From Saxidomus purpurata (Eukaryota; Mollusca; Bivalvia; Venerida; Veneridae), in assembly GCA_022818135.1 (NCBI GenBank), contig JAFMSR010000016.1:43076093-43140092 (forward strand): DNA of 64,000 nucleotides, in the 5' to 3' direction. Position 1 is the first letter of the stretch, and each line of letters opens with the position of its first letter. A program made the position numbers and the translations under genes. The notes under the pieces were generated by a model. The model made no database searches. It had not been told where the DNA came from and worked only from the letters and a program-made list of their open reading frames with translations. Shown here in pieces: positions 1-64,000 of the stretch.

Positions 1-556
1 GATCATCTTTGCATCAGGTAAGGTGTAGTATAGTTGCAATCGGCCTTCGTTCTCAGTTTGATCACTGTCAAATTGACGAAACGGCCAAAACAAATTGACT
101 TTGTGCTCGCATATTTCAATATGTATATAGTTTCTGGTCTATAATTGTGCCGGCGTGGAAGAAAATATTATTTTTCTGACTCGTAGACTTCCTTGAATTG
201 ATATTGAATGACTTGATGCCGAAAAAATGACTGTTTTGATCCGTCACTGAAAGTGATGTGACTGTACGCTTACTTGCAACTGTACACAATCGTTAGTTGT
301 GCAGAAGTATAAAAAGATCTGTACGCTTAGTTGTCGAAAGAATATAATATTTCTGATAAATTTAGTGTTTGATAATATCATTAATGAATGATAGCAAGTA
401 GAAATTAACGTTATTTCTGTCATGGTTTCCACGTCGTTTCAAAAAGCCTCCATTGCATTTTTTTTTTCACTTCAAGTAATTTTTCATGTATATCGGGGAT
501 GTTCAAGACGATTAAATGTATGTCCGAGTTCGTAATGCATCCTTACTACAGATGAG
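1..556. repeat. Left inverted arm of transposon copy 1 (partial)
   Basis: Pairs imperfectly with the right arm 2854-3651. Pairing fades after a shared GATGAG near 551-556. Confidence 0.75.
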
Positions 557-2853
557 GCATGGAATACTAGTTTTGAACAGTATAAGCCGATTTGAAAATA
601 AATCGATGTTTGCGTTAGACACGTTGATATTTTGTGTCAAGAAAAGAGCTCAAACATTTTAGTGGCACTGGAATATTTGAACTATACTTTGTGGAATCAT
701 TAGATACGTGTTTACTTTGAACCTATTGTGAATCAATAATTGACGGGCGCCATATTGGCATGAATTGGCTAGACCCAGAACTGATCAGCCAATATTTTCC
801 ATGAGTTTTATTGTTATTAACAGTAAAAGTTAGATAGATTTTATGAGGTTGCTTACAATTTCATTTGTTACTTTTCAGGTTTGCCTTCAGAAGATGCTAT
901 ATTGGTAAAGAATGACCTTAGAGATCGGTCGAAATTGACATACGAGGACTATGTGTACTACCTCATCAATTGGTCGAAATTAACATATCCTGGCATTCAG
1001 AGCTATGTATGGTTACAATTATGTTGAAAACGAATGAATGGGTGACCTTTTCCTTCGTTGTATGATTGGCATACATTATGCAAGCCAACTAGGTGTAAAA
1101 AGAACTGACTACTTAGCATTGATTGGCGTTTAAGTAATAATGATAGTAAAACAGGACATTGTACATGTCCATCATGAAACGGACGAAGCTGCAATCATAT
1201 ATCCGTCATCATATATGCAAATTACACTAACTTGCAAGCATACATGGTGTTGGAGGAGCAACATATACCGGCAAAGAAGTGACATGGGGGAAGGAGCTGC
1301 GAAGTTGTTGAACCATGATATGGTTACAAAGATAAAATTCCAGAGACATATGATAATGATGCATCAATATTGAGTGACAAGTTAATGCAAAACTGTGACA
1401 AAATCCCATGGACATCCTAAACAGAATCTTGATCATACAAACCTGAAAAATATTGTAACTAATTCATGCAAAACATATCAAATTTAATATGCTATAAAAG
1501 CTTTAGGGTAGCTAGGGTAACTTATAATGTATTATTATAAATCTATTGTCTGCAAATGTATTCCCCGCCTTAAATATAGAGGTTGGATCTTGAAACTACC
1601 CTATATATACTAGAAAAGTTACATTCATGTTGATACCAAACAAGGAACACAATGAGAATATAAGAATTTATTGTTCTAAATTTTCTATAACTGTTATTTT
1701 TCTTTTGTAATGTTTACAAAGTTGCATGCATCCTGTTTAATACATGTATGATGAATCATTGCAAAAGCAGACCGCTATGTGTTCAGCATTGAAGCAGAAA
1801 TCAACAGAAACGCTCAAATTGTAGACAAAAGTTAAAATTTGCTGTGTCACTGCATATTTGCTTCATCATACTTTACTGAATTTTTTAAATGGATTTTAAT
1901 CGCTCTTTAAATGGTCTCGCTCTCATTTATTTAGTTTTTACATGAACAAACAGAGGAATTTTGAATCAGTGAAGAATGAGTGGTGATTAATAAAGAGCAT
2001 AATAAAATAATAAAAAGTTTTATACCGTTAGCCTCACGTTTTTGTGTTCTTCATACAGACAAAATACTATCCAGGAGTGCTTATGAATACTGTTTATTGC
2101 CTTAACAATTTAACATGGCCATACTCATAATTGCAACACATTGACAGTATGTACATGTACACAAAAGTCTAATGGTTTTAAAATGGAAAACCGCCGTCCA
2201 ATATCCATAAATGACGTCTGAAAAATACCAACAGAATCTGGTCTGTCACATTTAGTTTATATGGCAAAACTTAGAGAAATAGTAGAAATCGGTGTCATGA
2301 AGACCAAAAAGCTAGTCCTGTGTATAACTGTTCAGTAAAAAGTCAGTATCGTCTGTAATGCTGTCTGCACTGAAATCTTTTACAGAATGCTGAGTTGCGG
2401 TGTCTCTTGTCCACTTAGATCTACGATAGAAATAACAGTGATCAAGTGCAACTTGTACACATATCGACCATTACTGCCTTTAATGGATTATTACACAATT
2501 CAGTAAAACAGTGTGCATCAACCTGCACTGATCATTTTGGCAATGGTGTAGCAATAAATGTTTAATCATTCTCCCATTGCAATGGGGAAAAGTCACATTA
2601 GTTTGGATCCTTTGTACAGTAAACCATATGTAAAGATGGAATTTGGGTTTCCTTAGTTGGATGCCCATCCACAGAATGTATGGAACACACCTGTAAAATT
2701 AAGAAAACCCATTTCAGGAAACTATTATTTATATACCGGGAAACTGCAAATGCAATTAAAATAAAAAACATGCATTTAATCTACATACAGCTCAATTTTC
2801 TCTTGGAATTCTTACTGACTGACGGTATGAGATTGCATTGTTGTTTTCTAACA

Positions 2854-3651
2854 CTCATCTATAGTAAGGATGCATTACAAACCCGGACATATATCAAATT
2901 GTCTTAAACAGGCCCAATATACATGAAAATTTACTTGAAGTGAAAATCAACTGCAATAGCGGCTTTTTAAACGTGGAAATCATGACAGAACATTAGATCT
3001 ATTAATATTTTGACAAAACACAGATCTTCAAATATATTTATAACACAATTAATGGCATGTGTGGCCAATCAATGTGACCAATGAATGCGTAATTTGGCTT
3101 GTATACTCGATGCTAGTAAATCGAACATTTGATTTGGTTTTATTCATTAGAATTCTGAATATTAATGATTTGAAACTAATCGTACAGTCTTATATTGAAA
3201 TGTTGCAATTAAGCGTACAGTCGCGTTACTTTCAGTGGCAGATTGTTCGGCATCAAGTCATTTAATCTCGGTTTAAATAAGTCTACGAGTCAGAAAAATA
3301 TTGTTTTCTTCCACGCCGGCACATTTATAGACCAGAAAATATATACAGAATAAATTACGAGCACAAAGTCAAATTTTTCTGGCCGTTTCGTCAATTTGAC
3401 AGAGATCAATCTGAGATCGAAGGCCGATTGCAACTATACTACACTTTACTTGAAGCAAAGATGATCACATTAAAATTATAAATAACTGGTTCACTCACCC
3501 CAAAAATATCTCCTTCAAAAAAGACGATTTAAATAAACTTTCAATACAAAATCTAGACCGTGGTGGCTTCAATTCGTGCCAATAACTAACTGATCATCAG
3601 CGTACAGATCAGCAACTTCCGTTTCGGCTGACTGTACGCTAGGACACTGTG
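2854..3651. repeat. Right inverted arm of transposon copy 1
   Basis: About 800 bases, complementary to the left arm and ending at the CACTGTG tip. No target duplication can be tested because the left tip is missing. Confidence 0.75.
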
Positions 3652-3706
3652 GGATCTATTGAACTCAAATTCTGGAACGGAGTGTGAGATTTCTACTGCA
3701 GAACAT

Positions 3707-3961
3707 ATGGATCCGTATACGACGGAACCTTTGGAGTCCTTTGAGGCAGTTTCTCATGTTACAGAAATTAAAGCGGAGCCAGTGTTGCCCGATCGTTTAC
3801 TTGAAATGTACAACAAAGATATTTCCGGACTTGACGAAAGCCAATCATATACAGTAAACTCCGCTTGTGCCGATATTCAGGGGACCGTAGATTTTATATC
3901 GTTACATCCGAATATCGTTATATCCAAGTCGACATCTGGCATCGGTCGAAACCGAAAGTAG
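3707..3961 (+). CDS. Short unidentified open frame, 84 residues, abutting transposon copy 1
   Basis: An ATG-initiated frame of 84 codons ending in TAG. The product is acidic in its first half and contains I-K-A-E near residue 21, which fits the psi-K-x-E SUMO-site pattern common in transcription factors. I do not recognise the family. Codon choice is less AT-rich than the surroundings, which argues for coding origin. The frame stays open upstream to 3659, right after the transposon tip, so the start may be an exon continuation cut by the insertion rather than a true start. It could be a first exon, a gene fragment or chance. A homology search would decide. Confidence 0.3.
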   Translation: MDPYTTEPLESFEAVSHVTEIKAEPVLPDRLLEMYNKDISGLDESQSYTVNSACADIQGTVDFISLHPNIVISKSTSGIGRNRK

Positions 3962-5756
3962 AGTTAACGTGTTTGATTAAAGAGGTGCACAACTTATAAT
4001 ATAGAACAAGTTCTGTTTATGATTTATTTACATATTTATACACACATATGTAAAGATATATGTGTGTCACTATCATCAAATGTTTTATTCGGTGATCTCG
4101 CATCTTTACACCACCTAGGAAAACCTTTTCATCATGAATATTATTTGCATGTCTGATCATTTTCAAATTCTAGCCGAACTGAATGTCCTAGTTTCATATG
4201 TTTTTATAATAGCATCCCGACTTTTTAATATCATGCTTAGTAAGTTTTACTTCCGAAATCAGCAGCAATGTCTTGTTTTTTTTTCGAAATCCCTTAAGTT
4301 CATATATCATTTTGTACTTTGAGTCTATATCTAAAAGTTTTCTATTTCGACCAGGAGGCTCCATGATTTTTCATGTACTTCACAAAAATACATGTACAAT
4401 TTAGTAGTAGTATAGATATTTACTCAAATAGTTGTTTGCTCAGGAAAAAGCTGTGTTTTAGTTGCAAAGTTGTTTCAATTCAGTGAATAGTTAGTGCGAT
4501 AATTTGACGATTACCCGTAATCGTTTGGGCGCCGGCCATTGTCACTCGTTCACACCGTCTGCAGACCATAATTATCTCATTAACCGGGAAAAAATGCATT
4601 CTGGACGTAAGAAAACGCATCGTTACATCCGATATATCGCTACATGCGATATCGTAACATCCGGAGTGAAAGTATATGAAATATAGAAGGCCCGAGTCGG
4701 GACTGCAACCTCAGTATCGTTACAAGCGGTATATCGTTTCTAGCGAAAACGTTACAAGTGGAGTTTACTGTAGTTTCAAGACATTGCTAATCGGCAAACA
4801 AGATGCATTTGCTCGCCCTGGTGAGGTCGGCGGAACATCTCTAGGCACACACAAGATACAACTGAAAGACGAAACCGCTATTAAGGTGTATCACTGCTGA
4901 AATTCAAAATAACAAGAAATTTTATTGACCCTGTTTTTGATGGAGACTAACATATTGCTAGTTAATTTCTGGAAAAATATTGATGGGTGAATGGCTTAAC
5001 TTTTTCGCAATATTAATCTTTAGTGATACACTATCATATCAAGGTGCTAAATGCAGAATAAGCTAGAATTTTGGTATTGTAAACGTTTATGTATGTGGTG
5101 TATTTTTCAGAATGGGTATCAATTTTTAATCTTTTCTAGTCTAGTATGTCATACTTAAGGAAGGAAAATTAGAGATAGTGATATATATATCATCATCTGT
5201 ATAAATATTACGCTCCTTATTATTACCACATCCACTTTACTAAAATTCATTTTTTAAATGTTTGATAAATGAATATTTTCATGATAAAGGAATAACAAGG
5301 TTTTTCAGATAGTTTGCCTAGTTTGATTAAAACCTTTGTTTTAGAATGCAAAAATAAAAAATGGGTGTCAACGTACACATAAGAAAGAAATTCAATAAAA
5401 ACTGACAAAAAATGTGTTTTTTTAGAATTCGACGAGCTTAGAGATATGACGGCATAGGTCTGTAACAAAGATCTGTAAAAGGAACTAGTTATTAATGTAT
5501 TTTTATATTCTAACAATTCTTCTTGTAATATAGTTTGAATTAAGTAAATATCGTAAACGGTTTATGAGAAATGACTATTTTTGTTCCTCTACCCCGATTT
5601 TGGCATATGGCAAAATTTGTCAATTTAGTCACAAAATGTGAGGTCAAAATATTTTTTCTCAAAAATGTTCATTTTTTTGCGCTAAAATGTTCTATTGTGC
5701 CTTAGTTTACTACTGTATAATTGTTTATTCCAGTTAAATCATCATTTTAGAAATAT
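3962..5756. other. No gene recognised
   Basis: AT-rich sequence with short open frames only. At 4590-4760 there is a cluster of short palindrome-like pieces around CGTTACA and CGATATCG. Nothing else could be assigned. Confidence 0.5.
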
Positions 5757-6233
5757 AACAAATGTAAATTTCCGGAAGTGCAAAAGTCCAAAACCTCACC
5801 AGTGATCCCCCTTAAAGAACCACCAAGGAGGATTCCTTTATTCAAAAGAAATATCATTGATGAGGAGATAAAGACTTTTGAAGATAAAGGCCTTATTAAA
5901 AAATCTGAGAGTCCATATTCAGCTCCCACTGTTTTAGTTAGAAAGAAAGATGGAACGTGGAGAATGTGTGTAGACTACAGGATATTAAACGAGAAGACGA
6001 TAAAAGACGCCTACCCTCTTCCAAGAATCGACGAGAATATAGACTCACTTTCATGAGCGTCGTGGTTTACCACACTTGATTGTAACATGGCTTACCATCA
6101 AGTACCAATGGCTGAATCCGATAAGAAAAAGACTGCATTTTTTACGCCAATTGGTGGACTGTACCATTACAATACAATGCCATTCGGTTTGTGTAATGCT
6201 CCTGCGACTTTCGAACGGATTGCTGAACGTGCT

Positions 6234-6921
6234 GTTTGGTGTTCAACCCGTTTACAGTTGGACGCTATGCTTCCCTCTTTGATTGTGTCTGACGGAAGAG
6301 GGGGAGGACTCTGTGATGGGCAGTTTTTAAATCCCACTGGGACGAAACTGTTTTGATTTCTGTCCTCTGGCCTGTTTCGTCGGGCCCTTAAGGGTGTTTC
6401 TCTTGGTGCTCTGCCTTCTGCAAAGGCATTGAGTACATACGTTTTTTGGTTCTCAAGGTTTGCTTTTTATATATTTATACACGAGCATTTTTGTGTTTTA
6501 CATACCATGCCTTTTGTTTCCATTGCGTGTGTTAGAGATTCACCTAGCAGGGATTACTTTTATTTACACTGTCCTGTGACTTTGGAACATGGTGGGGGTA
6601 AGAGTGAGGTTGGGTGCGCACCATAAACCGGTTTAAGCTCCCCAGTGGTGTTTTTGCCACTGACCGTTCCAAGGCGGTGCCCCACTGTGTTCCTTTAATT
6701 GTTCGTTTTGTCCTCGTGTGTTTGCTTTGTATGCTAGTGTGTGTTGGTAGTGTATATATGTGTGTGTACATGATTGTGTGTGTGTGTGTGTCGTGTGTGT
6801 GTGCATGTGCGCGCGTGTGTGTGTGTTGGTGGTGTGCACTTCTGGGTGATGTGGGGTTCGTTTTGGGGAGGCTGCGTTTTTGGTACGTGGCATTCCCTGT
6901 TTGATATTATTTTTGTTTTTT
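6234..6921 (+). mobile_element. Naiad-type Penelope-like element, 5'-truncated copy
   Basis: Starts in the last ~19 codons of the Naiad frame (same as the end of the frame at 47016), then carries the stop codon at 6290, the SECIS-like hairpin, a long 3' UTR with a (TG)n tract (~6775-6825) and the family 3' tail ending TATTATTTTTG plus T-run. It lies between GCT and TTGGATGG of the gypsy RT frame, so both edges are defined to within a few bases. No clear target duplication is visible. It is nearly identical to unit B over the shared part, which suggests recent insertion. Confidence 0.9.
6304..6367 (+). promoter_or_regulatory. SECIS-like element, type II, in the Naiad 3' UTR
   Basis: Helix 1 is GAGGAC (6304-6309) with GTCCTC (6362-6367). 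It is followed by an internal loop and the non-Watson-Crick quartet UGAU (6314-6317) with UGAU (6354-6357), giving the tandem G.A pairs. Helix 2 is nine pairs, 6318-6326 with 6345-6353 (three G.U at the base). The apical part has the unpaired AAA at 6329-6331 and a small extra stem TCCC/GGGA (6332-6335, 6339-6342), the type II layout. It begins 12 nt after the frame's TGA stop (6290-6292). Known role of SECIS: recruits SBP2 and eEFSec so UGA is read as selenocysteine. Confidence 0.85.
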
Positions 6922-7287
6922 TTGGATGGATTACAATGGAAAATCATAGTTCTATACTTGGATGACATCGTTGTTTATAGTCAATCCTTTGAAAATCACA
7001 TTGAAAATCTACATCCTGTTCTCGAGCGGTTGTTAAACGCAGGATTGAAACTCAAATCAAAAAAGAGAAACAGCATTCCTTGAACAAATCAAAAGATGGC
7101 GTAAAACCTGATCAGAAACAAGATAGAAGTAAAATCAACATTGAAGTATCCAAAAAGTGTTAAAGAACTTCGTCAGTTCTTGGGACTTACATCATATTAT
7201 CGGAAATTTGTTCGAAATTACTAAAAAAATACTGAGCCATTGTACAGATTGACACAAAATAATCTTCGCTGGAATTGGGATTCAGAC

Positions 7288-7975
7288 TGCATGTATAAAC
7301 ATATTGTTTACATTTCAGCGGCCATAATACATATCAAGAGGGTCACAATGGCCCTGTATCACTCACATGAGTACACTGGTCAGTATTTGAAAGTCAGTAA
7401 TTGCAAAACACAACTGTTGCTTGTTCCTAAGCATGTCAATGACTTTTAAGGAAGTCATTAGTGTCAATATGATGCTTTGGGAGGTTGTTTAGGAAGGCAT
7501 TAGTTGCTTGGGGTAGTTAATGATTGCTAGTGGAAGTCACTGATTGCTATGTAAGTCAATAGTCGCTAAAAGTCACTTGTAAGTAGAGGAAGTCACTTGT
7601 TGCTAGGGGAAGTCACTGGTTGCTAGAGAACATAGTTTTTGCTTAGGAAGTCAATGGTTGGTAAGGAGGTCATGTTTTGCTTATAAAATTGCTGTTAGCT
7701 AAGTAAGTCATTGGTTGCTTAGGAAATCACTGGTTCTTTGAGGTATTCACTGGTTTCGAAGGAAGTCACTGGTTGATAGAGAAGCCACTGGCTGCTTCTG
7801 AAAGGTACAGGTTGCTAAGGAAGTCACTGCTCGCTGAAGAAGGCACTTGTTCAAAGGGAAAATCACTGCATGCTATGGGAATATACTGGTTACTAAGGAA
7901 GACACGTGTTGCTAAGGAAGTCAGTGGTTGCTTGATGAGCTACTGGTTGCTATAGGAACTTACTGGAAGCAAGGG
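7288..7975. repeat. Array fragment (to ~7440) then ~21-bp degenerate minisatellite
   Basis: 7288-7350 carries the 'tttacat..cagCGGCCATAATAC' motif of the larger degenerate array. From ~7440 to 7975 a unit close to GAAGTCACTGGTTGCTAAG recurs about every 20-25 bases with many substitutions. Short open frames across it are by-products. Confidence 0.8.
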
Positions 7976-7984
7976 TGACTCAAT

Positions 7985-8530
7985 ATACAGACAAGGAGCC
8001 ATCTAAGTGGCTGAGGTCAATTTTAACCCCAGAGGGCATAATTTGAATAAACTTTGTAGAAGACAAATGGACAATGCTACATACCAAAAATGTAAGCTCT
8101 GGAGTTCTAGGCCATGTGACTTTAGAGATGCAGATTTTAAAAGTTATCCATATAACAATTGAACCACAAGGCTGGGTCAATTTTGACACCGGAAGCATCA
8201 GTTGAACAAACCTGGTAGACGTTTAATAGACAATGACCCAAACTAAATCTTAGCTCTAGGCCTTGTGGTTTCTGAGTAAGAGAATTTTAAAATTGTTCCT
8301 ATATGAAATCAGTGACATTCGTAGTGTGGTTAATTCTGACCCAGGGGATAATAATTGAACAAGCTTCGTAGAGGTCACCTAAACAACGTTACATGCCAAA
8401 TATATAAGCTAAAGACCTTGCGGTTTCAGAGAAGAAGATTTTTAATCTTTTTCCTATAATAGCCAGTGTAAAATCAAGTGACTCCCCTAGAAGTCTTCTA
8501 CATGCTTGATGCTAAAAAAATAAGCTCTAG
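7985..8530. repeat. ~165-bp dispersed bivalve-type repeat, about three units
   Basis: Three head-to-tail units, each with 'gtCAATTTTgACCCcagg', 'TAATTTGAACAAACTTggTAGAGG', 'CAATGCTACATACCAAA' and 'TAAGCTCTAGGCC' blocks. The same family recurs at 24130-24760. I know this repeat type from bivalve genomes; no function is established. Confidence 0.75.
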
Positions 8531-8559
8531 GCTCTGAACAAATATAACTATGCTATTGC

Positions 8560-11200
8560 TACTACCCCTGATGTTTAGTATGGGGGTTCCATTAGAATAT
8601 TTATTTCAGAAAGTAAATGAATAAGTTGTGTAGATGAATATGGGCGTATTTCTCAAAATTTACAGAATGGCAATTAAAATAAGCAAGGCTAGTGTTTGTT
8701 AACTCTAATTAGTTTTCTAATGTAAGATGCTATCTTCAGACATATAAATATTTCTAAAACTAGGAAGAGGAAGGATTACTTTCCAAAAATAATTTTACGT
8801 TTTGTCAATATTTTATATCTCACATAATATGACTCTTTCATGGCCATAATACTTCAAATTTTCCAAATATGTAGGGAGCAAAGCAGAACGAGCCATTTTT
8901 TATCTATGTATTTGAAGATTGAGGTTTCAATGAAAATAACAACATGCAGCACACATGTCAATGATCATAATACCTTTTATGAATGTCAAAGGAGATGTAC
9001 ACGACGAGTCTTTGCTACCTGTAATAAGATACTTTACATGTCTTGTAGTAAACATTACTTTCTTTTAGAAATTACTTCACGTTTAATCAGTCGATGTATC
9101 TGGACAAATGTTATCCTGCTATTGTTTCGACCCTTACTGTCTTAAAGTATATTGGTTCCATTGAAATATTTTAGAAAGTATATAGAAATGTTATGTAGAG
9201 GACTTGGGCCATATTACTCAGAATTTACTGAATGGCAATGCAAATGTATCAGCTTCGTCTTTTTTAACTCTTTTAATAATAATTACAAACCATGGAGGAA
9301 ATATGTCTTCTAGTGGTAAATGTTATAATCAGGCATAAATATCTTTCTAAAAGCATGAAGATGAAGTATTACTTTCCAAAACAAAATAACGTTTTTTTCC
9401 ATTTGTTCTATCTCACATAATGCCTCTACCGTGGCTCCACTATGGATGAGAATTATACATGTCAGTGGCCATAATATTTCAAATTTTCTGAACACCTAGG
9501 GAGCAGAGCAGTGTGTACTGTAGGCATATGTATAATCTGTAATAGTTTAACATTGAAATGAAATTGTTTCTTCATAACTTATTTGCAGTTTTATCATTTG
9601 ATATATATGAAAAATAGGACTCTACAATAGTTATTACTTTAAACTATGGATGTGAAGTATGGGGTTCCAACGAAAATATAATACCCTATTATCGGTCATA
9701 ATATATAAATGTTCTAAAGAACAAGGGAATAATAAACCCTAGCCATAATAGCCTCTACTTAGAATTTTTTCATACCTAAAGAAATTGCTGACTTGTAATT
9801 GATGCTACCATCAGTCAAATAAATCTCTATGACAACATGAAATAAAAAAAAATATTTCCACAACTAAATATTTGACGTTTCATCATTTGTTAGTTTTGAT
9901 AACATGACTCTTGGTGTGAAGATTCCTTTTATAAGATCACTGATATTACATTAATTTCTGTAAATGTAAATTATCAAAACCTTATATACATTTTTTCTTC
10001 AAATTGATACGGTTATCAATCACAGAAATCTTTTTCACAGCATATCGTGAAGCTATTACTTCTTATTACAAATTAGTAAAGTATATTATTTTAAGGTCAG
10101 CCTTCCGATCATTTGAATGTGGCGTTGAAGCTGAAAGTTAAAGCATAACTTTCCTTAAGAAAAAAATATCGTTTTATTACTTGATGTTCCTGAAAAAGTA
10201 TGATTCCACTATGGCTCAAATTATACACTATGGATGTGTACTATTGGGTTTACATTAAAATACTACAGAAAATGATTGAATTGTTGTTTACATATTTGTC
10301 GCCATAATACTTACGTTATGTATCTGAAAACATGTAACGCTCTGAAAGCTACTATTTCTTCACTATGGATGTGAAGTATTGGGTTTCGAAATGCACACAC
10401 ATATCAATGATCATAATACATTTTGAATGCCAAGATGATTCGATATTTTCGTACCTGTAATGAGAATATTTACATATCTTTGAGAAATTCTGTTTACTTA
10501 CTAATGCAAGCACAAACGACACAAATCTTTATCATAGGAGGAAAAGAAAGAGTTTAACATTTTATCATTTGATGTATATGAAGAAATGGGACTGTGCCAT
10601 CGCTACAATTATTAACTACTGGTTCAATGTATGGGGTTTCCAATAAAATATTGCAGCAAAGATAGGAATGAATAATGTAGTTGCATATTACTCAGACATT
10701 AATGAATGACAAAAGTGTTGAGCAAGATGACCATTTTTGATTTTTATTCATACACTTTACAAATCACAAGTAATATCTGTCTTCTTATGGTCAAAGCTAT
10801 TATCTGGATAACAGAAGGAAAAGTAAGTATTAATTTCCGATTTTGTTTTAACGTTTTCTTGCATTTTTTAGATCTCTATAATAGCAAATAAATCTCTATT
10901 ATAACATGAGATAAAAGCATTTCTTTCCGTAACTAGTAATTTGATTATTTGATTTGTCTAAGACAATGGCTGTATGACGGTCCTAATTCTAAACTATAGA
11001 GGTGAAGTATGATGTTTACTTCAAAATATTATTGAAAGTATATAAATCTCTGAACATGTTTATTTTTTTTTTGATAACTATAATATTTACATTTTCTGAA
11101 CATGAAATGAATTAAGAGTGCTACCCATTGTTGTTTATAAGAAATTGTACATACCTTAATAAAACGCTGTCTCGTTATTGATGCTAGGAAACATTAAATA
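8560..11200. repeat. Degenerate long tandem array, segment 1
   Basis: Recurrent blocks in a fixed order: 'TTTATCATTTGATGTAT', 'CACTATGGATGTGAAGTAT' then 'GGGTTTCCA', 'ATTACAGAAAGTATA', 'GTCAATGGCCATAATA', 'GAGCCATTGTTG', 'GATGCTATCATCAGGCA' and 'ATTACTTTCCA'. The ATGGATGTGAAGTAT block or its variants fall near 8575, 9645, 10230, 10370, 10620 and 10995, implying a unit of roughly 0.3-0.4 kb with strong divergence and deletions. No coding frame is shared between units. Confidence 0.7.
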
Positions 11201-11219
11201 AAAAATTCCGACCAATCTT

Positions 11220-12470
11220 CATGATAATTTGATAGTACTTGTTTTAGTTTGCTTTGACTGTGTGTCCTCTAATTTGATATCAGGTGTCTCAGAGTAGGAT
11301 GCATGGAAGTTATTGGGGTATTTAACTTAACAGTCATTGAGATAAAAGCTCTGATCAATATTCATGCTGTCTTTGATTGATTGTATGACCTATTTCTGAT
11401 CTTAAGAGACTCGGATTCTACAACGGCATAGAAATCATTAAGTTAATTATTTATTAAATAAGTTTTGCTTCTAGAATTTTAGAAAAAATAAATTTATTTG
11501 ATATAAATATAAGACATATCTTTTGACACCGTAAAAGGAAGATTCAAAAATGACTATGAAAAATTATTACACATATTCTGACCGGTTGTTATAATGAGAT
11601 AGAAAATGTATCCTATAGAGTGTTTATAAGAGTTTAATTTGATTTGACCATGTGTCCAAGGGTATTACCTCAAGTGATCCACATTCAAAATTGATCTAGA
11701 AATAATTGTGATAAACAGTCTGACCAATTTGTTTGATAATTTTGTAATACATGTGACATTTAGAATGTTCACAATGATTTTACTTGATTTTATTTTGTGA
11801 CCTCTTTTTTTCCCCAAGTGACTTAGATTAGAACTTCTAATTGAATCACTGAGAATAACATTCTGCACACTTTCCCTGATGACTCGATGGTTAGTAATTG
11901 TAGCATCTATTTTGCTAACAAGGTTATTTTTTGATTTTACCAAGTGACCTTGTTTTCGACCACAGGTGATATTAATTCAATCTTGAACTAAAAGTATTTG
12001 AGATAAACTTTTTCACCAATTTTTAGGATACATGGGAAGTAAATGAATCATATAGTTTGTTAACTACGATATGATATGATTGATAAATACATGTGGCTTC
12101 AAATATGTTAACCAGAGATCCCTTTGATTTGATATGTGACCTATATTTCCATCAAGGTGACTTAGTTTCAAACTTGGCATGGGTATTATAACAAACATTT
12201 TGGCTAATCAAGATGACGAAATGATAGTAAATGTGACTTCTAGAATGCTATCAAGATATTTCTTTGATTTGGCCATGTGACCTAGTTTTTGACACCATGT
12301 TACCAAGATCCGAACTTCACCTTGACAGAAAGTACAAATGTATTGGTATTTATAACAAATAATGTGTTGTTTTAATACTTGTTGTATATGATATCCTAAG
12401 AATATATTCAAAAATACAAAAACATAATTTAACTTTGTTTTGTAATATAGTATTATCGGACACACAAATC
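11220..12470. repeat. Second degenerate array ('GACCTAGTTTTTGA' family)
   Basis: Repeats of roughly 170-190 bases marked by 'TTTGATTTGACCATGTGACC', 'AAGTGACTTAGTTTC', 'GAAACTT..ATTGAGATAAAC' and 'CTGACCAATTT'. The same kind of repeat is common in molluscan genomes. Very diverged; no gene. Confidence 0.65.
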
Positions 12471-12479
12471 TTGATCATT

Positions 12480-13830
12480 CAAAGAAATAACCAATTTAAC
12501 TTTGTAATACTTGTACTTGTAAACTATGAATTGGAAGCACGGGGTTGCAAATGTATTATTTCAAATTATATTTGAGCATATAATATAACATGGCAATTAC
12601 ATTTGCAATATTTCCGAATGCCACAACAATAAGCATTGCGAGTCATTTTTGCCTCTTAAAAGTACTTTTACATTCCTTAAAGAGCGTTTTATTGTTACTG
12701 TTGCTATCATCAGCCAAATGAATTTCAAAATCTTATTTTGATAAGAAAGTGTAACTTTTTAGAACTAGAAATTTGAGGTTTAATCACTTAATAGATCTGA
12801 ACAAATACGACACTATGACATCTCAAATTTCTCACTATCGATGTGAAGTATTTACTTTCCATTCAAATATTTCATAAAATATTTGAAAATATTTAAAACA
12901 TACAAATTGTCATAATGCGTAACCAAATTTACAAACGTTGGAATAAATCTTTCTCGAAATGGAAGATGCTATCATGAGGAAATCTGTGTTAAAGAAGAAA
13001 GAGGAAATTTTACTTTCCTTTAGGTAAGGCTAACATGTGTGCAAGTTTCTTGTATAAGACACTAAGATAAGTACTTTTATGACTTGTAAAATAATTGTTC
13101 ATGTAAACACCCACAATTGAGCAACTTTTGTCAAAATTTATGCGACAAAATATGAGATAATATTCTAGCACGAGAATAGAGCCTGGTTTTTTACGCAATT
13201 TCTTGACTGTCAACTCAATGATAAGAAGAGTTTGATTGGAAAACAGCTGTAAGCGAGATATTTCAGGTTAATATTTTTTTAAATGTTGTACACAATGGAT
13301 TGATCAAAGCAAAAAGTTGATCTTCTCATAGATTTATACCAAGACAAGGAACTTCTATAACATACAAGTGCAAAGGACTATCATAATAAACGAAAAAGAG
13401 AGTTTTTTTTTTAAATGAAAATTAAAAAACGTTTCAATATTGAACAGCTATCATCATATTAAGATTTTTTCTCAATGAAAACACTTTATTTCTTTTAAAA
13501 CATAATCTATAAATTTCATAATTTCTAAAAGAATTCAGAAACTCTATTGCTCAAGACAGTATTGAGTGCTGATGACATCTTCCCGCTATTTTGTCATTAA
13601 TTGTCAAGGCAATGTGTAGAAAAAATCTTACACTTTGCCATAACTTTGACGTATCTTAATGTCATGTCCCAGATTTCGATGTGTATGGGATTTCTATTAT
13701 AATATTACAGAAAGTATATAAATACGTTGTTTACATTGTAACGGCAATAATACGTACACATGTCTGAATGCGTTGAGGTAGGTGAGCTATTGTTAATTGT
13801 TTTGTATTTATTGTTTAAACAATAACGTGC
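12480..13830. repeat. Degenerate long tandem array, segment 2
   Basis: Same block order as 8560-11200; the GATGTGAAGTAT block appears near 12530, 12840 and 13675 and 'TATCATCAG' near 12705. Short frames here are chance. Confidence 0.65.
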
Positions 13831-13839
13831 TAGCATTTT

Positions 13840-14998
13840 CCTAAAAAACAAGTGGATGGATATTCGCCATGCAATATAAATACCCTACCAAGCATTTCTG
13901 GATGAGACTAGACAAGAACCATAGCTTCATGAAAATTCATCAAGAGGTTTGGGGGAAATTGTTACATGAACTTGACCTTTGATCACGACATTGACCTTCG
14001 CTTTTTGAATTATGATGTTAAATGATAATCCTCCGAATGAATAAGGCGATAAAGATATCGTTTCGATCATCACTCGAACATGTAACCTTCACGTGTTATC
14101 TGATTTTCTCCATGATACCAAAACTTACCTAATATATAAAGAATATCATTCAATTTTTTTTTTGAGAATTCAATACATGACCTTTGATCCTAAATATGAT
14201 CTTCATCTTAGGCAGGCTTGTTTGCAACGTAGACATTGAATTTAATCTCAATTAGGTGAACGTTTCGCTCAAGTTATAAAGAAGAGATTCTAAAATATGA
14301 CTTTGACCTTGCTGCTCAAGGTATTGGAAACAAGAAGTTATTTCAGAATAATTCTATATATGTAGATGTTACATCATCCTAGGCCACAAAATACCAGAAT
14401 ATAACCTTTAATTAGAAGTATAAGCCCTTGTTATGACATTGACCTTCAGGGTATCTACCCTTGGTTGGAGCACCACGCAGGCCTGTGACACAGCCGACAA
14501 TTGCACGAAGATATCTCAAAATCAATAAATACATCTTGTTATTACACCCCGTACAAAAACTAACTGTGACCTAGGCCTTTCAAGTTTCTCCAAGAGTTTG
14601 AAGCATAACACACCCTACTGATATGGACTTCAATTGTATTAAACTATTCCATAAACTGCATGCATGTAGAAGTTACAGCCCGAACATATAAAATAATACA
14701 AAGCCCTTAATTACAAGTTGTCAGCCCTAAATGTGACATTGACCTTCAAGTAAGCTCTCTGGATGCGATTTATGACACACTCTTGTGGTAGTAGCAATCG
14801 TTGCATTAAATTACAAATGTTTTGCACGTGCGTATTTAACCATACATAACAAATCATTGTGTTATGGGAGTTACTTCTTAAATGTATTTTAAATATGTCA
14901 ATGCATATGCAAGTTACAGCCGGGACAATGAGCGCGGGAGAAGAAACTGACGGACACACAGAAAGTACCAAGCAAATTAAAGTTAGACCAATCATTTG
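13840..14998. repeat. Dispersed 'GACCTTGACC' repeats ending in a 'GACGGACACACAGA' tail
   Basis: Several diverged pieces with 'TGACATTGACCTTC', 'TAGAAGTTACAGCC' and 'GATGCGATTTATGACACAC'. The last ~290 bases (14700-14990) match 25080-25362, including 'ACTGACGGACACACAGA' and 'ACCAAGCAAATTAAA'. Interrupted at 14999 by a Naiad copy. Confidence 0.65.
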
Positions 14999-15092
14999 AA
15001 AACAAAAAATAATATCAAACAGGGAACGCCACGTACCAAAAACGCAGCCTCCCCAAAACGAACCCCACAGCACCCAGAAGTGCACACCACCA

Positions 15093-15124
<32 letters not shown>

Positions 15125-15360
15125 GACACACACACACAATCATGTACACACACACATATACACTACCAACACACACTAGCATACAAAGCAAACACACGAG
15201 GACAAAACGAACAATTAAAGGAACACAGTGGGGCACCGCCTTGGAACGGTCAGTGGCAAAAACACCACTGGGGAGCTTAAACCGGTTTATGGTGCGCACC
15301 CAACCTCACTCTTACCCCCACCATGTTCCAAAGTCACAGGACAGTGTAAATAAAAGTAAT
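14999..15360 (-). mobile_element. Naiad 3'-end fragment
   Basis: On the minus strand it has the distal 3' UTR of the Naiad family: the CACTGGGGAG/CACCGCC region, the (TG)n tract (~15098-15142) and the family tail at 14999-15040. The 5' part, including coding sequence and SECIS, is missing. It splits a repeat that is uninterrupted at 25362. Confidence 0.85.
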
Positions 15361-15371
15361 AAGTAGTTTTA

Positions 15372-15938
15372 CCACTATTTTGACTCTACCATCAAGTAAA
15401 TTCACAATTGTAGAAATAATTCATAGGGATGTCATTACAATAACAGAAAAAATATAAATAAGCGGGAACATGTCGATTATCTGTAATATCCAGAACGCAC
15501 TGAATGGGAATGGAAAATGGCAAGTCGAGTATTTGTTTAATCTATTTCAAAATTTACAAACCATGAAAAAAAATGTCTTCTAAAGGCGGATGATGTTTTC
15601 AAGCGTTAGAACAGTTTCTAATACAATGAAGCAGACAAAGGTAGTATTACTTCCCAGAACATATAATTTGACGGTTTTGATCAATCTTTTTATGTCATGA
15701 AATATGATTCTTTAATATGTGATGTCATTGTATGCTATGGATGTGAAGTATGGGGTTTCAATAAAACATATTTGAACTTGTTAAATATATATCAATGCCT
15801 ATAATATGTAAATTATTTGAATATCAAGGGAATAAACAATACGAGCCATTGTTGCTTTTATTAGGAAATATAGATATCTCAAAGATATGTCTTATGTCCG
15901 GTTATTCATGCTATTATAATAAGGTAAATGTTACGAGC
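15372..15938. repeat. Degenerate long tandem array, segment 3
   Basis: Contains 'GCTATGGATGTGAAGTATGG' near 15735 and ends in a partial 'TTCATGCTATTATAATAAGG' block that is cut by the gypsy element; the block resumes at 20685. Confidence 0.65.
15935..15938. repeat. Target-site duplication TAAA, left
   Basis: Matches 20685-20688 on the other side of the gypsy element. Confidence 0.75.
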
Positions 15939-16503
15939 CAGGCGTAACGAGAAAGACAAAGCAAGCAACAAACTTTACAACATTTATTTAATCAAAATTA
16001 CAAAGTTGAGATAAAATCTAAAAACCTAATTCACAGTTCCAAATATCTTAAATTATTCTGATCCTGTTTAATGTCCTTTTGAAAGTCTAAATGCGGTTTT
16101 TGAATGTTCCTGAGCACTTTGAAATTAAATCGCACACACTAAAATTCAATAATCCACAACGATTTTTTCACTAAATAATATCCAAAGAATAATCCAGAAT
16201 CTTCACAGAGTAACTCCATATAATGACTGTAGACTAACCAAAGACCAAAGATGACCCTACAAATTTTCAATCCTTTATAGAAGGAAACGGAATAATCTTG
16301 TATTTACTTGAATAATCTCCAATTTTCTAAATATTCCAGCAGTTTCCGTATCATTCCATAACCTTATACCAGTTTCTATAATTTTCTATAAGCTTTCAAA
16401 TGTTCTAAATGTAAATATTATTGGCAAATAAGTGCTAATTAACAAAATCATCATTTTAAACATAAAAAAGTTCATAATTCACAAATAAGCTGTTTACATA
16501 ACA
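15939..16503 (-). repeat. 3' LTR of the Gmr1-like element
   Basis: On the minus strand it begins TGTTATG and ends CGTAACA (inverted TG..CA ends), 565 bases. Copies of this LTR type also occur at 20154-20684, 44522-45151 and 45541-45859. Confidence 0.9.
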
Positions 16504-16515
16504 CTTCTCCTCTTC
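16504..16515 (-). promoter_or_regulatory. Polypurine tract
   Basis: GAAGAGGAGAAG on the minus strand, directly upstream of the 3' LTR: the expected plus-strand priming site of an LTR retrotransposon. Confidence 0.75.
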
Positions 16516-16730
16516 AAGAAAAAGAAAAACCATGCAATATTTTTTCTTTAGTCAATACTTATACAATGTCTGTTGGGAAAATATTGCAATTACAATCACA
16601 TCAGCAAGAACAAAATTTAAACGGCTAAATATTATCAAACACTAAAAGAACCATATATAATTAACAATTGCATATTTTCAAACAAAAAATAGCTCTTGTA
16701 TATAAAATGCTCTTTCTGCTAAAAAAACAT

Positions 16731-17105
16731 TCAAACACGGGAAAGAGCATCGGGAGTCACATTGTCTTTCCCTTTTATATGTTTTATTTCAATATCGTAC
16801 TCTTGCAACAATAGACTCAACCTCAGCAATCTTTGATATTTGCTTTTGAGTTTGTGTAGGAAATTGAGGGGATTGTGGTCACTGAAGACAACAATGGATG
16901 TCACTGCAGAAGTTAGATAAACTTCGAAGTGCTGAATTGCAAGAATAAGTGCAAGAAACTCTTTTATAGAAAAGTAGTAAACTGGACGTTCAACTCCATT
17001 GTTGTCCTCTTGCAATAGTACAGCTCCTGCACCAATGTCACTGGCATCAACTGCCAATTTGAAAGGTTTGCCAAAGTCTGGTGCTATGAGAACTGATGTT
17101 TTCAT
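16731..17105 (-). pseudogene. RNase H domain of the Gmr1-like element
   Basis: The frame has the gypsy RNase H landmarks: A-P-D-F-x-K-P-F near residue 8, the catalytic V-D-A-S, then G-A-G-A-V-L-L-Q, F-S-D-H-N-P-L and the C-terminal D-A-L-S-R. Between Y-Y-F-S and K-E-F-L-A-L about 15 residues usual in the family are missing, so the fold is damaged. It ends at a stop at 16731, so RNase H is the last domain before the 3' LTR and integrase is not downstream of it. It abuts RT remains upstream (17110-17767). Confidence 0.9.
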
Positions 17106-17187
17106 AAGGAAAGGCTTTCACTGTATCAAATGCATTTTGACACATGTTGACATATATTGTTCCAAACAAATTCTGTTCCTTTCTTTA

Positions 17188-17224
17188 GTACGTGGCTTTC
17201 CCTGTTTGATATTATTTTTGTTTT
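17188..17224 (+). mobile_element. Naiad tail fragment, ~37 bp
   Basis: GTACGTGGC followed by TTCCCTGTTTGATATTATT and a T-rich end is the extreme 3' end of the Naiad family, sitting inside the gypsy RT region in the opposite strand. The extreme 5' truncation is typical of target-primed reverse transcription. Confidence 0.75.
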
Positions 17225-17581
17225 AAAGGTTCTGTTATTCAGAAAATTGATGACAAAATTTTCTATAATAACCAGCCATACCAAGAAAACACATCAGTTC
17301 TCCTCTACAAGTAGGCTCAGGGAATTCAGAGATAGCTATGACCTTAACATCTATAGGTTTAACTTGACCTTGTCCGACATAATGACCAAGAAATGTCAAA
17401 GTAGCATGACAAAACTAAGCCGTTGAAATGTAGCTGGCGAGTTTTTCATTCTAAATGGCATAACTTTGTACTGATACAGGCCATCATGTGTAACAAAGGC
17501 AGAGATCTCCTTCGCTCTTTCAGTAAGTGGAATCTGCCAGAATCCTTTGAGGAGATCAAATTTTGTAACATATTTTGCTTT

Positions 17582-17767
17582 TCAAATTCTGTAAATGCAG
17601 TCATCTATTCTTGGAATTGAAAAAAAAACTGATTTGGTGACATAATTCACTTTACGATAATCTGTACACATTATGTATGTTCCGTCTCGTTTCGGCACCA
17701 ATATACATGGAGAGCTGTAATTACCTTGACTAGATTCAATGAAATCATTGTCTAAAAGATATTTCAC
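17582..17767 (-). pseudogene. RT N-terminal region of the Gmr1-like element
   Basis: The frame K-Y-L-L-D-N-D-F-I-E-S-S with S-S-P-C-I-L-V-P-K, D-G-T-Y, C-T-D-Y-R-K-V-N and P-R-I-D-D-C-I is the fingers region of a gypsy RT. The rest of the RT, down to 17110, is present only as frameshifted remains and is interrupted by the Naiad tail fragment. It lies between integrase (upstream on this strand) and RNase H (downstream), which sets the unusual domain order. Confidence 0.85.
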
Positions 17768-18172
17768 TTCATTTCAAAGATATTCCTGCTTGCTGGATTC
17801 ATTCTGTATGGAGGTTGTTTGATTGGTGTGGAGTCTTCAATAATGACATCATGATGAATTATATTCATTCTTGTGGGGATGTCAGGGAATAAGTGCTCAT
17901 ATTCCTGAATTACTTTTTCTCATTTCAGCTTTTTGTTGTAGCTCCAGGTGTGCAAGTTTCTGGTCTAAATTTTGCAGAATGTTCGAGTTGTGAAGTTTCG
18001 CTGAACCAGGATCAGAATGTTCGCACAAATTGTAACCCATGTTCTTGTTGAACAGAGCTTGCCACTGTTACAGGTTTTGGAAATGAGCTATCTCTATCAA
18101 TATATTCTTTTTACATATTTATATGACACATTTGGTTTAGCTTACGCCTCCCAATAGTGTTTATAACATAGT

Positions 18173-19030
18173 TTAAATCACTTTTTTGTCAGTTGTATAT
18201 AGACCAAAGTATCTAGCTTGTAAAGGTTTTCCTGAAATAGGCAAAAGAGCTATGACCTTTTCACCAGGATTAAATCTTGTTTCTATGGCATTCTCGTCAT
18301 ATCTTGATTTCATTTGGCTTTGTGTGACTTTGAAATTTGAACGAGCCAATTGCCTTTGACAATTTATATCTGAAGACAGAAACGTACTGAAGCAAATTAA
18401 GTAAAATTCCATCGTCAGAAATAATTTTCTCTTTTAATAATTTCAGTGTTCGACGAACAGTGTGTCCTAATAGTAGTTCAATCTGACCAAGAATCCAACA
18501 GATTCTTGCACAAATTCTCTTACAGCAAATATCAGTAAATGAATGCCTTCATCTAAGTCATTTATAGTGTCAAACCAGTATGACCTAATAATTGTTTTCA
18601 ATGTTTGCTGACACCTTTTCAGTGCACCTTGACTTTTTGGATGATAAAATGAAGACCTATACTGCTTAATCCCTAATTCAAGCATTACTTGCTGGAAAAT
18701 GCCAGACATGAATTGGATTCTTGGTAAGATTGAACTGACCTTGGTAGACCAAAAAATGTGAAACATTTCACAAGGGCCTTAACAATTGTTTTAGTCTTGA
18801 TATTCCTTAACGAAATGGCTTCTGGGAAGCGGGTTGAAGCACACATAATTGTTAAAAGGTACTCAGAACCTAACTCAGTTCTGGGTAAAGGACCAACACA
18901 GTCTATTAAGATCATACTGAAAGGTTCATCAAAAGCTGGGATAGGCTCCAAGTGAGCTTTTGGTATTATTTGATTAGGTCTCCCTACCATCTAACAAGTA
19001 TAGCAAGTTTTGCAAAACCTAGGAAGACTA
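18173..19030 (-). pseudogene. Integrase of the Gmr1-like element
   Basis: A C-K-T-C-Y-T-C piece of the HHCC finger, with a TAG right after it where Gln is expected, leads into the core (M-V-G-R-P-N-Q; L-I-D-C-V-G-P-L with the first catalytic Asp; C-A-S-T-R-F-P-E-A). A second frame (18467-18766) carries S-G-I-F-Q-Q-V-M and H-P-K-S-Q-G-A-L-K. The second Asp and the catalytic Glu appear substituted (S-Y-Q-E-S-N; A-L-K-R). The C-terminal N-P-G-E-K-V-I-A-L-L-P motif follows at 18173-18412. At least two frame changes; inactive. It lies directly after the protease region. Confidence 0.9.
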
Positions 19031-19214
19031 GGTCTTGTGAAGTTTCATCTTCATTCAAAGCCCAAGGAAACAAATTCAAAATCTCAGGATCATTATGTTG
19101 TTCCTGGATAAGCTGTGACCTTGACAGTAAGTCATGACCTTGGTCTTTTGACTCTGGTGACTGATTCAGGCAGACTAGGGGTAGGAGGTGTATTAGCCTT
19201 ATCAAAAATCTCAC
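19030..19214 (-). pseudogene. Linker and start of the integrase region, with deletion
   Basis: The segment S-R-S-Q-L-I-Q-E-Q-H-N-D-P-E-I-L-N-L followed by a short acidic stretch is the N-terminal part of the gypsy integrase domain. It joins almost directly to the C-K-T-C remnant; most of the region between, including the His pair of the finger, is missing. Confidence 0.75.
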
Positions 19215-19640
19215 TTATAAAAGAATCATATAAGTCAACATCTGTATAATGGTCATTTGGAATGGCTTTTTGAGCCAAAGCTCGAGTAACTGCACAAGAA
19301 GAGTAAAGGTCAGGAATTTCCTGCTCAATGGGGTCTGGGGTTTGATCTATATATGGTGTGTCAGCTACAAGTGGATTAACCACAACCTTATCTTGAGCTA
19401 AGTCATTCCCTAGCAATAACTGGACACCGTTGAAAGGTAAGAAAGGTCTAATACCAACAGCCACAGGTCCAGTAACCAAATCTGAGACTAAATTATTATT
19501 ACGGAGAGGGACATGAAGATTTTCACACTCTACTCCCTGAATAAGAACAGTAGTTCCAGAAGAACTCTTCTCAGAAAAAGACACGGTATCTGCTAAAATA
19601 AGAGATTGAGAAGCTCATGTGTCTCTTAATATCCAAATAG
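19132..19640 (-). pseudogene. Aspartic protease region of the Gmr1-like element
   Basis: The minus-strand frame reads I-L-R-D-T-stop-A-S-Q-S-L-I-L at ~19600-19640: this is the retroviral-type D-T-G-A active site with a TGA in place of the Gly codon. Downstream come L-L-L-G-N-D-L-A and a long acidic linker rich in Pro and Asp, ending at 19132, where the integrase linker continues in another frame. The premature stop at the active site alone would inactivate the enzyme. Confidence 0.8.
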
Positions 19641-19821
19641 GGGTAGGTGTACAAGTATCACATGTAAGTGACACAAAACCATCTGAAATGAATGGTTCAT
19701 CAATCTCCAAAACAGAATTAGAATTTGGTTCTGTAACCTTGACAATTGTTTGGTTCTCAATACAAGACTGAGGTTTTAAATTAAAGTGGTGAGACCTGTA
19801 GGTTTAGCCTCATTTCGTTAT

Positions 19822-20150
19822 TGTTGCTTCCTATTTAAGGTTAAGCACTCTGAAATAAGGTGAACAGGCTTTTATAATAATATATGTAGGTTGAGATAAA
19901 GGATTTTGACCTTTGGTATCTTTGGATGACCTTTGTCTCGGTACGCTAGACTGACTGTTCAGACTAGAATGATTATTGGAAGTTACTTAAGAATTATTGT
20001 GTGAGTAAGTTGGTTTTGTTTTATTCACAAATGAAACTATATGGTTAAGAGAATAGTCATCGGCCAAACGAGCTGCCGCGTCCAATGTTTCTACTTGTTC
20101 ATCAAATATATACTCATCTATCAAATACTGAGCGAAAATATTCTTATTCT
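19822..20150 (-). pseudogene. gag C-terminal remnant
   Basis: At ~20020-20100 the minus strand encodes T-L-D-A-A-A-R-L-A-D-D-Y, a motif typical of gag C-termini in this gypsy group, and near 19830-19880 K-P-V-H-L-I-S-E-C-L-T-L, a broken CCHC knuckle with the first cysteines lost. Most of gag is deleted. Confidence 0.65.
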
Positions 20151-20153
20151 AAG

Positions 20154-20684
20154 TTATTTAATCAAAATTACAAAGTTGAGATAAAATCTAAAAACCTAAT
20201 TCACAGTTCCAAATATCTTAAATAATTCTGATCCTGTTTAATGTCCTTTTGAAAGTCTAAATGGGGTTTTTGAATGTTCCTGGGCACTTTGAAATTAAAT
20301 CTCACACACTAAAATTCAATAGTCCACAGCGATTTTGTCACTAAATAATATTCAAAGAATAATCCAGAATATTCACAGAGTAACTCCGTATAATGACTGT
20401 AGACTAACCAAAGACTAAAGATGACCCTACAAATTTTCAATCCTATATAGATTCATTTTTCCAGAAGGATACGGAATAATCTTGTATTTACTTGAATAAT
20501 CTCCAATTTTCTAAATATTCCAGCAGATTCCATTTCATAACCTTCTACCAGTTTTTATAATTGTCTATAAGGTTCCAAATTTTCTAAATGTAAATATTAT
20601 TGATAAATAAGTGCTCATTAACAATAAACATCATTTCAAATATCAAAAAAGTTCATTATTCACAAATAAGCTGTTTACATAACA
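20154..20684 (-). repeat. 5' LTR of the Gmr1-like element, truncated
   Basis: About 530 bases match the 3' LTR; the inner ~45 bases (down to CGTAACA) and the primer-binding site are missing and join gag directly. The outer end is TGTTATG at 20684, next to TAAA (20685-20688). Confidence 0.9.
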
Positions 20685-20830
20685 TAAATAAATCTCTATT
20701 AAAATATGACATTAAAGGATTTCTCTCCATAACTTCTTTCATTATAATATTTGTGCATGTTTGTTAAAGTATATTTTCAAAATTTTGTATATATTCTTTA
20801 GTCAAATTGATACTGTCATTAAGCAAAGAA

Positions 20831-21144
20831 ATGTTGTTATATTTTCATCCTTCAGGGATTGTTATTCGTTCTAAACCCTCGGCCTCTGTCAAGATGAGGA
20901 GTACCCAGTGGTCTTTTTGCCACTGACCGTTCCAAGGCGGTGCCCCACTGTGTTCCTTTAATTGTTCGTTTTGTCCTCGTGTGTTTGCTTTGTATGCTAG
21001 TGTGTGTTGGTAGTGTATGTGTGAGTGTGTGTCCATGTGTGTGTGTGTGTTGGTGGTGTGCACTTCTGGGTGCTGTGGGGCTCGTTTTGGGGAGGCTGCG
21101 TTTTTGGTACGTGGCATTCCCTGTTTGATATTATTTTTGTTTTT
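20831..21144 (+). mobile_element. Naiad copy with internal deletion
   Basis: 20831-20903 is the very start of the Naiad frame, beginning at its ATG, and matches the minus strand at 50479-50407. It joins at 20904 directly to the distal 3' UTR (CCCAGTGG..), (TG)n tract and tail. The whole coding body and the SECIS are missing. The flanks are the degenerate array. Confidence 0.85.
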
Positions 21145-22521
21145 ATCAATGACGACAATGAAATAATTACTTAAGAAATTTGTTTAAGGTCAACCTTTGG
21201 ATCATTTAAATGCAGTCTTGAAACTGAGCCGGTCATACTTTTTTTCTCAATTTATTGATTTTTGTGATGCACAGAAAAGTTTAGTCTTAAAATCGAGGCG
21301 GTCTATCGGGTGGCTGAAAGGCTAGCCTTAAATTTCATTTAACATGTAGTCACTTGATGAGTATGCCATCGCTCGAAATCTTTAGTATGGAAGCGAAGTA
21401 TGGGACATCCATTAAAATATTACAGATAACTATAAACATGTTTTAATAGAAGTAAATGGCCATAGAAATTGAATGTCAATGACGTTGTGCAAAGACACTT
21501 TTGCTTGTCTCTATTAACAACATTACATATAATGAAGAAACGTTGCCTTCTTTTGGATGCTATCATCAGGCAGAGAAATCATCAATTTCAATATCAAATA
21601 ATTTGACGTTTTATCATTAAGTCATGTTGTACCTAAAAATATTAATCCAAAAAAGCTACACTTCTACATTATTTATTTGAATTATTGGGACTCCGTTTAA
21701 ATATTAGAGACGATTTATGAATTGTTGTTTATATGCCAGTGGACATAATACTTACGTGATGAATCCCAAGACATGTAACGCTCTGATAGTTCCAATGCTT
21801 CACTATGGATGTTGAAAAATTTGGATAGATATGAACATGCTGTACATATGTCTTCGATCTTAGTATCTAAAAGCCAAAGGTGGAGTGCACGCGAGTATTT
21901 GGTACCTGTTATAAGGAAAATCTCATAATTCCACGTTTTATCACTTGATTTATCTGAACAAATGCGACTCTTCTATCGCTACAACTTTTAACTGCTAATT
22001 TCAGTATGCGGTGTCCATTAGAATAGTTCAGAAAGTATATGAATAAGTTGTGTAGATGACTGTCGAGATATTTTCGTAAACTCCACTGAATTGCAATGGA
22101 GCTGAGCAAGGCTAGTTTTTGTAAACTCTTTTAATAAACTTTAGAAACGACGGAGGAAACCTGTTTTGTGTTGAAGGATGCTATCATCAGACATTGACAG
22201 GAAGAGGAAAAATTACTTTCCAAAACAAACAAGTTAACGTTTCTTCCATTTTCCCTTCACTTCGGATATTAATTATCCATATTAATGGCCATAATTCTTC
22301 AAATTTTCTGAATACGTAAGAAGCAGACGAGGATGAGCCATTTGGTACCTGTATTATTTTTAATAGTTAAAGATTAAAGTGAAATCGTTTTTTTCTTTAA
22401 AACTAATTTTTAATTTTATCATTTGATGAATCTAAAAAAATATTACTCTACAATATCAGATATGGTTGTGAAGTGTGGGGTTCCAACCAAAAATATATGA
22501 ACAATATATATATGTATGCTA

Positions 22522-22563
22522 TATTTGCCCTGATGATGCAAAAGTGAAACCGGTTGGCAAATA
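22522..22563 (+). ncRNA. Hammerhead-ribozyme-like motif (type I, dimer-type)
   Basis: The order is stem I TATTTGCC (22522-22529), core CTGATGA (22530-22536), a short stem II (GC, loop AAAA, GT) and core GAAA (22546-22549). Then come the palindromic stem III ACCGGT (22549-22554), cleavage position T (22555) and stem I GGCAAATA (22556-22563), exactly complementary to the first stem. The palindromic stem III fits hammerheads that act as dimers, as in Penelope-like elements and retrozymes. Stem II is weak (a G.U pair that looks like a decayed CpG), so activity is doubtful. Confidence 0.6.
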
Positions 22564-24129
22564 CAAATAGAAAACTAATATAGTGTCATTATTTTCATTT
22601 TATTTATAATTTACTTATTCCGGCATATCGTTTAACATTTTTCATATATATATCTAATTGGCTATACTATTTTTAAATATATCAAGGGAATAAAATATGC
22701 TAGCCATTCTTGTTCCTATTAAGAAATCATTCATGATTTAAAGAATCGCTGTCTTGTAATTGATTCTTAAACAGGCAAATAAATCTCTATCGAAACATGA
22801 GTAACAGCAATTTGTTTACCAAAACTAAAAGTTATACGTTTTATCACTTGATGTATCTGAAAAATATAACTATATGATAGTTCTGTTCTAACGTGTATGA
22901 TGTTTCCATTACAATATTACTAAAATTATATTAAGATCAGTACAAGTCTATTTTTAAAACATTTGATATATTCTATCTTCGAATTGATAATGTCATCAGG
23001 CAACGAAATCTTTAACACGGCCGATAGTGAAAGCATTAGTTCTCATTACATATCAGTAAAGTCTATTTCTAATGTCAATCTTCGGATTATTAAAATGTGG
23101 TTTTTAAACTGACGAGACGTTTTTACAATTTAAGTTAATATTTTGATGTGAAATGTTTGGTCTTAATATTAAGCGCGTTATATCAAAAGTTAATGGCCAT
23201 AGACATTTGAATACCAATGGCGATGAGCAAAGCGTTTTTCCTTATCTCTATCAACAACAGTACACACCTTGAAGAAACGCTGTCTTCTAGTGGATGTTCT
23301 CATCAGATAGAGAAATATCCATTAGAGCAGAAAATGAAGGCATAACTTTCCATATCAAATAATTTGACGTTTATCGAGTTTTGAATTGCTGTTTATGTCA
23401 GTCGGCATAATACTTACACGATGTATCTCAAAACATTAAATGCTCTGATTGCTCCAATTCCTCTCTATGGATGAGAAGTTTGGGGTTTCAACATTCCGTA
23501 CTTATATCATAGATCATAGAACCTTTTTCAAATGCAAAGAAGGATGACCATGACGAGTCGTTGTAACCTGTAATGAGATTGGGATACAATAACTGATGCA
23601 AGCACAAACGACAGAAATGTTTATTATATTAGGAGGTGAAAACACTCTTTTAAATGAGAAACAATTCAACATTTTATCACTTGAGGTATTTGAGGAAATG
23701 GGCTGTGCCATCGCTACAATTCTTCACTACTGATTTAATGTATGGGAATTCCATTAAGATATTTCAGCAAAGATAGAAAAATAAAATTGTGTAGTTACCT
23801 TTTGCTATATTACTGAGACATTAGTGAATGGCAAAAGATTGAGTAAGGTGACGCTTTTGGACCCTATTAATAAATTTTACAAACCATAGAGGAAATTTAT
23901 CTTCTTATGATCGAAGCTATAATCAGGTATACACATCTTTCTTATGACAAATAGAGGAAGTATTACTTTCGGAAAAAATGACGTTTTCTTGCAATTTTTC
24001 TATCTGAAATGAAATTACTCTATCGTGGCTCCAAATCGTGGTAATGGATGTGAATTATACATGTCAGTGGCCACTTATTGAAATGCTATACATATGTCAA
24101 TTTTATTCCTCTTGATATTCAGAAAATTT

Positions 24130-24760
24130 TAATATATATTATTACCATTGACTTTGTAGAGGTCCATTTGACAATGCTACATATCAAACATCTAAGCTCT
24201 AGGCCATATGACTTCAGAGAAGAAGATTGTTAAAGTTTTTCCTATAGCACGTGAGCCCCAAGACAGGGACAATTTTAATGACTGACGCATGAGTTGAACA
24301 AACTAGAGGTCTGCTAGACAACGACACATACTAAATATCTTAGCTCTAGGCATTGTGGGTTCTGAGAAAAAGACTTTATAAATTATTTCTATTTAAGTCT
24401 TTATGAAAATCAGTGACACCCTGCGTGTGGTCAACTCTGACCTCGGGGACACTATTTGAACAAGCTTGGTAGAGGTTCACTAGGCAAATGCTGTTACATG
24501 CAAACATTTAAGCCTTAAGCCTTGCGGTTTCAGAGATTTAAAAAGTCTTTTCCTATATAAGCCAATGTAAAATCAAGTGATCCCTGGGTGTGGTCAATTG
24601 GACCCGGGGGTCATAATTTGACCAATCTTGGCAGAGGTCTACTAGGCAATGCTAGATGTTAAATACCTAAGCTATTGGCTTTGTGGCTTCAAACAAGAAT
24701 ATTTGTTAACATTTTTTCCTACTCGTTGCAATGGTTATTAGAGTTCTGGATTGAACGGAA
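24130..24760. repeat. ~165-bp dispersed bivalve-type repeat, second block
   Basis: Same family as 7985-8530 ('GACAATGCTACATATCAAA', 'TAAGCTCTAGGCC', 'CAGAGAAGAAGATT', 'AATCAAGTGA'), about three to four units in the same orientation. Confidence 0.75.
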
Positions 24761-24814
24761 TTTTAGTAGAACTTCATGCAAGACCACCCCTGCCAAGTTT
24801 CATCAACACATATA

Positions 24815-25015
24815 AAGATAAGTGAAGAAATTAAGGCGCTTGAGTGTAAACATAGTTAGATATTGCAATTTTTGTTAAATCAAGGACCAACACTTTATAA
24901 GAGCTATTCCGTTCAAACCCATAATTGAACTTATCCAAGATCGTATGGTCATACACATTCACTTTAAATATGTTTAGAATTAGTGAAGAAATGAAGGTGC
25001 TATAGTGTAAACATT
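24815..25015 (-). repeat. Part of the ~160-bp tandem repeat, inverted
   Basis: 'TTAGTGAAGAAATGAAGGTG' with 'AGTGTAAACA' at 24980-25012 is the reverse complement of the repeat block at 57420-58860, as are the less perfect copies at 24815-24860. About 1.3 units. Confidence 0.75.
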
Positions 25016-25069
25016 TCATCAATTATATGTATGAAGAAGTTACATCCCTAACATATAGAATAGAACATA

Positions 25070-25362
25070 ACCCATAATTACAGATTGTCAGCCCTAAATG
25101 TGACATTGGCATTAAAGGTAGCTCCCTGGATGCGATTCATGACACACCCTTGTGATATTGGCAACAATTGCATGTAGTTACATTCTTTTTGCAAAGGCGT
25201 TTTTAACCCTACATGATAAATCATTGTGTTTTGGAAAATTACTTCGTTGTTTATTTATCATAAGTCTATGCACATACAAATTTCAGTCGAGACATAAAGC
25301 GGACGAACAAACTGACGGACACACAGACAATACCAAGCAAATTAAATTCAGACTTATCATTT
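25070..25362. repeat. Dispersed repeat, second copy of 14700-14990
   Basis: Shares 'CCCTAAATGTGACATTG', 'GATGCGATTCATGACACAC', 'AAATCATTGTGTTTTGG' and 'ACTGACGGACACACAGAC'. It shows the uninterrupted state of the site where Naiad sits at 14999. Confidence 0.7.
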
Positions 25363-25615
25363 GAAGCTTTATCACTTGAAGTGATATAACGATATGGTAG
25401 TCCAAATTCTTCAATATGGATATGAAGTATGGGGATTCAATAAAAATAGTAGAGAAAAATACGAACGTGCTGTATGACAAATGTCAATAATCATAATACC
25501 TTATATCTTTCATACTAAGAGAGATAAGCACGGCGAGACTTAGTTAACTGTATTCATCAAGTAAACTTATTTGGGACAATACTATCTTCAAATGGATACT
25601 ATAATCAGCAACATG
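25363..25615. repeat. Degenerate long tandem array, last fragment
   Basis: 'TTTATCACTTGAAGTGATAT' then 'AATATGGATATGAAGTATGG' near 25372-25435, then the 'GATACTATAATCAGCAA' block. Confidence 0.65.
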
Positions 25616-25617
25616 GA

Positions 25618-25619
<2 letters not shown>

Positions 25620-25668
<49 letters not shown>
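25620..25668. repeat. (TTA)n microsatellite
   Basis: About 16 copies of ATT/TTA, forming the 3' tail of the LINE fragment. Confidence 0.95.
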
Positions 25669-25669
<1 letters not shown>

Positions 25670-25951
25670 CCAAATTTATATAGCACTCTTTTCCTATTAT
25701 AAAGATTTTCAAAAGTGCTTAACAATAAAAAGAAATACAGTTAGCATAGATAAAAATATTACATTCTAAAAAAACAAACCATAAAACACTAGCTTTAGTT
25801 AAAGTCAGCCTGAAACAGTATATCAAGATAAAACTCACACGGAAAATGTAAAAAAGGAGCATAAAATCCTATTGTATATAGGAGAGATAAAAAATAAAGA
25901 ATTAACTGTACTTGATTAAAAAAACGTCATGTTCTTGTTTAAACCTGAAGT

Positions 25952-26239
25952 TCAGTTTGCATAATAGTTTGAAAAAAGATGCGTTTTCAACTGTTTCTTA
26001 AAAATGTTCAAAGACTGAGCACTTTGGACTGAGCTAGGGAGAGCATTCCATAAGCTCGGTGCAGCATGGCTAAAGCTCCGGTTACCAAATGTAACAGTTC
26101 TGGTCCGTGGGACCACTAATGTCAATGCACTGCTGGAACGAAGGTCTCTAGTTGGCCTGTATACATTCAACAGCTCTTTAATGTCATGAAGAGCTTTGTA
26201 CGTATAAACTATGATTTTGTAGTTAATCCGTTGACACAC
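25952..26239 (-). pseudogene. LINE RT C-terminal domain
   Basis: The frame begins inside C-Q-R-I-N-Y-K and has the hallmark series Y-K-A-L-H, V-P-R-T-R-T-V-T-F-G-N-R-S-F, A-A-P-S-L-W-N-A-L-P and F-K-K-Q-L-K-T-H-L-F, the region after the RT thumb in CR1/L2-like elements. The matching L-H-x-L-P-V just upstream is in frame (26240-26262). Only ~100 residues of a ~900-residue ORF2 remain, without the catalytic part. Confidence 0.85.
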
Positions 26240-26280
26240 AGGTAAGCAATGGAGTTACTTCAGCACTGGTGTTAAACGTA

Positions 26281-27307
26281 ATGTACACATGCCAAACACA
26301 ACCGTCCCACCAGTATTTTCAGATGAAATTATTTTAGACGTTTTACGAACAAAATCAGACAGCTGTTACAAAAAAGTTAATAACTTTTTCCCAAACTAAC
26401 AGGCCGCGGTTTTTTATGCTTATGTTTACGATGGCTTGTATAAACGATATCAGCAGTTTTCTTTCAAAAAGCACTGCGGAGTGTTCCAAAAAATCCAAGC
26501 TGCTGGAACTAACGGCCTTTTTAATTGTAAGAAATGTGCATTGATGCAAAACAAACAGGTACCTAACGTATACTCAGTGGCGGTATAGTATTAATGTAAA
26601 CGCTTTATTACTGTTTAGCCAAAAGGAATAGCGGAAGTCATCACGTAGTCACATTTGATGAAGCAGTAGCAATTTTTCTTATCTCATCCTTTTATCATGA
26701 AAGTCTATGATAGATATTACGTCTATCATTTGCACGATAAAAGGCATAAATATTTACGTAAAAGCACATGTAAAATTGGTTGCAAATCAATATTAAGGCC
26801 GTCCACCTTCCATTTAGTTAAATCCCTGCTGGGGACCAAGACTTGACGCGCGTCAACTGACAAGAATGTTTATAAGAACTGAAATAAAAGAATAAAGAAT
26901 GAAGTAAGGTTGGTAAAAAACAGGTTGAAAACAAAGCTTATATATAACTTGTCGTACAGAGAGCAGAAGCTATTATGTGAGAAAGTAGGCAGTTTCTTAC
27001 GGAGGATCGGAATAAAGTACTGGTTCTACCCAGGAACGATTGTTAGGTAAACTGCCCGCCAGCATTGCTTGTTTTCTTTTGCCTATTGAAAGTGGGACAT
27101 TTGATGCATCCCTTGTCTGGTTGCGTAAAGTAGGTTTAATTGAATGTTGAATGAAGGTTAAGAAATTATACAGCCCTCAGATTTTGTTTGTTTGAAGTAC
27201 ATGGGAGTCAGCTCGTCAGTCAGTAGGTTGGTTTCAGATTGTTTTCCGTGTCGGCTCCATAACTCCTGAACCCTTTGAAGGATTTTCATGAAACTTTGGT
27301 CAAATGT
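26281..27307. other. No gene recognised; repeat edge at 27200-27300
   Basis: 26281-27180 shows no convincing gene. 27200-27300 has 'GGCTCCATAACTCCTGAACC' and 'AAGGATTTTCATGAAACTT', a short repeat seen widely in bivalves, abutting the SINE. Confidence 0.5.
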
Positions 27308-27560
27308 CAGGCTTGGTGGCGCAATGGCTCTGGCGTACCAATCTGGATGTCCCTGGTTCGAATCATGGAGTGGGATTTGGAAATTTCAGAAACGCTTTTC
27401 AGTGTTTCCCACCAATCTAGAGATGAACTGGTTATAAACTCAAAATTGGTATCGCGTGTATCAGTGCTATACACAAGGCACGTAAAAGAACCAAAGAGTC
27501 TAGTCGTAAAAGAACTAAGGACTGAGGAGAAATCCTGGTCGTCCGAGACTATAAACAATA
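27308..27560 (+). mobile_element. tRNA-derived SINE
   Basis: An A box TGGCGCAATGG (27317-27327) and B box GGTTCGAATCA (27355-27365), 28 bases apart, form a Pol III promoter in a tRNA-like head. The body follows, with 'GATGAACTGGTTATAAACT' and 'GGCACGTAAAAGAACC' (~27478), similar to molluscan SINE bodies I know. The family (for example a V-SINE or MetaSINE type) cannot be fixed by eye. The 3' edge is uncertain. Confidence 0.7.
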
Positions 27561-28440
27561 AAAAAACAACGGCAGGTTTTACACGGAAGTCAACATTTAC
27601 CAAATTTAAAAAGAAACTCATATCACCGTTTTGATTACTTCCGGCAGGGAAACCTCGTTTCACTATTATCCTGTGTACGCCGGATACTTGCCTCTCGCCC
27701 CATCGGCGAATGTTGACAAAGGTAAAATAGTTATTAACCAGTTGCGGGCCGGTACACGGCAATTGCTGAGTAAGATGAATTGAAGTGGGCTTGTTTTGCG
27801 AACCATACTGCATGGTTTTCGGACAATTTAAATTGTCGGACATCCCTATCAAATGCCCTTTACAACCAATTTACAGTTTGTTTTTTCGGCTTGTTCATCA
27901 TGGATGAAACAAGTATAAGAATCGCTGAATGTTCTGCATATCAAATTAATGTATAATGGCCCTGTCTTTCTGTACTTTCAGCGCTTTGATATTTATATAG
28001 TTGAATCAATATTTTACTTCGCGAAACCAAACGTGAAATGACGGATATAATCAGGTTGCGAGCAAGCATCCTTTCAAAGTTTATTTTAAGAAGGCATGGT
28101 AATTTTAAAATACCTTCAAAATTTAGAACTTGTTATACGGATATGTATTATGTCCATTTTGCACCTTTGTTACTCTGGGCTTTGAATGGTATCACTGCAG
28201 GACTAATGCTGAAAGTCTCATTGTATCATTGGCTGAATCTTCATATGAACAAACTAATCTATTAATGATACACTGCTTTGTGCAAGGGGGCGGAGCTTAA
28301 AATTGTACTGTATCTGAAATAAAGCTTAGTTTCAATATAATGTACATGTATAGGAAATTGGCCATGATACAAATCAGATAGTGAACTGTTTCTTCGAGCA
28401 ATTAAGATATCTTTATTGCTACTTTTAGTGCTACAATACG
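27561..28440. other. No gene recognised
   Basis: The GC-richer part 27640-27850 may still be SINE or another repeat. A 181-codon minus-strand frame runs through it and the SINE but shows no family features. Confidence 0.4.
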
Positions 28441-29404
28441 GCCTGAAAACACCGGCTCCACCTCGTTTTGGAGATGAGGTGAAAAAAGAGTCATTGATAC
28501 TTTTCGAATCGGCGTTAAAGACGAAATCTATATAGGTGAGTAGAATTTATACTATGTGTTACAGAAATGTAAGCTTTTATTTTAGAAAAGGACAATATGG
28601 TTCAATTCAGTGATGATTATAGACCTTCCGATTATCTAGTTCGATTTTCAGAATATACGTTTACCTTCACGTGAGAACTTTTAAAGTCCTGTTTTTTCAA
28701 AATGAAAGTTTACATTTGGGTATGTATTCAGCCTTGATTTATGCAAAGTGGCTAGTTCACAGAAACCATGCCTGTTTGATTTAGAAGCCTGTTTAGTTAC
28801 CAAGTAAATTAGTTGGTTGTTGACGGTGAAGAGCAATACATTCACCAATTTTTACAATAAGAGGCTGAGTCAGTGTACAGGACTGGAGGTGAAGCAAAAG
28901 CTCATCTTCTCATATAGAGATTAAAGCCCCTATTGCATAAAACAGGCGGAATGTTTGTCGTAATGTAAACTTTTGTTTTGAATTGGCCTGACATAAAATA
29001 TTTTGAAAGTTCTCACGTAAGGTAACATGTATATTCTGAAAATCGACCAAGATAATCGAAAAAAATAAGCATCAATGAGTGGAACCATACTGTCCCTTTT
29101 CGAAAAAAAGCTTTAAATTTGTTACAGAGTATAAATTCCACTAACCGTCTTAGAATGTTTACAGGTTCCGTCCTGTTTCGGTCCTTAGCGCCAACTTAGA
29201 AGTATCACTGGCTCTTTTTCGGTGCAGCTGTACTGAGCTTGCTTTTGACCGAAAGTTGGTATTTTTTTCAACCGCCTATAAAGTGACTAATAGAATGTAA
29301 ATAAAACGATTTTTGAAGTGAGAAATTTACTCTGAAAGGCACGTTTCAATTGGATTCTTGTTTCCACTAACCTTCAAAACGAGATGGAACCAGTGTAAAC
29401 AGGC
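28441..29404. mobile_element. Foldback-like element with long imperfect inverted arms
   Basis: 28441-28690 pairs with the reverse complement of 28988-29404: shared blocks include 'CCTCGTTTTG', 'TGATACTT', 'TTTATACT', 'TTCAGAATATACGT' and 'TCACGTGAGAAC'. The right arm has an extra ~160 bases between its inner and outer parts. The spacer is ~300 bases. No protein is encoded and no target duplication could be read. Confidence 0.65.
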
Positions 29405-30192
29405 TCTACATCCCAACTTTGAAGCAAAATATTACCTGAAGGTATATGAGTCTTCGCTGTACACGTCACCAAGCCGCTTAAGTTCTTTCATCTTCCAACC
29501 AGAATCTACGGTTTTTGATTCGCTGTGTAACTGGTATGTTTGATTGTTCACTGACCTTTTGCTGTAAACGACTTTACTGCAAAAATGTGTGGAATAGTTA
29601 AAGCGAAGAGCAGCCCTTACTGAAGTTAAAACAGTTTTTCATATAGTACAAATTGTACTACAACTCCTGTGTGACTGAATCTCACACAAGTAATTCCTCT
29701 CATCATCATTAAAGAAAGAAGTATATACATGTACTTGCCCATACAAGTGATTGAAATCAGGTCTGTTCACTCTATTGATATTCAGCTACAGAAATAACAG
29801 AACAGCGACAGCTATGCTTTTGAGTAATGTTATTTCAAGTACATATCAATTACTAACAGAGCTAATTATACTTCAGCAATTCTGCACAGTGGAGTGGGTG
29901 AAAGGCAGCTGAACAGTATTTTCTGTTTTCTCAACATACCCCATGTTAGCCATACCATGCTGAACTGAAGGTAAATCTGTTAGTACCGGTATATGTTTAA
30001 ACACAAGATGAATATGTGAACATGAGGAATAAGCATAGTTTAATGGGCACTACAGGCAATGTAATATAATATCATATGCAATAATTTTCAGTTTTACAAA
30101 ATAGTTTTATCTTACTTGTTCATGATTTTAAATCAATTTCATTGAATTATTTATTTTTATGATGATCATAGTTTTAAAATGTTCGATTCCAG
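29405..30192. other. No gene recognised; intergenic or intronic upstream of the exonuclease-type pseudogene
   Basis: AT-rich; nothing assigned. It may contain earlier exons of the gene at 30193, but none could be seen. Confidence 0.4.
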
Positions 30193-30369
30193 AGTGAAAG
30201 AAAGTGGGAGAGCAGTGGAGCAGCTTGCAAAAGAATATGTAGACATAAGTTTACAAAATGAAGTTCGTCTACAAGGGTATATAAACACATTGATGAATAA
30301 TAATTAAGCATGCAATTATAAAGAGTTCACTCCAATTTAATTTCATTCAATCTTTATACTTGTTTACAT

Positions 30370-30605
30370 CAGTTTAAGACAAGATCTACTTCAGTTATAG
30401 ACTAGGCCTACTTCAATTACAGACCAAATCTATTTCAGTTATACACCAGATCTACTTCAACTATAGTCTAATAGACCATACCCACTTCAATTATAGACCA
30501 GCTCTATTTCAGTTATAGACCAGATTGACTTTAGTTATGGACCATACCTACTTCAGTTTTATAGCAGTCATACTTCAGTTGTAGACCAGATGTATTTCAG
30601 TTATA
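30370..30605. repeat. ~22-bp minisatellite
   Basis: About ten diverged copies of a unit near TATAGACCAGATCTACTTCA, within the first intron of the pseudogene. Confidence 0.85.
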
Positions 30606-31019
30606 TGTTGTGTTATAGAAAAGTAAAATTCTGTATTGTCAGACATTTCTCTACAACACAACAGAAGGTATATACTATCAGCATATCTTAAGAAAATAGT
30701 ATTGATACCAATTTCATTGCACTCTGATTTATGTTACTAGTTTCATGTGCTGACAAGGTAAACTACTGAAAGAAAATAGTGAGGCAGTATAAGACTTTGA
30801 TGTAAGATTGATGTAAAACATTCCCTGCACTAATATGAAATATAACATTTTTTTATTCAACTGTAACTTTATTCTTTTTTGTGTAGGTTAAACGATATTG
30901 AAGTTAGTGTTGATGCTGGTTGGCAGAAGCATAGGAGTGGCAAGTCCTATGACAGTTTGTCAGGTAACAAACAGACAGCTACTTATGAAGTTTAGTTGTG
31001 CATATTGTTATATTGGGTA

Positions 31020-31520
31020 ATACAGTTAAAGCTCAATGTCACAAGGGTCTGAGATGTGAAAAAGTCTTGCTTAAAAATGTTGTGACCTAAGCGTTAAGGG
31101 CGATGGTACTCAGGTGAGCGATAAAGTGTAAGGGAAGGTATACTGGATTAAGCTTTGTCTGCCTGTCTGTCCTTATGTCTGTAGACAGAATCTTGTGGAC
31201 ACTAAATCTCCAAAACCCCTGGTTAGAATTTAATGATACTTCACAGAAATGATAAGTACATGTACAATGCCTAGTTGTGCATGGTCAATGTTTTGGGTCT
31301 CTAGGTCAAAGGCCACAGGGGTTTGAGATAGTAAATTCGTGTGTGCTTTTAATCTCCAAAACCTGTGGTCAGAAGTTAATCTTACTTCACAGAATCCTTA
31401 AGTTGTGCAGGTCAAATAATTAAAGCATCAAATACATGTATTACATATATTCTATATGCTTTGTCAGTGGGGTGTTTGGGGGGTATTCATCACCTTCAGT
31501 GATAGTTCTAGTTTGTAATA
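31020..31520 (+). repeat. Dispersed bivalve-type repeat in intron
   Basis: Contains 'GTACTCAGGTGAGCGATA', a (CTGT)n-like stretch and two 'AATCTCCAAAACC..CTGTGGTCAGAAGTTAAT' halves, and ends 'CACCTTCAGTGATAGTTCTAG'. The layout matches a common molluscan element that begins near 'TCAGGTGAGCGAT'. Confidence 0.5.
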
Positions 31521-31999
31521 GTTTCACCTAGTTTGAACTGCTAGTAATGCAAGATCATATAACCATTTCATTCGTGTTTATGTATGTGTGTAAATGTCTT
31601 GCTTTACAATCTATTTAGTCTTGTGATCAGATGAGTGAGATAGCACCATGATAGCACTCTTGTTACATAATGTGATCTTAAATGATTTACAAATTCATAA
31701 TATCAAAATATGTTTGCATTGATGTTTTAATGAATTGATTTGACACAGCCATATATGCATGAAAATGTGATTTTCTTTTTTAGGAATAAAAAGAGAACAG
31801 TGAATGAGCTCCATGAGGGTCGTATGTACATGCACCAGAGAAATTTAGCTTTTGAAAATGGTGAAGATCTACCTGAAACAGTACCTGAATCAGTATACAA
31901 GCCCTCTGCAGATACTTTACAGACCATTCACAACAGGATATATAGTCTTTGATCTTGAGACAACAGGACTAGGTATTGTATTTGCATCAGAGGTTAAGA

Positions 32000-32555
32000 C
32001 CAGACCTGGGTTCAATTATAATTAAAAGTAATTAATTAATTACAATTAAAACAGAAATTCTTCAATTAAATTACAATTATAATTACATGCTTTTTACAGA
32101 AGTAATTAATAATTACAATTATTTTAAGGAAAACAATTAATTATATATTAATTATTTGGCATTATATTCACAATTTCACATAGAATCATGTTACTATCAA
32201 TAACATATTAAAGATGGAGATTTATAATTCCTCATTGAATTTTGAAAACTTGAACACTTCAAAGTTCAAGTTCAAAGATGACGAGCAAGTGTGAAATTTA
32301 TACCCCCAGGTGATAACAGCTACTGCACAATAACCTGTATTTTTGCCATATATATGTTTGTGACACTTTTCTACATGTAATTGAAGAGTAATTGAATTTA
32401 ATTGACATTACTTTGCATTTGTTTGGATTTTAATTAATTAATTACAATTAAAATAATTGATTTCTGCCTCAATTACTAATTATTTTTCAATTAGTTGAAA
32501 AACTGTAATTAATTGTAATTAATTAAATTATAATTGTATTTGGACCCAGGTCTGG
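32000..32555. mobile_element. MITE with CCAGACCTGGGT ends and TTAAGA duplications
   Basis: Starts CCAGACCTGGGTTCAATTAT and ends with its complement. TTAAGA at 31994-31999 and 32556-32561 are direct repeats. The interior is almost purely ATTAATTACAATTA-type sequence on both arms. It sits in the intron between exons C and D of the pseudogene. No protein; the superfamily is unassigned, and a 6-bp duplication is unusual. Confidence 0.85.
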
Positions 32556-33248
32556 TTAAGATTGATGTTGGTATAGCAGTCTTATTACAATTATACACTA
32601 TAATATGATAAGTTCTGTAGCAAAGTTGGTTTTACTACATGTATATCCTTTCATAAGCAGTAACATACATGTACTAACGCATCTATGCTAGTTAAGACAT
32701 GCTTTGAATTTCCATAGAATCAACAGCTGTCATATGGAACAGGTTTTGTCTTTGTGAGTTTAAAGGCTATGTCAATAGCTATTGAATACTATAAAATTAG
32801 AAAACATTGGCCACTACCTTTGATACAATATCATGTAACACTACACATTACACTAGTAAAATACTAATCTGTCTTTATCTTATAGCTATGTATAGATCAA
32901 ATGTTTATGTCCAATTATTTCAGTGCGTGTTTTTTCTCTGTTTTACTGAATCAACACATGATTTGAAGATGAGTTTACTGATATATTTAGCAGTAGTATA
33001 AAATCTACTTGAATAGTTGTCAAACTTTGCAGGAAGGCTCAAATTTCATTTTTGGTGAAAAATCTGTCTTATGTAATGAATTGTCATACTTACTAACTGA
33101 ATTTCAGGAAGAAAAGAACATATAATACAGACAGCTGCAAGAAGAGGCCAGGAAATATTTCAACACTTGTGTCCTACCAGAGAAGCCAATTTCTAGTGGC
33201 AAAGAAGATCTTTTTTCAGAGTTGTCCATCAGCAAAAAGTCCTTGTGA

Positions 33249-33879
33249 CTAAGTCACAAAAAATTATTCATGCTGTTGCCAAGTTTTTAGATGAATTTAA
33301 TCATTGATAGTGATAAATGAATTATTGCTTTTGAGGTCATTCATATCTCGTCCTTTCTTTTTGAAAAACATTTTTTCACTTCAGTGTACTAAGGTTGGCT
33401 CAGCTGTGTTAATTTATAGTATTGATTACATATGCATAGTAAATGATATCAAAATTGATCCAGCAATGAGGGTTATTATTTTTACTGATCATTAATTTAT
33501 GATATACTTGATATGAATTCTTGTAAATTTCTAGAAAGAAGTATTGGTGTATTTGACAGATATCAAAATACCTCTGGTTTTCTTTAAGTAATTTTCCCCT
33601 CCAAGAGTTCTGTTGAGTTAGTACCTTCACCAGTCTCAAAAATAGATATTCAAATTTTTTTCTGGACTTATTTGCATTACGTCAAGGGTTTTATAATAAT
33701 AGATATTTTTAGTATAAGTATTTCTATTTGGTAGAAATCCCTTTGGCTATTTATAGCATTGGATAAGCATCCTGTATAGCAATATGTCTATCAGTAACAG
33801 TTTCAGATGATTTCTTATAGTTAGTTCAAATGTACTTTGTTCTTGCTTCTAATTTTGATAATTTTGACATTATATTATG
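33249..33879. other. No gene recognised
   Basis: AT-rich sequence downstream of exon D with no further exonuclease motif visible. Confidence 0.4.
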
Positions 33880-34545
33880 AGTGGGTGGGGTAATTTGATA
33901 TGCTGTAAATAGTGTTTAACCGTATTATAGACTTCATAATGTATTAATTTAAATAATTTTTTGTTTTAGAATCACTTATGTGTTATAATTTCAAATATAA
34001 TGTCCAAGTTATTGGATAGTTTTAAAACCAACAGTCAGAACTTGCAAAAATATGATTTTTTCCAATTTTTTTTATGTTTTATTGGATACAGCTCATTCGA
34101 AAGCATGGTGACCCCAATTTTTTGGGGGATAATTTTGGTTGCCTGAATAACATCTAACCAACAGGCAAATATGAAGTACTTTTGATCTTTGTTTTTTTTC
34201 ATATGAATGTTTAAAAAATTGTTGTTCTGTTATTAAGAAAGTGGGTGTGGTAATCACATATGATATGATAAATCTTTTATCATGTATTTGTAAAAGCTTT
34301 TTGTTACTTGTTTTAATTCATGAAAGGTAACTGTAAACATGATACATATTGAATTGTTTTTCACAATAATCATATATAAAGAAATTGAAATTGAAAAGTT
34401 TGTTGTTTTTATGTTAGAAAAGCAGATTCAAAATAACCAAATTTGATGGGTTGTTTAAAAATCGTATAACTCTTAAAAAAGCATGGTGACCTATTATTTT
34501 TTTGGTTTTATTTTAACCTTTAAACACTAATGTTTAAAATAATAT
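33880..34545. repeat. Two diverged direct copies of a ~330-355-bp unit
   Basis: 33880-34190 and 34235-34545 share 'GTGGGTGTGGTAAT..CATATGATATG', 'AAAGCATGGTGACC' (34096 and 34480) and 'TTTTTTGG..ATTTT'. Old tandem duplication; no gene. Confidence 0.55.
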
Positions 34546-34724
34546 GACTTTTGAAAGAATTTGATCTTTAGATTAAAAGCGCTCATACCTCCTTAAAACA
34601 GCGAAATTTTCTAGATAAAAGAAGATTTTTAAAGGTCATAACTGTTTTCATGTAGCTTAGCGCTTTGCACATAGATCCATATGTATTTTATGTTATTGAT
34701 ACCATTCGTTTAGAAGTATACACA

Positions 34725-35160
34725 ATACCGTATTTTGTCAGTATACGGACTCCCGTATTTCAGAATATACGTGGTAGCATACTAACTTAATATCTAGATT
34801 TCCGTATTTTTTAGTGTACGGACTGCCGTATTTTCGAAATAAACGGAGTTATCTGCGCACTACCGTATTTCAGTCATTTACGGGATAGGATATCTAGAAT
34901 CCTGTATTTGTAAGTATACGCAATACTGTATTTTAGCAGTATACGAACTGCCGTGTTTCAAAATATACGTGGTAGTATATCTAGATTCCATATTTTTAAA
35001 TGTACAGATGTGCCGTCTTTTCGGAATATACGGACTTATGTGCACACTCCCGTGTTTCAGTCATATACTGGATAGTATATGTAGTTTCTCGTATTTGTAA
35101 GTATACACACTACCGTATTGTAGTAGTTTATGGTCTATCGACACGGTCGTATGTCTAGTG
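34725..35160. repeat. Degenerate array of CCGTATTT / ATACGG motifs, block 1
   Basis: Alternating 'CCGTATTT' and 'TATACGGACTGCCGTATTT' blocks with 'TATCTAGATTTCCG'. Reverse-complement related to 41390-42470. Confidence 0.75.
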
Positions 35161-35518
35161 TATTTAATGGTACAAAAGTGGTACAAATTACCTATGTTTA
35201 ACAAATTAGATATATTTTATTACCTCAAACAAAGTGCTGTCCGAAGCGGATAGATACCACTGTAGACAGATGTTACGCCGAGATATGTCATGAATTAATA
35301 AAAAGTCTTGCAAACTATTGCTAGACTCAATATGCATATAAAATTCATTTTGAAAAACAATATGTACATTATTTTGTACCATACGTTTCCAAACGTTGTA
35401 AACTTCAACGGAAAAGTGTCAGTATCAATAAAATTGTTTACAACAGAGAGTAAATTCTTCTTCTTGAAAGACGATATAAATCAGGTATAAACCCCGTGAT
35501 TGCACTAGGGTTGTTTAA

Positions 35519-35836
35519 TTACGCCATTAGTCGATTAACAAACCTTGGATTTAATAGACATAGTTGACTGAAAAAGGTTAGTTTTCGTTTCTCTTTTTCA
35601 GCCTCTATTGGTAGAAACCCAAGTAAATGTATAGATACATCATTGTTTGTAGTTCTCGGAAGTCCGTGCATAAACTTAATACAAAATCTGTGAGCTACTT
35701 CTAGTTTATGTAAATTGTTTTTGGTAAAACAAGACCAAAGCTCACTTCCATATAAAGCCTTTGGAAGTACAACACTATAATAAACACGTTTTGCAGACAT
35801 TCCTCCTTCATAAATACCACAGCGCAAAATGCTCAT
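35519..35836 (-). pseudogene. LINE ORF2 C-terminal region
   Basis: The frame has V-V-L-P-K-A-L-Y-G-S-E-L-W and H-R-F-C-I-K-F-M-H-G-L-P-R-T-T-N, the thumb/C-terminal region of non-LTR polymerases. An ordinary stop ends it at 35519. The upstream join to the RT pieces is broken. Confidence 0.8.
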
Positions 35837-36042
35837 AAATGTACTTTTAATTGTTTGACAATTAACAGTGACATATTTACTTACATCAAGGCAATTATCA
35901 AATAAAACACCTAGGTGTACTGAGATTTTTTAATCACATTGTCAGATCCTAATACCCATTTTCTGTTTGTCACTATTTCTGCAGATTTAGTAGCGTTATA
36001 AAACTAACTATCTTTGTCGATGCTATATTGATAACATAATTC

Positions 36043-36468
36043 TTAATGTATTAAGTCACGTTGAGAAAAAGACAACAGTACCATATCGTCTGCTGATGTA
36101 TGACATGAACAGTTTATGTTATACATTGTCATACCATACGGACTGTCCGTTATCAGATTCAAGAGGTCATTGATGAAGACCAGATAGAGGAACGCACTCA
36201 GAACCCCATCCTGTCTGGTTCCCTGGAGTACTGGGAACCAACGGGAAAAATAACCATTACTGCGTACACAACTAGTCATGCCCTGATATAAGTTGTAAAT
36301 GGCCTTATATATTTCAAGATTTAGACCAAATGTGAATAATTTGACCATTAGAATGCCATCTGACACGCGGTCAAAGGTCTGCTTTACATCTAAGGAACAA
36401 GTAAAAAGTGAATTGTTGTTTTCATGAGAAAATTTCAAACATTCGCGAAACATAAAAAAGGTCATCAA
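36043..36468 (-). pseudogene. LINE reverse transcriptase core remnant
   Basis: Palm motifs are in order: S-L-D-V-K-Q-T-F-D-R-V (first catalytic Asp), G-T-R-Q-D-G-V-L-S (usually Q-G motif R-Q-G-x-x-L-S-P), F-I-N-D-L-L and S-A-D-D-M-V-L-L (usual Y/F-A-D-D box with Ser in place of the aromatic residue). Several non-family substitutions show decay. Confidence 0.85.
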
Positions 36469-36577
36469 ACATCCTTACATTTCCGAAATCCACATTGCAA
36501 GTCGTTGATAAGATTGTATTTATCATTTTGTTCAAGGCTGGAATGGACAGTATATTTTCGATTTTATCAATACATTC

Positions 36578-37084
36578 CTAGTATAGGTTAATATTATGAT
36601 TTGAACATGGTAAGTATACCTGAAACACTAACAATAGATTATTTTGCCCCAACATAACCCCTATGCCTATGAGACGATCTTCATTATCTAAATGTAACCT
36701 TGTTATTTTCTCACTGTACTTTTTATTCCAAAGCAAACACACTCCGCCTTTACCTACGTTTCTACGGGATATAATTGAGAAATCACGATCAGAGCTCGCA
36801 TAAAACTCGTACAGGCTATTTATACTATTTAAAAAATGTAGGTCACTTTCTTTCAACCAATGTTCGGAAATGCCACCAAAGTCTATTGACTCTTTATGCA
36901 ATATTTCACAAAAATATGAAGAGCTAGACATTATGCCAGTAGCATCCCATGAACATAAATTCATTTTCATACTGTTAATCGACATCACAAACAAGTACAC
37001 TATACCCATTACTTGACTCAAAATTGTATTCCGAGTAGTCAAAGCTGTCCCTTCGACCATGTGAACTGTCACGAGTGTGACCAT
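36578..37084 (-). pseudogene. LINE APE endonuclease remnant
   Basis: From about residue 35 the frame reads M-K-M-N-L-C-S-W-D-A-T-G-I, then G-G-I-S-E-H-W-L with the metal-binding Glu and G-K-G-G-V-C-L-L-W, all typical of apurinic-type endonucleases at the N-terminus of LINE ORF2. It ends before the catalytic Asp-His pair at a stop at 36578. Confidence 0.8.
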
Positions 37085-37354
37085 TTGTATTATACCCCCT
37101 TTCTAGTTGATTACACGACAACCATGGCCTGCATGTAACATGACGGGGCCAGAAGTATGGATCCAATAGCAGGTCAGCACATTCCGTAATGTTAATCTTA
37201 TAACAACTTGACTATGTTTCCGATTTAGAAAGATCGTGACTTTGGTTACTTTCGGGCCCCTTTTTGTTAGATAAAATCGTTTAGCTCGACTTCGAACATG
37301 CAATAAAAAATCTGCGTCAGACTCTATTTCATCGCAAGATGCGCTATTTAAGTG

Positions 37355-38191
37355 TTAGTATGATTCTTCACACGACTTTCTATTCGGTACCCTTACATGA
37401 ATTCTGTTTTTTCGATATTTATTATTTTGATACGGTAGTGCCTGATCAGAATACGTTCTGTCTGACACCCTAACCGGAATTCTGTTTTGTGATTTACTGT
37501 ATGAATGCCGTACCTTTGGATGTGAAGGTGTCCCAATCTCAGCTATAATTCTAGCAAAAGACATGTTCCTAGTTGGGCTTGAGTAGACAACTTCACTATA
37601 TGAACGTTCTTCTGTGGGTTCAACATATGTCATTTGGCGTACATCATTAGATTGGGCTGAATGAACAACAGGAATTGGGACGTTGTCAAAGAAGTTGTCA
37701 TTTTCTACAACCACCCCTTGTTCCAATAACTGAATCAATGACTGCTGCACATGAGGATCAATGACTTTTTGAGCACAGGAAGTGGCAGTTGGTTCCGATA
37801 TAATAGTACTAGCGTTCGGGTTACAAGATATTAAAGGAGCTACATGCACATATGCTGTATTCTCGGAAACGCTACCGATATAACCTGAATCATGTGATTC
37901 TACCGCGGGCAAACTATCAGGAGCGCTGCTCCCAGTGTAACCAGTACCATGTGATGTTGTCACGGTTAACTTATCATGGGCAATACTGCCTGCATGACCA
38001 CAATCCTGTGACGCAATCACGGATAAACTATCAGGGGCGATACTTGCTGTATAAACAGGATCACGTGACACTGTAACGGACACACTGTCAAGGGCGGAAC
38101 TGCCTGTAATGTCAGGAACGTGTGACTCTGTCAGGGACAAATTGGCGGGGTCGCTGCTCAACGTATATTCTATATTATATGACTTCGACAT
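37355..38191 (-). CDS. LINE ORF1-like protein, 278 residues
   Basis: An open frame with five imperfect ~24-27-residue repeats in its first half, each centred on S-x-A-P-D-S-L-S-V followed by S-x-D-x-x-Y/H-x-G-S. A Ser/Arg-rich basic C-terminus follows. It lies 5' of the APE/RT remains on the same strand and precedes the F-W-P/C-R-P-W segment (36975-37303), which fits an ORF1 position. No known domain is visible in the repeat part. The ORF1 assignment is inference from context; an unrelated captured gene is possible. The tandem codon repeats are unusual for an ORF1. Confidence 0.5.
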   Translation of the reverse strand: MSKSYNIEYTLSSDPANLSLTESHVPDITGSSALDSVSVTVSRDPVYTASIAPDSLSVIASQDCGHAGSIAHDKLTVTTSHGTGYTGSSAPDSLPAVESHDSGYIGSVSENTAYVHVAPLISCNPNASTIISEPTATSCAQKVIDPHVQQSLIQLLEQGVVVENDNFFDNVPIPVVHSAQSNDVRQMTYVEPTEERSYSEVVYSSPTRNMSFARIIAEIGTPSHPKVRHSYSKSQNRIPVRVSDRTYSDQALPYQNNKYRKNRIHVRVPNRKSCEESY

Positions 38192-39194
38192 AGACGGATT
38201 TTCTCTTTGCCTTCATTGCCCAGGCTTATAACCTTCTCTGACTGGATTAGTAATTTCTATCAACTGACTTTGTATAGATTCAAAGTTTTCATTGAATTAA
38301 AAAATTTCAGCCTTTTACACTCTGAAATAAATCTATCATGAAAGCGTGTAATATCTTAACAGTTTAAGATTACATATTTCTTTTGATCGTAAATTGTCCA
38401 CTGCAATTTGCCTTTGTTTCATTAACAACATATCTGACTGAACAGTTCCAATTTTACCTGGGATAATATCTAGTTCTTGTCTACATGAGCATGTACAATT
38501 ATTGTTTCTTAGGTTCCTGGCTTGAGTGGACACTGATTTGGATCACTGGCGTGATTTTCTGGAACGCACACTGTCTTTGAGACTTGTATAGTTTTCATCT
38601 CTTTCTGTTACAGATAGGCTAGTGTGTATATCCCTTGTAAACGTTAACGAGACTGAATCCTCGCCTCTTGTATGGACTCTTCGTTTTAACTCAGAGTTAT
38701 CATCTTATGGACAATCAGCATTCGCACATACAGTTTCAAATAATAAAAGTCAAGCTCTGTCTAGTTCTGTTTCATATTTGAAATGATCAGTAATGACTTG
38801 ATTAGTGAAAAGTTTAAACAGTAGTGCATGGTTATGTTTTGCAAGACATTGGTATTCAAGCATTTCTGCATTAGAGTCATTGTTACCATGGTTACCAATA
38901 TTCTCGCATTATTACAGGCACCACGAACGAATGTAGTCACCAACCATGATAGGAGTCGCAAATGCCAACACTGCAATTTACAATATTTGCTGCTCCTGAA
39001 TTCTGAGAGGTTACATACCCAATCGGTGTGACACGGTTATTACCATATATCATAGGCGAGATTTCACTAACAAAATCACAAGTTTTTCCAGGTTCTGCGT
39101 CACGGGTCACAGAAAAAGGAACCTTCACGTATGTATCGTCTGACAAGGTAACGGGGTCTAATTTCGTTAAATCGGTATAATCCATCGTCTCCAA
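38192..39194. other. Possible LINE 5' region with two short minus-strand frames
   Basis: 38336-38533 (65 residues, with C-T-C-S-C) and 38937-39194 (85 residues, N-terminal D-Y-T-D-L-T-K-L-D-P-V-T-L) are open on the minus strand, less AT-rich than the flanks. They may be ORF1 N-terminal pieces or another gene's exon. Not recognised. Confidence 0.35.
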
Positions 39195-39780
39195 AAGTAC
39201 AATAATAAGGTTTTATTGCAAACGTGTAAAACATGTACCGATAAATGTACAATCACTTCAGTTTTTCCTATTGACTATCTTTTCTATACATTTATCGCAT
39301 TGTTATCACACGTTATACTAAATTACTTAGTCGAACAAATGTAGACATATGCAATATATTATAGAAACCGTAGACTACAGTTTTAAGTTTGAGTTATGTA
39401 ATAGTAGCTTTCCTTATTTGAATTGTGATTTTTTGTCAAGGTTTTATTTTGGCGGCTGATGTGATTTGCGCCAATTTAAGACACCGTCAATACAAAACAC
39501 TTAAAAACGCCAATAGTTTGCACCGCAGAAATAAAGCGCCATACAGTATTATGAAGTTGAATGAATTATGACCACACTATGAACTGGTATCACACAATCA
39601 ATTATCAAGTCACACGGCCAAGAACATAATAAAACTAGTCCTTTGTTCCCTGGTTTTAAGCGCCGTAAAATGAGTTGATGTCATAGTATCATTGCTGACT
39701 GCATGCCTTTCAGTATTTCTAGTACTTTGATTAAATAAAACATAGCATTCGCTGATCAATCAAAAGTAGAATTTTTCTCC
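39195..39780. other. No gene recognised; downstream flank of the fucosyltransferase gene
   Basis: No canonical AATAAA was seen close to the stop codon on the minus strand. Confidence 0.4.
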
Positions 39781-40911
39781 TTACACGTCTGTGGCTTCAT
39801 AGCAACGTCCTAGCCATTTTCGTACATCATCGTAGGTACGCTTGTTCTTCTCTAGGTTGTTCAGTTTTTCGCAAAGGTTGCAAACGGCATCATTGTACAA
39901 TCTATACGCCAAAATAACATCATATCTATTTTTATTTTTCAAGTAGCTCGTATACCTATTTTCGTCAGCTGCAACCTCTTTCAGGTATGCAGCCAAACTT
40001 GCAATGTTTTTGAAATTAGCGGTGTCAATATATGAACCATCTGGAAGGTAACTATGATAATTAGTTTTTCCTCGAAGAACTGTGATCACGTCTAACATGT
40101 TATAACGAAAGAATTTTTCAGTCATATAATTTTCACAAAGAGAGTTTTCAAAACCAAGATAGAACTTGTACGTTTTATTTATAAAGTTTAACAAATCATC
40201 AGGAGCCTTTTTTCCACATTTTCCAAATACATCAACGTCATAGTAACGTTTAAGAATATTGACATAATTGTCTCTCTTGCTTTCTGCCCTGCAATTGCTT
40301 ACAACCCAAGCAACTTCCTTTGTTTTGTTTCTAAAAATAGCAGTGTAATTTTTTAAAGGTATATTCTTTTTTTCTGTTAGTACTCCATAAGGAAAGAATA
40401 TATCCGCGTTTGGGTGATACGTCCAGGACCAGTTGAAAACGTGTTTCCAGTGCGGACGTAGGTAGTCGGGTCTAAGATTTATTGGCGGCTCAATAGTAAA
40501 AAATACCCAGACTTGGTTTGGATTTCTTAATTCTGGTGACACAGGTGGTTTATGTCCCATTCCCGAAGCATGTAAATGGAAAACGACTGAACTGCTTTGA
40601 TTGAATACTGACCGGTCAAGTGACTGTCTACAGTTTTTATAGTTTATGCACTGATCCAATTTCGCGGTCGAGACCGTCTTTTTATACCAGTCTGGAACAT
40701 TCCAAAGTAAAATTGTATGGACAATTCTGTCTTTTGTCATGCCGTTTGCATGGAACACAGGGTTAATGTGTGGAAATGTTTTACCTGCGATTATGTTTCT
40801 GTTATATGTTCTAATCTGTAACCGGACGTTGAGGCTGTAGTAAACCAATACCAAAACAAAGCTCATTGTTAGTGTCTTTCTAGGATGCGCACGAACAGAG
40901 GTTAGTAACAT
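39781..40911 (-). CDS. Alpha-1,3-fucosyltransferase (GT10), single exon
   Basis: Transfers fucose from GDP-fucose in alpha-1,3 linkage to GlcNAc on glycans in the Golgi lumen. The 376-residue frame from ATG to TAA is intact, a normal GT10 length. It starts with a short cytosolic tail with R-K, then a membrane anchor at ~13-30 (type II). Landmarks: F-N-W-S-W-T-Y-H-P-N-A-D-I-F-F-P-Y-G (159-176), V-A-W-V-V-S-N-C (200-207), F-G-K-C (229-232), Y-L-G-F-E-N-S-L-C with Y-M-T-E-K-F-F-R (251-269), and S-Y-L-P-D-G-S-Y-I-D (287-296). N-glycosylation sites lie at 104, 160, 188, 195 and 245. The acceptor cannot be told from sequence. It has no coding introns; its surroundings are repeats, so regulation is not readable. 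The best host gene in the window. Confidence 0.95.
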   Translation of the reverse strand: MLLTSVRAHPRKTLTMSFVLVLVYYSLNVRLQIRTYNRNIIAGKTFPHINPVFHANGMTKDRIVHTILLWNVPDWYKKTVSTAKLDQCINYKNCRQSLDRSVFNQSSSVVFHLHASGMGHKPPVSPELRNPNQVWVFFTIEPPINLRPDYLRPHWKHVFNWSWTYHPNADIFFPYGVLTEKKNIPLKNYTAIFRNKTKEVAWVVSNCRAESKRDNYVNILKRYYDVDVFGKCGKKAPDDLLNFINKTYKFYLGFENSLCENYMTEKFFRYNMLDVITVLRGKTNYHSYLPDGSYIDTANFKNIASLAAYLKEVAADENRYTSYLKNKNRYDVILAYRLYNDAVCNLCEKLNNLEKNKRTYDDVRKWLGRCYEATDV

Positions 40912-41389
40912 TTCTGTCCCTCACTGAACACATGCACTCTGGAATGAGATTAATGATATAATTTAAAAAAAGGAAGACACAAATAATCTTGAAATATTAT
41001 TTACCTCAAAACTCTATTCTATAAGGATACATCTGGCAGCAAGTCATATGCATTTTAACACATTTCAGGCAATACATCGTTTCTGATTCGTTCCGTCTAT
41101 TAAACGGCTTGGTACGTTAAGGGCCGCTTTTCAACTGTTTTCAAATTTCACGTACATTTATATCTTCGTAATCAAACTGAAATGATGTGTATACAATTAA
41201 ACAAAACAAATCCGTGTTCCAAGTCACAATTCATTCTCATCTAGAACGATTTTTTCATGTAAGAGCACATAAAATCCAAATTTGCATACGAGGATATTTT
41301 ATTGATACAATCTCAAGTATTTGCAAAAAGAAAGAGTTGTCATATTAAAGACATGATACACTGCGGAAAACTGGTTAATAAACGAGAGT
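40912..41389. other. No gene recognised; upstream flank of the fucosyltransferase gene
   Basis: AT-rich; no clear TATA box or 5' exon could be supported. Confidence 0.4.
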
Positions 41390-41791
41390 GTACGAAACTC
41401 CGTATATTACCAATCTACGGGAAAATATACGGAAAACTTCGAATACGGAGGTGTACGGAGTCGTATATGCTGCAAGCCCGTATATTTTTGATATACGGTA
41501 TTCTGTAAATTTATGAATACGAATGAATTGATATACGAAAGCCCGTATTCTAATATAGTACGGGACTGTCATGCAAGCCCGTACATTACTAAAATACTGA
41601 AGTCCAAATACTTGAAACTATGTTAATATTGATAAACGAAAGTACTTGATACGGCTGCAAGTCCGTATACATGTATACTGAAAAACGGAAGTGTGCTTCC
41701 AAGGCCCTATATAACTAAATTACCGTATTTCGTATACTTAAATTTATTTTTGACAAGTTATTACAACTAATATTTATATATTAATTGTTTT

Positions 41792-41792
<1 letters not shown>

Positions 41793-41865
<73 letters not shown>
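41793..41865. repeat. (GA)n microsatellite
   Basis: 73 bases of GA dinucleotide inside the CCGTAT array; long Leu-Ser frames across it are artefacts. Confidence 0.98.
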
Positions 41866-41866
<1 letters not shown>

Positions 41867-41935
41867 AAACGCTTCCACTGCGCCAAAGCGGCATCTTACG
41901 GACATTATCATAGATATCCCGTTTATAACTGAAAT

Positions 41936-42015
41936 ACGGGAGCGTGCTTTAAAGTCCGTATATTCCGAAAACACGACAGTGCGTACATTAATACGTCTAA
42001 GTGCTGGTATCATGT
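41936..42015. repeat. 80-bp exact direct repeat, copy 1
   Basis: Identical by eye to 42385-42464, from ACGGGAGCGTGC to GGTATCATGT. Confidence 0.9.
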
Positions 42016-42384
42016 ACGCTTAGAAATACGAGAAACTAGAAAGTATCCTGTATATGACTGAAATACATGGTAATGTACATACGTTCGATTAATCAGAAAA
42101 TACGGACGTCCGTTCACTTAAATATACTGGAAACAAAAAATACTTTCAGGTATATTTTGAAATACAAGAGTCCGTATAAAATACGATATTGTGAATACTT
42201 ACAAATACAGGAGTGCGCGCATAAGTCCGTATATTTCGAAAATGTGGTAGTCTATACACTTAAAAATACGGAAATCTAATTATACAACGACGTGTGTTTT
42301 TAAACGCGGTAGTCCGTATACAGCTTAAATGCGGCATTGTGTACACTTACAAATACGGAAATCTAGATATACTATCTCGTATAT

Positions 42385-42464
42385 ACGGGAGCGTGCTTTA
42401 AAGTCCGTATATTCCGAAAACACGACAGTGCGTACATTAATACGTCTAAGTGCTGGTATCATGT
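42385..42464. repeat. 80-bp exact direct repeat, copy 2
   Basis: See 41936-42015; offset 449 bases. Confidence 0.9.
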
Positions 42465-42474
42465 GTGTTAAAGA

Positions 42475-43740
42475 ATACCTCCGCATAAAAACTGCCTTGC
42501 AAATGGACATCTTCAACAATTGTGTTTTCTTTTTTCTTGAATTTGACTATTCTATTTTGTCCTATTCGCCAGCGACTCCAGCGTCACGACGTCTAACCAG
42601 ATAATGCACGTACGTAAAGAAAAGGGATTGACCTGGAGCACAAAACAACACGGTGCATTTCAGTGGTAACAATCTCATTTACTCAGTGTAGAAAAGTGTG
42701 TAATGATACCCAGTATACGTACGAGCAATTTCGTATAGTACTAAAATACGGCAATACATTTTCATCTAGATGTGCAAGTTCATTTGCCTAGATATCTCTA
42801 AAGTTGAAGTCCAGTATATAGATTAAGTACTTAATAAGTAGGAAAAGAAATCCGCTGTGACGTGCCTGATTTTTGACCCCTTTAGTTTAGGTGTTCTGAC
42901 TGAGCCGACGCTATTGCAAAACGTTCAGTATACAAATGCATTACGCACTGCCGACTTAATATGTATCAAAAAAACTATTGGAATATCTGTTTTATTTACG
43001 AACATAAATACTGATCTATACATGTATCTTTGAAATTTGAAGAAAGTTATCTGTATTTCTCCCCCGTAGTGCAATAATGTGCCAAGTAGCTTTTTTTGTT
43101 TTCGAGAAAATCACATTAAGAGGTTCTACTTACTTATCGTAAAATGAATATATTGCAATAAAATCTTATACGGTTGTAGATATTGTAAAGTTTTATATAC
43201 ACTAGGAGTATGACATGGCTGACCTCATTATTGTTGCATATTTTTTTATTTCGTTATATGCATATCATTATGTACAAATATTATCTTTTAACAATTTTTC
43301 AATTATATTCTTTTAGAATGCAGCACTGTATCGCGATATTGCATCACAACTACACGTATATTAAATCATTTCGTTTATCTTTTTACATGAAGCCATATGG
43401 CATCATGATTTCATTTCAACAATTTTCATTATGTTAAGCAATACATTTATTTTCATCACATCACTTTTGTATCACAACATATACAATCACAATTACATCA
43501 AATATCTTCACAACAATAGAACAAGTAGATTAATAAATCGAATGAAGTTTTCATCTGTTTTGACTTATATTTACTTAATTTATGCAGCAGTATTACAAGT
43601 TATCTCAATGTGAATAATCTTCAAAATATCGAAAGCGAAAAAAATAAAACAAAAGAACCACGCCAAGTTGGCGATACTTTCTGTTGTCGTTTTATCTTTG
43701 CATATCTAATTAATTTTATGTTGTGGTTCTTTTAGCATTT
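42475..43740. other. No gene recognised
   Basis: AT-rich. A small hairpin-like pair, AAAGAACCAC (~43655) and GTGGTTCTTT (~43723), is the only structure seen. Confidence 0.4.
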
Positions 43741-43744
43741 AACA

Positions 43745-43930
43745 AGTTTTTTATTTTAACATGGAAAAAGGTTCCATATGTTATATGGTACCTTTTACTT
43801 CAAACAGTTTGCTTAAGTTAGGAATGCAAGAAAGTGCCATATGCCATTTGGTACCTTTTTGCCCTAAATGCATTTACATAGTTGAAATTAAAAAATGTAC
43901 CATGTGACAATGTGGTACCTTTGTACCCTG
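43745..43930. repeat. Three units with palindromic CATATG...GGTACC motif
   Basis: 'GGTTCCATATGTTATATGGTACCTTTT', 'GTGCCATATGCCATTTGGTACC' and 'TGTACCATGTGACAATGTGGTACC', each a short imperfect palindrome, spaced ~75-80 bases. Recurs at 52395-52465. Confidence 0.75.
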
Positions 43931-44517
43931 AATTTATATATGATTATACAAAGGCTCCATATTTTTTTTTATAATGAAACTATAGGACAATTTGTCCGTA
44001 ACAAATCAGAAGCGACTCAGCTTATAATTATGAAGAAGATATTCAGTGAGTTTAGAGGGTTACAAATAGTTGCATTACTAATGAAGGTTTAATGTCAAAA
44101 TTAATTTTTGAATTCAGTAGGTAAGACAATTCGAAAATGGTTAATTAAATACATATTCATTATTTAAATGATAATTAATACATAGGTAAAAAGAAACTTT
44201 AACAAAAAAGCTAAGTACTCGAGTTTCAGTGTGCCAATTGAAGTAAACAGAAAACAGGCTAATCTATTTTAGATTACCAGTATGTGCATTTTGATAGTTA
44301 ATAAAAATCACAAATTTCATGTTGTTTTAACATATCTCAAGGTGCATAACTTAGTGTTTGCAAAGACAAGGTTTCTTAATTAAAGAAATATAATTTTCTG
44401 GAAAATTACCATACATTTCCTCAAGATTATAGAGAACATGTCAATTTCCATGTACTGTCAGAGTACTAAGCACTTCTGTTTAGTGTATTTCAGCCTTTGT
44501 TAATCCAGTGTACTTGC
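43931..44517. other. No gene recognised
   Basis: AT-rich sequence between the palindromic repeats and the gypsy copy. Confidence 0.4.
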
Positions 44518-44521
44518 ACTG

Positions 44522-45859
44522 TGTTACGAGCCAGGCGTAACGAGAAAGACAAAGCCAGCAACAAACTTTACATTATTTATTTCATCAAAATTACAAAGAT
44601 GAGATAATATCTCACAGTTACAAATGTCCTAAACTATTATGATCCTGTTGAGTGTTATTTTTAAAAAGTCCGGTTGTTGAATATTCCTGAGCACTTTGAA
44701 ATTAAATCTCACATATTAAAATTCAACAGTCCACACAGATTTTGTCACTAAAAAATATTCAAAGAATAATGCAGAAACTTCACAAAGTAACTTAATATAA
44801 TGACTGTAGACTAACAAAAAATAACCATACAAATCTTTAATCCTATATATGTACTTCATCATCTTATAAAAGGATACTTAATAATCTTTTACTTACTTGT
44901 TGACAAAATAAGATCATGTGACCAACAGTTTACACGTTTGATGCCAAATATGGATCTCTTGAATAATCTCCAATTTTCTAAATTTGCAGCAGTTTCCATA
45001 TCACTCCAAAACCTTCTACCAGTTTCTATAACGTTCTATAAGCTTCCAAAAGTTCTAAATGTAAATATTACTGGTAAAAAGTACTCATTAACTATAAACA
45101 TCATTTTAAATATCAAAACGAGTTCATAATTCACAAATAAGCTACGTTACATTTCCCCACTTGAAAAATCATGCAATATTTTTTTTCTTTAGTCAATACT
45201 AATACAATGCATGTTGTGGAAATATTTCAATTACAATAACACATCAGCAAGTACAACGTTTAAACAGCTAAATATTATCAAACACTAAATGAACGACATA
45301 TAATTAACAATTGAAATTTTTTAAACTAAAGAAAATAGCATTTATATGTAGAATGTGCTTTCTGCTAATTAAATAAAAAAACACATTCAAACACGGAAAA
45401 AAGCATCGGGAATCACATTGTCTTTCTTTTCCATATGTTTTATTTTATGAAACTGAGCTGATTGTGGTCATTGAAGACATAAATGGGTTTCACTGCAGAT
45501 GTAAATAAACGTGAAAGTGCTGAATTGCAAAAATAGTGACTCAAGACTTACCAAAGATAGCCACACAAATCTTTATATATACTTTATCATCTTGCTAGAT
45601 GGTTGACAAAATAAGATCATGTGACCAACTGTTTACAAGTCTGATGCCAAATATAGATCTCTTGAATAATCTCCAATTTTCTAAATATTCCAGCAGTTTC
45701 CATATCATATCATAACTTTCTACCAGTGTCTATTATTTTCTATAAGCTTTCAACTGTTTTATATGTAAACATTATTGGTAAAAGGTACTCATTGATTATA
45801 AACATCATTTTAAATATCAAAACGAGTTCATAATTCACAAATAAGCTGTCTACATAACA
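44522..45859 (-). mobile_element. Deleted gypsy element, LTR relative of 15939-20684, with ACTG duplications
   Basis: A full LTR (44522-45151, TGTTACG to CGTTACA on plus) is followed by ~390 bases homologous to 16516-16960, including a decayed RNase H piece, and then a partial LTR (45541-45859). ACTG at 44518-44521 and 45860-45863 is the target duplication, so the outer ends are intact while nearly all of the interior is lost. The LTR has an extra ~80-base segment ('GACAAAATAAGATCATGTGA') not in the 15939 LTR: a subfamily. A polypurine tract AAGTGGGGAAA sits next to the 3' LTR. Confidence 0.85.
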
Positions 45860-45863
45860 ACTG

Positions 45864-45977
45864 GTTATGTACTGTGTTCACGCTATGTCCGTGTCCTTGT
45901 TTTCTGACTCAATCGCGGGCAACGATTCGTAATAGGCCTTGTACATGTCTGGAATAATGTCCTTACATAAATTGATC
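45864..45977 (-). other. Short open frame between gypsy copy and Naiad array
   Basis: On the minus strand 33 codons, L-I-N-L-C-K-D-I-I-P-D-M-Y-K-A-Y-Y ending E-N-K-D-T-D-I-A and a stop, are cut at the 5' side by the Naiad insertion. It looks like the C-terminus of a real protein, unidentified; it may be chance. Confidence 0.25.
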
Positions 45978-46396
45978 AAAAAAACAAAAATAATATCAAA
46001 CAGGGAATGCCACGTACCAAAAACGCAGCCTCCCCAAAACGAACCCCACAGCACCCAGAAGCGCACACCACCAACACACACACACACACGCACACGCACA
46101 CACACACGACACACACAATCATGTACACACACACATATACACTACCAACACACACTAGCATACAAAGCAAACACACGAGGACAAAACGAACAATTAAAGG
46201 AACACAGTGGGGCACCGCCTTGGAACGGTCAGTGGCAAAAACACCACTGGGGAGTTTAAACCGGTTTATGGTGCGCACCCAACCTCACTCTTACCCCCAC
46301 CATGTTCCAAAGTCACAGGACAGTGTAAATAAAAGTAATCCCTGCTAGGTGAATCTCTAACACACGCAATGGAAACAAAAGGCATGGTATGTAAAA
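45978..46396 (-). mobile_element. Naiad unit A: downstream pseudo-LTR
   Basis: A 5'-truncated unit (distal 3' UTR, (TG)n tract, tail) directly abutting unit B. It shares its truncation point (GGCATGGTATGTAAAA on plus), its microsatellite pattern and the variant AGCGCACACC with unit C. These shared details mark A and C as a pseudo-LTR pair around B. Confidence 0.9.
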
Positions 46397-46940
46397 AAAC
46401 AAAAATAATATCAAACAGGGAATGCCACGTACCAAAAACGCAGCCTCCCCAAAACGAACCCCACAGCACCCAGAAGTGCACACCACCAACACACACATAC
46501 ACACACACGCACACACACACGCACACACACACAATCATGTACACACACACATATACACTACCAACACACACTAGCATACAAAGCAAACACACGAGGACAA
46601 AACGAACAATTAAAGGAACACAGTGGGGCACCGCCTTGGAACGGTCAGTGGCAAAAACACCACTGGGGAGCTTAAACCGGTTTATGGTGCGCACCCAACC
46701 TCACTCTTACCCCCACCATGTTCCAAAGTCACAGGACAGTGTAAATAAAAGTAATCCCTGCTAGGTGAATCTCTAACACACGCAATGGAAACAAAAGGCA
46801 TGGTATGTAAAACACAAAAATGCTCGTGTATAAATATATAAAAAGCAAACCTTGAGAACCAAAAAACGTATGTACTCAATGCCTTTGCAGAAGGCAGAGC
46901 ACCAAGAGAAACACCCTTAAGGGCCCGACGAAACAGGCCA

Positions 46941-47004
46941 GAGGACAGAAATCAAAACAGTTTCGTCCCAGTGGGATTTAAAAACTGCCCATCACAGAGT
47001 CCTC
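46941..47004 (-). promoter_or_regulatory. SECIS-like element of Naiad unit B
   Basis: Identical over 64 bases to 6304-6367 (helix 1 GAGGAC/GTCCTC, UGAU/UGAU quartet, nine-pair helix 2, apical AAA, extra mini-stem). It starts 12 nt after the stop at 47016-47018. Confidence 0.88.
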
Positions 47005-47015
47005 CCCCTCTTCCG

Positions 47016-50000
47016 TCAGACACAATCAAAGAGGGAAGCATAGCGTCCAACTGTAAACGGGTTGAACACCAAACATGCGGTGTGTCTCAAAACAGTTGGG
47101 TCGTAACCTCTTTTAACAAAACGTTTTATAATTTTAGCAAATACAGTTGGAAAATTGCCATGACCCAAAATCTTACGAAGTTTGTAAACCACATCCCCAT
47201 AAAAATCGGGTTTTGAAATACCTTCTCGCAGAAGAGTCTTTAGATTACTATTGAATTTCAAAACCAAATCAGAATTACGATAGTAAAATTTAGCAAAATA
47301 TTTACGCAATTGTAATAACGGTAGCCCTGTTGAAGAAGTTTATTTGTAATATATTGATTACGTTCATTGAAATCCTCAACATAACTACACGCTCTGGCAA
47401 ACCGAATTAACTGAGAAATGTATACCCCATAAGATGTAGCATGAGGTACATCCCCATCCAAATGGGGGAAATTTACAATACTAAAATTAAAATCATCCCT
47501 CTTGTCATAAATTTTGGTATGTATAATATTGTTATAAATAGAGAGATGTAAATCTAAAAATGAAGCACCAGTATCCAAATTGTTAGTTTTAATTAACTGG
47601 AGTTCCCGGGGATAAATAGTGTCCACCAATTGACCAAAAAACGGGTTATCCATATTAAGAATATCATCCAGATAGCGTGATGTATTATTAAAAGCAGTGA
47701 AAATGTCTGCCTGCGTGTCTGGAGAAAGACTCAACATAAAGTCTCTTTCATAACAATATAAAAACAAATCTGCGACAAGGGGTGCACAATTTGTTCCCAT
47801 GGGAATACCGATTACTTGTCTGAAAACTGCATTCCCAAACCTTATATAAATGTTGTTCAATAAAAAGGAAAGGGCTTTACAAACTTCGTCACAGGTCCAC
47901 ATAGTATAATGTTTAACAATACAGCTAGTAAAAAAAGCTTTATCGAAATTGCAGGCGAGAAATGTAACATTCTCCCTGGCAAAAGTCTTTTGAATTAGGG
48001 CAGTTAGCTTGTCATTTATCAAATTATGTGGTAAAGTGGTATACAGAGTAGAAAAATCGTATGTACTGACTGAAGTTACTTTGTAATTATTAACTTTAAA
48101 CTTATCCAGGATTTCGCCAGAATTTTTGATCGACCAAAATAAATGTTTACCAGAGTTTTCGTATACTTTATCACAATATCTTTTCACGTGGGCTTTTATA
48201 GCAGTTAGGCAAGATGTTAATAGTTTTGAAATATTTGTAGTGGTACAAGAGCTTGAATTAGCGATGAAACGAGCTTTATATGGTTGTTTATGTAATTTAG
48301 GAATCCAGTACATAGTAGGAAGTTTAATATGTTGATCATCTATACGAACTTTCAAATTAGAAACTTCACTGATGTGATCAGTGACCACATTTTGTTCATC
48401 GGAAGGACTCAATATATAAGCTTTAGTGCTATTTAGTTCGTTTTGTAAAACATTAATATAATGTAGGCGTCAAATGATGATAATATTGTTGGCCGCCTTG
48501 TCTGCTGGAACTAAGACATACTTAGAATGAAATTCTTGGATTTCCTTTTTCAGATGTCTTAAAGTAAACTTGGGTTTTGATGGAAGTAGGTGTTCATTTG
48601 TTTGGTAAAATTTTATACGAGAATCGACAATGTTAAAAATACTTCGTTTCCAAGACGTTAATGCATTTGGATCAGCATTCTCACGACGACACCATTTAAC
48701 ACAAAAAGTTTCGATGGATTCCGCAATATGACCACGACAAGCATGAAAATCAATAGTAGAAGGAATTCTGTATTTTGGTCCTTTAAAGAATAAATTACGA
48801 ATACGCTTGTCTTTAATAATATCAAAATTACCAGTGATGACATGACCGGCATCTGAATAGCAAAATTTCGAGTTTTTACATTCGCAGTAAGAAGGGGTAT
48901 TTGTTTGAACATCTAGGTCGGAAACAATTTTATTGTAATTGAATATTACATTTCTAACAGGTGTTTTATATTTATAACAGATAATAGGAACTTCGGAGTT
49001 TCGGAAATACTTAGGCACAGAATCAATGACACGTCTATCACGAAATATACTGGGTATATCGATGAAGTCAATACCTTTATTAATGAAATGAATTTTAAGA
49101 AAATGTCTATCATGATCAGATTGAGTGTCAATATGTGGACGGAGAACGTGTTGTGTGTAATGTTGGATAAGATATGACACAGTGTAAAACGGATCAGTTT
49201 GAATAACGTACTGGTCCGCTTCCTCGTCTAGTTTTTTAAGAGACTGAATAGATAAAGATGTGAGACGAGAAAGCATTGAATGTCTACCAGAGTTTGAAAG
49301 AATTATATCGAGGTCTGCAACAGAAATATTGACTTTTGATTTGCGCTTAATATTACCATTGCGTCTAATTCCATGAGACCTAGATTTACGTTTCCTAATA
49401 TTCAAAATTGAAAATATATCGATATCAGGGTTTTTAGAGATATTACCTTCTTGATAAATATTATCATTTAAGCCCAACGGAAACGGTGACTGTAAATTTG
49501 TAATCCATTTGAATTCTGCTAAATGTCTGGCTTTGATTTTAAAACTAGATGTACAATTTATATCATAGACGATTTGCTCTACTGGCTGAATGGTTACCTG
49601 ATCAATTGTATGGCCAGATTTACGAAAGTGTTGATATAAAAATGTAGTGAACTTCTTCCGACTTCGCATTTTGTAAGAATGCTCGCGGAAACGAATTTTT
49701 AAAGATCGCCCAGTTTGCCCAACATACTGAATACCACAATTGGGTGCGTTTCAAGTCAGTACATAAATCATGTGGGACGCATTTCAATCAACGTCAGAGT
49801 TAAGTACCACATTAAAAGTTCTGCCGTTAACATTTGAGGTAATTGTAGACCTGTGCGATAAATGATTGCAACAACCGCACCTCTTAGCATTGCACTTGTT
49901 AATAGAACGGTACCCTCTACATCTCTGCGGAAAATTTGTATGTTTAATTTTATATTTCTTCAGTATAGTAGAAGTTAAAGGTGACAGACGAATACGCAGA

Positions 50001-50479
50001 CTACTACGAAAAACAGCCGGAGAATTAAAATGAGTACGTGGAATATAAAATGACCGTGCAGAATGTAGCTTTAAAGGAGAAAGGCAGATAGATGGTGTAT
50101 GTCTTAAAAAAGTACTGTTGTTATTAGGCAGATGTACAGATGATGCAGAGTGTAACCGAAGAGGTGAAAGAATTAATTTCGGAACTATATTATATGTACT
50201 CATGTAATGTAATTTTGTAATACCATTCTGTGAAAAGTGGCGTTCGGGTAGAAAAGTCATCAGTATCAATTCGTCAAGTGAAAATATTAAGCGACAATTA
50301 AACACAACCTGGTTAATCGCGCTGGAGGTCGCACAATACAATAGGACGGGATAACTAGCATGGACCCGAATGCCAGTGAACACAGAACCTTCAACACGGT
50401 ATAAAATACTCCTCATCTTGACAGAGGCCGAGGGTTTAGAACGAATAACAATCCCTGAAGGATGAAAATATAACAACAT
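47016..50479 (-). CDS. Naiad polyprotein: GIY-YIG endonuclease, CxC linker, PLE reverse transcriptase; probable selenoprotein
   Basis: Makes the element's own copying and nicking enzyme: GIY-YIG cuts the target and the RT primes from it. It has ~1154 codons from the ATG at 50479. Residues 1-230: basic Ser-rich region ending in a Cys cluster (K-C-N-A-K-R-C-G-C-C-N-H). ~237-300: GIY-YIG (I-Y-V-L-T; Q-Y-V-G-Q-T-G-R-S; F-R-E-H; Y-Q-H-F-R-K-S-G-H). ~532: C-E-C linker. ~700-1060: RT with Y-D-F-S-T-L-Y-T-T-L (807), G-I-P-M-G-T-N-C-A-P (891) and R-Y-L-D-D-I-L (935). TGA at codons 232, 243 and 670 is in frame and lies where relatives have Cys. A missing A near 47309 shifts the frame for the last ~97 codons, which are otherwise open to the stop at 47016. 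Selenocysteine decoding is inferred from the SECIS. Confidence 0.9.
48470..48472 (-). other. In-frame TGA 3 (codon 670), putative selenocysteine
   Basis: A-D-K-A-A-N-N-I-I-I-I then TGA then R-L-H-Y-I-N-V-L: relatives of this RT usually have Cys or another residue after this hydrophobic strand. The frame is open on both sides. Confidence 0.8.
48878..48886 (-). other. CxC motif codons of the Naiad linker
   Basis: TGC-GAA-TGT encodes C-E-C within S-Y-C-E-C-K-N-S-K-F-C, the short Cys domain between endonuclease and RT described for N-terminal-endonuclease PLEs. Confidence 0.85.
49751..49753 (-). other. In-frame TGA 2 (codon 243), putative selenocysteine
   Basis: I-Y-V-L-T then TGA then N-A-P-N-C-G-I-Q-Y-V-G: the position of the conserved Cys in the PLE endonuclease CCHH motif. 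Confidence 0.85.
49784..49786 (-). other. In-frame TGA 1 (codon 232), putative selenocysteine
   Basis: N-S-D-V-D then TGA then N-A-S-H-M-I-Y-V-L-T, just before the GIY-YIG core. The frame is open on both sides. Confidence 0.8.
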
Positions 50480-50544
50480 TGATTGAATGTACGGGGAGAC
50501 TTTTTACGGCCGCCACACGGCACAAACAACACAGTTGTGAGCAT

Positions 50545-50961
50545 AAAAACAAAAATAATATCAAACAGGGAATGCCACGTACCAAAAACGCAGCCTCCCC
50601 AAAACGAACCCCACAGCACCCAGAAGCGCACACCACCAACACACACACACACACGCACACGCACACACACACGACACACACAATCATGTACACACACACA
50701 TATACACTACCAACACACACTAGCATACAAAGCAAACACACGAGGACAAAACGAACAATTAAAGGAACACAGTGGGGCACCGCCTTGGAACGGTCAGTGG
50801 CAAAAACACCACTGGGGAGCTTAAACCGGTTTATGGTGCGCACCCAACCTCACTCTTACCCCCACCATGTTCCAAAGTCACAGGACAGTGTAAATAAAAG
50901 TAATCCCTGCTAGGTGAATCTCTAACACACGCAATGGAAACAAAAGGCATGGTATGTAAAA
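50545..50961 (-). mobile_element. Naiad unit C: upstream pseudo-LTR
   Basis: Same content and same 5' truncation point as unit A, with an identical (CA)n pattern and the AGCGCACACC variant; only about one base differs in the region I compared (GAGCTTAAACC versus GAGTTTAAACC). Confidence 0.9.
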
Positions 50962-51053
50962 AAACAAAAATAATATCAAACAGGGAATGCCACGTACCAA
51001 AAACGCAGCCTCCCCAAAACGAACCCCACAGCACCCAGAAGTGCACACCACCA

Positions 51054-51084
<31 letters not shown>

Positions 51085-51229
51085 CACACGACACACACAC
51101 ACAATCATGTACACACACACATATACACTACCAACACACACTAGCATACAAAGCAAACACACGAGGACAAAACGAACAATTAAAGGAACACAGTGGGGCA
51201 CCGCCTTGGAACGGTCAGTGGCAAAAACA
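50962..51229 (-). mobile_element. Naiad unit D: outermost truncated unit
   Basis: Shorter 5'-truncated tail unit ending at GTGGCAAAAACA, in tandem with unit C. It has a different (CA)n pattern and AGTGCACACC, so it is not the same template as A and C. Confidence 0.88.
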
Positions 51230-51499
51230 GTCATGTATCTTTTTCAATGACATGGGCAGTTTAAATAGGTAACACATGCTCAAGTTAGAGTTATTCTATA
51301 ACCATTTATTCGATTTTCGCTGTTTCCTTGATGCTATTGCTTGAACTTGAATTTCATTGAATTCCTCATTGTTAAACGTGTAAGTCGCGAACACTGATCA
51401 TGCAGTGTCCTCTCTTATCTGGATCCACTTTATTGTCAGCCAATTGGCCCGATTACTCGTAGTAGAAATATTGAGATTTGGTTTGAAGATGATCCTATA
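51230..51499. other. No gene recognised
   Basis: Flank of the Naiad array; no target duplication matching 45964-45977 was seen. Confidence 0.4.
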
Positions 51500-51770
51500 A
51501 TGATTGATATCGGCTCCATTCTGTGGTGTGTCAACCGTCTTTTCTGCGATACTTGTCCCATGTTGTGTGATATTTGCCCCGTCTTTGTGGAACTGACTCC
51601 GTTTTGTATGATACTCGCCCCATCATATGTGGTATCGACCCCATCTTGTGTAGTGTTGTGTTGTGAGATTGGCCCCTTCCTGTTTTTTATCCACTCTATT
51701 GTATGGAATTCGCCCCGTGTTGTGTGATATCGGCCCTTTCTAGGGTGATATCTGCCCCATTTTGTGATGT
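51500..51770. repeat. ~30-bp degenerate minisatellite
   Basis: About nine diverged copies of a unit near TTGTGTGATATTCGCCCCAT. The 75-codon Cys-rich frame across it is a repeat artefact. Confidence 0.8.
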
Positions 51771-51774
51771 ATTA

Positions 51775-53661
51775 TCACCTGTATGTCATTTGCACTGCAT
51801 TGTAGATTATTACTACTATATGTAGATATACATGATCACACTTACATTTACAGTTTTGAATTAGTATTTAGAAATATATTAACAAAAGTATGTCTGTCTA
51901 TAAAATTATATAAATGAAAAAATGTCAAACACAATGATTATTGATACATTACATTAATGCATGTACATACTGGGTATATAGTATAACTATATTAATGATT
52001 TAATTGGTATAAATAGTATACGGTCTTGTTAATAATATACTTCAATTATGTCATAAAACGGTTTCTTTCAGTATAAATCGATAATACCGATTTCTTTTCT
52101 AACCAATCTGATCGAAAGTGTTACATTCCCAGAAGTTAATATAAATTGCACGCTGAAATTGTATGTGTTTATTTAGAACATTAATATACAGAGACAAATC
52201 TCTCATTATGATATTACATTATTGAGATTATGAACAAAACAAGTGATAAACTTATACACACTGCTGAGGCAATATTTATCAAAGGCACCAGGAGAGCAAT
52301 TTAAATCAAGGTGCATGTTTTAACTTAAGAACAAAAAAGTACCGTTTATCATAAGAGCACTTTTGTGCAAACAAAAATACAACATACTTTTCATCGCAAA
52401 AAGGTGCCATATGTCAAATGGTACCTTTTTCCACTGAATGACTTACATATGGTACCTTTTCCACAAAAAATTATCATGGTTTATCACTTGTTACTTTTAG
52501 GTAACTGATAATTCGTGTATGATTAATAGGTATATAATTCATGTTTCTGTATCATGTGTAGATATCATGTAACTGCATCGAAATATATCAAAAAGTCTTC
52601 TTTTTTAATGTTAGTTGGCACCTTTTTGCACTAAGGTTGCGATTTTATTCTATATCAGGGGATTTTAACAACCACGTTGTTTTTATTTAAATGATAAGAT
52701 CGTTCTTGATTGCATCCTGTAAAGTTCGTTTATATGAAGGTTACGTCCTCGCGCCCGCATAAAAACTATTTATTACTTTTAGCAAGTACTCTGCATGCGC
52801 GATACACATTTTATTGCTACTACAATGTACTAGTACATTTACGGGTATATTTCGAATACCAATAATAGTAAATAAAAGTCATATAATATTATAGTGCATG
52901 CAACATCACCAAAGTATTCGTTTTCAGTGTTCCGGTTGCGATGTAGTGTTAAAACGGTTGTGACATGCATGCTGTTTATTAATTTTGTAAATCAAATCAA
53001 TAAAATAAAATGTATTAAGTAGTAAGCTCGAGCTTTCATAATTAGTTGCACAACTTTTAGGGTAATCAAAGTTGATCATATGACTTCTGTTACTCGAAGC
53101 CTTTACGCAAAATACGGTCTGCATTCGTGACTTGCATATACGCGATATGCGTAAACGAACATATTTTTTATTCGAAATTACGAAAATATCTGCAAAGTTA
53201 CTTTCTTCAAGTGTTACCTAATGGACATACTAATAGATTGAAAATGTAAAAATAATCAATAGGGAAAATAACAAGAGATATGTTCATGTAACAGGCGTCG
53301 GCTTTAATATTGCTGTCCACCTGCTGTAAGTTCAAGTTCCAGTTTTAAACAAAAGAGCGGTTTCACTTAAGACAATACTTAATACATGTATGATAATTAA
53401 ACAATATTACATCATCAACGGAAACCTTTGACGCCTAAATTGCACTTGATGAGTCACTTACTTATAATTGAACAACATTCATTATTATTCATGCAATATA
53501 CTTTTAATTGAATTTACTGAGACAACTGACTTTTTTCAAATTGTTGAAATATGTAATTGGCAGAACACATATGCATATTAAAATGCACGAATCTTCACTC
53601 AAAAGTTTACTGAACGTAAGTGGCCGCATAGGTTTACTGTTTCATGCACACATATATATAC
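51775..53661. other. No gene recognised; palindromic repeats at 52395-52465
   Basis: AT-rich. 52395-52465 carries two copies of the 'CATATGTCAAATGGTACC' palindromic motif, and 52615 a partial one. Otherwise nothing was assigned. Confidence 0.5.
52395..52465. repeat. Palindromic CATATG...GGTACC motif, second cluster
   Basis: 'AGGTGCCATATGTCAAATGG' with 'TACCTTTTT' and 'TACATATGGTACCTTTT'; same family as 43745-43930. Confidence 0.75.
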
Positions 53662-53665
53662 TTAA

Positions 53666-54477
53666 GGTACTACACCCCTAATAAAAACCTCCATTTGAAA
53701 CTCTTCAATTTTAATGAGCTAGCCTATGTTGTTAAGCATTGGACTTAAGATCTTTTGAGGTTTTTGGGGGCGTAGGTTCGAATCCAGCCGGAACCCCAAT
53801 TTTATTTTTACTTTTCTTCTTTGTTTTCATTATTTTGCACTTTTCTTCATAATGTTTATATTGTTTTAGACTAAAAAGAAATTAAATATTTTTTTTTACG
53901 AATTAGTATTAGCTTATTTGAAGATTTTATTACTTGTAGACACGTCTAAAATTGTCGATGGAGATTTTCAAAATCAAATTATTTTAAATAGAGACGGTAA
54001 AACATTGTGAATTTTTAGCATGCTGTTCCAAAAATGTTATAGATAATTTTAATATACAAAAAGACATACCCCATTTCTAGAAAATGTTGATTTTTCCTGT
54101 TTGAAAATTTTTCAAAATTGAACATGGCCAAAAAAGAACATGAAAATTGTAATACTATCTGATTATTTCATAAAAGTTTTATAAAACTTGTTGATTATAT
54201 AGTAAATGGTGTGTAATTTCTGAAAGAAAACATAGTTCTTGTTACTCTGATACCAAAGATTTGAATAGTAAATGAAACACATGTATTTTCTTATCTCTTG
54301 TGTGAGGTCATTTTATAGATAATTCCAAAATGGGGGTAGGGTTATTCAAATTGCTATAACTTTTTTTTTCACGGTAATATTCTTTTAAAATGTGTTTTTA
54401 AATCCAGGAAATGATACAGACTAAGAACATATTAAGCCTATAATGATTTGAATAGGTGCCCATTAGGGTCTACTACC
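53666..54477. mobile_element. TTAA-flanked element carrying a tRNA-like sequence
   Basis: GGTACTACACCCCTAAT at the left and ATTAGGGTCTACTACC at the right are imperfect inverted repeats, bounded by TTAA at 53662-53665 and 54478-54481. TTAA duplication suggests a piggyBac- or Kolobok-type non-autonomous element. No protein is encoded; a tRNA-like segment lies near the left end. Confidence 0.7.
53710..53796 (+). tRNA. Degenerate tRNA-Leu(UAA)-like sequence inside the TTAA element
   Basis: A D-arm-like AGCCTATGTTGTTAAGC (A-box region), an anticodon loop CTTAAGA after GGA (53743-53749) giving anticodon UAA, a long variable part and a perfect B box GGTTCGAATCC (53775-53785). The acceptor stem does not pair well, so it is likely a pseudogene or promoter relic rather than a working tRNA. 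Confidence 0.5.
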
Positions 54478-54481
54478 TTAA

Positions 54482-54950
54482 ACGCATGTAACGGTATTCT
54501 GTATAATTATTTAGTGACTATCTTCTGTTACCTTCAACAGTGTTGATCCTTGAACACTTTATAAGATCCAAACATATAAAATAGCAATATCTAAAATAAA
54601 ATCATTTTTAGGAGGTTGACGTCAATTATTAAAAATAGTTCTTTTTTCATTTTTTTTAAAATTTTAAATTGTTTAAGCAAGTGTCGTTGCCCAAGAACAC
54701 ACCGGAAACTGTCAAGGTGATTTTTTTCACTAGGGTCAAAGTCAATGTTATATTCTAGTTCGCAGAAATTAATGTCTGGTATTATTAAAGAACTTGGGAT
54801 TTTCAACAACTGTCATTTTCATCCAAAGAATAGTATAAAAAAGTGGTCTGTACAGTGAATAAATTACAGGAAAAGCCATAACAGAGTATGGACATGGTGG
54901 AATGTCACCTATCTTTATTACATATTTCTTCTTACTTTTCAAAGGGAATA
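54482..54950. other. No gene recognised
   Basis: AT-rich sequence between two DNA transposons. Confidence 0.4.
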
Positions 54951-54952
54951 TA

Positions 54953-56476
54953 TACTCAGCAAAAATAGAAACGTCCCTCCATATTTCAGGAAAGATTTAT
55001 CGAAAACCAAAAGGGTTACGTTTATGAATCAAAATAGAAAAACAAGTTCATTCATTTCTGTATCAAAACCAATTAATTGCATCTGGCTATCTTGTTAACT
55101 TTTAGATAACCGGTCAAGAGAGGTAGGGGTCAAAATCAAAAATCACAAAAACTCAGAAAGGTGTTATTGAATGTTTAGAGATTGAATTTCAATAAGAAAT
55201 GTGGCACATCCAGTAAATCTCGATAGTACCGAGTGTGGCCACCATTTGCATGAATGCCTGCAATGATCCTACGCCGCATCGACGTAACGTAACGCAATAC
55301 CAGTGCGTTGGGCAAATTTCTCCATTCCTGTTGTAACGCCCGTGTAAGATCGCGAACATTGTCAATCTGATGGTTAGCTCGTGCTATGCGGCCCAGCTGA
55401 TCCCATATATGCTCAATGGGGTTGAGATCCGGGGAAACCGCGGGCCATGGCATGACGTTGACATTGTTTTGCTGCAAGAATTGAGTGGTGACCCTGGCTA
55501 CAAGAGGGCGAGCATTGTCCTGCATCAATGTTACACCAGGACCATGCTGACGAATAAATGGTAAGGCATATGCATTTAGCACGTCTGCAACATAACGCTG
55601 TGCATTAATGTTGCCCTGTACAACAACCAAATCTGTCTTCCGGTTTCCCATGATCCCACCCCAGACCATTAAGCTCACTCCCCCAAACCTGTTCTTCTAA
55701 ACAATGCAACAAGCGGCGAATCTTTCATTTTTACGCCTGTATACCCTAAATCTTCCGTCAGTAAGCCCTTCTCCAGTTCAGATGACGTCGCGCTCATACC
55801 AGCCTGTCAGCATTGTGACGGTGAGTCATTATCTGACCAGTGTACGGGCGGCGTGCCCTGATTGGTTGGGCGTTACGACGCAACCGGTTGCGAATGGTCT
55901 GCCCTGAGACACCGTATTGCCTAGCAGTGACTGTGGCTGCCAATTGACGTTGACTTAAGTGCGTCAACGTAATGAAACGATCGGCTCTAGCCGTCGTTAC
56001 ACGAGGCCTACCAGGTCGCTGCCGGTCGTGAACAGCCCCAGTCTGCTGGTACCGGGCTGCAAGACGATCAATCGTCTTCCGACAGCACCCGAACCGACGC
56101 GCGACTACCCTGGCGGACATCCCACCCGCAAGCATCCCAATTGCCTGATTTCGCTCGTTTTCGGAAAGCCGTGGCATATCGAAAACAGTGAAAAATTAAA
56201 GAAAAAAATAATTTTCGGAATAGCCCCTATCGCATGAATGGTACGACATGAACTGAATCAACATATGGATGACATGTATAGCGTGCACGCGCAAAACGTG
56301 CAAATGACCGTTCCGGTTACTGGCCGATATGTAAACCGTGCGTATCGGGTAAACTGTACACGACCGTATTCTGAACATCGCCAGGGTTTAAAATACATGT
56401 ACATTGAACATGTAGCAACTACACAGACAAAGCTTCACCGGCTATAAAACAGGGACGTTTCTAGTTTTGCTGAGTA
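54953..56476 (-). mobile_element. Tc1-like (mariner superfamily) transposon
   Basis: Ends are ~26-base inverted repeats, TACTCAGCAAAA then TAGAAACGTCCCT, with one mismatch (54953-54978 and 56451-56476), bounded by TA. Length is 1524 bases, usual for Tc1. It holds one broken transposase gene on the minus strand. Confidence 0.92.
55175..56177 (-). pseudogene. Tc1-like DDE transposase, broken
   Basis: The N-terminal frame (56177-55794) starts M-P-R-L-S-E-N-E-R and carries the two helix-turn-helix DNA-binding units (A-R-R-F-G-C-C-R-K-T-I-D-R; V-S-G-Q-T-I-R-N-R-L) with G-R-P-R between. The catalytic part (55678-55175) has L-M-V-W-G-G, M-Q-D-N-A-R-P with the second Asp and S-P-D-L-N-P-I-E-H-I-W-D with the catalytic Glu of a DD34E-type triad. 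Between them (55680-55794) the region with the first catalytic Asp (usually S-D-E-S-R-F) is deleted and a TAG follows. It cannot be active. Confidence 0.92.
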
Positions 56477-56478
56477 TA

Positions 56479-57174
56479 ATTATATATTACCACCGGTATA
56501 CAAATATGTGTTTTTGATCTACACATTTTTTCTTTTTGTCTGAGCACTGATCTCACAAAAAGAGATCAAGTTAGACCTGATTTTTAATATCTGAATATAC
56601 ACTCATCATTTACATGTTTCTCTTTTGAGGAAAGATACATGTGAGTTACATAATTTACTCTATTATTTTTCATTATGACAGTAAGCATGGCTGTTATTCT
56701 TATTTTTATTACACACTATTTATCCCAAACAAGAAACCTGGTTTCTGTATAGTGCTTTCAAAGTCAAACTGTAACAGTTGTAAATATGGATCTGTTTTAG
56801 GACAGAAAGGTTGTCAAGTCATTTTTATGTATAATTCATTGGAACAATTAATTATATCCTCTTGTTTTAAGAAATGAAACTGGTCCCTTATTAATACACA
56901 GCATATTCAAGTTGTTTTATTGCCTCGGGTAGTACTTAAACCTTTGCTTCAATTTTCCCCTTATCAGTATATTATGTAAGATTACATAAAAAGGCTATGT
57001 CACAGGGACAATAAACTACACTATAGTCCAATTATGAGCACTGAACCATGAATTTACTAATATCTTACTGTAATTAGTTTAGTTTATACATACTGTAATT
57101 CAATGATAAAACCCAAGGAAGACATAAAGGTCAAAATCAGGCTAAACTTAAGAACTAGTTCTGCGGGCCCTTTT
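56479..57174. other. No gene recognised
   Basis: AT-rich; short frames only. Confidence 0.4.
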
Positions 57175-57245
57175 TAATTAGCTCACCTGACCACGAAGTG
57201 GTCATGGTGAGCTTTGAGGATCGTTGATGTCCGTCGTCCGTCCGT
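57175..57245. repeat. Hairpin plus (CCGT)n at the head of the 160-bp array
   Basis: AGCTCACC-TGACCAC-GAA-GTGGTCA-TGGTGAGCT (57179-57213) is a near-perfect hairpin, followed by GTCCGTCGTCCGTCCGTCC. This pairing of hairpin and CCGT run marks the end of a common molluscan repeat. Confidence 0.75.
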
Positions 57246-57249
57246 CCGT

Positions 57250-58860
57250 TCACAATAAGTTTGTTTACACTATAGCATTTACATTTTTTAACAATCATAA
57301 TAAAACTGGAACACAATTTATATGGCCACAAGACCTCAAATTATGGACTTGATCTGATCAGTACTTGCTGAATAATGGCCTCTGATTTAACAAAAAATGC
57401 AAAATTTAACTATGTTTACACTCTAGGACCTTCATTTCTTCACTAACTCTAGACATATTTACAGAGAATGTGTATGACCATAAGATCTCGGACGAGTTCA
57501 ATTAGGGACTTGATTGGATTAGTTCTTCCTGATATAGCAAAAAAGGTTATATTTAACTTTGTTTACACTCTAGCAACTTCATTTCTTCTTTAATCCTTAT
57601 CATATTTACAGAGAATGTGTATGACCATAAGATCTCAGATGAGTTTAAATTATGGGCTTGATCACATCTGTTCTTCCAGAGCAATGGTCCTTGATTTAAC
57701 AAAAAATGAAATATATAACTGTGTTGACACTCTAGCAATTCAATTTTTCATTTATCCTAATCATATTTACAGAGTATATGTATTACCATTAGATCTCGGA
57801 TGAGTCTAATTATGGACCTGATTGGAGTAGTTTTTCTAGAGTTATGGCACTTGATTTAACAAAAAATATTATATTTAACTCTGTCTACACTCTAGCACCT
57901 TTATTTCTTCTTTAATCTTTATCATATTTACAGAGAATGTGTCTGATCATAAGATCTACGATGAGTTTTATTATGGTATGATCAAATTTGTTCTTCTAGA
58001 GTTATGGCCCTTGAATTAACAAAAATTGCAATATATAACTGTGTTTACACTCTAGCACCTTCAATTTTTCACTTATCCTAATCATATTTACAGAGAATGT
58101 GAATGACTATTAGATATCGGATGAGTTCAATTATAGGATTGGTTCTTCCGAGTTACGGCCCTTGATTTAACATAAAATGTTATATTTAACTCTGTTTACA
58201 CTCTAGCACCTTCATTTCTTCATTAATCATAATTACATTTACAGAGATTGTGTATGATCATAAGATCTCGGATGAGTTCAGTTATGGGCTTGATCTGATT
58301 AGTCCTTATAGAGTTATGTCCCTTGATTTAACAAAAAATGCTATATTTGTCTCTGTCTACACTCAAGCACCTTCATTTCTGCTTTAATCCTAACTATATT
58401 TACAGAGAATGTGTATGACCATTAGATCTCATATGAGTTTAATTATGATTGTGAACAGATTTGTTCTTCCAGAGTTATGGCCCTTGATTTAACAAAAATT
58501 GCAACATATTACTGTGTTTACACTCTAGCACCTTCAGTTTTTCATTTATACTAATCATATTTAGAAAGAATGTGAATGACCGTTAGATCTTGGATGAATT
58601 TAATTATGGGCTTGGTTCTTCTAGAGTTAAGGCCCTTGATTTAACAAAAAAAAAACTATATTTAACACTGTTTACACTCTAGCACCTTCATTTCTTCTTT
58701 AATCCTAATCATATTTACAAAGAATGTGTAATTATGATCATAAGATCACGGATGAGTTCAGTTATGGGCTTGATCGAGGTAGTTCTTCCAGTGTTATGGC
58801 CCTTGATTTAACAAAAATTGCAATATTTAACCGTGTTTACACTCCAGCACCTTAATTTCT
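57250..58860 (+). repeat. ~160-bp tandem array, about ten units
   Basis: The block 'CACTCTAGCACCTTCATTTC' or its variants recurs near 57427, 57565, 57728, 57888, 58046, 58200, 58360, 58520, 58676 and 58838, at steps of about 140 (first) and then 154-163 bases. Two unit types tend to alternate, one with 'TTCATTTCTTCTTTAATCC', one with 'TTCAATTTTTCATTTATCC', giving a ~320-bp higher-order step for part of the array. A ~160-bp satellite called BIV160 is known across bivalves; identity to it is untested. Confidence 0.85.
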
Positions 58861-59060
58861 TTTTTTCTTTCGTGTTTATGAAACTTTGCAGGGATGTTCC
58901 TTGCATGAAGCTCTGCCAATTTTTTTCAAAGAATTCCGTTCCATGTAGAAAACTTGTTGCCATGGCAACAAATAGAAAAAACGTTAAAAATCTTCTCTGA
59001 AACCACAAAGCCTAGATCTTATTTATTTAGCATGTAGCATGTAACTTTGATGTTTGGCGC
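58861..59060 (+). repeat. Dispersed repeat following the 160-bp array
   Basis: 'GTTTATGAAACTTTGCAGG', 'TTCCATGTAGAA', 'TTGCCATGGCAAC' and 'AAATCTTCTCTGAAACCAC' are a block order I know from bivalve repeats. It seems to be part of the same composite element as 57175-58860. Confidence 0.55.
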
Positions 59061-59766
59061 AGCCGTGTGTCAAACAATACAATAAACAATTTGCTTCATA
59101 TAACACTAACAAAAATGTGACACCTCTGCTCGATAGTTGTTCATCTGGAAATATAACAAAGTTTTCATTTGATTTCTCCTGTAATTACTAAATGTAACTA
59201 CTAGTCAGGTTCCACTAAACTAAACTGTACAATATGTTCACGTGGAGAAATGACGTCAGTGTGATGACGTTCACGTTTTCATCATTGTATTGCTTCCCGA
59301 AATCAACACACTGCATGACGGTTAATCCTGAATTTCCATGGCCTTTTTAAAGGAAAACAATGTAAAGAGTATACTAAGGCTTAACTGTCGCAATCGAAAG
59401 TAATAGTTTACGTACCTAAAGTCAGAAAATGTGACAGTGAAATTCAAATGAGGCTGTCATTTCATTTCAATTCGAAAATGCGTGGAAATGTGGTCAATTG
59501 CTTTTTAATGTTTATTTAATTGTTCATTGCAATTGCGTGATTTCAATCCGGTTTACGGACGTCACAATTGAAAGCTTAAACCAAGTTGCGCATGCGCTAA
59601 ATTAACCGGATATGACATCGTAGTACTAAATGTAAATAACAGAAGTAACTGCTACATGCAAGATCGATCGCTACAAGCAGGGTCCGTAATATATCCTGCT
59701 AAAAGTGAATCTTTGAAACATATAAATTATATACGGATACAACGTAAAATAAACCTTTTCATATAT
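59061..59766. other. No gene recognised
   Basis: Less AT-rich in parts (59220-59640) but without an open frame or known motif. Confidence 0.4.
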
Positions 59767-60487
59767 CACAGTGTCCTAGCGTACAGTAAGCCGAAACGGG
59801 AGTTGCTGATCTGTACGCTGATGATCAGTTAGTTGTTGGCACAAATTGAGGCCACCACGGTCTAGATTTTGTATTGAAAGTTTATTTAAATCGTCTTTTT
59901 TGAAGGAGATATTTTTGGGGTAAGTGTACCAGTTATGTATACTTCTATTGTGATTATCATTCTTTGCTTCAAGTAAGGTGTAGTATACCTTCGTTCTCAG
60001 TTTGATCACTGTCAAATTGACGAAACGGCCAGAAAAAATTGACTTTGTGTTCGCATATTTCATTGTGTATATAGTTTCTGGTCTATAATTGTACCGGGGT
60101 GGAAGAAAAAAATATTTTTCTGACTCGTAAACTTATTTCAATATAAGACTGTACGAGTAGTTTCAAATCATTAACATTCAAAATTCTAATGAATAAAACC
60201 AAATCATATGTTCGATTTACTAGCATCGAGTTTACATGCCAAATTACGCATTCATTGGTCACATTGATTGGCTTCATATGCCATTATTAGTGTTATAAAT
60301 ATCTTTAAAGATCTGTGTTTTGTCAAAATATTTATAGATTCCATTAATGTTCTGTCATTATTTTCACGTTTCGAAAAACCGCTATTGCAGTTGTTCTCCG
60401 CTTCAAGTAATTTTTCATGTATATCTGACCTGTTCAAGACAATTTGATATGTGTCCGGGTTTGTAATGCATACTAACTATAGATGAG
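59767..60487. repeat. Left inverted arm of transposon copy 2
   Basis: About 720 bases pairing with 62648-63358. Confidence 0.85.
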
Positions 60488-62647
60488 TGTTAGAAAACAT
60501 CAATGCAATCTCATACCGTCAGTCAGTAAGAATTCCAAGAGAAAAATTAGTTTAAATGTAGATTAAACGCATGTTTTTATTTTAATTAAATTTGCACTGT
60601 TTTCCTGGTATATAAATAATGGTTTCCTGAAATGTGTTTTCTTAAATTTTACAGGTGTGTTCCATACATTCTGTGGATGGGCAACCAACTAAGGACACCC
60701 GAATGACATCTTTACATATGTTTACTCTACAAAGGATCCAAACTAACGCCAATGCAGACTGAAAATTGTGACTTTTCCAAATTGCAATGGGAGAATGATA
60801 AAACATTTATTGCTACACCACTGCAAAAATGACAAGTGTATTGCAGGTTGATGCAAACTGTTTTACAGAATTGTGAAATAATCAAATTAAGGCAGTAATG
60901 GTCGATAAGTGTACACATACAATTGACTAAGTTGCACTTGATCACTGTTATTTCTATAGTAGATACACCGGAACTCAGCTTTCTGTCAAAAAATTCAGCG
61001 CAGACAGCATTACAAACGATACTGACTTTATACTGGACGGTAATACACAGGACTTAGCTTTTCTGTTTTCATGACACCGCTTTCCACTCTCTCTCTAAGT
61101 TTTGCCATATAAACTGAATGTGAAAGACCAGATTCTGTTGGTAGTAACCAGACGTCATTTATGGATATGGGACGGCGGTTTTTCATTCAAAAACTTTTGG
61201 ACTTTTGTGTACATGTACATACTGTCAATGTGTTGCAATTATGATTATGACCATGTTAAATTGTTAAGGCAGTGTACAGTATTCATACGATAGGATAGGA
61301 TAGGAAGAACACAACCACCTGACGATATAAAACTTGATATATGTCTCCTCATTTAAAGAGCGATTAAAATCCATTAAAAATTCAATAAAGTATGATGAAG
61401 CAAATATGCAGTGACACGGCAAATTTAACTTTTTCTACAATTTGAGTGTTTCTATTGATTTCTGATTCAATGCTGAACACTAGCATACATGTATTAAACA
61501 GGATGCATGCAACTTTGTAAAAATTACAAAAGAAATATTAAACAGTTACAGAAAATTTAGAACAACAAATTCGTATATTCTCATTGTGTTCCTTGTTTGG
61601 TAACAATATGACTGTAACTTTTCTAGAATGTGTTGGGTAGTTTCAAGATCCAACCTCTATATTAAAGACCTGAATACTGTAGCGGGGGAATACAGTTTGC
61701 TGACAACATATTTATAATCATACATTATCAGTTACCCTAGCTACCCTTAAGCTTTTATAGCACATCAAATTTGATATGTATTGCATGAATTAGTTACAAT
61801 ATTTTTCAGGATACTGTTTAGGATGTGCATTTGATTTTGTCACAGTTTTGCATTAACTTTAACTCCATATTGATGCATCATTATTATGAATTTTGTCTCT
61901 GGAATTTTATATCTATAACCATATTATGATTCAGCAACTTCGCAGTTCCTTCCCGCATGTCACTTCTTTGCCGGTACATAATGCTCGTCCAACACCATGT
62001 CATTGTGTGCTTGCAGGTTATATGATGACGGATATATGATTGCAGCTTCGTCCGTTTCATGCTGGACTTGTACAATGTCCTGTTTTACTATCAATTGCTT
62101 AAATGCCAATCCATGCTAAGTAGTCTGTTCTTTGGAAACCTGGTTGGCTTGCATTATGTATGCCAATCATACAACGAAGGAAAAGGTCACCCATTCATCC
62201 GTTTCAACATAATTATAACCATACATTAATCTGAATGCCAGGATATGTTAATTTCGACCAATTGATGGCATTCTTTACCAATATAACATCTTCTGGGGGC
62301 AAACCTAAAAAGACACAAATGAAATTGTAAACAATCACATAAAATCTATCTACTTTTTGCTGTTAATAAGAATAAAACTCAGAGAAAATACTGGCTGATC
62401 AGTTCTAGGTCCAGCCATTCCAGCCAATATGGTGCCTGTCAATTATTGATTCACAAAAGGTACAAAGTAAAGACGTATCTAATGATTCGAAAAGTATAGT
62501 TCAATTATTCCTGTGCCACTAGGATTTTTGAGCTCTTTTGTCGGCACAAAATATCGGCATGTCTAACACTAACATTGATTGATTTTCAAAACGGCTTTTA
62601 TAATGTAAAATTATATTAGGACCCAGTTCAAAACTAGTATTTCATGT

Positions 62648-63358
62648 TTCATCTGTAGTAAGGATGCAAATACGGACCCGGGCATACATTAAATCGTCTT
62701 GAACAGGCCCGATCTACATGAAATATTACTTGACGTGGAAAAACAATGCAACTACGTGGAAACCATAGCAGAAATAACATTAATTTCTACTTTTTATCGT
62801 TCATTAATGATATTATTAAACACTAAATGTATCAGAAATATTATATTATTTCGACAACTAAGCGTACAGATGTTTTTATTTTTCTGTACAACTAACGATT
62901 GTGTACAGTTGCAATTAAGCGTACAGTCTGGTCACTTTCGGTGACGGAACAAAACAGTTATTTTTTCTGCATCAAGTCATTCAATCTCGATTCAAGGAAA
63001 AAATACTTTTTTCTTCCACGCCGGCACAACTATAGACCAGAAACTATATGCATAATGAAATATGCGAACACAAAGTCAATTTTTTCTGGCCGTTTCGTCA
63101 ATTTGACAGTGATCAAACTGAGAACGAAGGCCGATTGCAACTATATTACACCTTACATGAAGCAAAGATGATCACAATAGAAGTACAAATAACTGGTACA
63201 CTTACCCCAAAAATATCTCCTTCAAAAAAGACGATTTAAATAAACTTTCAATACAAAATCTAGACCGTGGTGGCCTCAATTTGTGCCAACAACTAACTGA
63301 TCATCAGCGTACAGATCAGCAACTTCCGTTTCGGCTTACTGTACGCTAGGACACTGTG
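62648..63358. repeat. Right inverted arm of transposon copy 2
   Basis: About 710 bases pairing with 59767-60487; also close to 2854-3651. Confidence 0.85.
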
Positions 63359-63360
63359 TA

Positions 63361-63552
63361 TATACTCAGTTGCAAAAGAAAGTGTGCACTTTTCGATTAT
63401 AAATATCTCCACTTTGATTAAACCTATCGGTCACAAATTTCAAAAATCTAGTTTTATAAACTACAATTGAGCACACACTGCCCTAAATTTTAATACCAAA
63501 CATAAAAATAACGAAAAGTCTAACTACACACTTTCTTGTGCAACAGAGTATA
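63361..63552. mobile_element. Short MITE abutting transposon copy 2
   Basis: 192 bases. TATACTCAGTTGCAAAAGAA and AGTGTG at the left, and the complement (with TCTGTTGCACAAGAAAGTGTG) at the right, form ~30-base inverted repeats with TA at both ends, a Tc1/mariner-type layout. Non-coding. Confidence 0.8.
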
Positions 63553-64000
63553 TATTGTTTCTTATTTCCATGTCATAGCGATGTTTACGTCAAGGTTTTT
63601 TATTAAACAAATCTTGAAAATGTTTTTTAATGACGTCCGGTGTAAAATTATGCACGATAAGAAAAGACAAAAAGTGTATTTAAATTTCGGCCTTTGTAAA
63701 GTTAAATAAATTTTAATCATTTTCTTAAAGTTATTAGCTCTAATTTATAGATCTAGAATCTATTTGTAACAAAACACTGATCTAGATTTCCCTACGTGCA
63801 CAACTACATCTAGTTACAAAAGTTTTTTTTTTCTCATGTGGCTGTAAAACCTCGCCGAAACACATCTTATAGGAGAATGTCAGGTTGAAACTTTTGTCAC
63901 AAAATATATTTTATTACAGGGTCATATGATATAATTAGGACACATATATCTATTTGTTTTTTAGTTCTATATAAATGGCTGGCATTTATATTCAAAATCA
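63553..64000. other. No gene recognised
   Basis: AT-rich window end. Confidence 0.4.

What the first reader, a model, noticed from the sequence alone, without database searches (positions are those of the whole stretch)
46397..50544. Near-intact Naiad retroelement whose polyprotein is a probable three-Sec selenoprotein
Seen: three TGA codons (49784, 49751, 48470) in one reading frame that is otherwise open from 50479 to ~47310, with coding homology running straight through each, and a SECIS fold just after the terminal stop. Two of the TGAs flank the GIY-YIG core, where PLE relatives have Cys. Known: Naiad PLEs with N-terminal GIY-YIG and CxC linker occur in invertebrates, and some in clams and spiders encode several selenocysteines. 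Inference: this copy is such an element and dates the host to a clam-like bivalve. A mobile element that depends on the host Sec machinery is a rare situation.
Basis: partly seen in the sequence, partly recalled or inferred. Interest (0 to 1): 0.9.

Follow-up and report, generated by a model that had tools for sequence, protein, structure and literature searches.

The report
Clam jumping gene encoding selenocysteine
A recently active retroelement in a clam-like genome carries three UGA 'stop' codons exactly where its relatives have key cysteines, plus the RNA signal that makes cells read UGA as selenocysteine, so its jumping enzyme is very probably a selenium-containing protein; elements of this kind were already known.

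Summary
The minus-strand frame 50503-47258 is open except for TGA at 49784, 49751 and 48470. A SECIS_1 element (38.7 bits, cutoff 35) starts 12 nt after the natural stop. In the host genome 43 of 43 scored copies (of 4715 candidates) keep all three TGAs, and 42 of 43 loci hold the SECIS. All three fall on nearly invariant Cys columns (chance 6e-7). Relatives' predicted frames end exactly one residue before these columns (78, 4, 66 of 358 proteins) and before a fourth Cys, the first of the CxC motif (40), but before none of the other six conserved Cys columns. Some relatives have Trp there, as expected if TGA was read as Trp. On a tree the CxC site switched at least 10 times. Domains fit a Naiad Penelope-like element. 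This copy has a frame break near 47310, so 'near-intact' is generous. Selenoprotein Naiads of clams and spiders are, from memory, published. Sec insertion and the host's Sec machinery were not tested (46 genome requests unanswered).

The parts
45973..51229 (-). whole Naiad insertion: partial pLTR, pLTR, ORF, 3' UTR with SECIS, two pLTRs
   Evidence: repeats and BLAST
50961..51229 (-). upstream pseudo-LTR, 5'-truncated (unit positions 163-426)
50546..50971 (-). upstream pseudo-LTR, complete unit, 97.9% to the downstream one
47016..50479 (-). single ORF, ATG at 50479 to natural stop TGA 47016-47018; frame break near 47310 in this copy
   Evidence: 40 of 42 other copies lack the break
49469..49921 (-). 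N-terminal GIY-YIG endonuclease domain (residues 195-345)
   Evidence: AF2 pLDDT 90.8; best PDB matches I-TevI then UvrC, none below E 0.001; 36 of 46 family members hit Pfam GIY-YIG
49784..49786 (-). TGA, proposed Sec240
   Evidence: 43/43 copies TGA; Cys in 42 of 42 other filled rows of A1; 78 relatives' frames end at 239
49751..49753 (-). TGA, proposed Sec251 (first Cys of the CCHH motif)
   Evidence: 43/43 copies TGA; Cys in 43 of 43 other filled rows of A1; Trp in 13 relatives
48878..48886 (-). CxC linker motif (residues 540-542), both Cys here; residue 540 is stop/Trp in many relatives
48470..48472 (-). TGA, proposed Sec678 (end of a strand at the start of the RT)
   Evidence: 43/43 copies TGA; Cys in 43 of 45 other rows of A1, the other two Trp; 66 relatives' frames end at 677
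47312..48886 (-). telomerase-like reverse transcriptase region
46942..47003 (-). SECIS element, Rfam SECIS_1
   Evidence: found in 42 of 43 loci
46396..46821 (-). downstream pseudo-LTR unit 1
45981..46406 (-). downstream pseudo-LTR unit 2
6233..6922 (+). 5'-truncated copy, 98.1% over 690 bp, inside a retroelement RT reading frame
6305..6366 (+). SECIS in the truncated copy, 38.7 bits
14999..15360 (-). pLTR fragment of the same family, 98.3%
20830..21146 (+). fragment: start of ORF joined to pLTR end

Best explanation
It is a recently active Naiad-type Penelope-like retroelement whose single protein (GIY-YIG endonuclease, CxC linker, telomerase-like reverse transcriptase) is a selenoprotein. 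The mRNA, probably driven by the pLTR, carries a SECIS just behind the stop codon. The host's Sec machinery reads the three internal UGAs as selenocysteine, at two metal-site-like cysteines of the endonuclease and one at the start of the RT. The last UGA lies only about 21 nt from the SECIS core and therefore ends the protein. The full-length enzyme then nicks DNA and reverse-transcribes its own RNA, leaving 5'-truncated and tandem copies. Shown here: the codons, their match to conserved Cys columns, the SECIS, the young copies, the domain order. Inferred: Sec insertion, transcription start, nicking and priming (from another PLE), the role of Sec.
For: TGA at all three codons in 43 of 43 copies and SECIS in 42 of 43 loci. 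Ten columns are at least 90% Cys in the 45 other rows of A1, and all three TGAs fall on them; chance 6e-7 for random codons. Predicted frames of relatives (38-99% identity) end one residue before 240 (78), 251 (4), 540 (40) and 678 (66 of 358 proteins) and before none of the other six conserved Cys columns. Trp at 240/251/540/678 in 14/13/16/14 relatives, one with all four. Three Cys-type relatives, L044-L046, have TGC or TGT at all four sites and no SECIS match. SECIS. Domains. Mean divergence among 30 copies 0.8%.
Against: No protein, RNA or 75Se data. Host tRNA-Sec, EFSEC and genome-wide SECIS counts were not obtained. Within the young family the lack of change at the TGAs is weak on its own: 0 of 129 codons against 2.0 expected, P 0.13. 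Which stop codon ends the relatives' frames is not visible in protein records; Trp as a sign of TGA assumes a gene finder that read TGA as Trp. A few relatives have neither Cys, Trp nor a stop in the pairwise alignments: 9 at 240, 1 at 251, 2 at 540, 1 at 678. P0001 itself gives no Pfam match and no PDB sequence match; the GIY-YIG fold match does not reach E 0.001. N/S ratios are only modestly below 1 (0.35-0.52).
Confidence: 0.92

Rival explanations
1. Programmed stops: the TGAs are conserved to make shorter products (an N-terminal piece ending at residue 239, and so on) by termination and low-level readthrough, and Sec insertion is secondary or absent.
For: Sec insertion competes with termination (PMC9599142, abstract in search listing); three consecutive frames of 239, 426 and 403 codons exist.
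Against: The TGAs fall only on Cys columns, where relatives have Cys or Trp, which a mere stop does not need; a SECIS above cutoff is present, while the three nearly full-length Cys-type relatives have no SECIS match. Whether the later frames have starts of their own was not tested.
Confidence: 0.05
2. A decayed element with chance nonsense mutations.
For: This copy does have a frame break, and copies hold other stops (8 in 43 copies, without correction for indels).
Against: 43 of 43 copies share the three TGAs, and the 33 loci whose match starts inside the query show different flanks apart from the pair L019/L032 (by eye); chance of hitting three Cys columns 6e-7.
Confidence: 0.01
3. TGA is reassigned (for example to Trp) in the host or read by a suppressor tRNA.
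For: The frame is open if TGA is read as any residue.
Against: TGA is used only at Cys columns and again as the terminal codon; a SECIS is present. A census of TGA in host genes was not made.
Confidence: 0.01

Closest known systems
Naiad Penelope-like elements, incl. selenoprotein Naiads of clams and spiders (Craig et al. 2021, Mol Biol Evol, msab225; recalled, not held by the library)
   Same: N-terminal GIY-YIG, CxC linker, telomerase-like RT, pseudo-LTRs, several Sec codons (their side recalled)
   Different: Cannot be compared in detail: nothing of the paper was seen here. The four-site map and the repeated switching at the CxC may or may not be in it.
Poseidon PLE of Anolis (PAc; PMC11167929, main text read)
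   Same: PLE with tandem pLTRs, GIY-YIG nuclease and telomerase-like RT; in vitro nicking and internal RT initiation
   Different: C-terminal nuclease, hammerhead ribozyme, no Sec described in the text read
Selenoprotein P
   Same: several UGA-Sec codons in one mRNA
   Different: host gene with two SECIS elements (PMC5133445, start of abstract in search listing); here one SECIS per repeat unit
Cys-type relatives (L044-L046, genome contigs)
   Same: same domains and Cys columns
   Different: TGC or TGT at all four sites, no SECIS match

Membership tests
Naiad (N-terminal EN+ PLE) | GIY-YIG domain N-terminal to the RT | tested here: met
   residues 195-345: I-TevI best PDB match, TM 0.62-0.67 by target length, E 0.02-0.04, none below 0.001; Pfam GIY-YIG in 36 of 46 family members, not in P0001; Y247, Y260, G262, R271, E309 nearly invariant (catalytic roles recalled)
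Naiad (N-terminal EN+ PLE) | telomerase-like RT | tested here: met
Naiad (N-terminal EN+ PLE) | CxC motif between nuclease and RT | tested here: met
   C540 and C542 in 46 of 46 rows of A1
Naiad (N-terminal EN+ PLE) | CCHH motif of PLE nucleases | tested here: met
   columns 251, 256, 275, 292/298 nearly invariant; 251 is TGA here; motif name and which His count are recalled or guessed
Naiad (N-terminal EN+ PLE) | pseudo-LTRs, 5' truncation | tested here: met
   pLTR units on both sides of the window copy; variable 5' ends in 43 loci
Naiad (N-terminal EN+ PLE) | no hammerhead ribozyme | tested here: inconclusive
   no Rfam ribozyme at gathering score in the window; degenerate motifs could be missed
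Naiad (N-terminal EN+ PLE) | insertion in fingers domain (IFD) | not tested
   -
Naiad (N-terminal EN+ PLE) | placement in a published Naiad tree | not testable with these tools
   paper and its consensus sequences not held
Eukaryotic selenoprotein gene | in-frame UGA aligned with Cys in homologues | tested here: met
Eukaryotic selenoprotein gene | SECIS in the 3' UTR | tested here: met
Eukaryotic selenoprotein gene | host Sec machinery (tRNA-Sec, EFSEC, SEPSECS) | not tested
   requests for tRNA-Sec and SEPSECS unanswered; EFSEC not asked
Eukaryotic selenoprotein gene | Sec found in the protein | not testable with these tools
   needs mass spectrometry or 75Se

The most novel reading that the evidence does not exclude
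Across this Naiad clade selenocysteine and cysteine are exchanged at four fixed positions (two metal-site-like cysteines of the nuclease, the first Cys of the CxC linker, one RT cysteine), with the CxC site switching at least ten times. Transposition is thereby gated by host selenium, and because 5'-truncated copies keep the 3' end, the family scatters SECIS elements through the genome, raw material for new selenoproteins.
Probability: 0.35. Interest if true: 0.72.

Novelty: new member of a known kind. Interest (0 to 1): 0.55.

Why it matters
A mobile element that needs the selenium-limited Sec machinery for its own enzyme would link transposon activity to a trace nutrient. With dozens of near-identical copies in one genome and many relatives that switch between Cys and a stop/Trp at the same sites, the clade is a natural experiment on why Sec is gained and lost. 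It also shows how gene prediction that treats TGA as stop breaks such proteins into pieces.

Tried and rejected
Random decay and code reassignment were considered and rejected. Conservation of TGA inside the young family was tested as evidence of selection and is not decisive alone (0 of 129 against 2.0 expected). A cluster of 5' ends at the ATG was suspected; only 7 of 43 start within -30 to +25, and two of these (L019, L032) share a flank, so no claim is made. Scans of genome contigs and viral contigs with P0001 confirmed no relative; viral contigs with alignment A1 likewise; genome contigs with A1 gave seven loci, which I take for animal DNA in bacterial bins. A search of phage records with 278 bases of the 3' end found nothing. 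P0001 alone has no Pfam match and no PDB sequence match. ARAGORN found no tRNA in the window. Column 788 has both Cys (25) and Trp (8) among 120 rows but is not a conserved Cys column, and the Trp there was not taken as TGA. Paper searches for Penelope or Naiad with selenocysteine or selenoprotein and related terms did not list the 2021 Naiad paper, which is not held; so I cannot say what it already reports about site switching. Passages of PMC9912274 and PMC10941475 were looked at and not used.
Full report
What is there. On the minus strand one frame runs from 50503 (ATG at 50479) to 47258, broken only by TGA at 49784-49786, 49751-49753 and 48470-48472, residues 240, 251 and 678 of the 1082-residue read-through. 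Near 47310 the coding homology moves to another frame and ends at a TGA at 47016-47018 (read by eye). Twelve bases later begins a SECIS_1 match of 38.7 bits against a cutoff of 35; the 91-nt stretch folds better than 199 of 200 shuffles (z -3.70). The core of this SECIS is about 21 nt from the last TGA; a minimum of 51 nt between UGA and SECIS is quoted in PMC3737529 (passages seen), so the last TGA should end the protein.

Whole element. Units of about 420 bp stand in tandem on both sides: 50961-51229 (truncated) and 50546-50971 upstream, 46396-46821 and 45981-46406 downstream. This is the pseudo-LTR layout of Penelope-like elements; PMC11167929 (main text read) describes such tandem pLTRs. 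Further copies in the window: 6233-6922 plus (98.1%, with a second SECIS at 6305-6366), 14999-15360, 20830-21146 and 17184-17224.

Copies in the genome. The window lies in an assembly of 1.135 Gb and 4232 contigs. With P0001 as query, 43 of 4715 candidates were scored; all 43 were fetched. TGA stands at residues 240, 251 and 678 in 43 of 43. The SECIS is found in 42 of 43 loci (50 matches, 41 of them identical to the window's); L040, whose match stops near residue 1063, lacks it. The frame break of the window copy is absent in 40 of the 42 others; the exceptions are L016, which has a different gap there, and L040. Mean pairwise divergence of the first 30 is 0.8% (range 0.09-1.6%); N/S is 0.52 for singletons, 0.51 for pairs and 0.38 for variants in three or more copies, so the family is young and the sign of selection modest. 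These copies were chosen for closeness to the window copy, so older ones are under-represented. The absence of change at 129 TGA codons is not decisive (2.0 expected, P 0.13).

Comparison with relatives. A protein search with residues 200-1080 gave 276 relatives, of which 120 were listed. I aligned P0001 with 45 of these 120, chosen for length and coverage (A1). Ten columns are at least 90% Cys in the 45 other rows: 204, 209, 212, 240, 251, 256, 540, 542, 678, 753. All three TGAs of the window copy fall on these ten; for three random codons of 1064 the chance is 6e-7. In the alignment of all 121 (P0001 counted as Cys) the counts are 53 of 53 at 240, 53 of 55 at 251 and 110 of 121 at 678, the rest there being 8 Trp, 2 Arg and 1 Glu.

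Two more searches used the pieces before and between the TGAs (268 relatives, 120 listed; 119 relatives, all listed). The 358 different proteins listed in the three searches were aligned pairwise to P0001. The predicted frames of 78 end exactly at residue 239, 4 at 250, 40 at 539 and 66 at 677. None ends one residue before the other six conserved Cys columns. Of the rest, 17 end elsewhere and 153 have an unaligned tail of more than 6 residues and were not counted. The query pieces and the length window of the search favour proteins of these sizes, so the numbers are not frequencies; but that does not explain the exact positions, and 539 lies inside the query piece. These relatives are 38-99% identical to P0001.

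Some relatives have Trp at these columns: 14 of 73 at 240, 13 of 68 at 251, 16 of 180 at 540, 14 of 124 at 678; P0187 has all four. No other conserved Cys column reached three Trp (one Trp at 256, in P0112). I read this as TGA translated as Trp by a gene finder using code 4; that is an inference. Against it, a few relatives have other residues: 9 at 240, 1 at 251, 2 at 540, 1 at 678.

Switching between Cys and stop/Trp. On a FastTree tree of 177 rows built without the sites themselves, column 678 needs 2 changes and column 540 needs 19. With IQ-TREE (quick) on 93 rows, 540 needs 16, and at least 10 are forced by starred branches. On a tree of the RT region (121 rows) 678 needs 3. So the first Cys of the CxC motif appears to have been exchanged many times. 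Rows dropped: those with too few residues in the region, and all rows with Cys at both sites. Quick trees with long rows can be wrong, and a stop is read here as Sec.

Cys-type controls with DNA. Seven loci from genome contigs encode relatives. Three are nearly full length (L044-L046); they have TGC or TGT at 240, 251, 540 and 678 (other conserved Cys are lost at 753 in L044 and L045 and at 212 in L046, which also has a frame jump). None of the seven has an Rfam match, SECIS included, up to E 0.5; the three hold 887, 2061 and 1185 bases beyond the match. This is a small control.

How it works. Most likely the tandem locus is transcribed from the pLTR, the SECIS in the 3' UTR recruits the host Sec machinery, and the full enzyme nicks DNA and reverse-transcribes its RNA as shown in vitro for the Anolis PLE (PMC11167929). 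The varied 5' ends of 43 copies fit 5' truncation. Sec insertion itself is not shown.

What is known. From memory, Craig et al. 2021 (msab225) described Naiads and stated that in spiders and clams they independently came to encode selenoproteins with several selenocysteines. The paper is not held and seven paper searches did not list it. The finding is therefore a new member of a known kind. What may be new is the four-site map and the repeated switching at the CxC site; I cannot say whether that is in print.

Not done. Host tRNA-Sec, SEPSECS, genome-wide SECIS counts and diverged families in the host could not be examined: 46 requests were unanswered.

Noticed in passing
6233-6922 (+): A 5'-truncated copy sits inside an RT reading frame of another retroelement (Pfam RVT_1 on the left flank; gypsy-like and with clean junctions by eye); it carries a complete SECIS.
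   Followed up: partly
P0015 and P0019 (relatives): Two relatives carry a C-terminal ubiquitin hydrolase (UCH) domain behind the RT (E 9e-31 and 1e-31).
   Followed up: partly
39781-40920 (-): Uninterrupted 379-codon frame for a fucosyltransferase (GT10).
   Followed up: no
55175-55696 (-): DDE_3 transposase fragment.
   Followed up: no
57341-58865: Tandem array of about 161-bp units.
   Followed up: no
L011, L013, L023: Some copies have expanded short repeats inside the pLTR, around unit positions 91-215 or 230-343.
   Followed up: no
L003, L005, L012, L015, L017, L024, L033, L035: The upstream pLTR is preceded by sequence like that before the downstream pLTR, as in tandem dimers (by eye).
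   Followed up: no
20830-21146 (+): Start of the ORF (74 bp) joined directly to a pLTR end: an internally deleted or composite copy.
   Followed up: no
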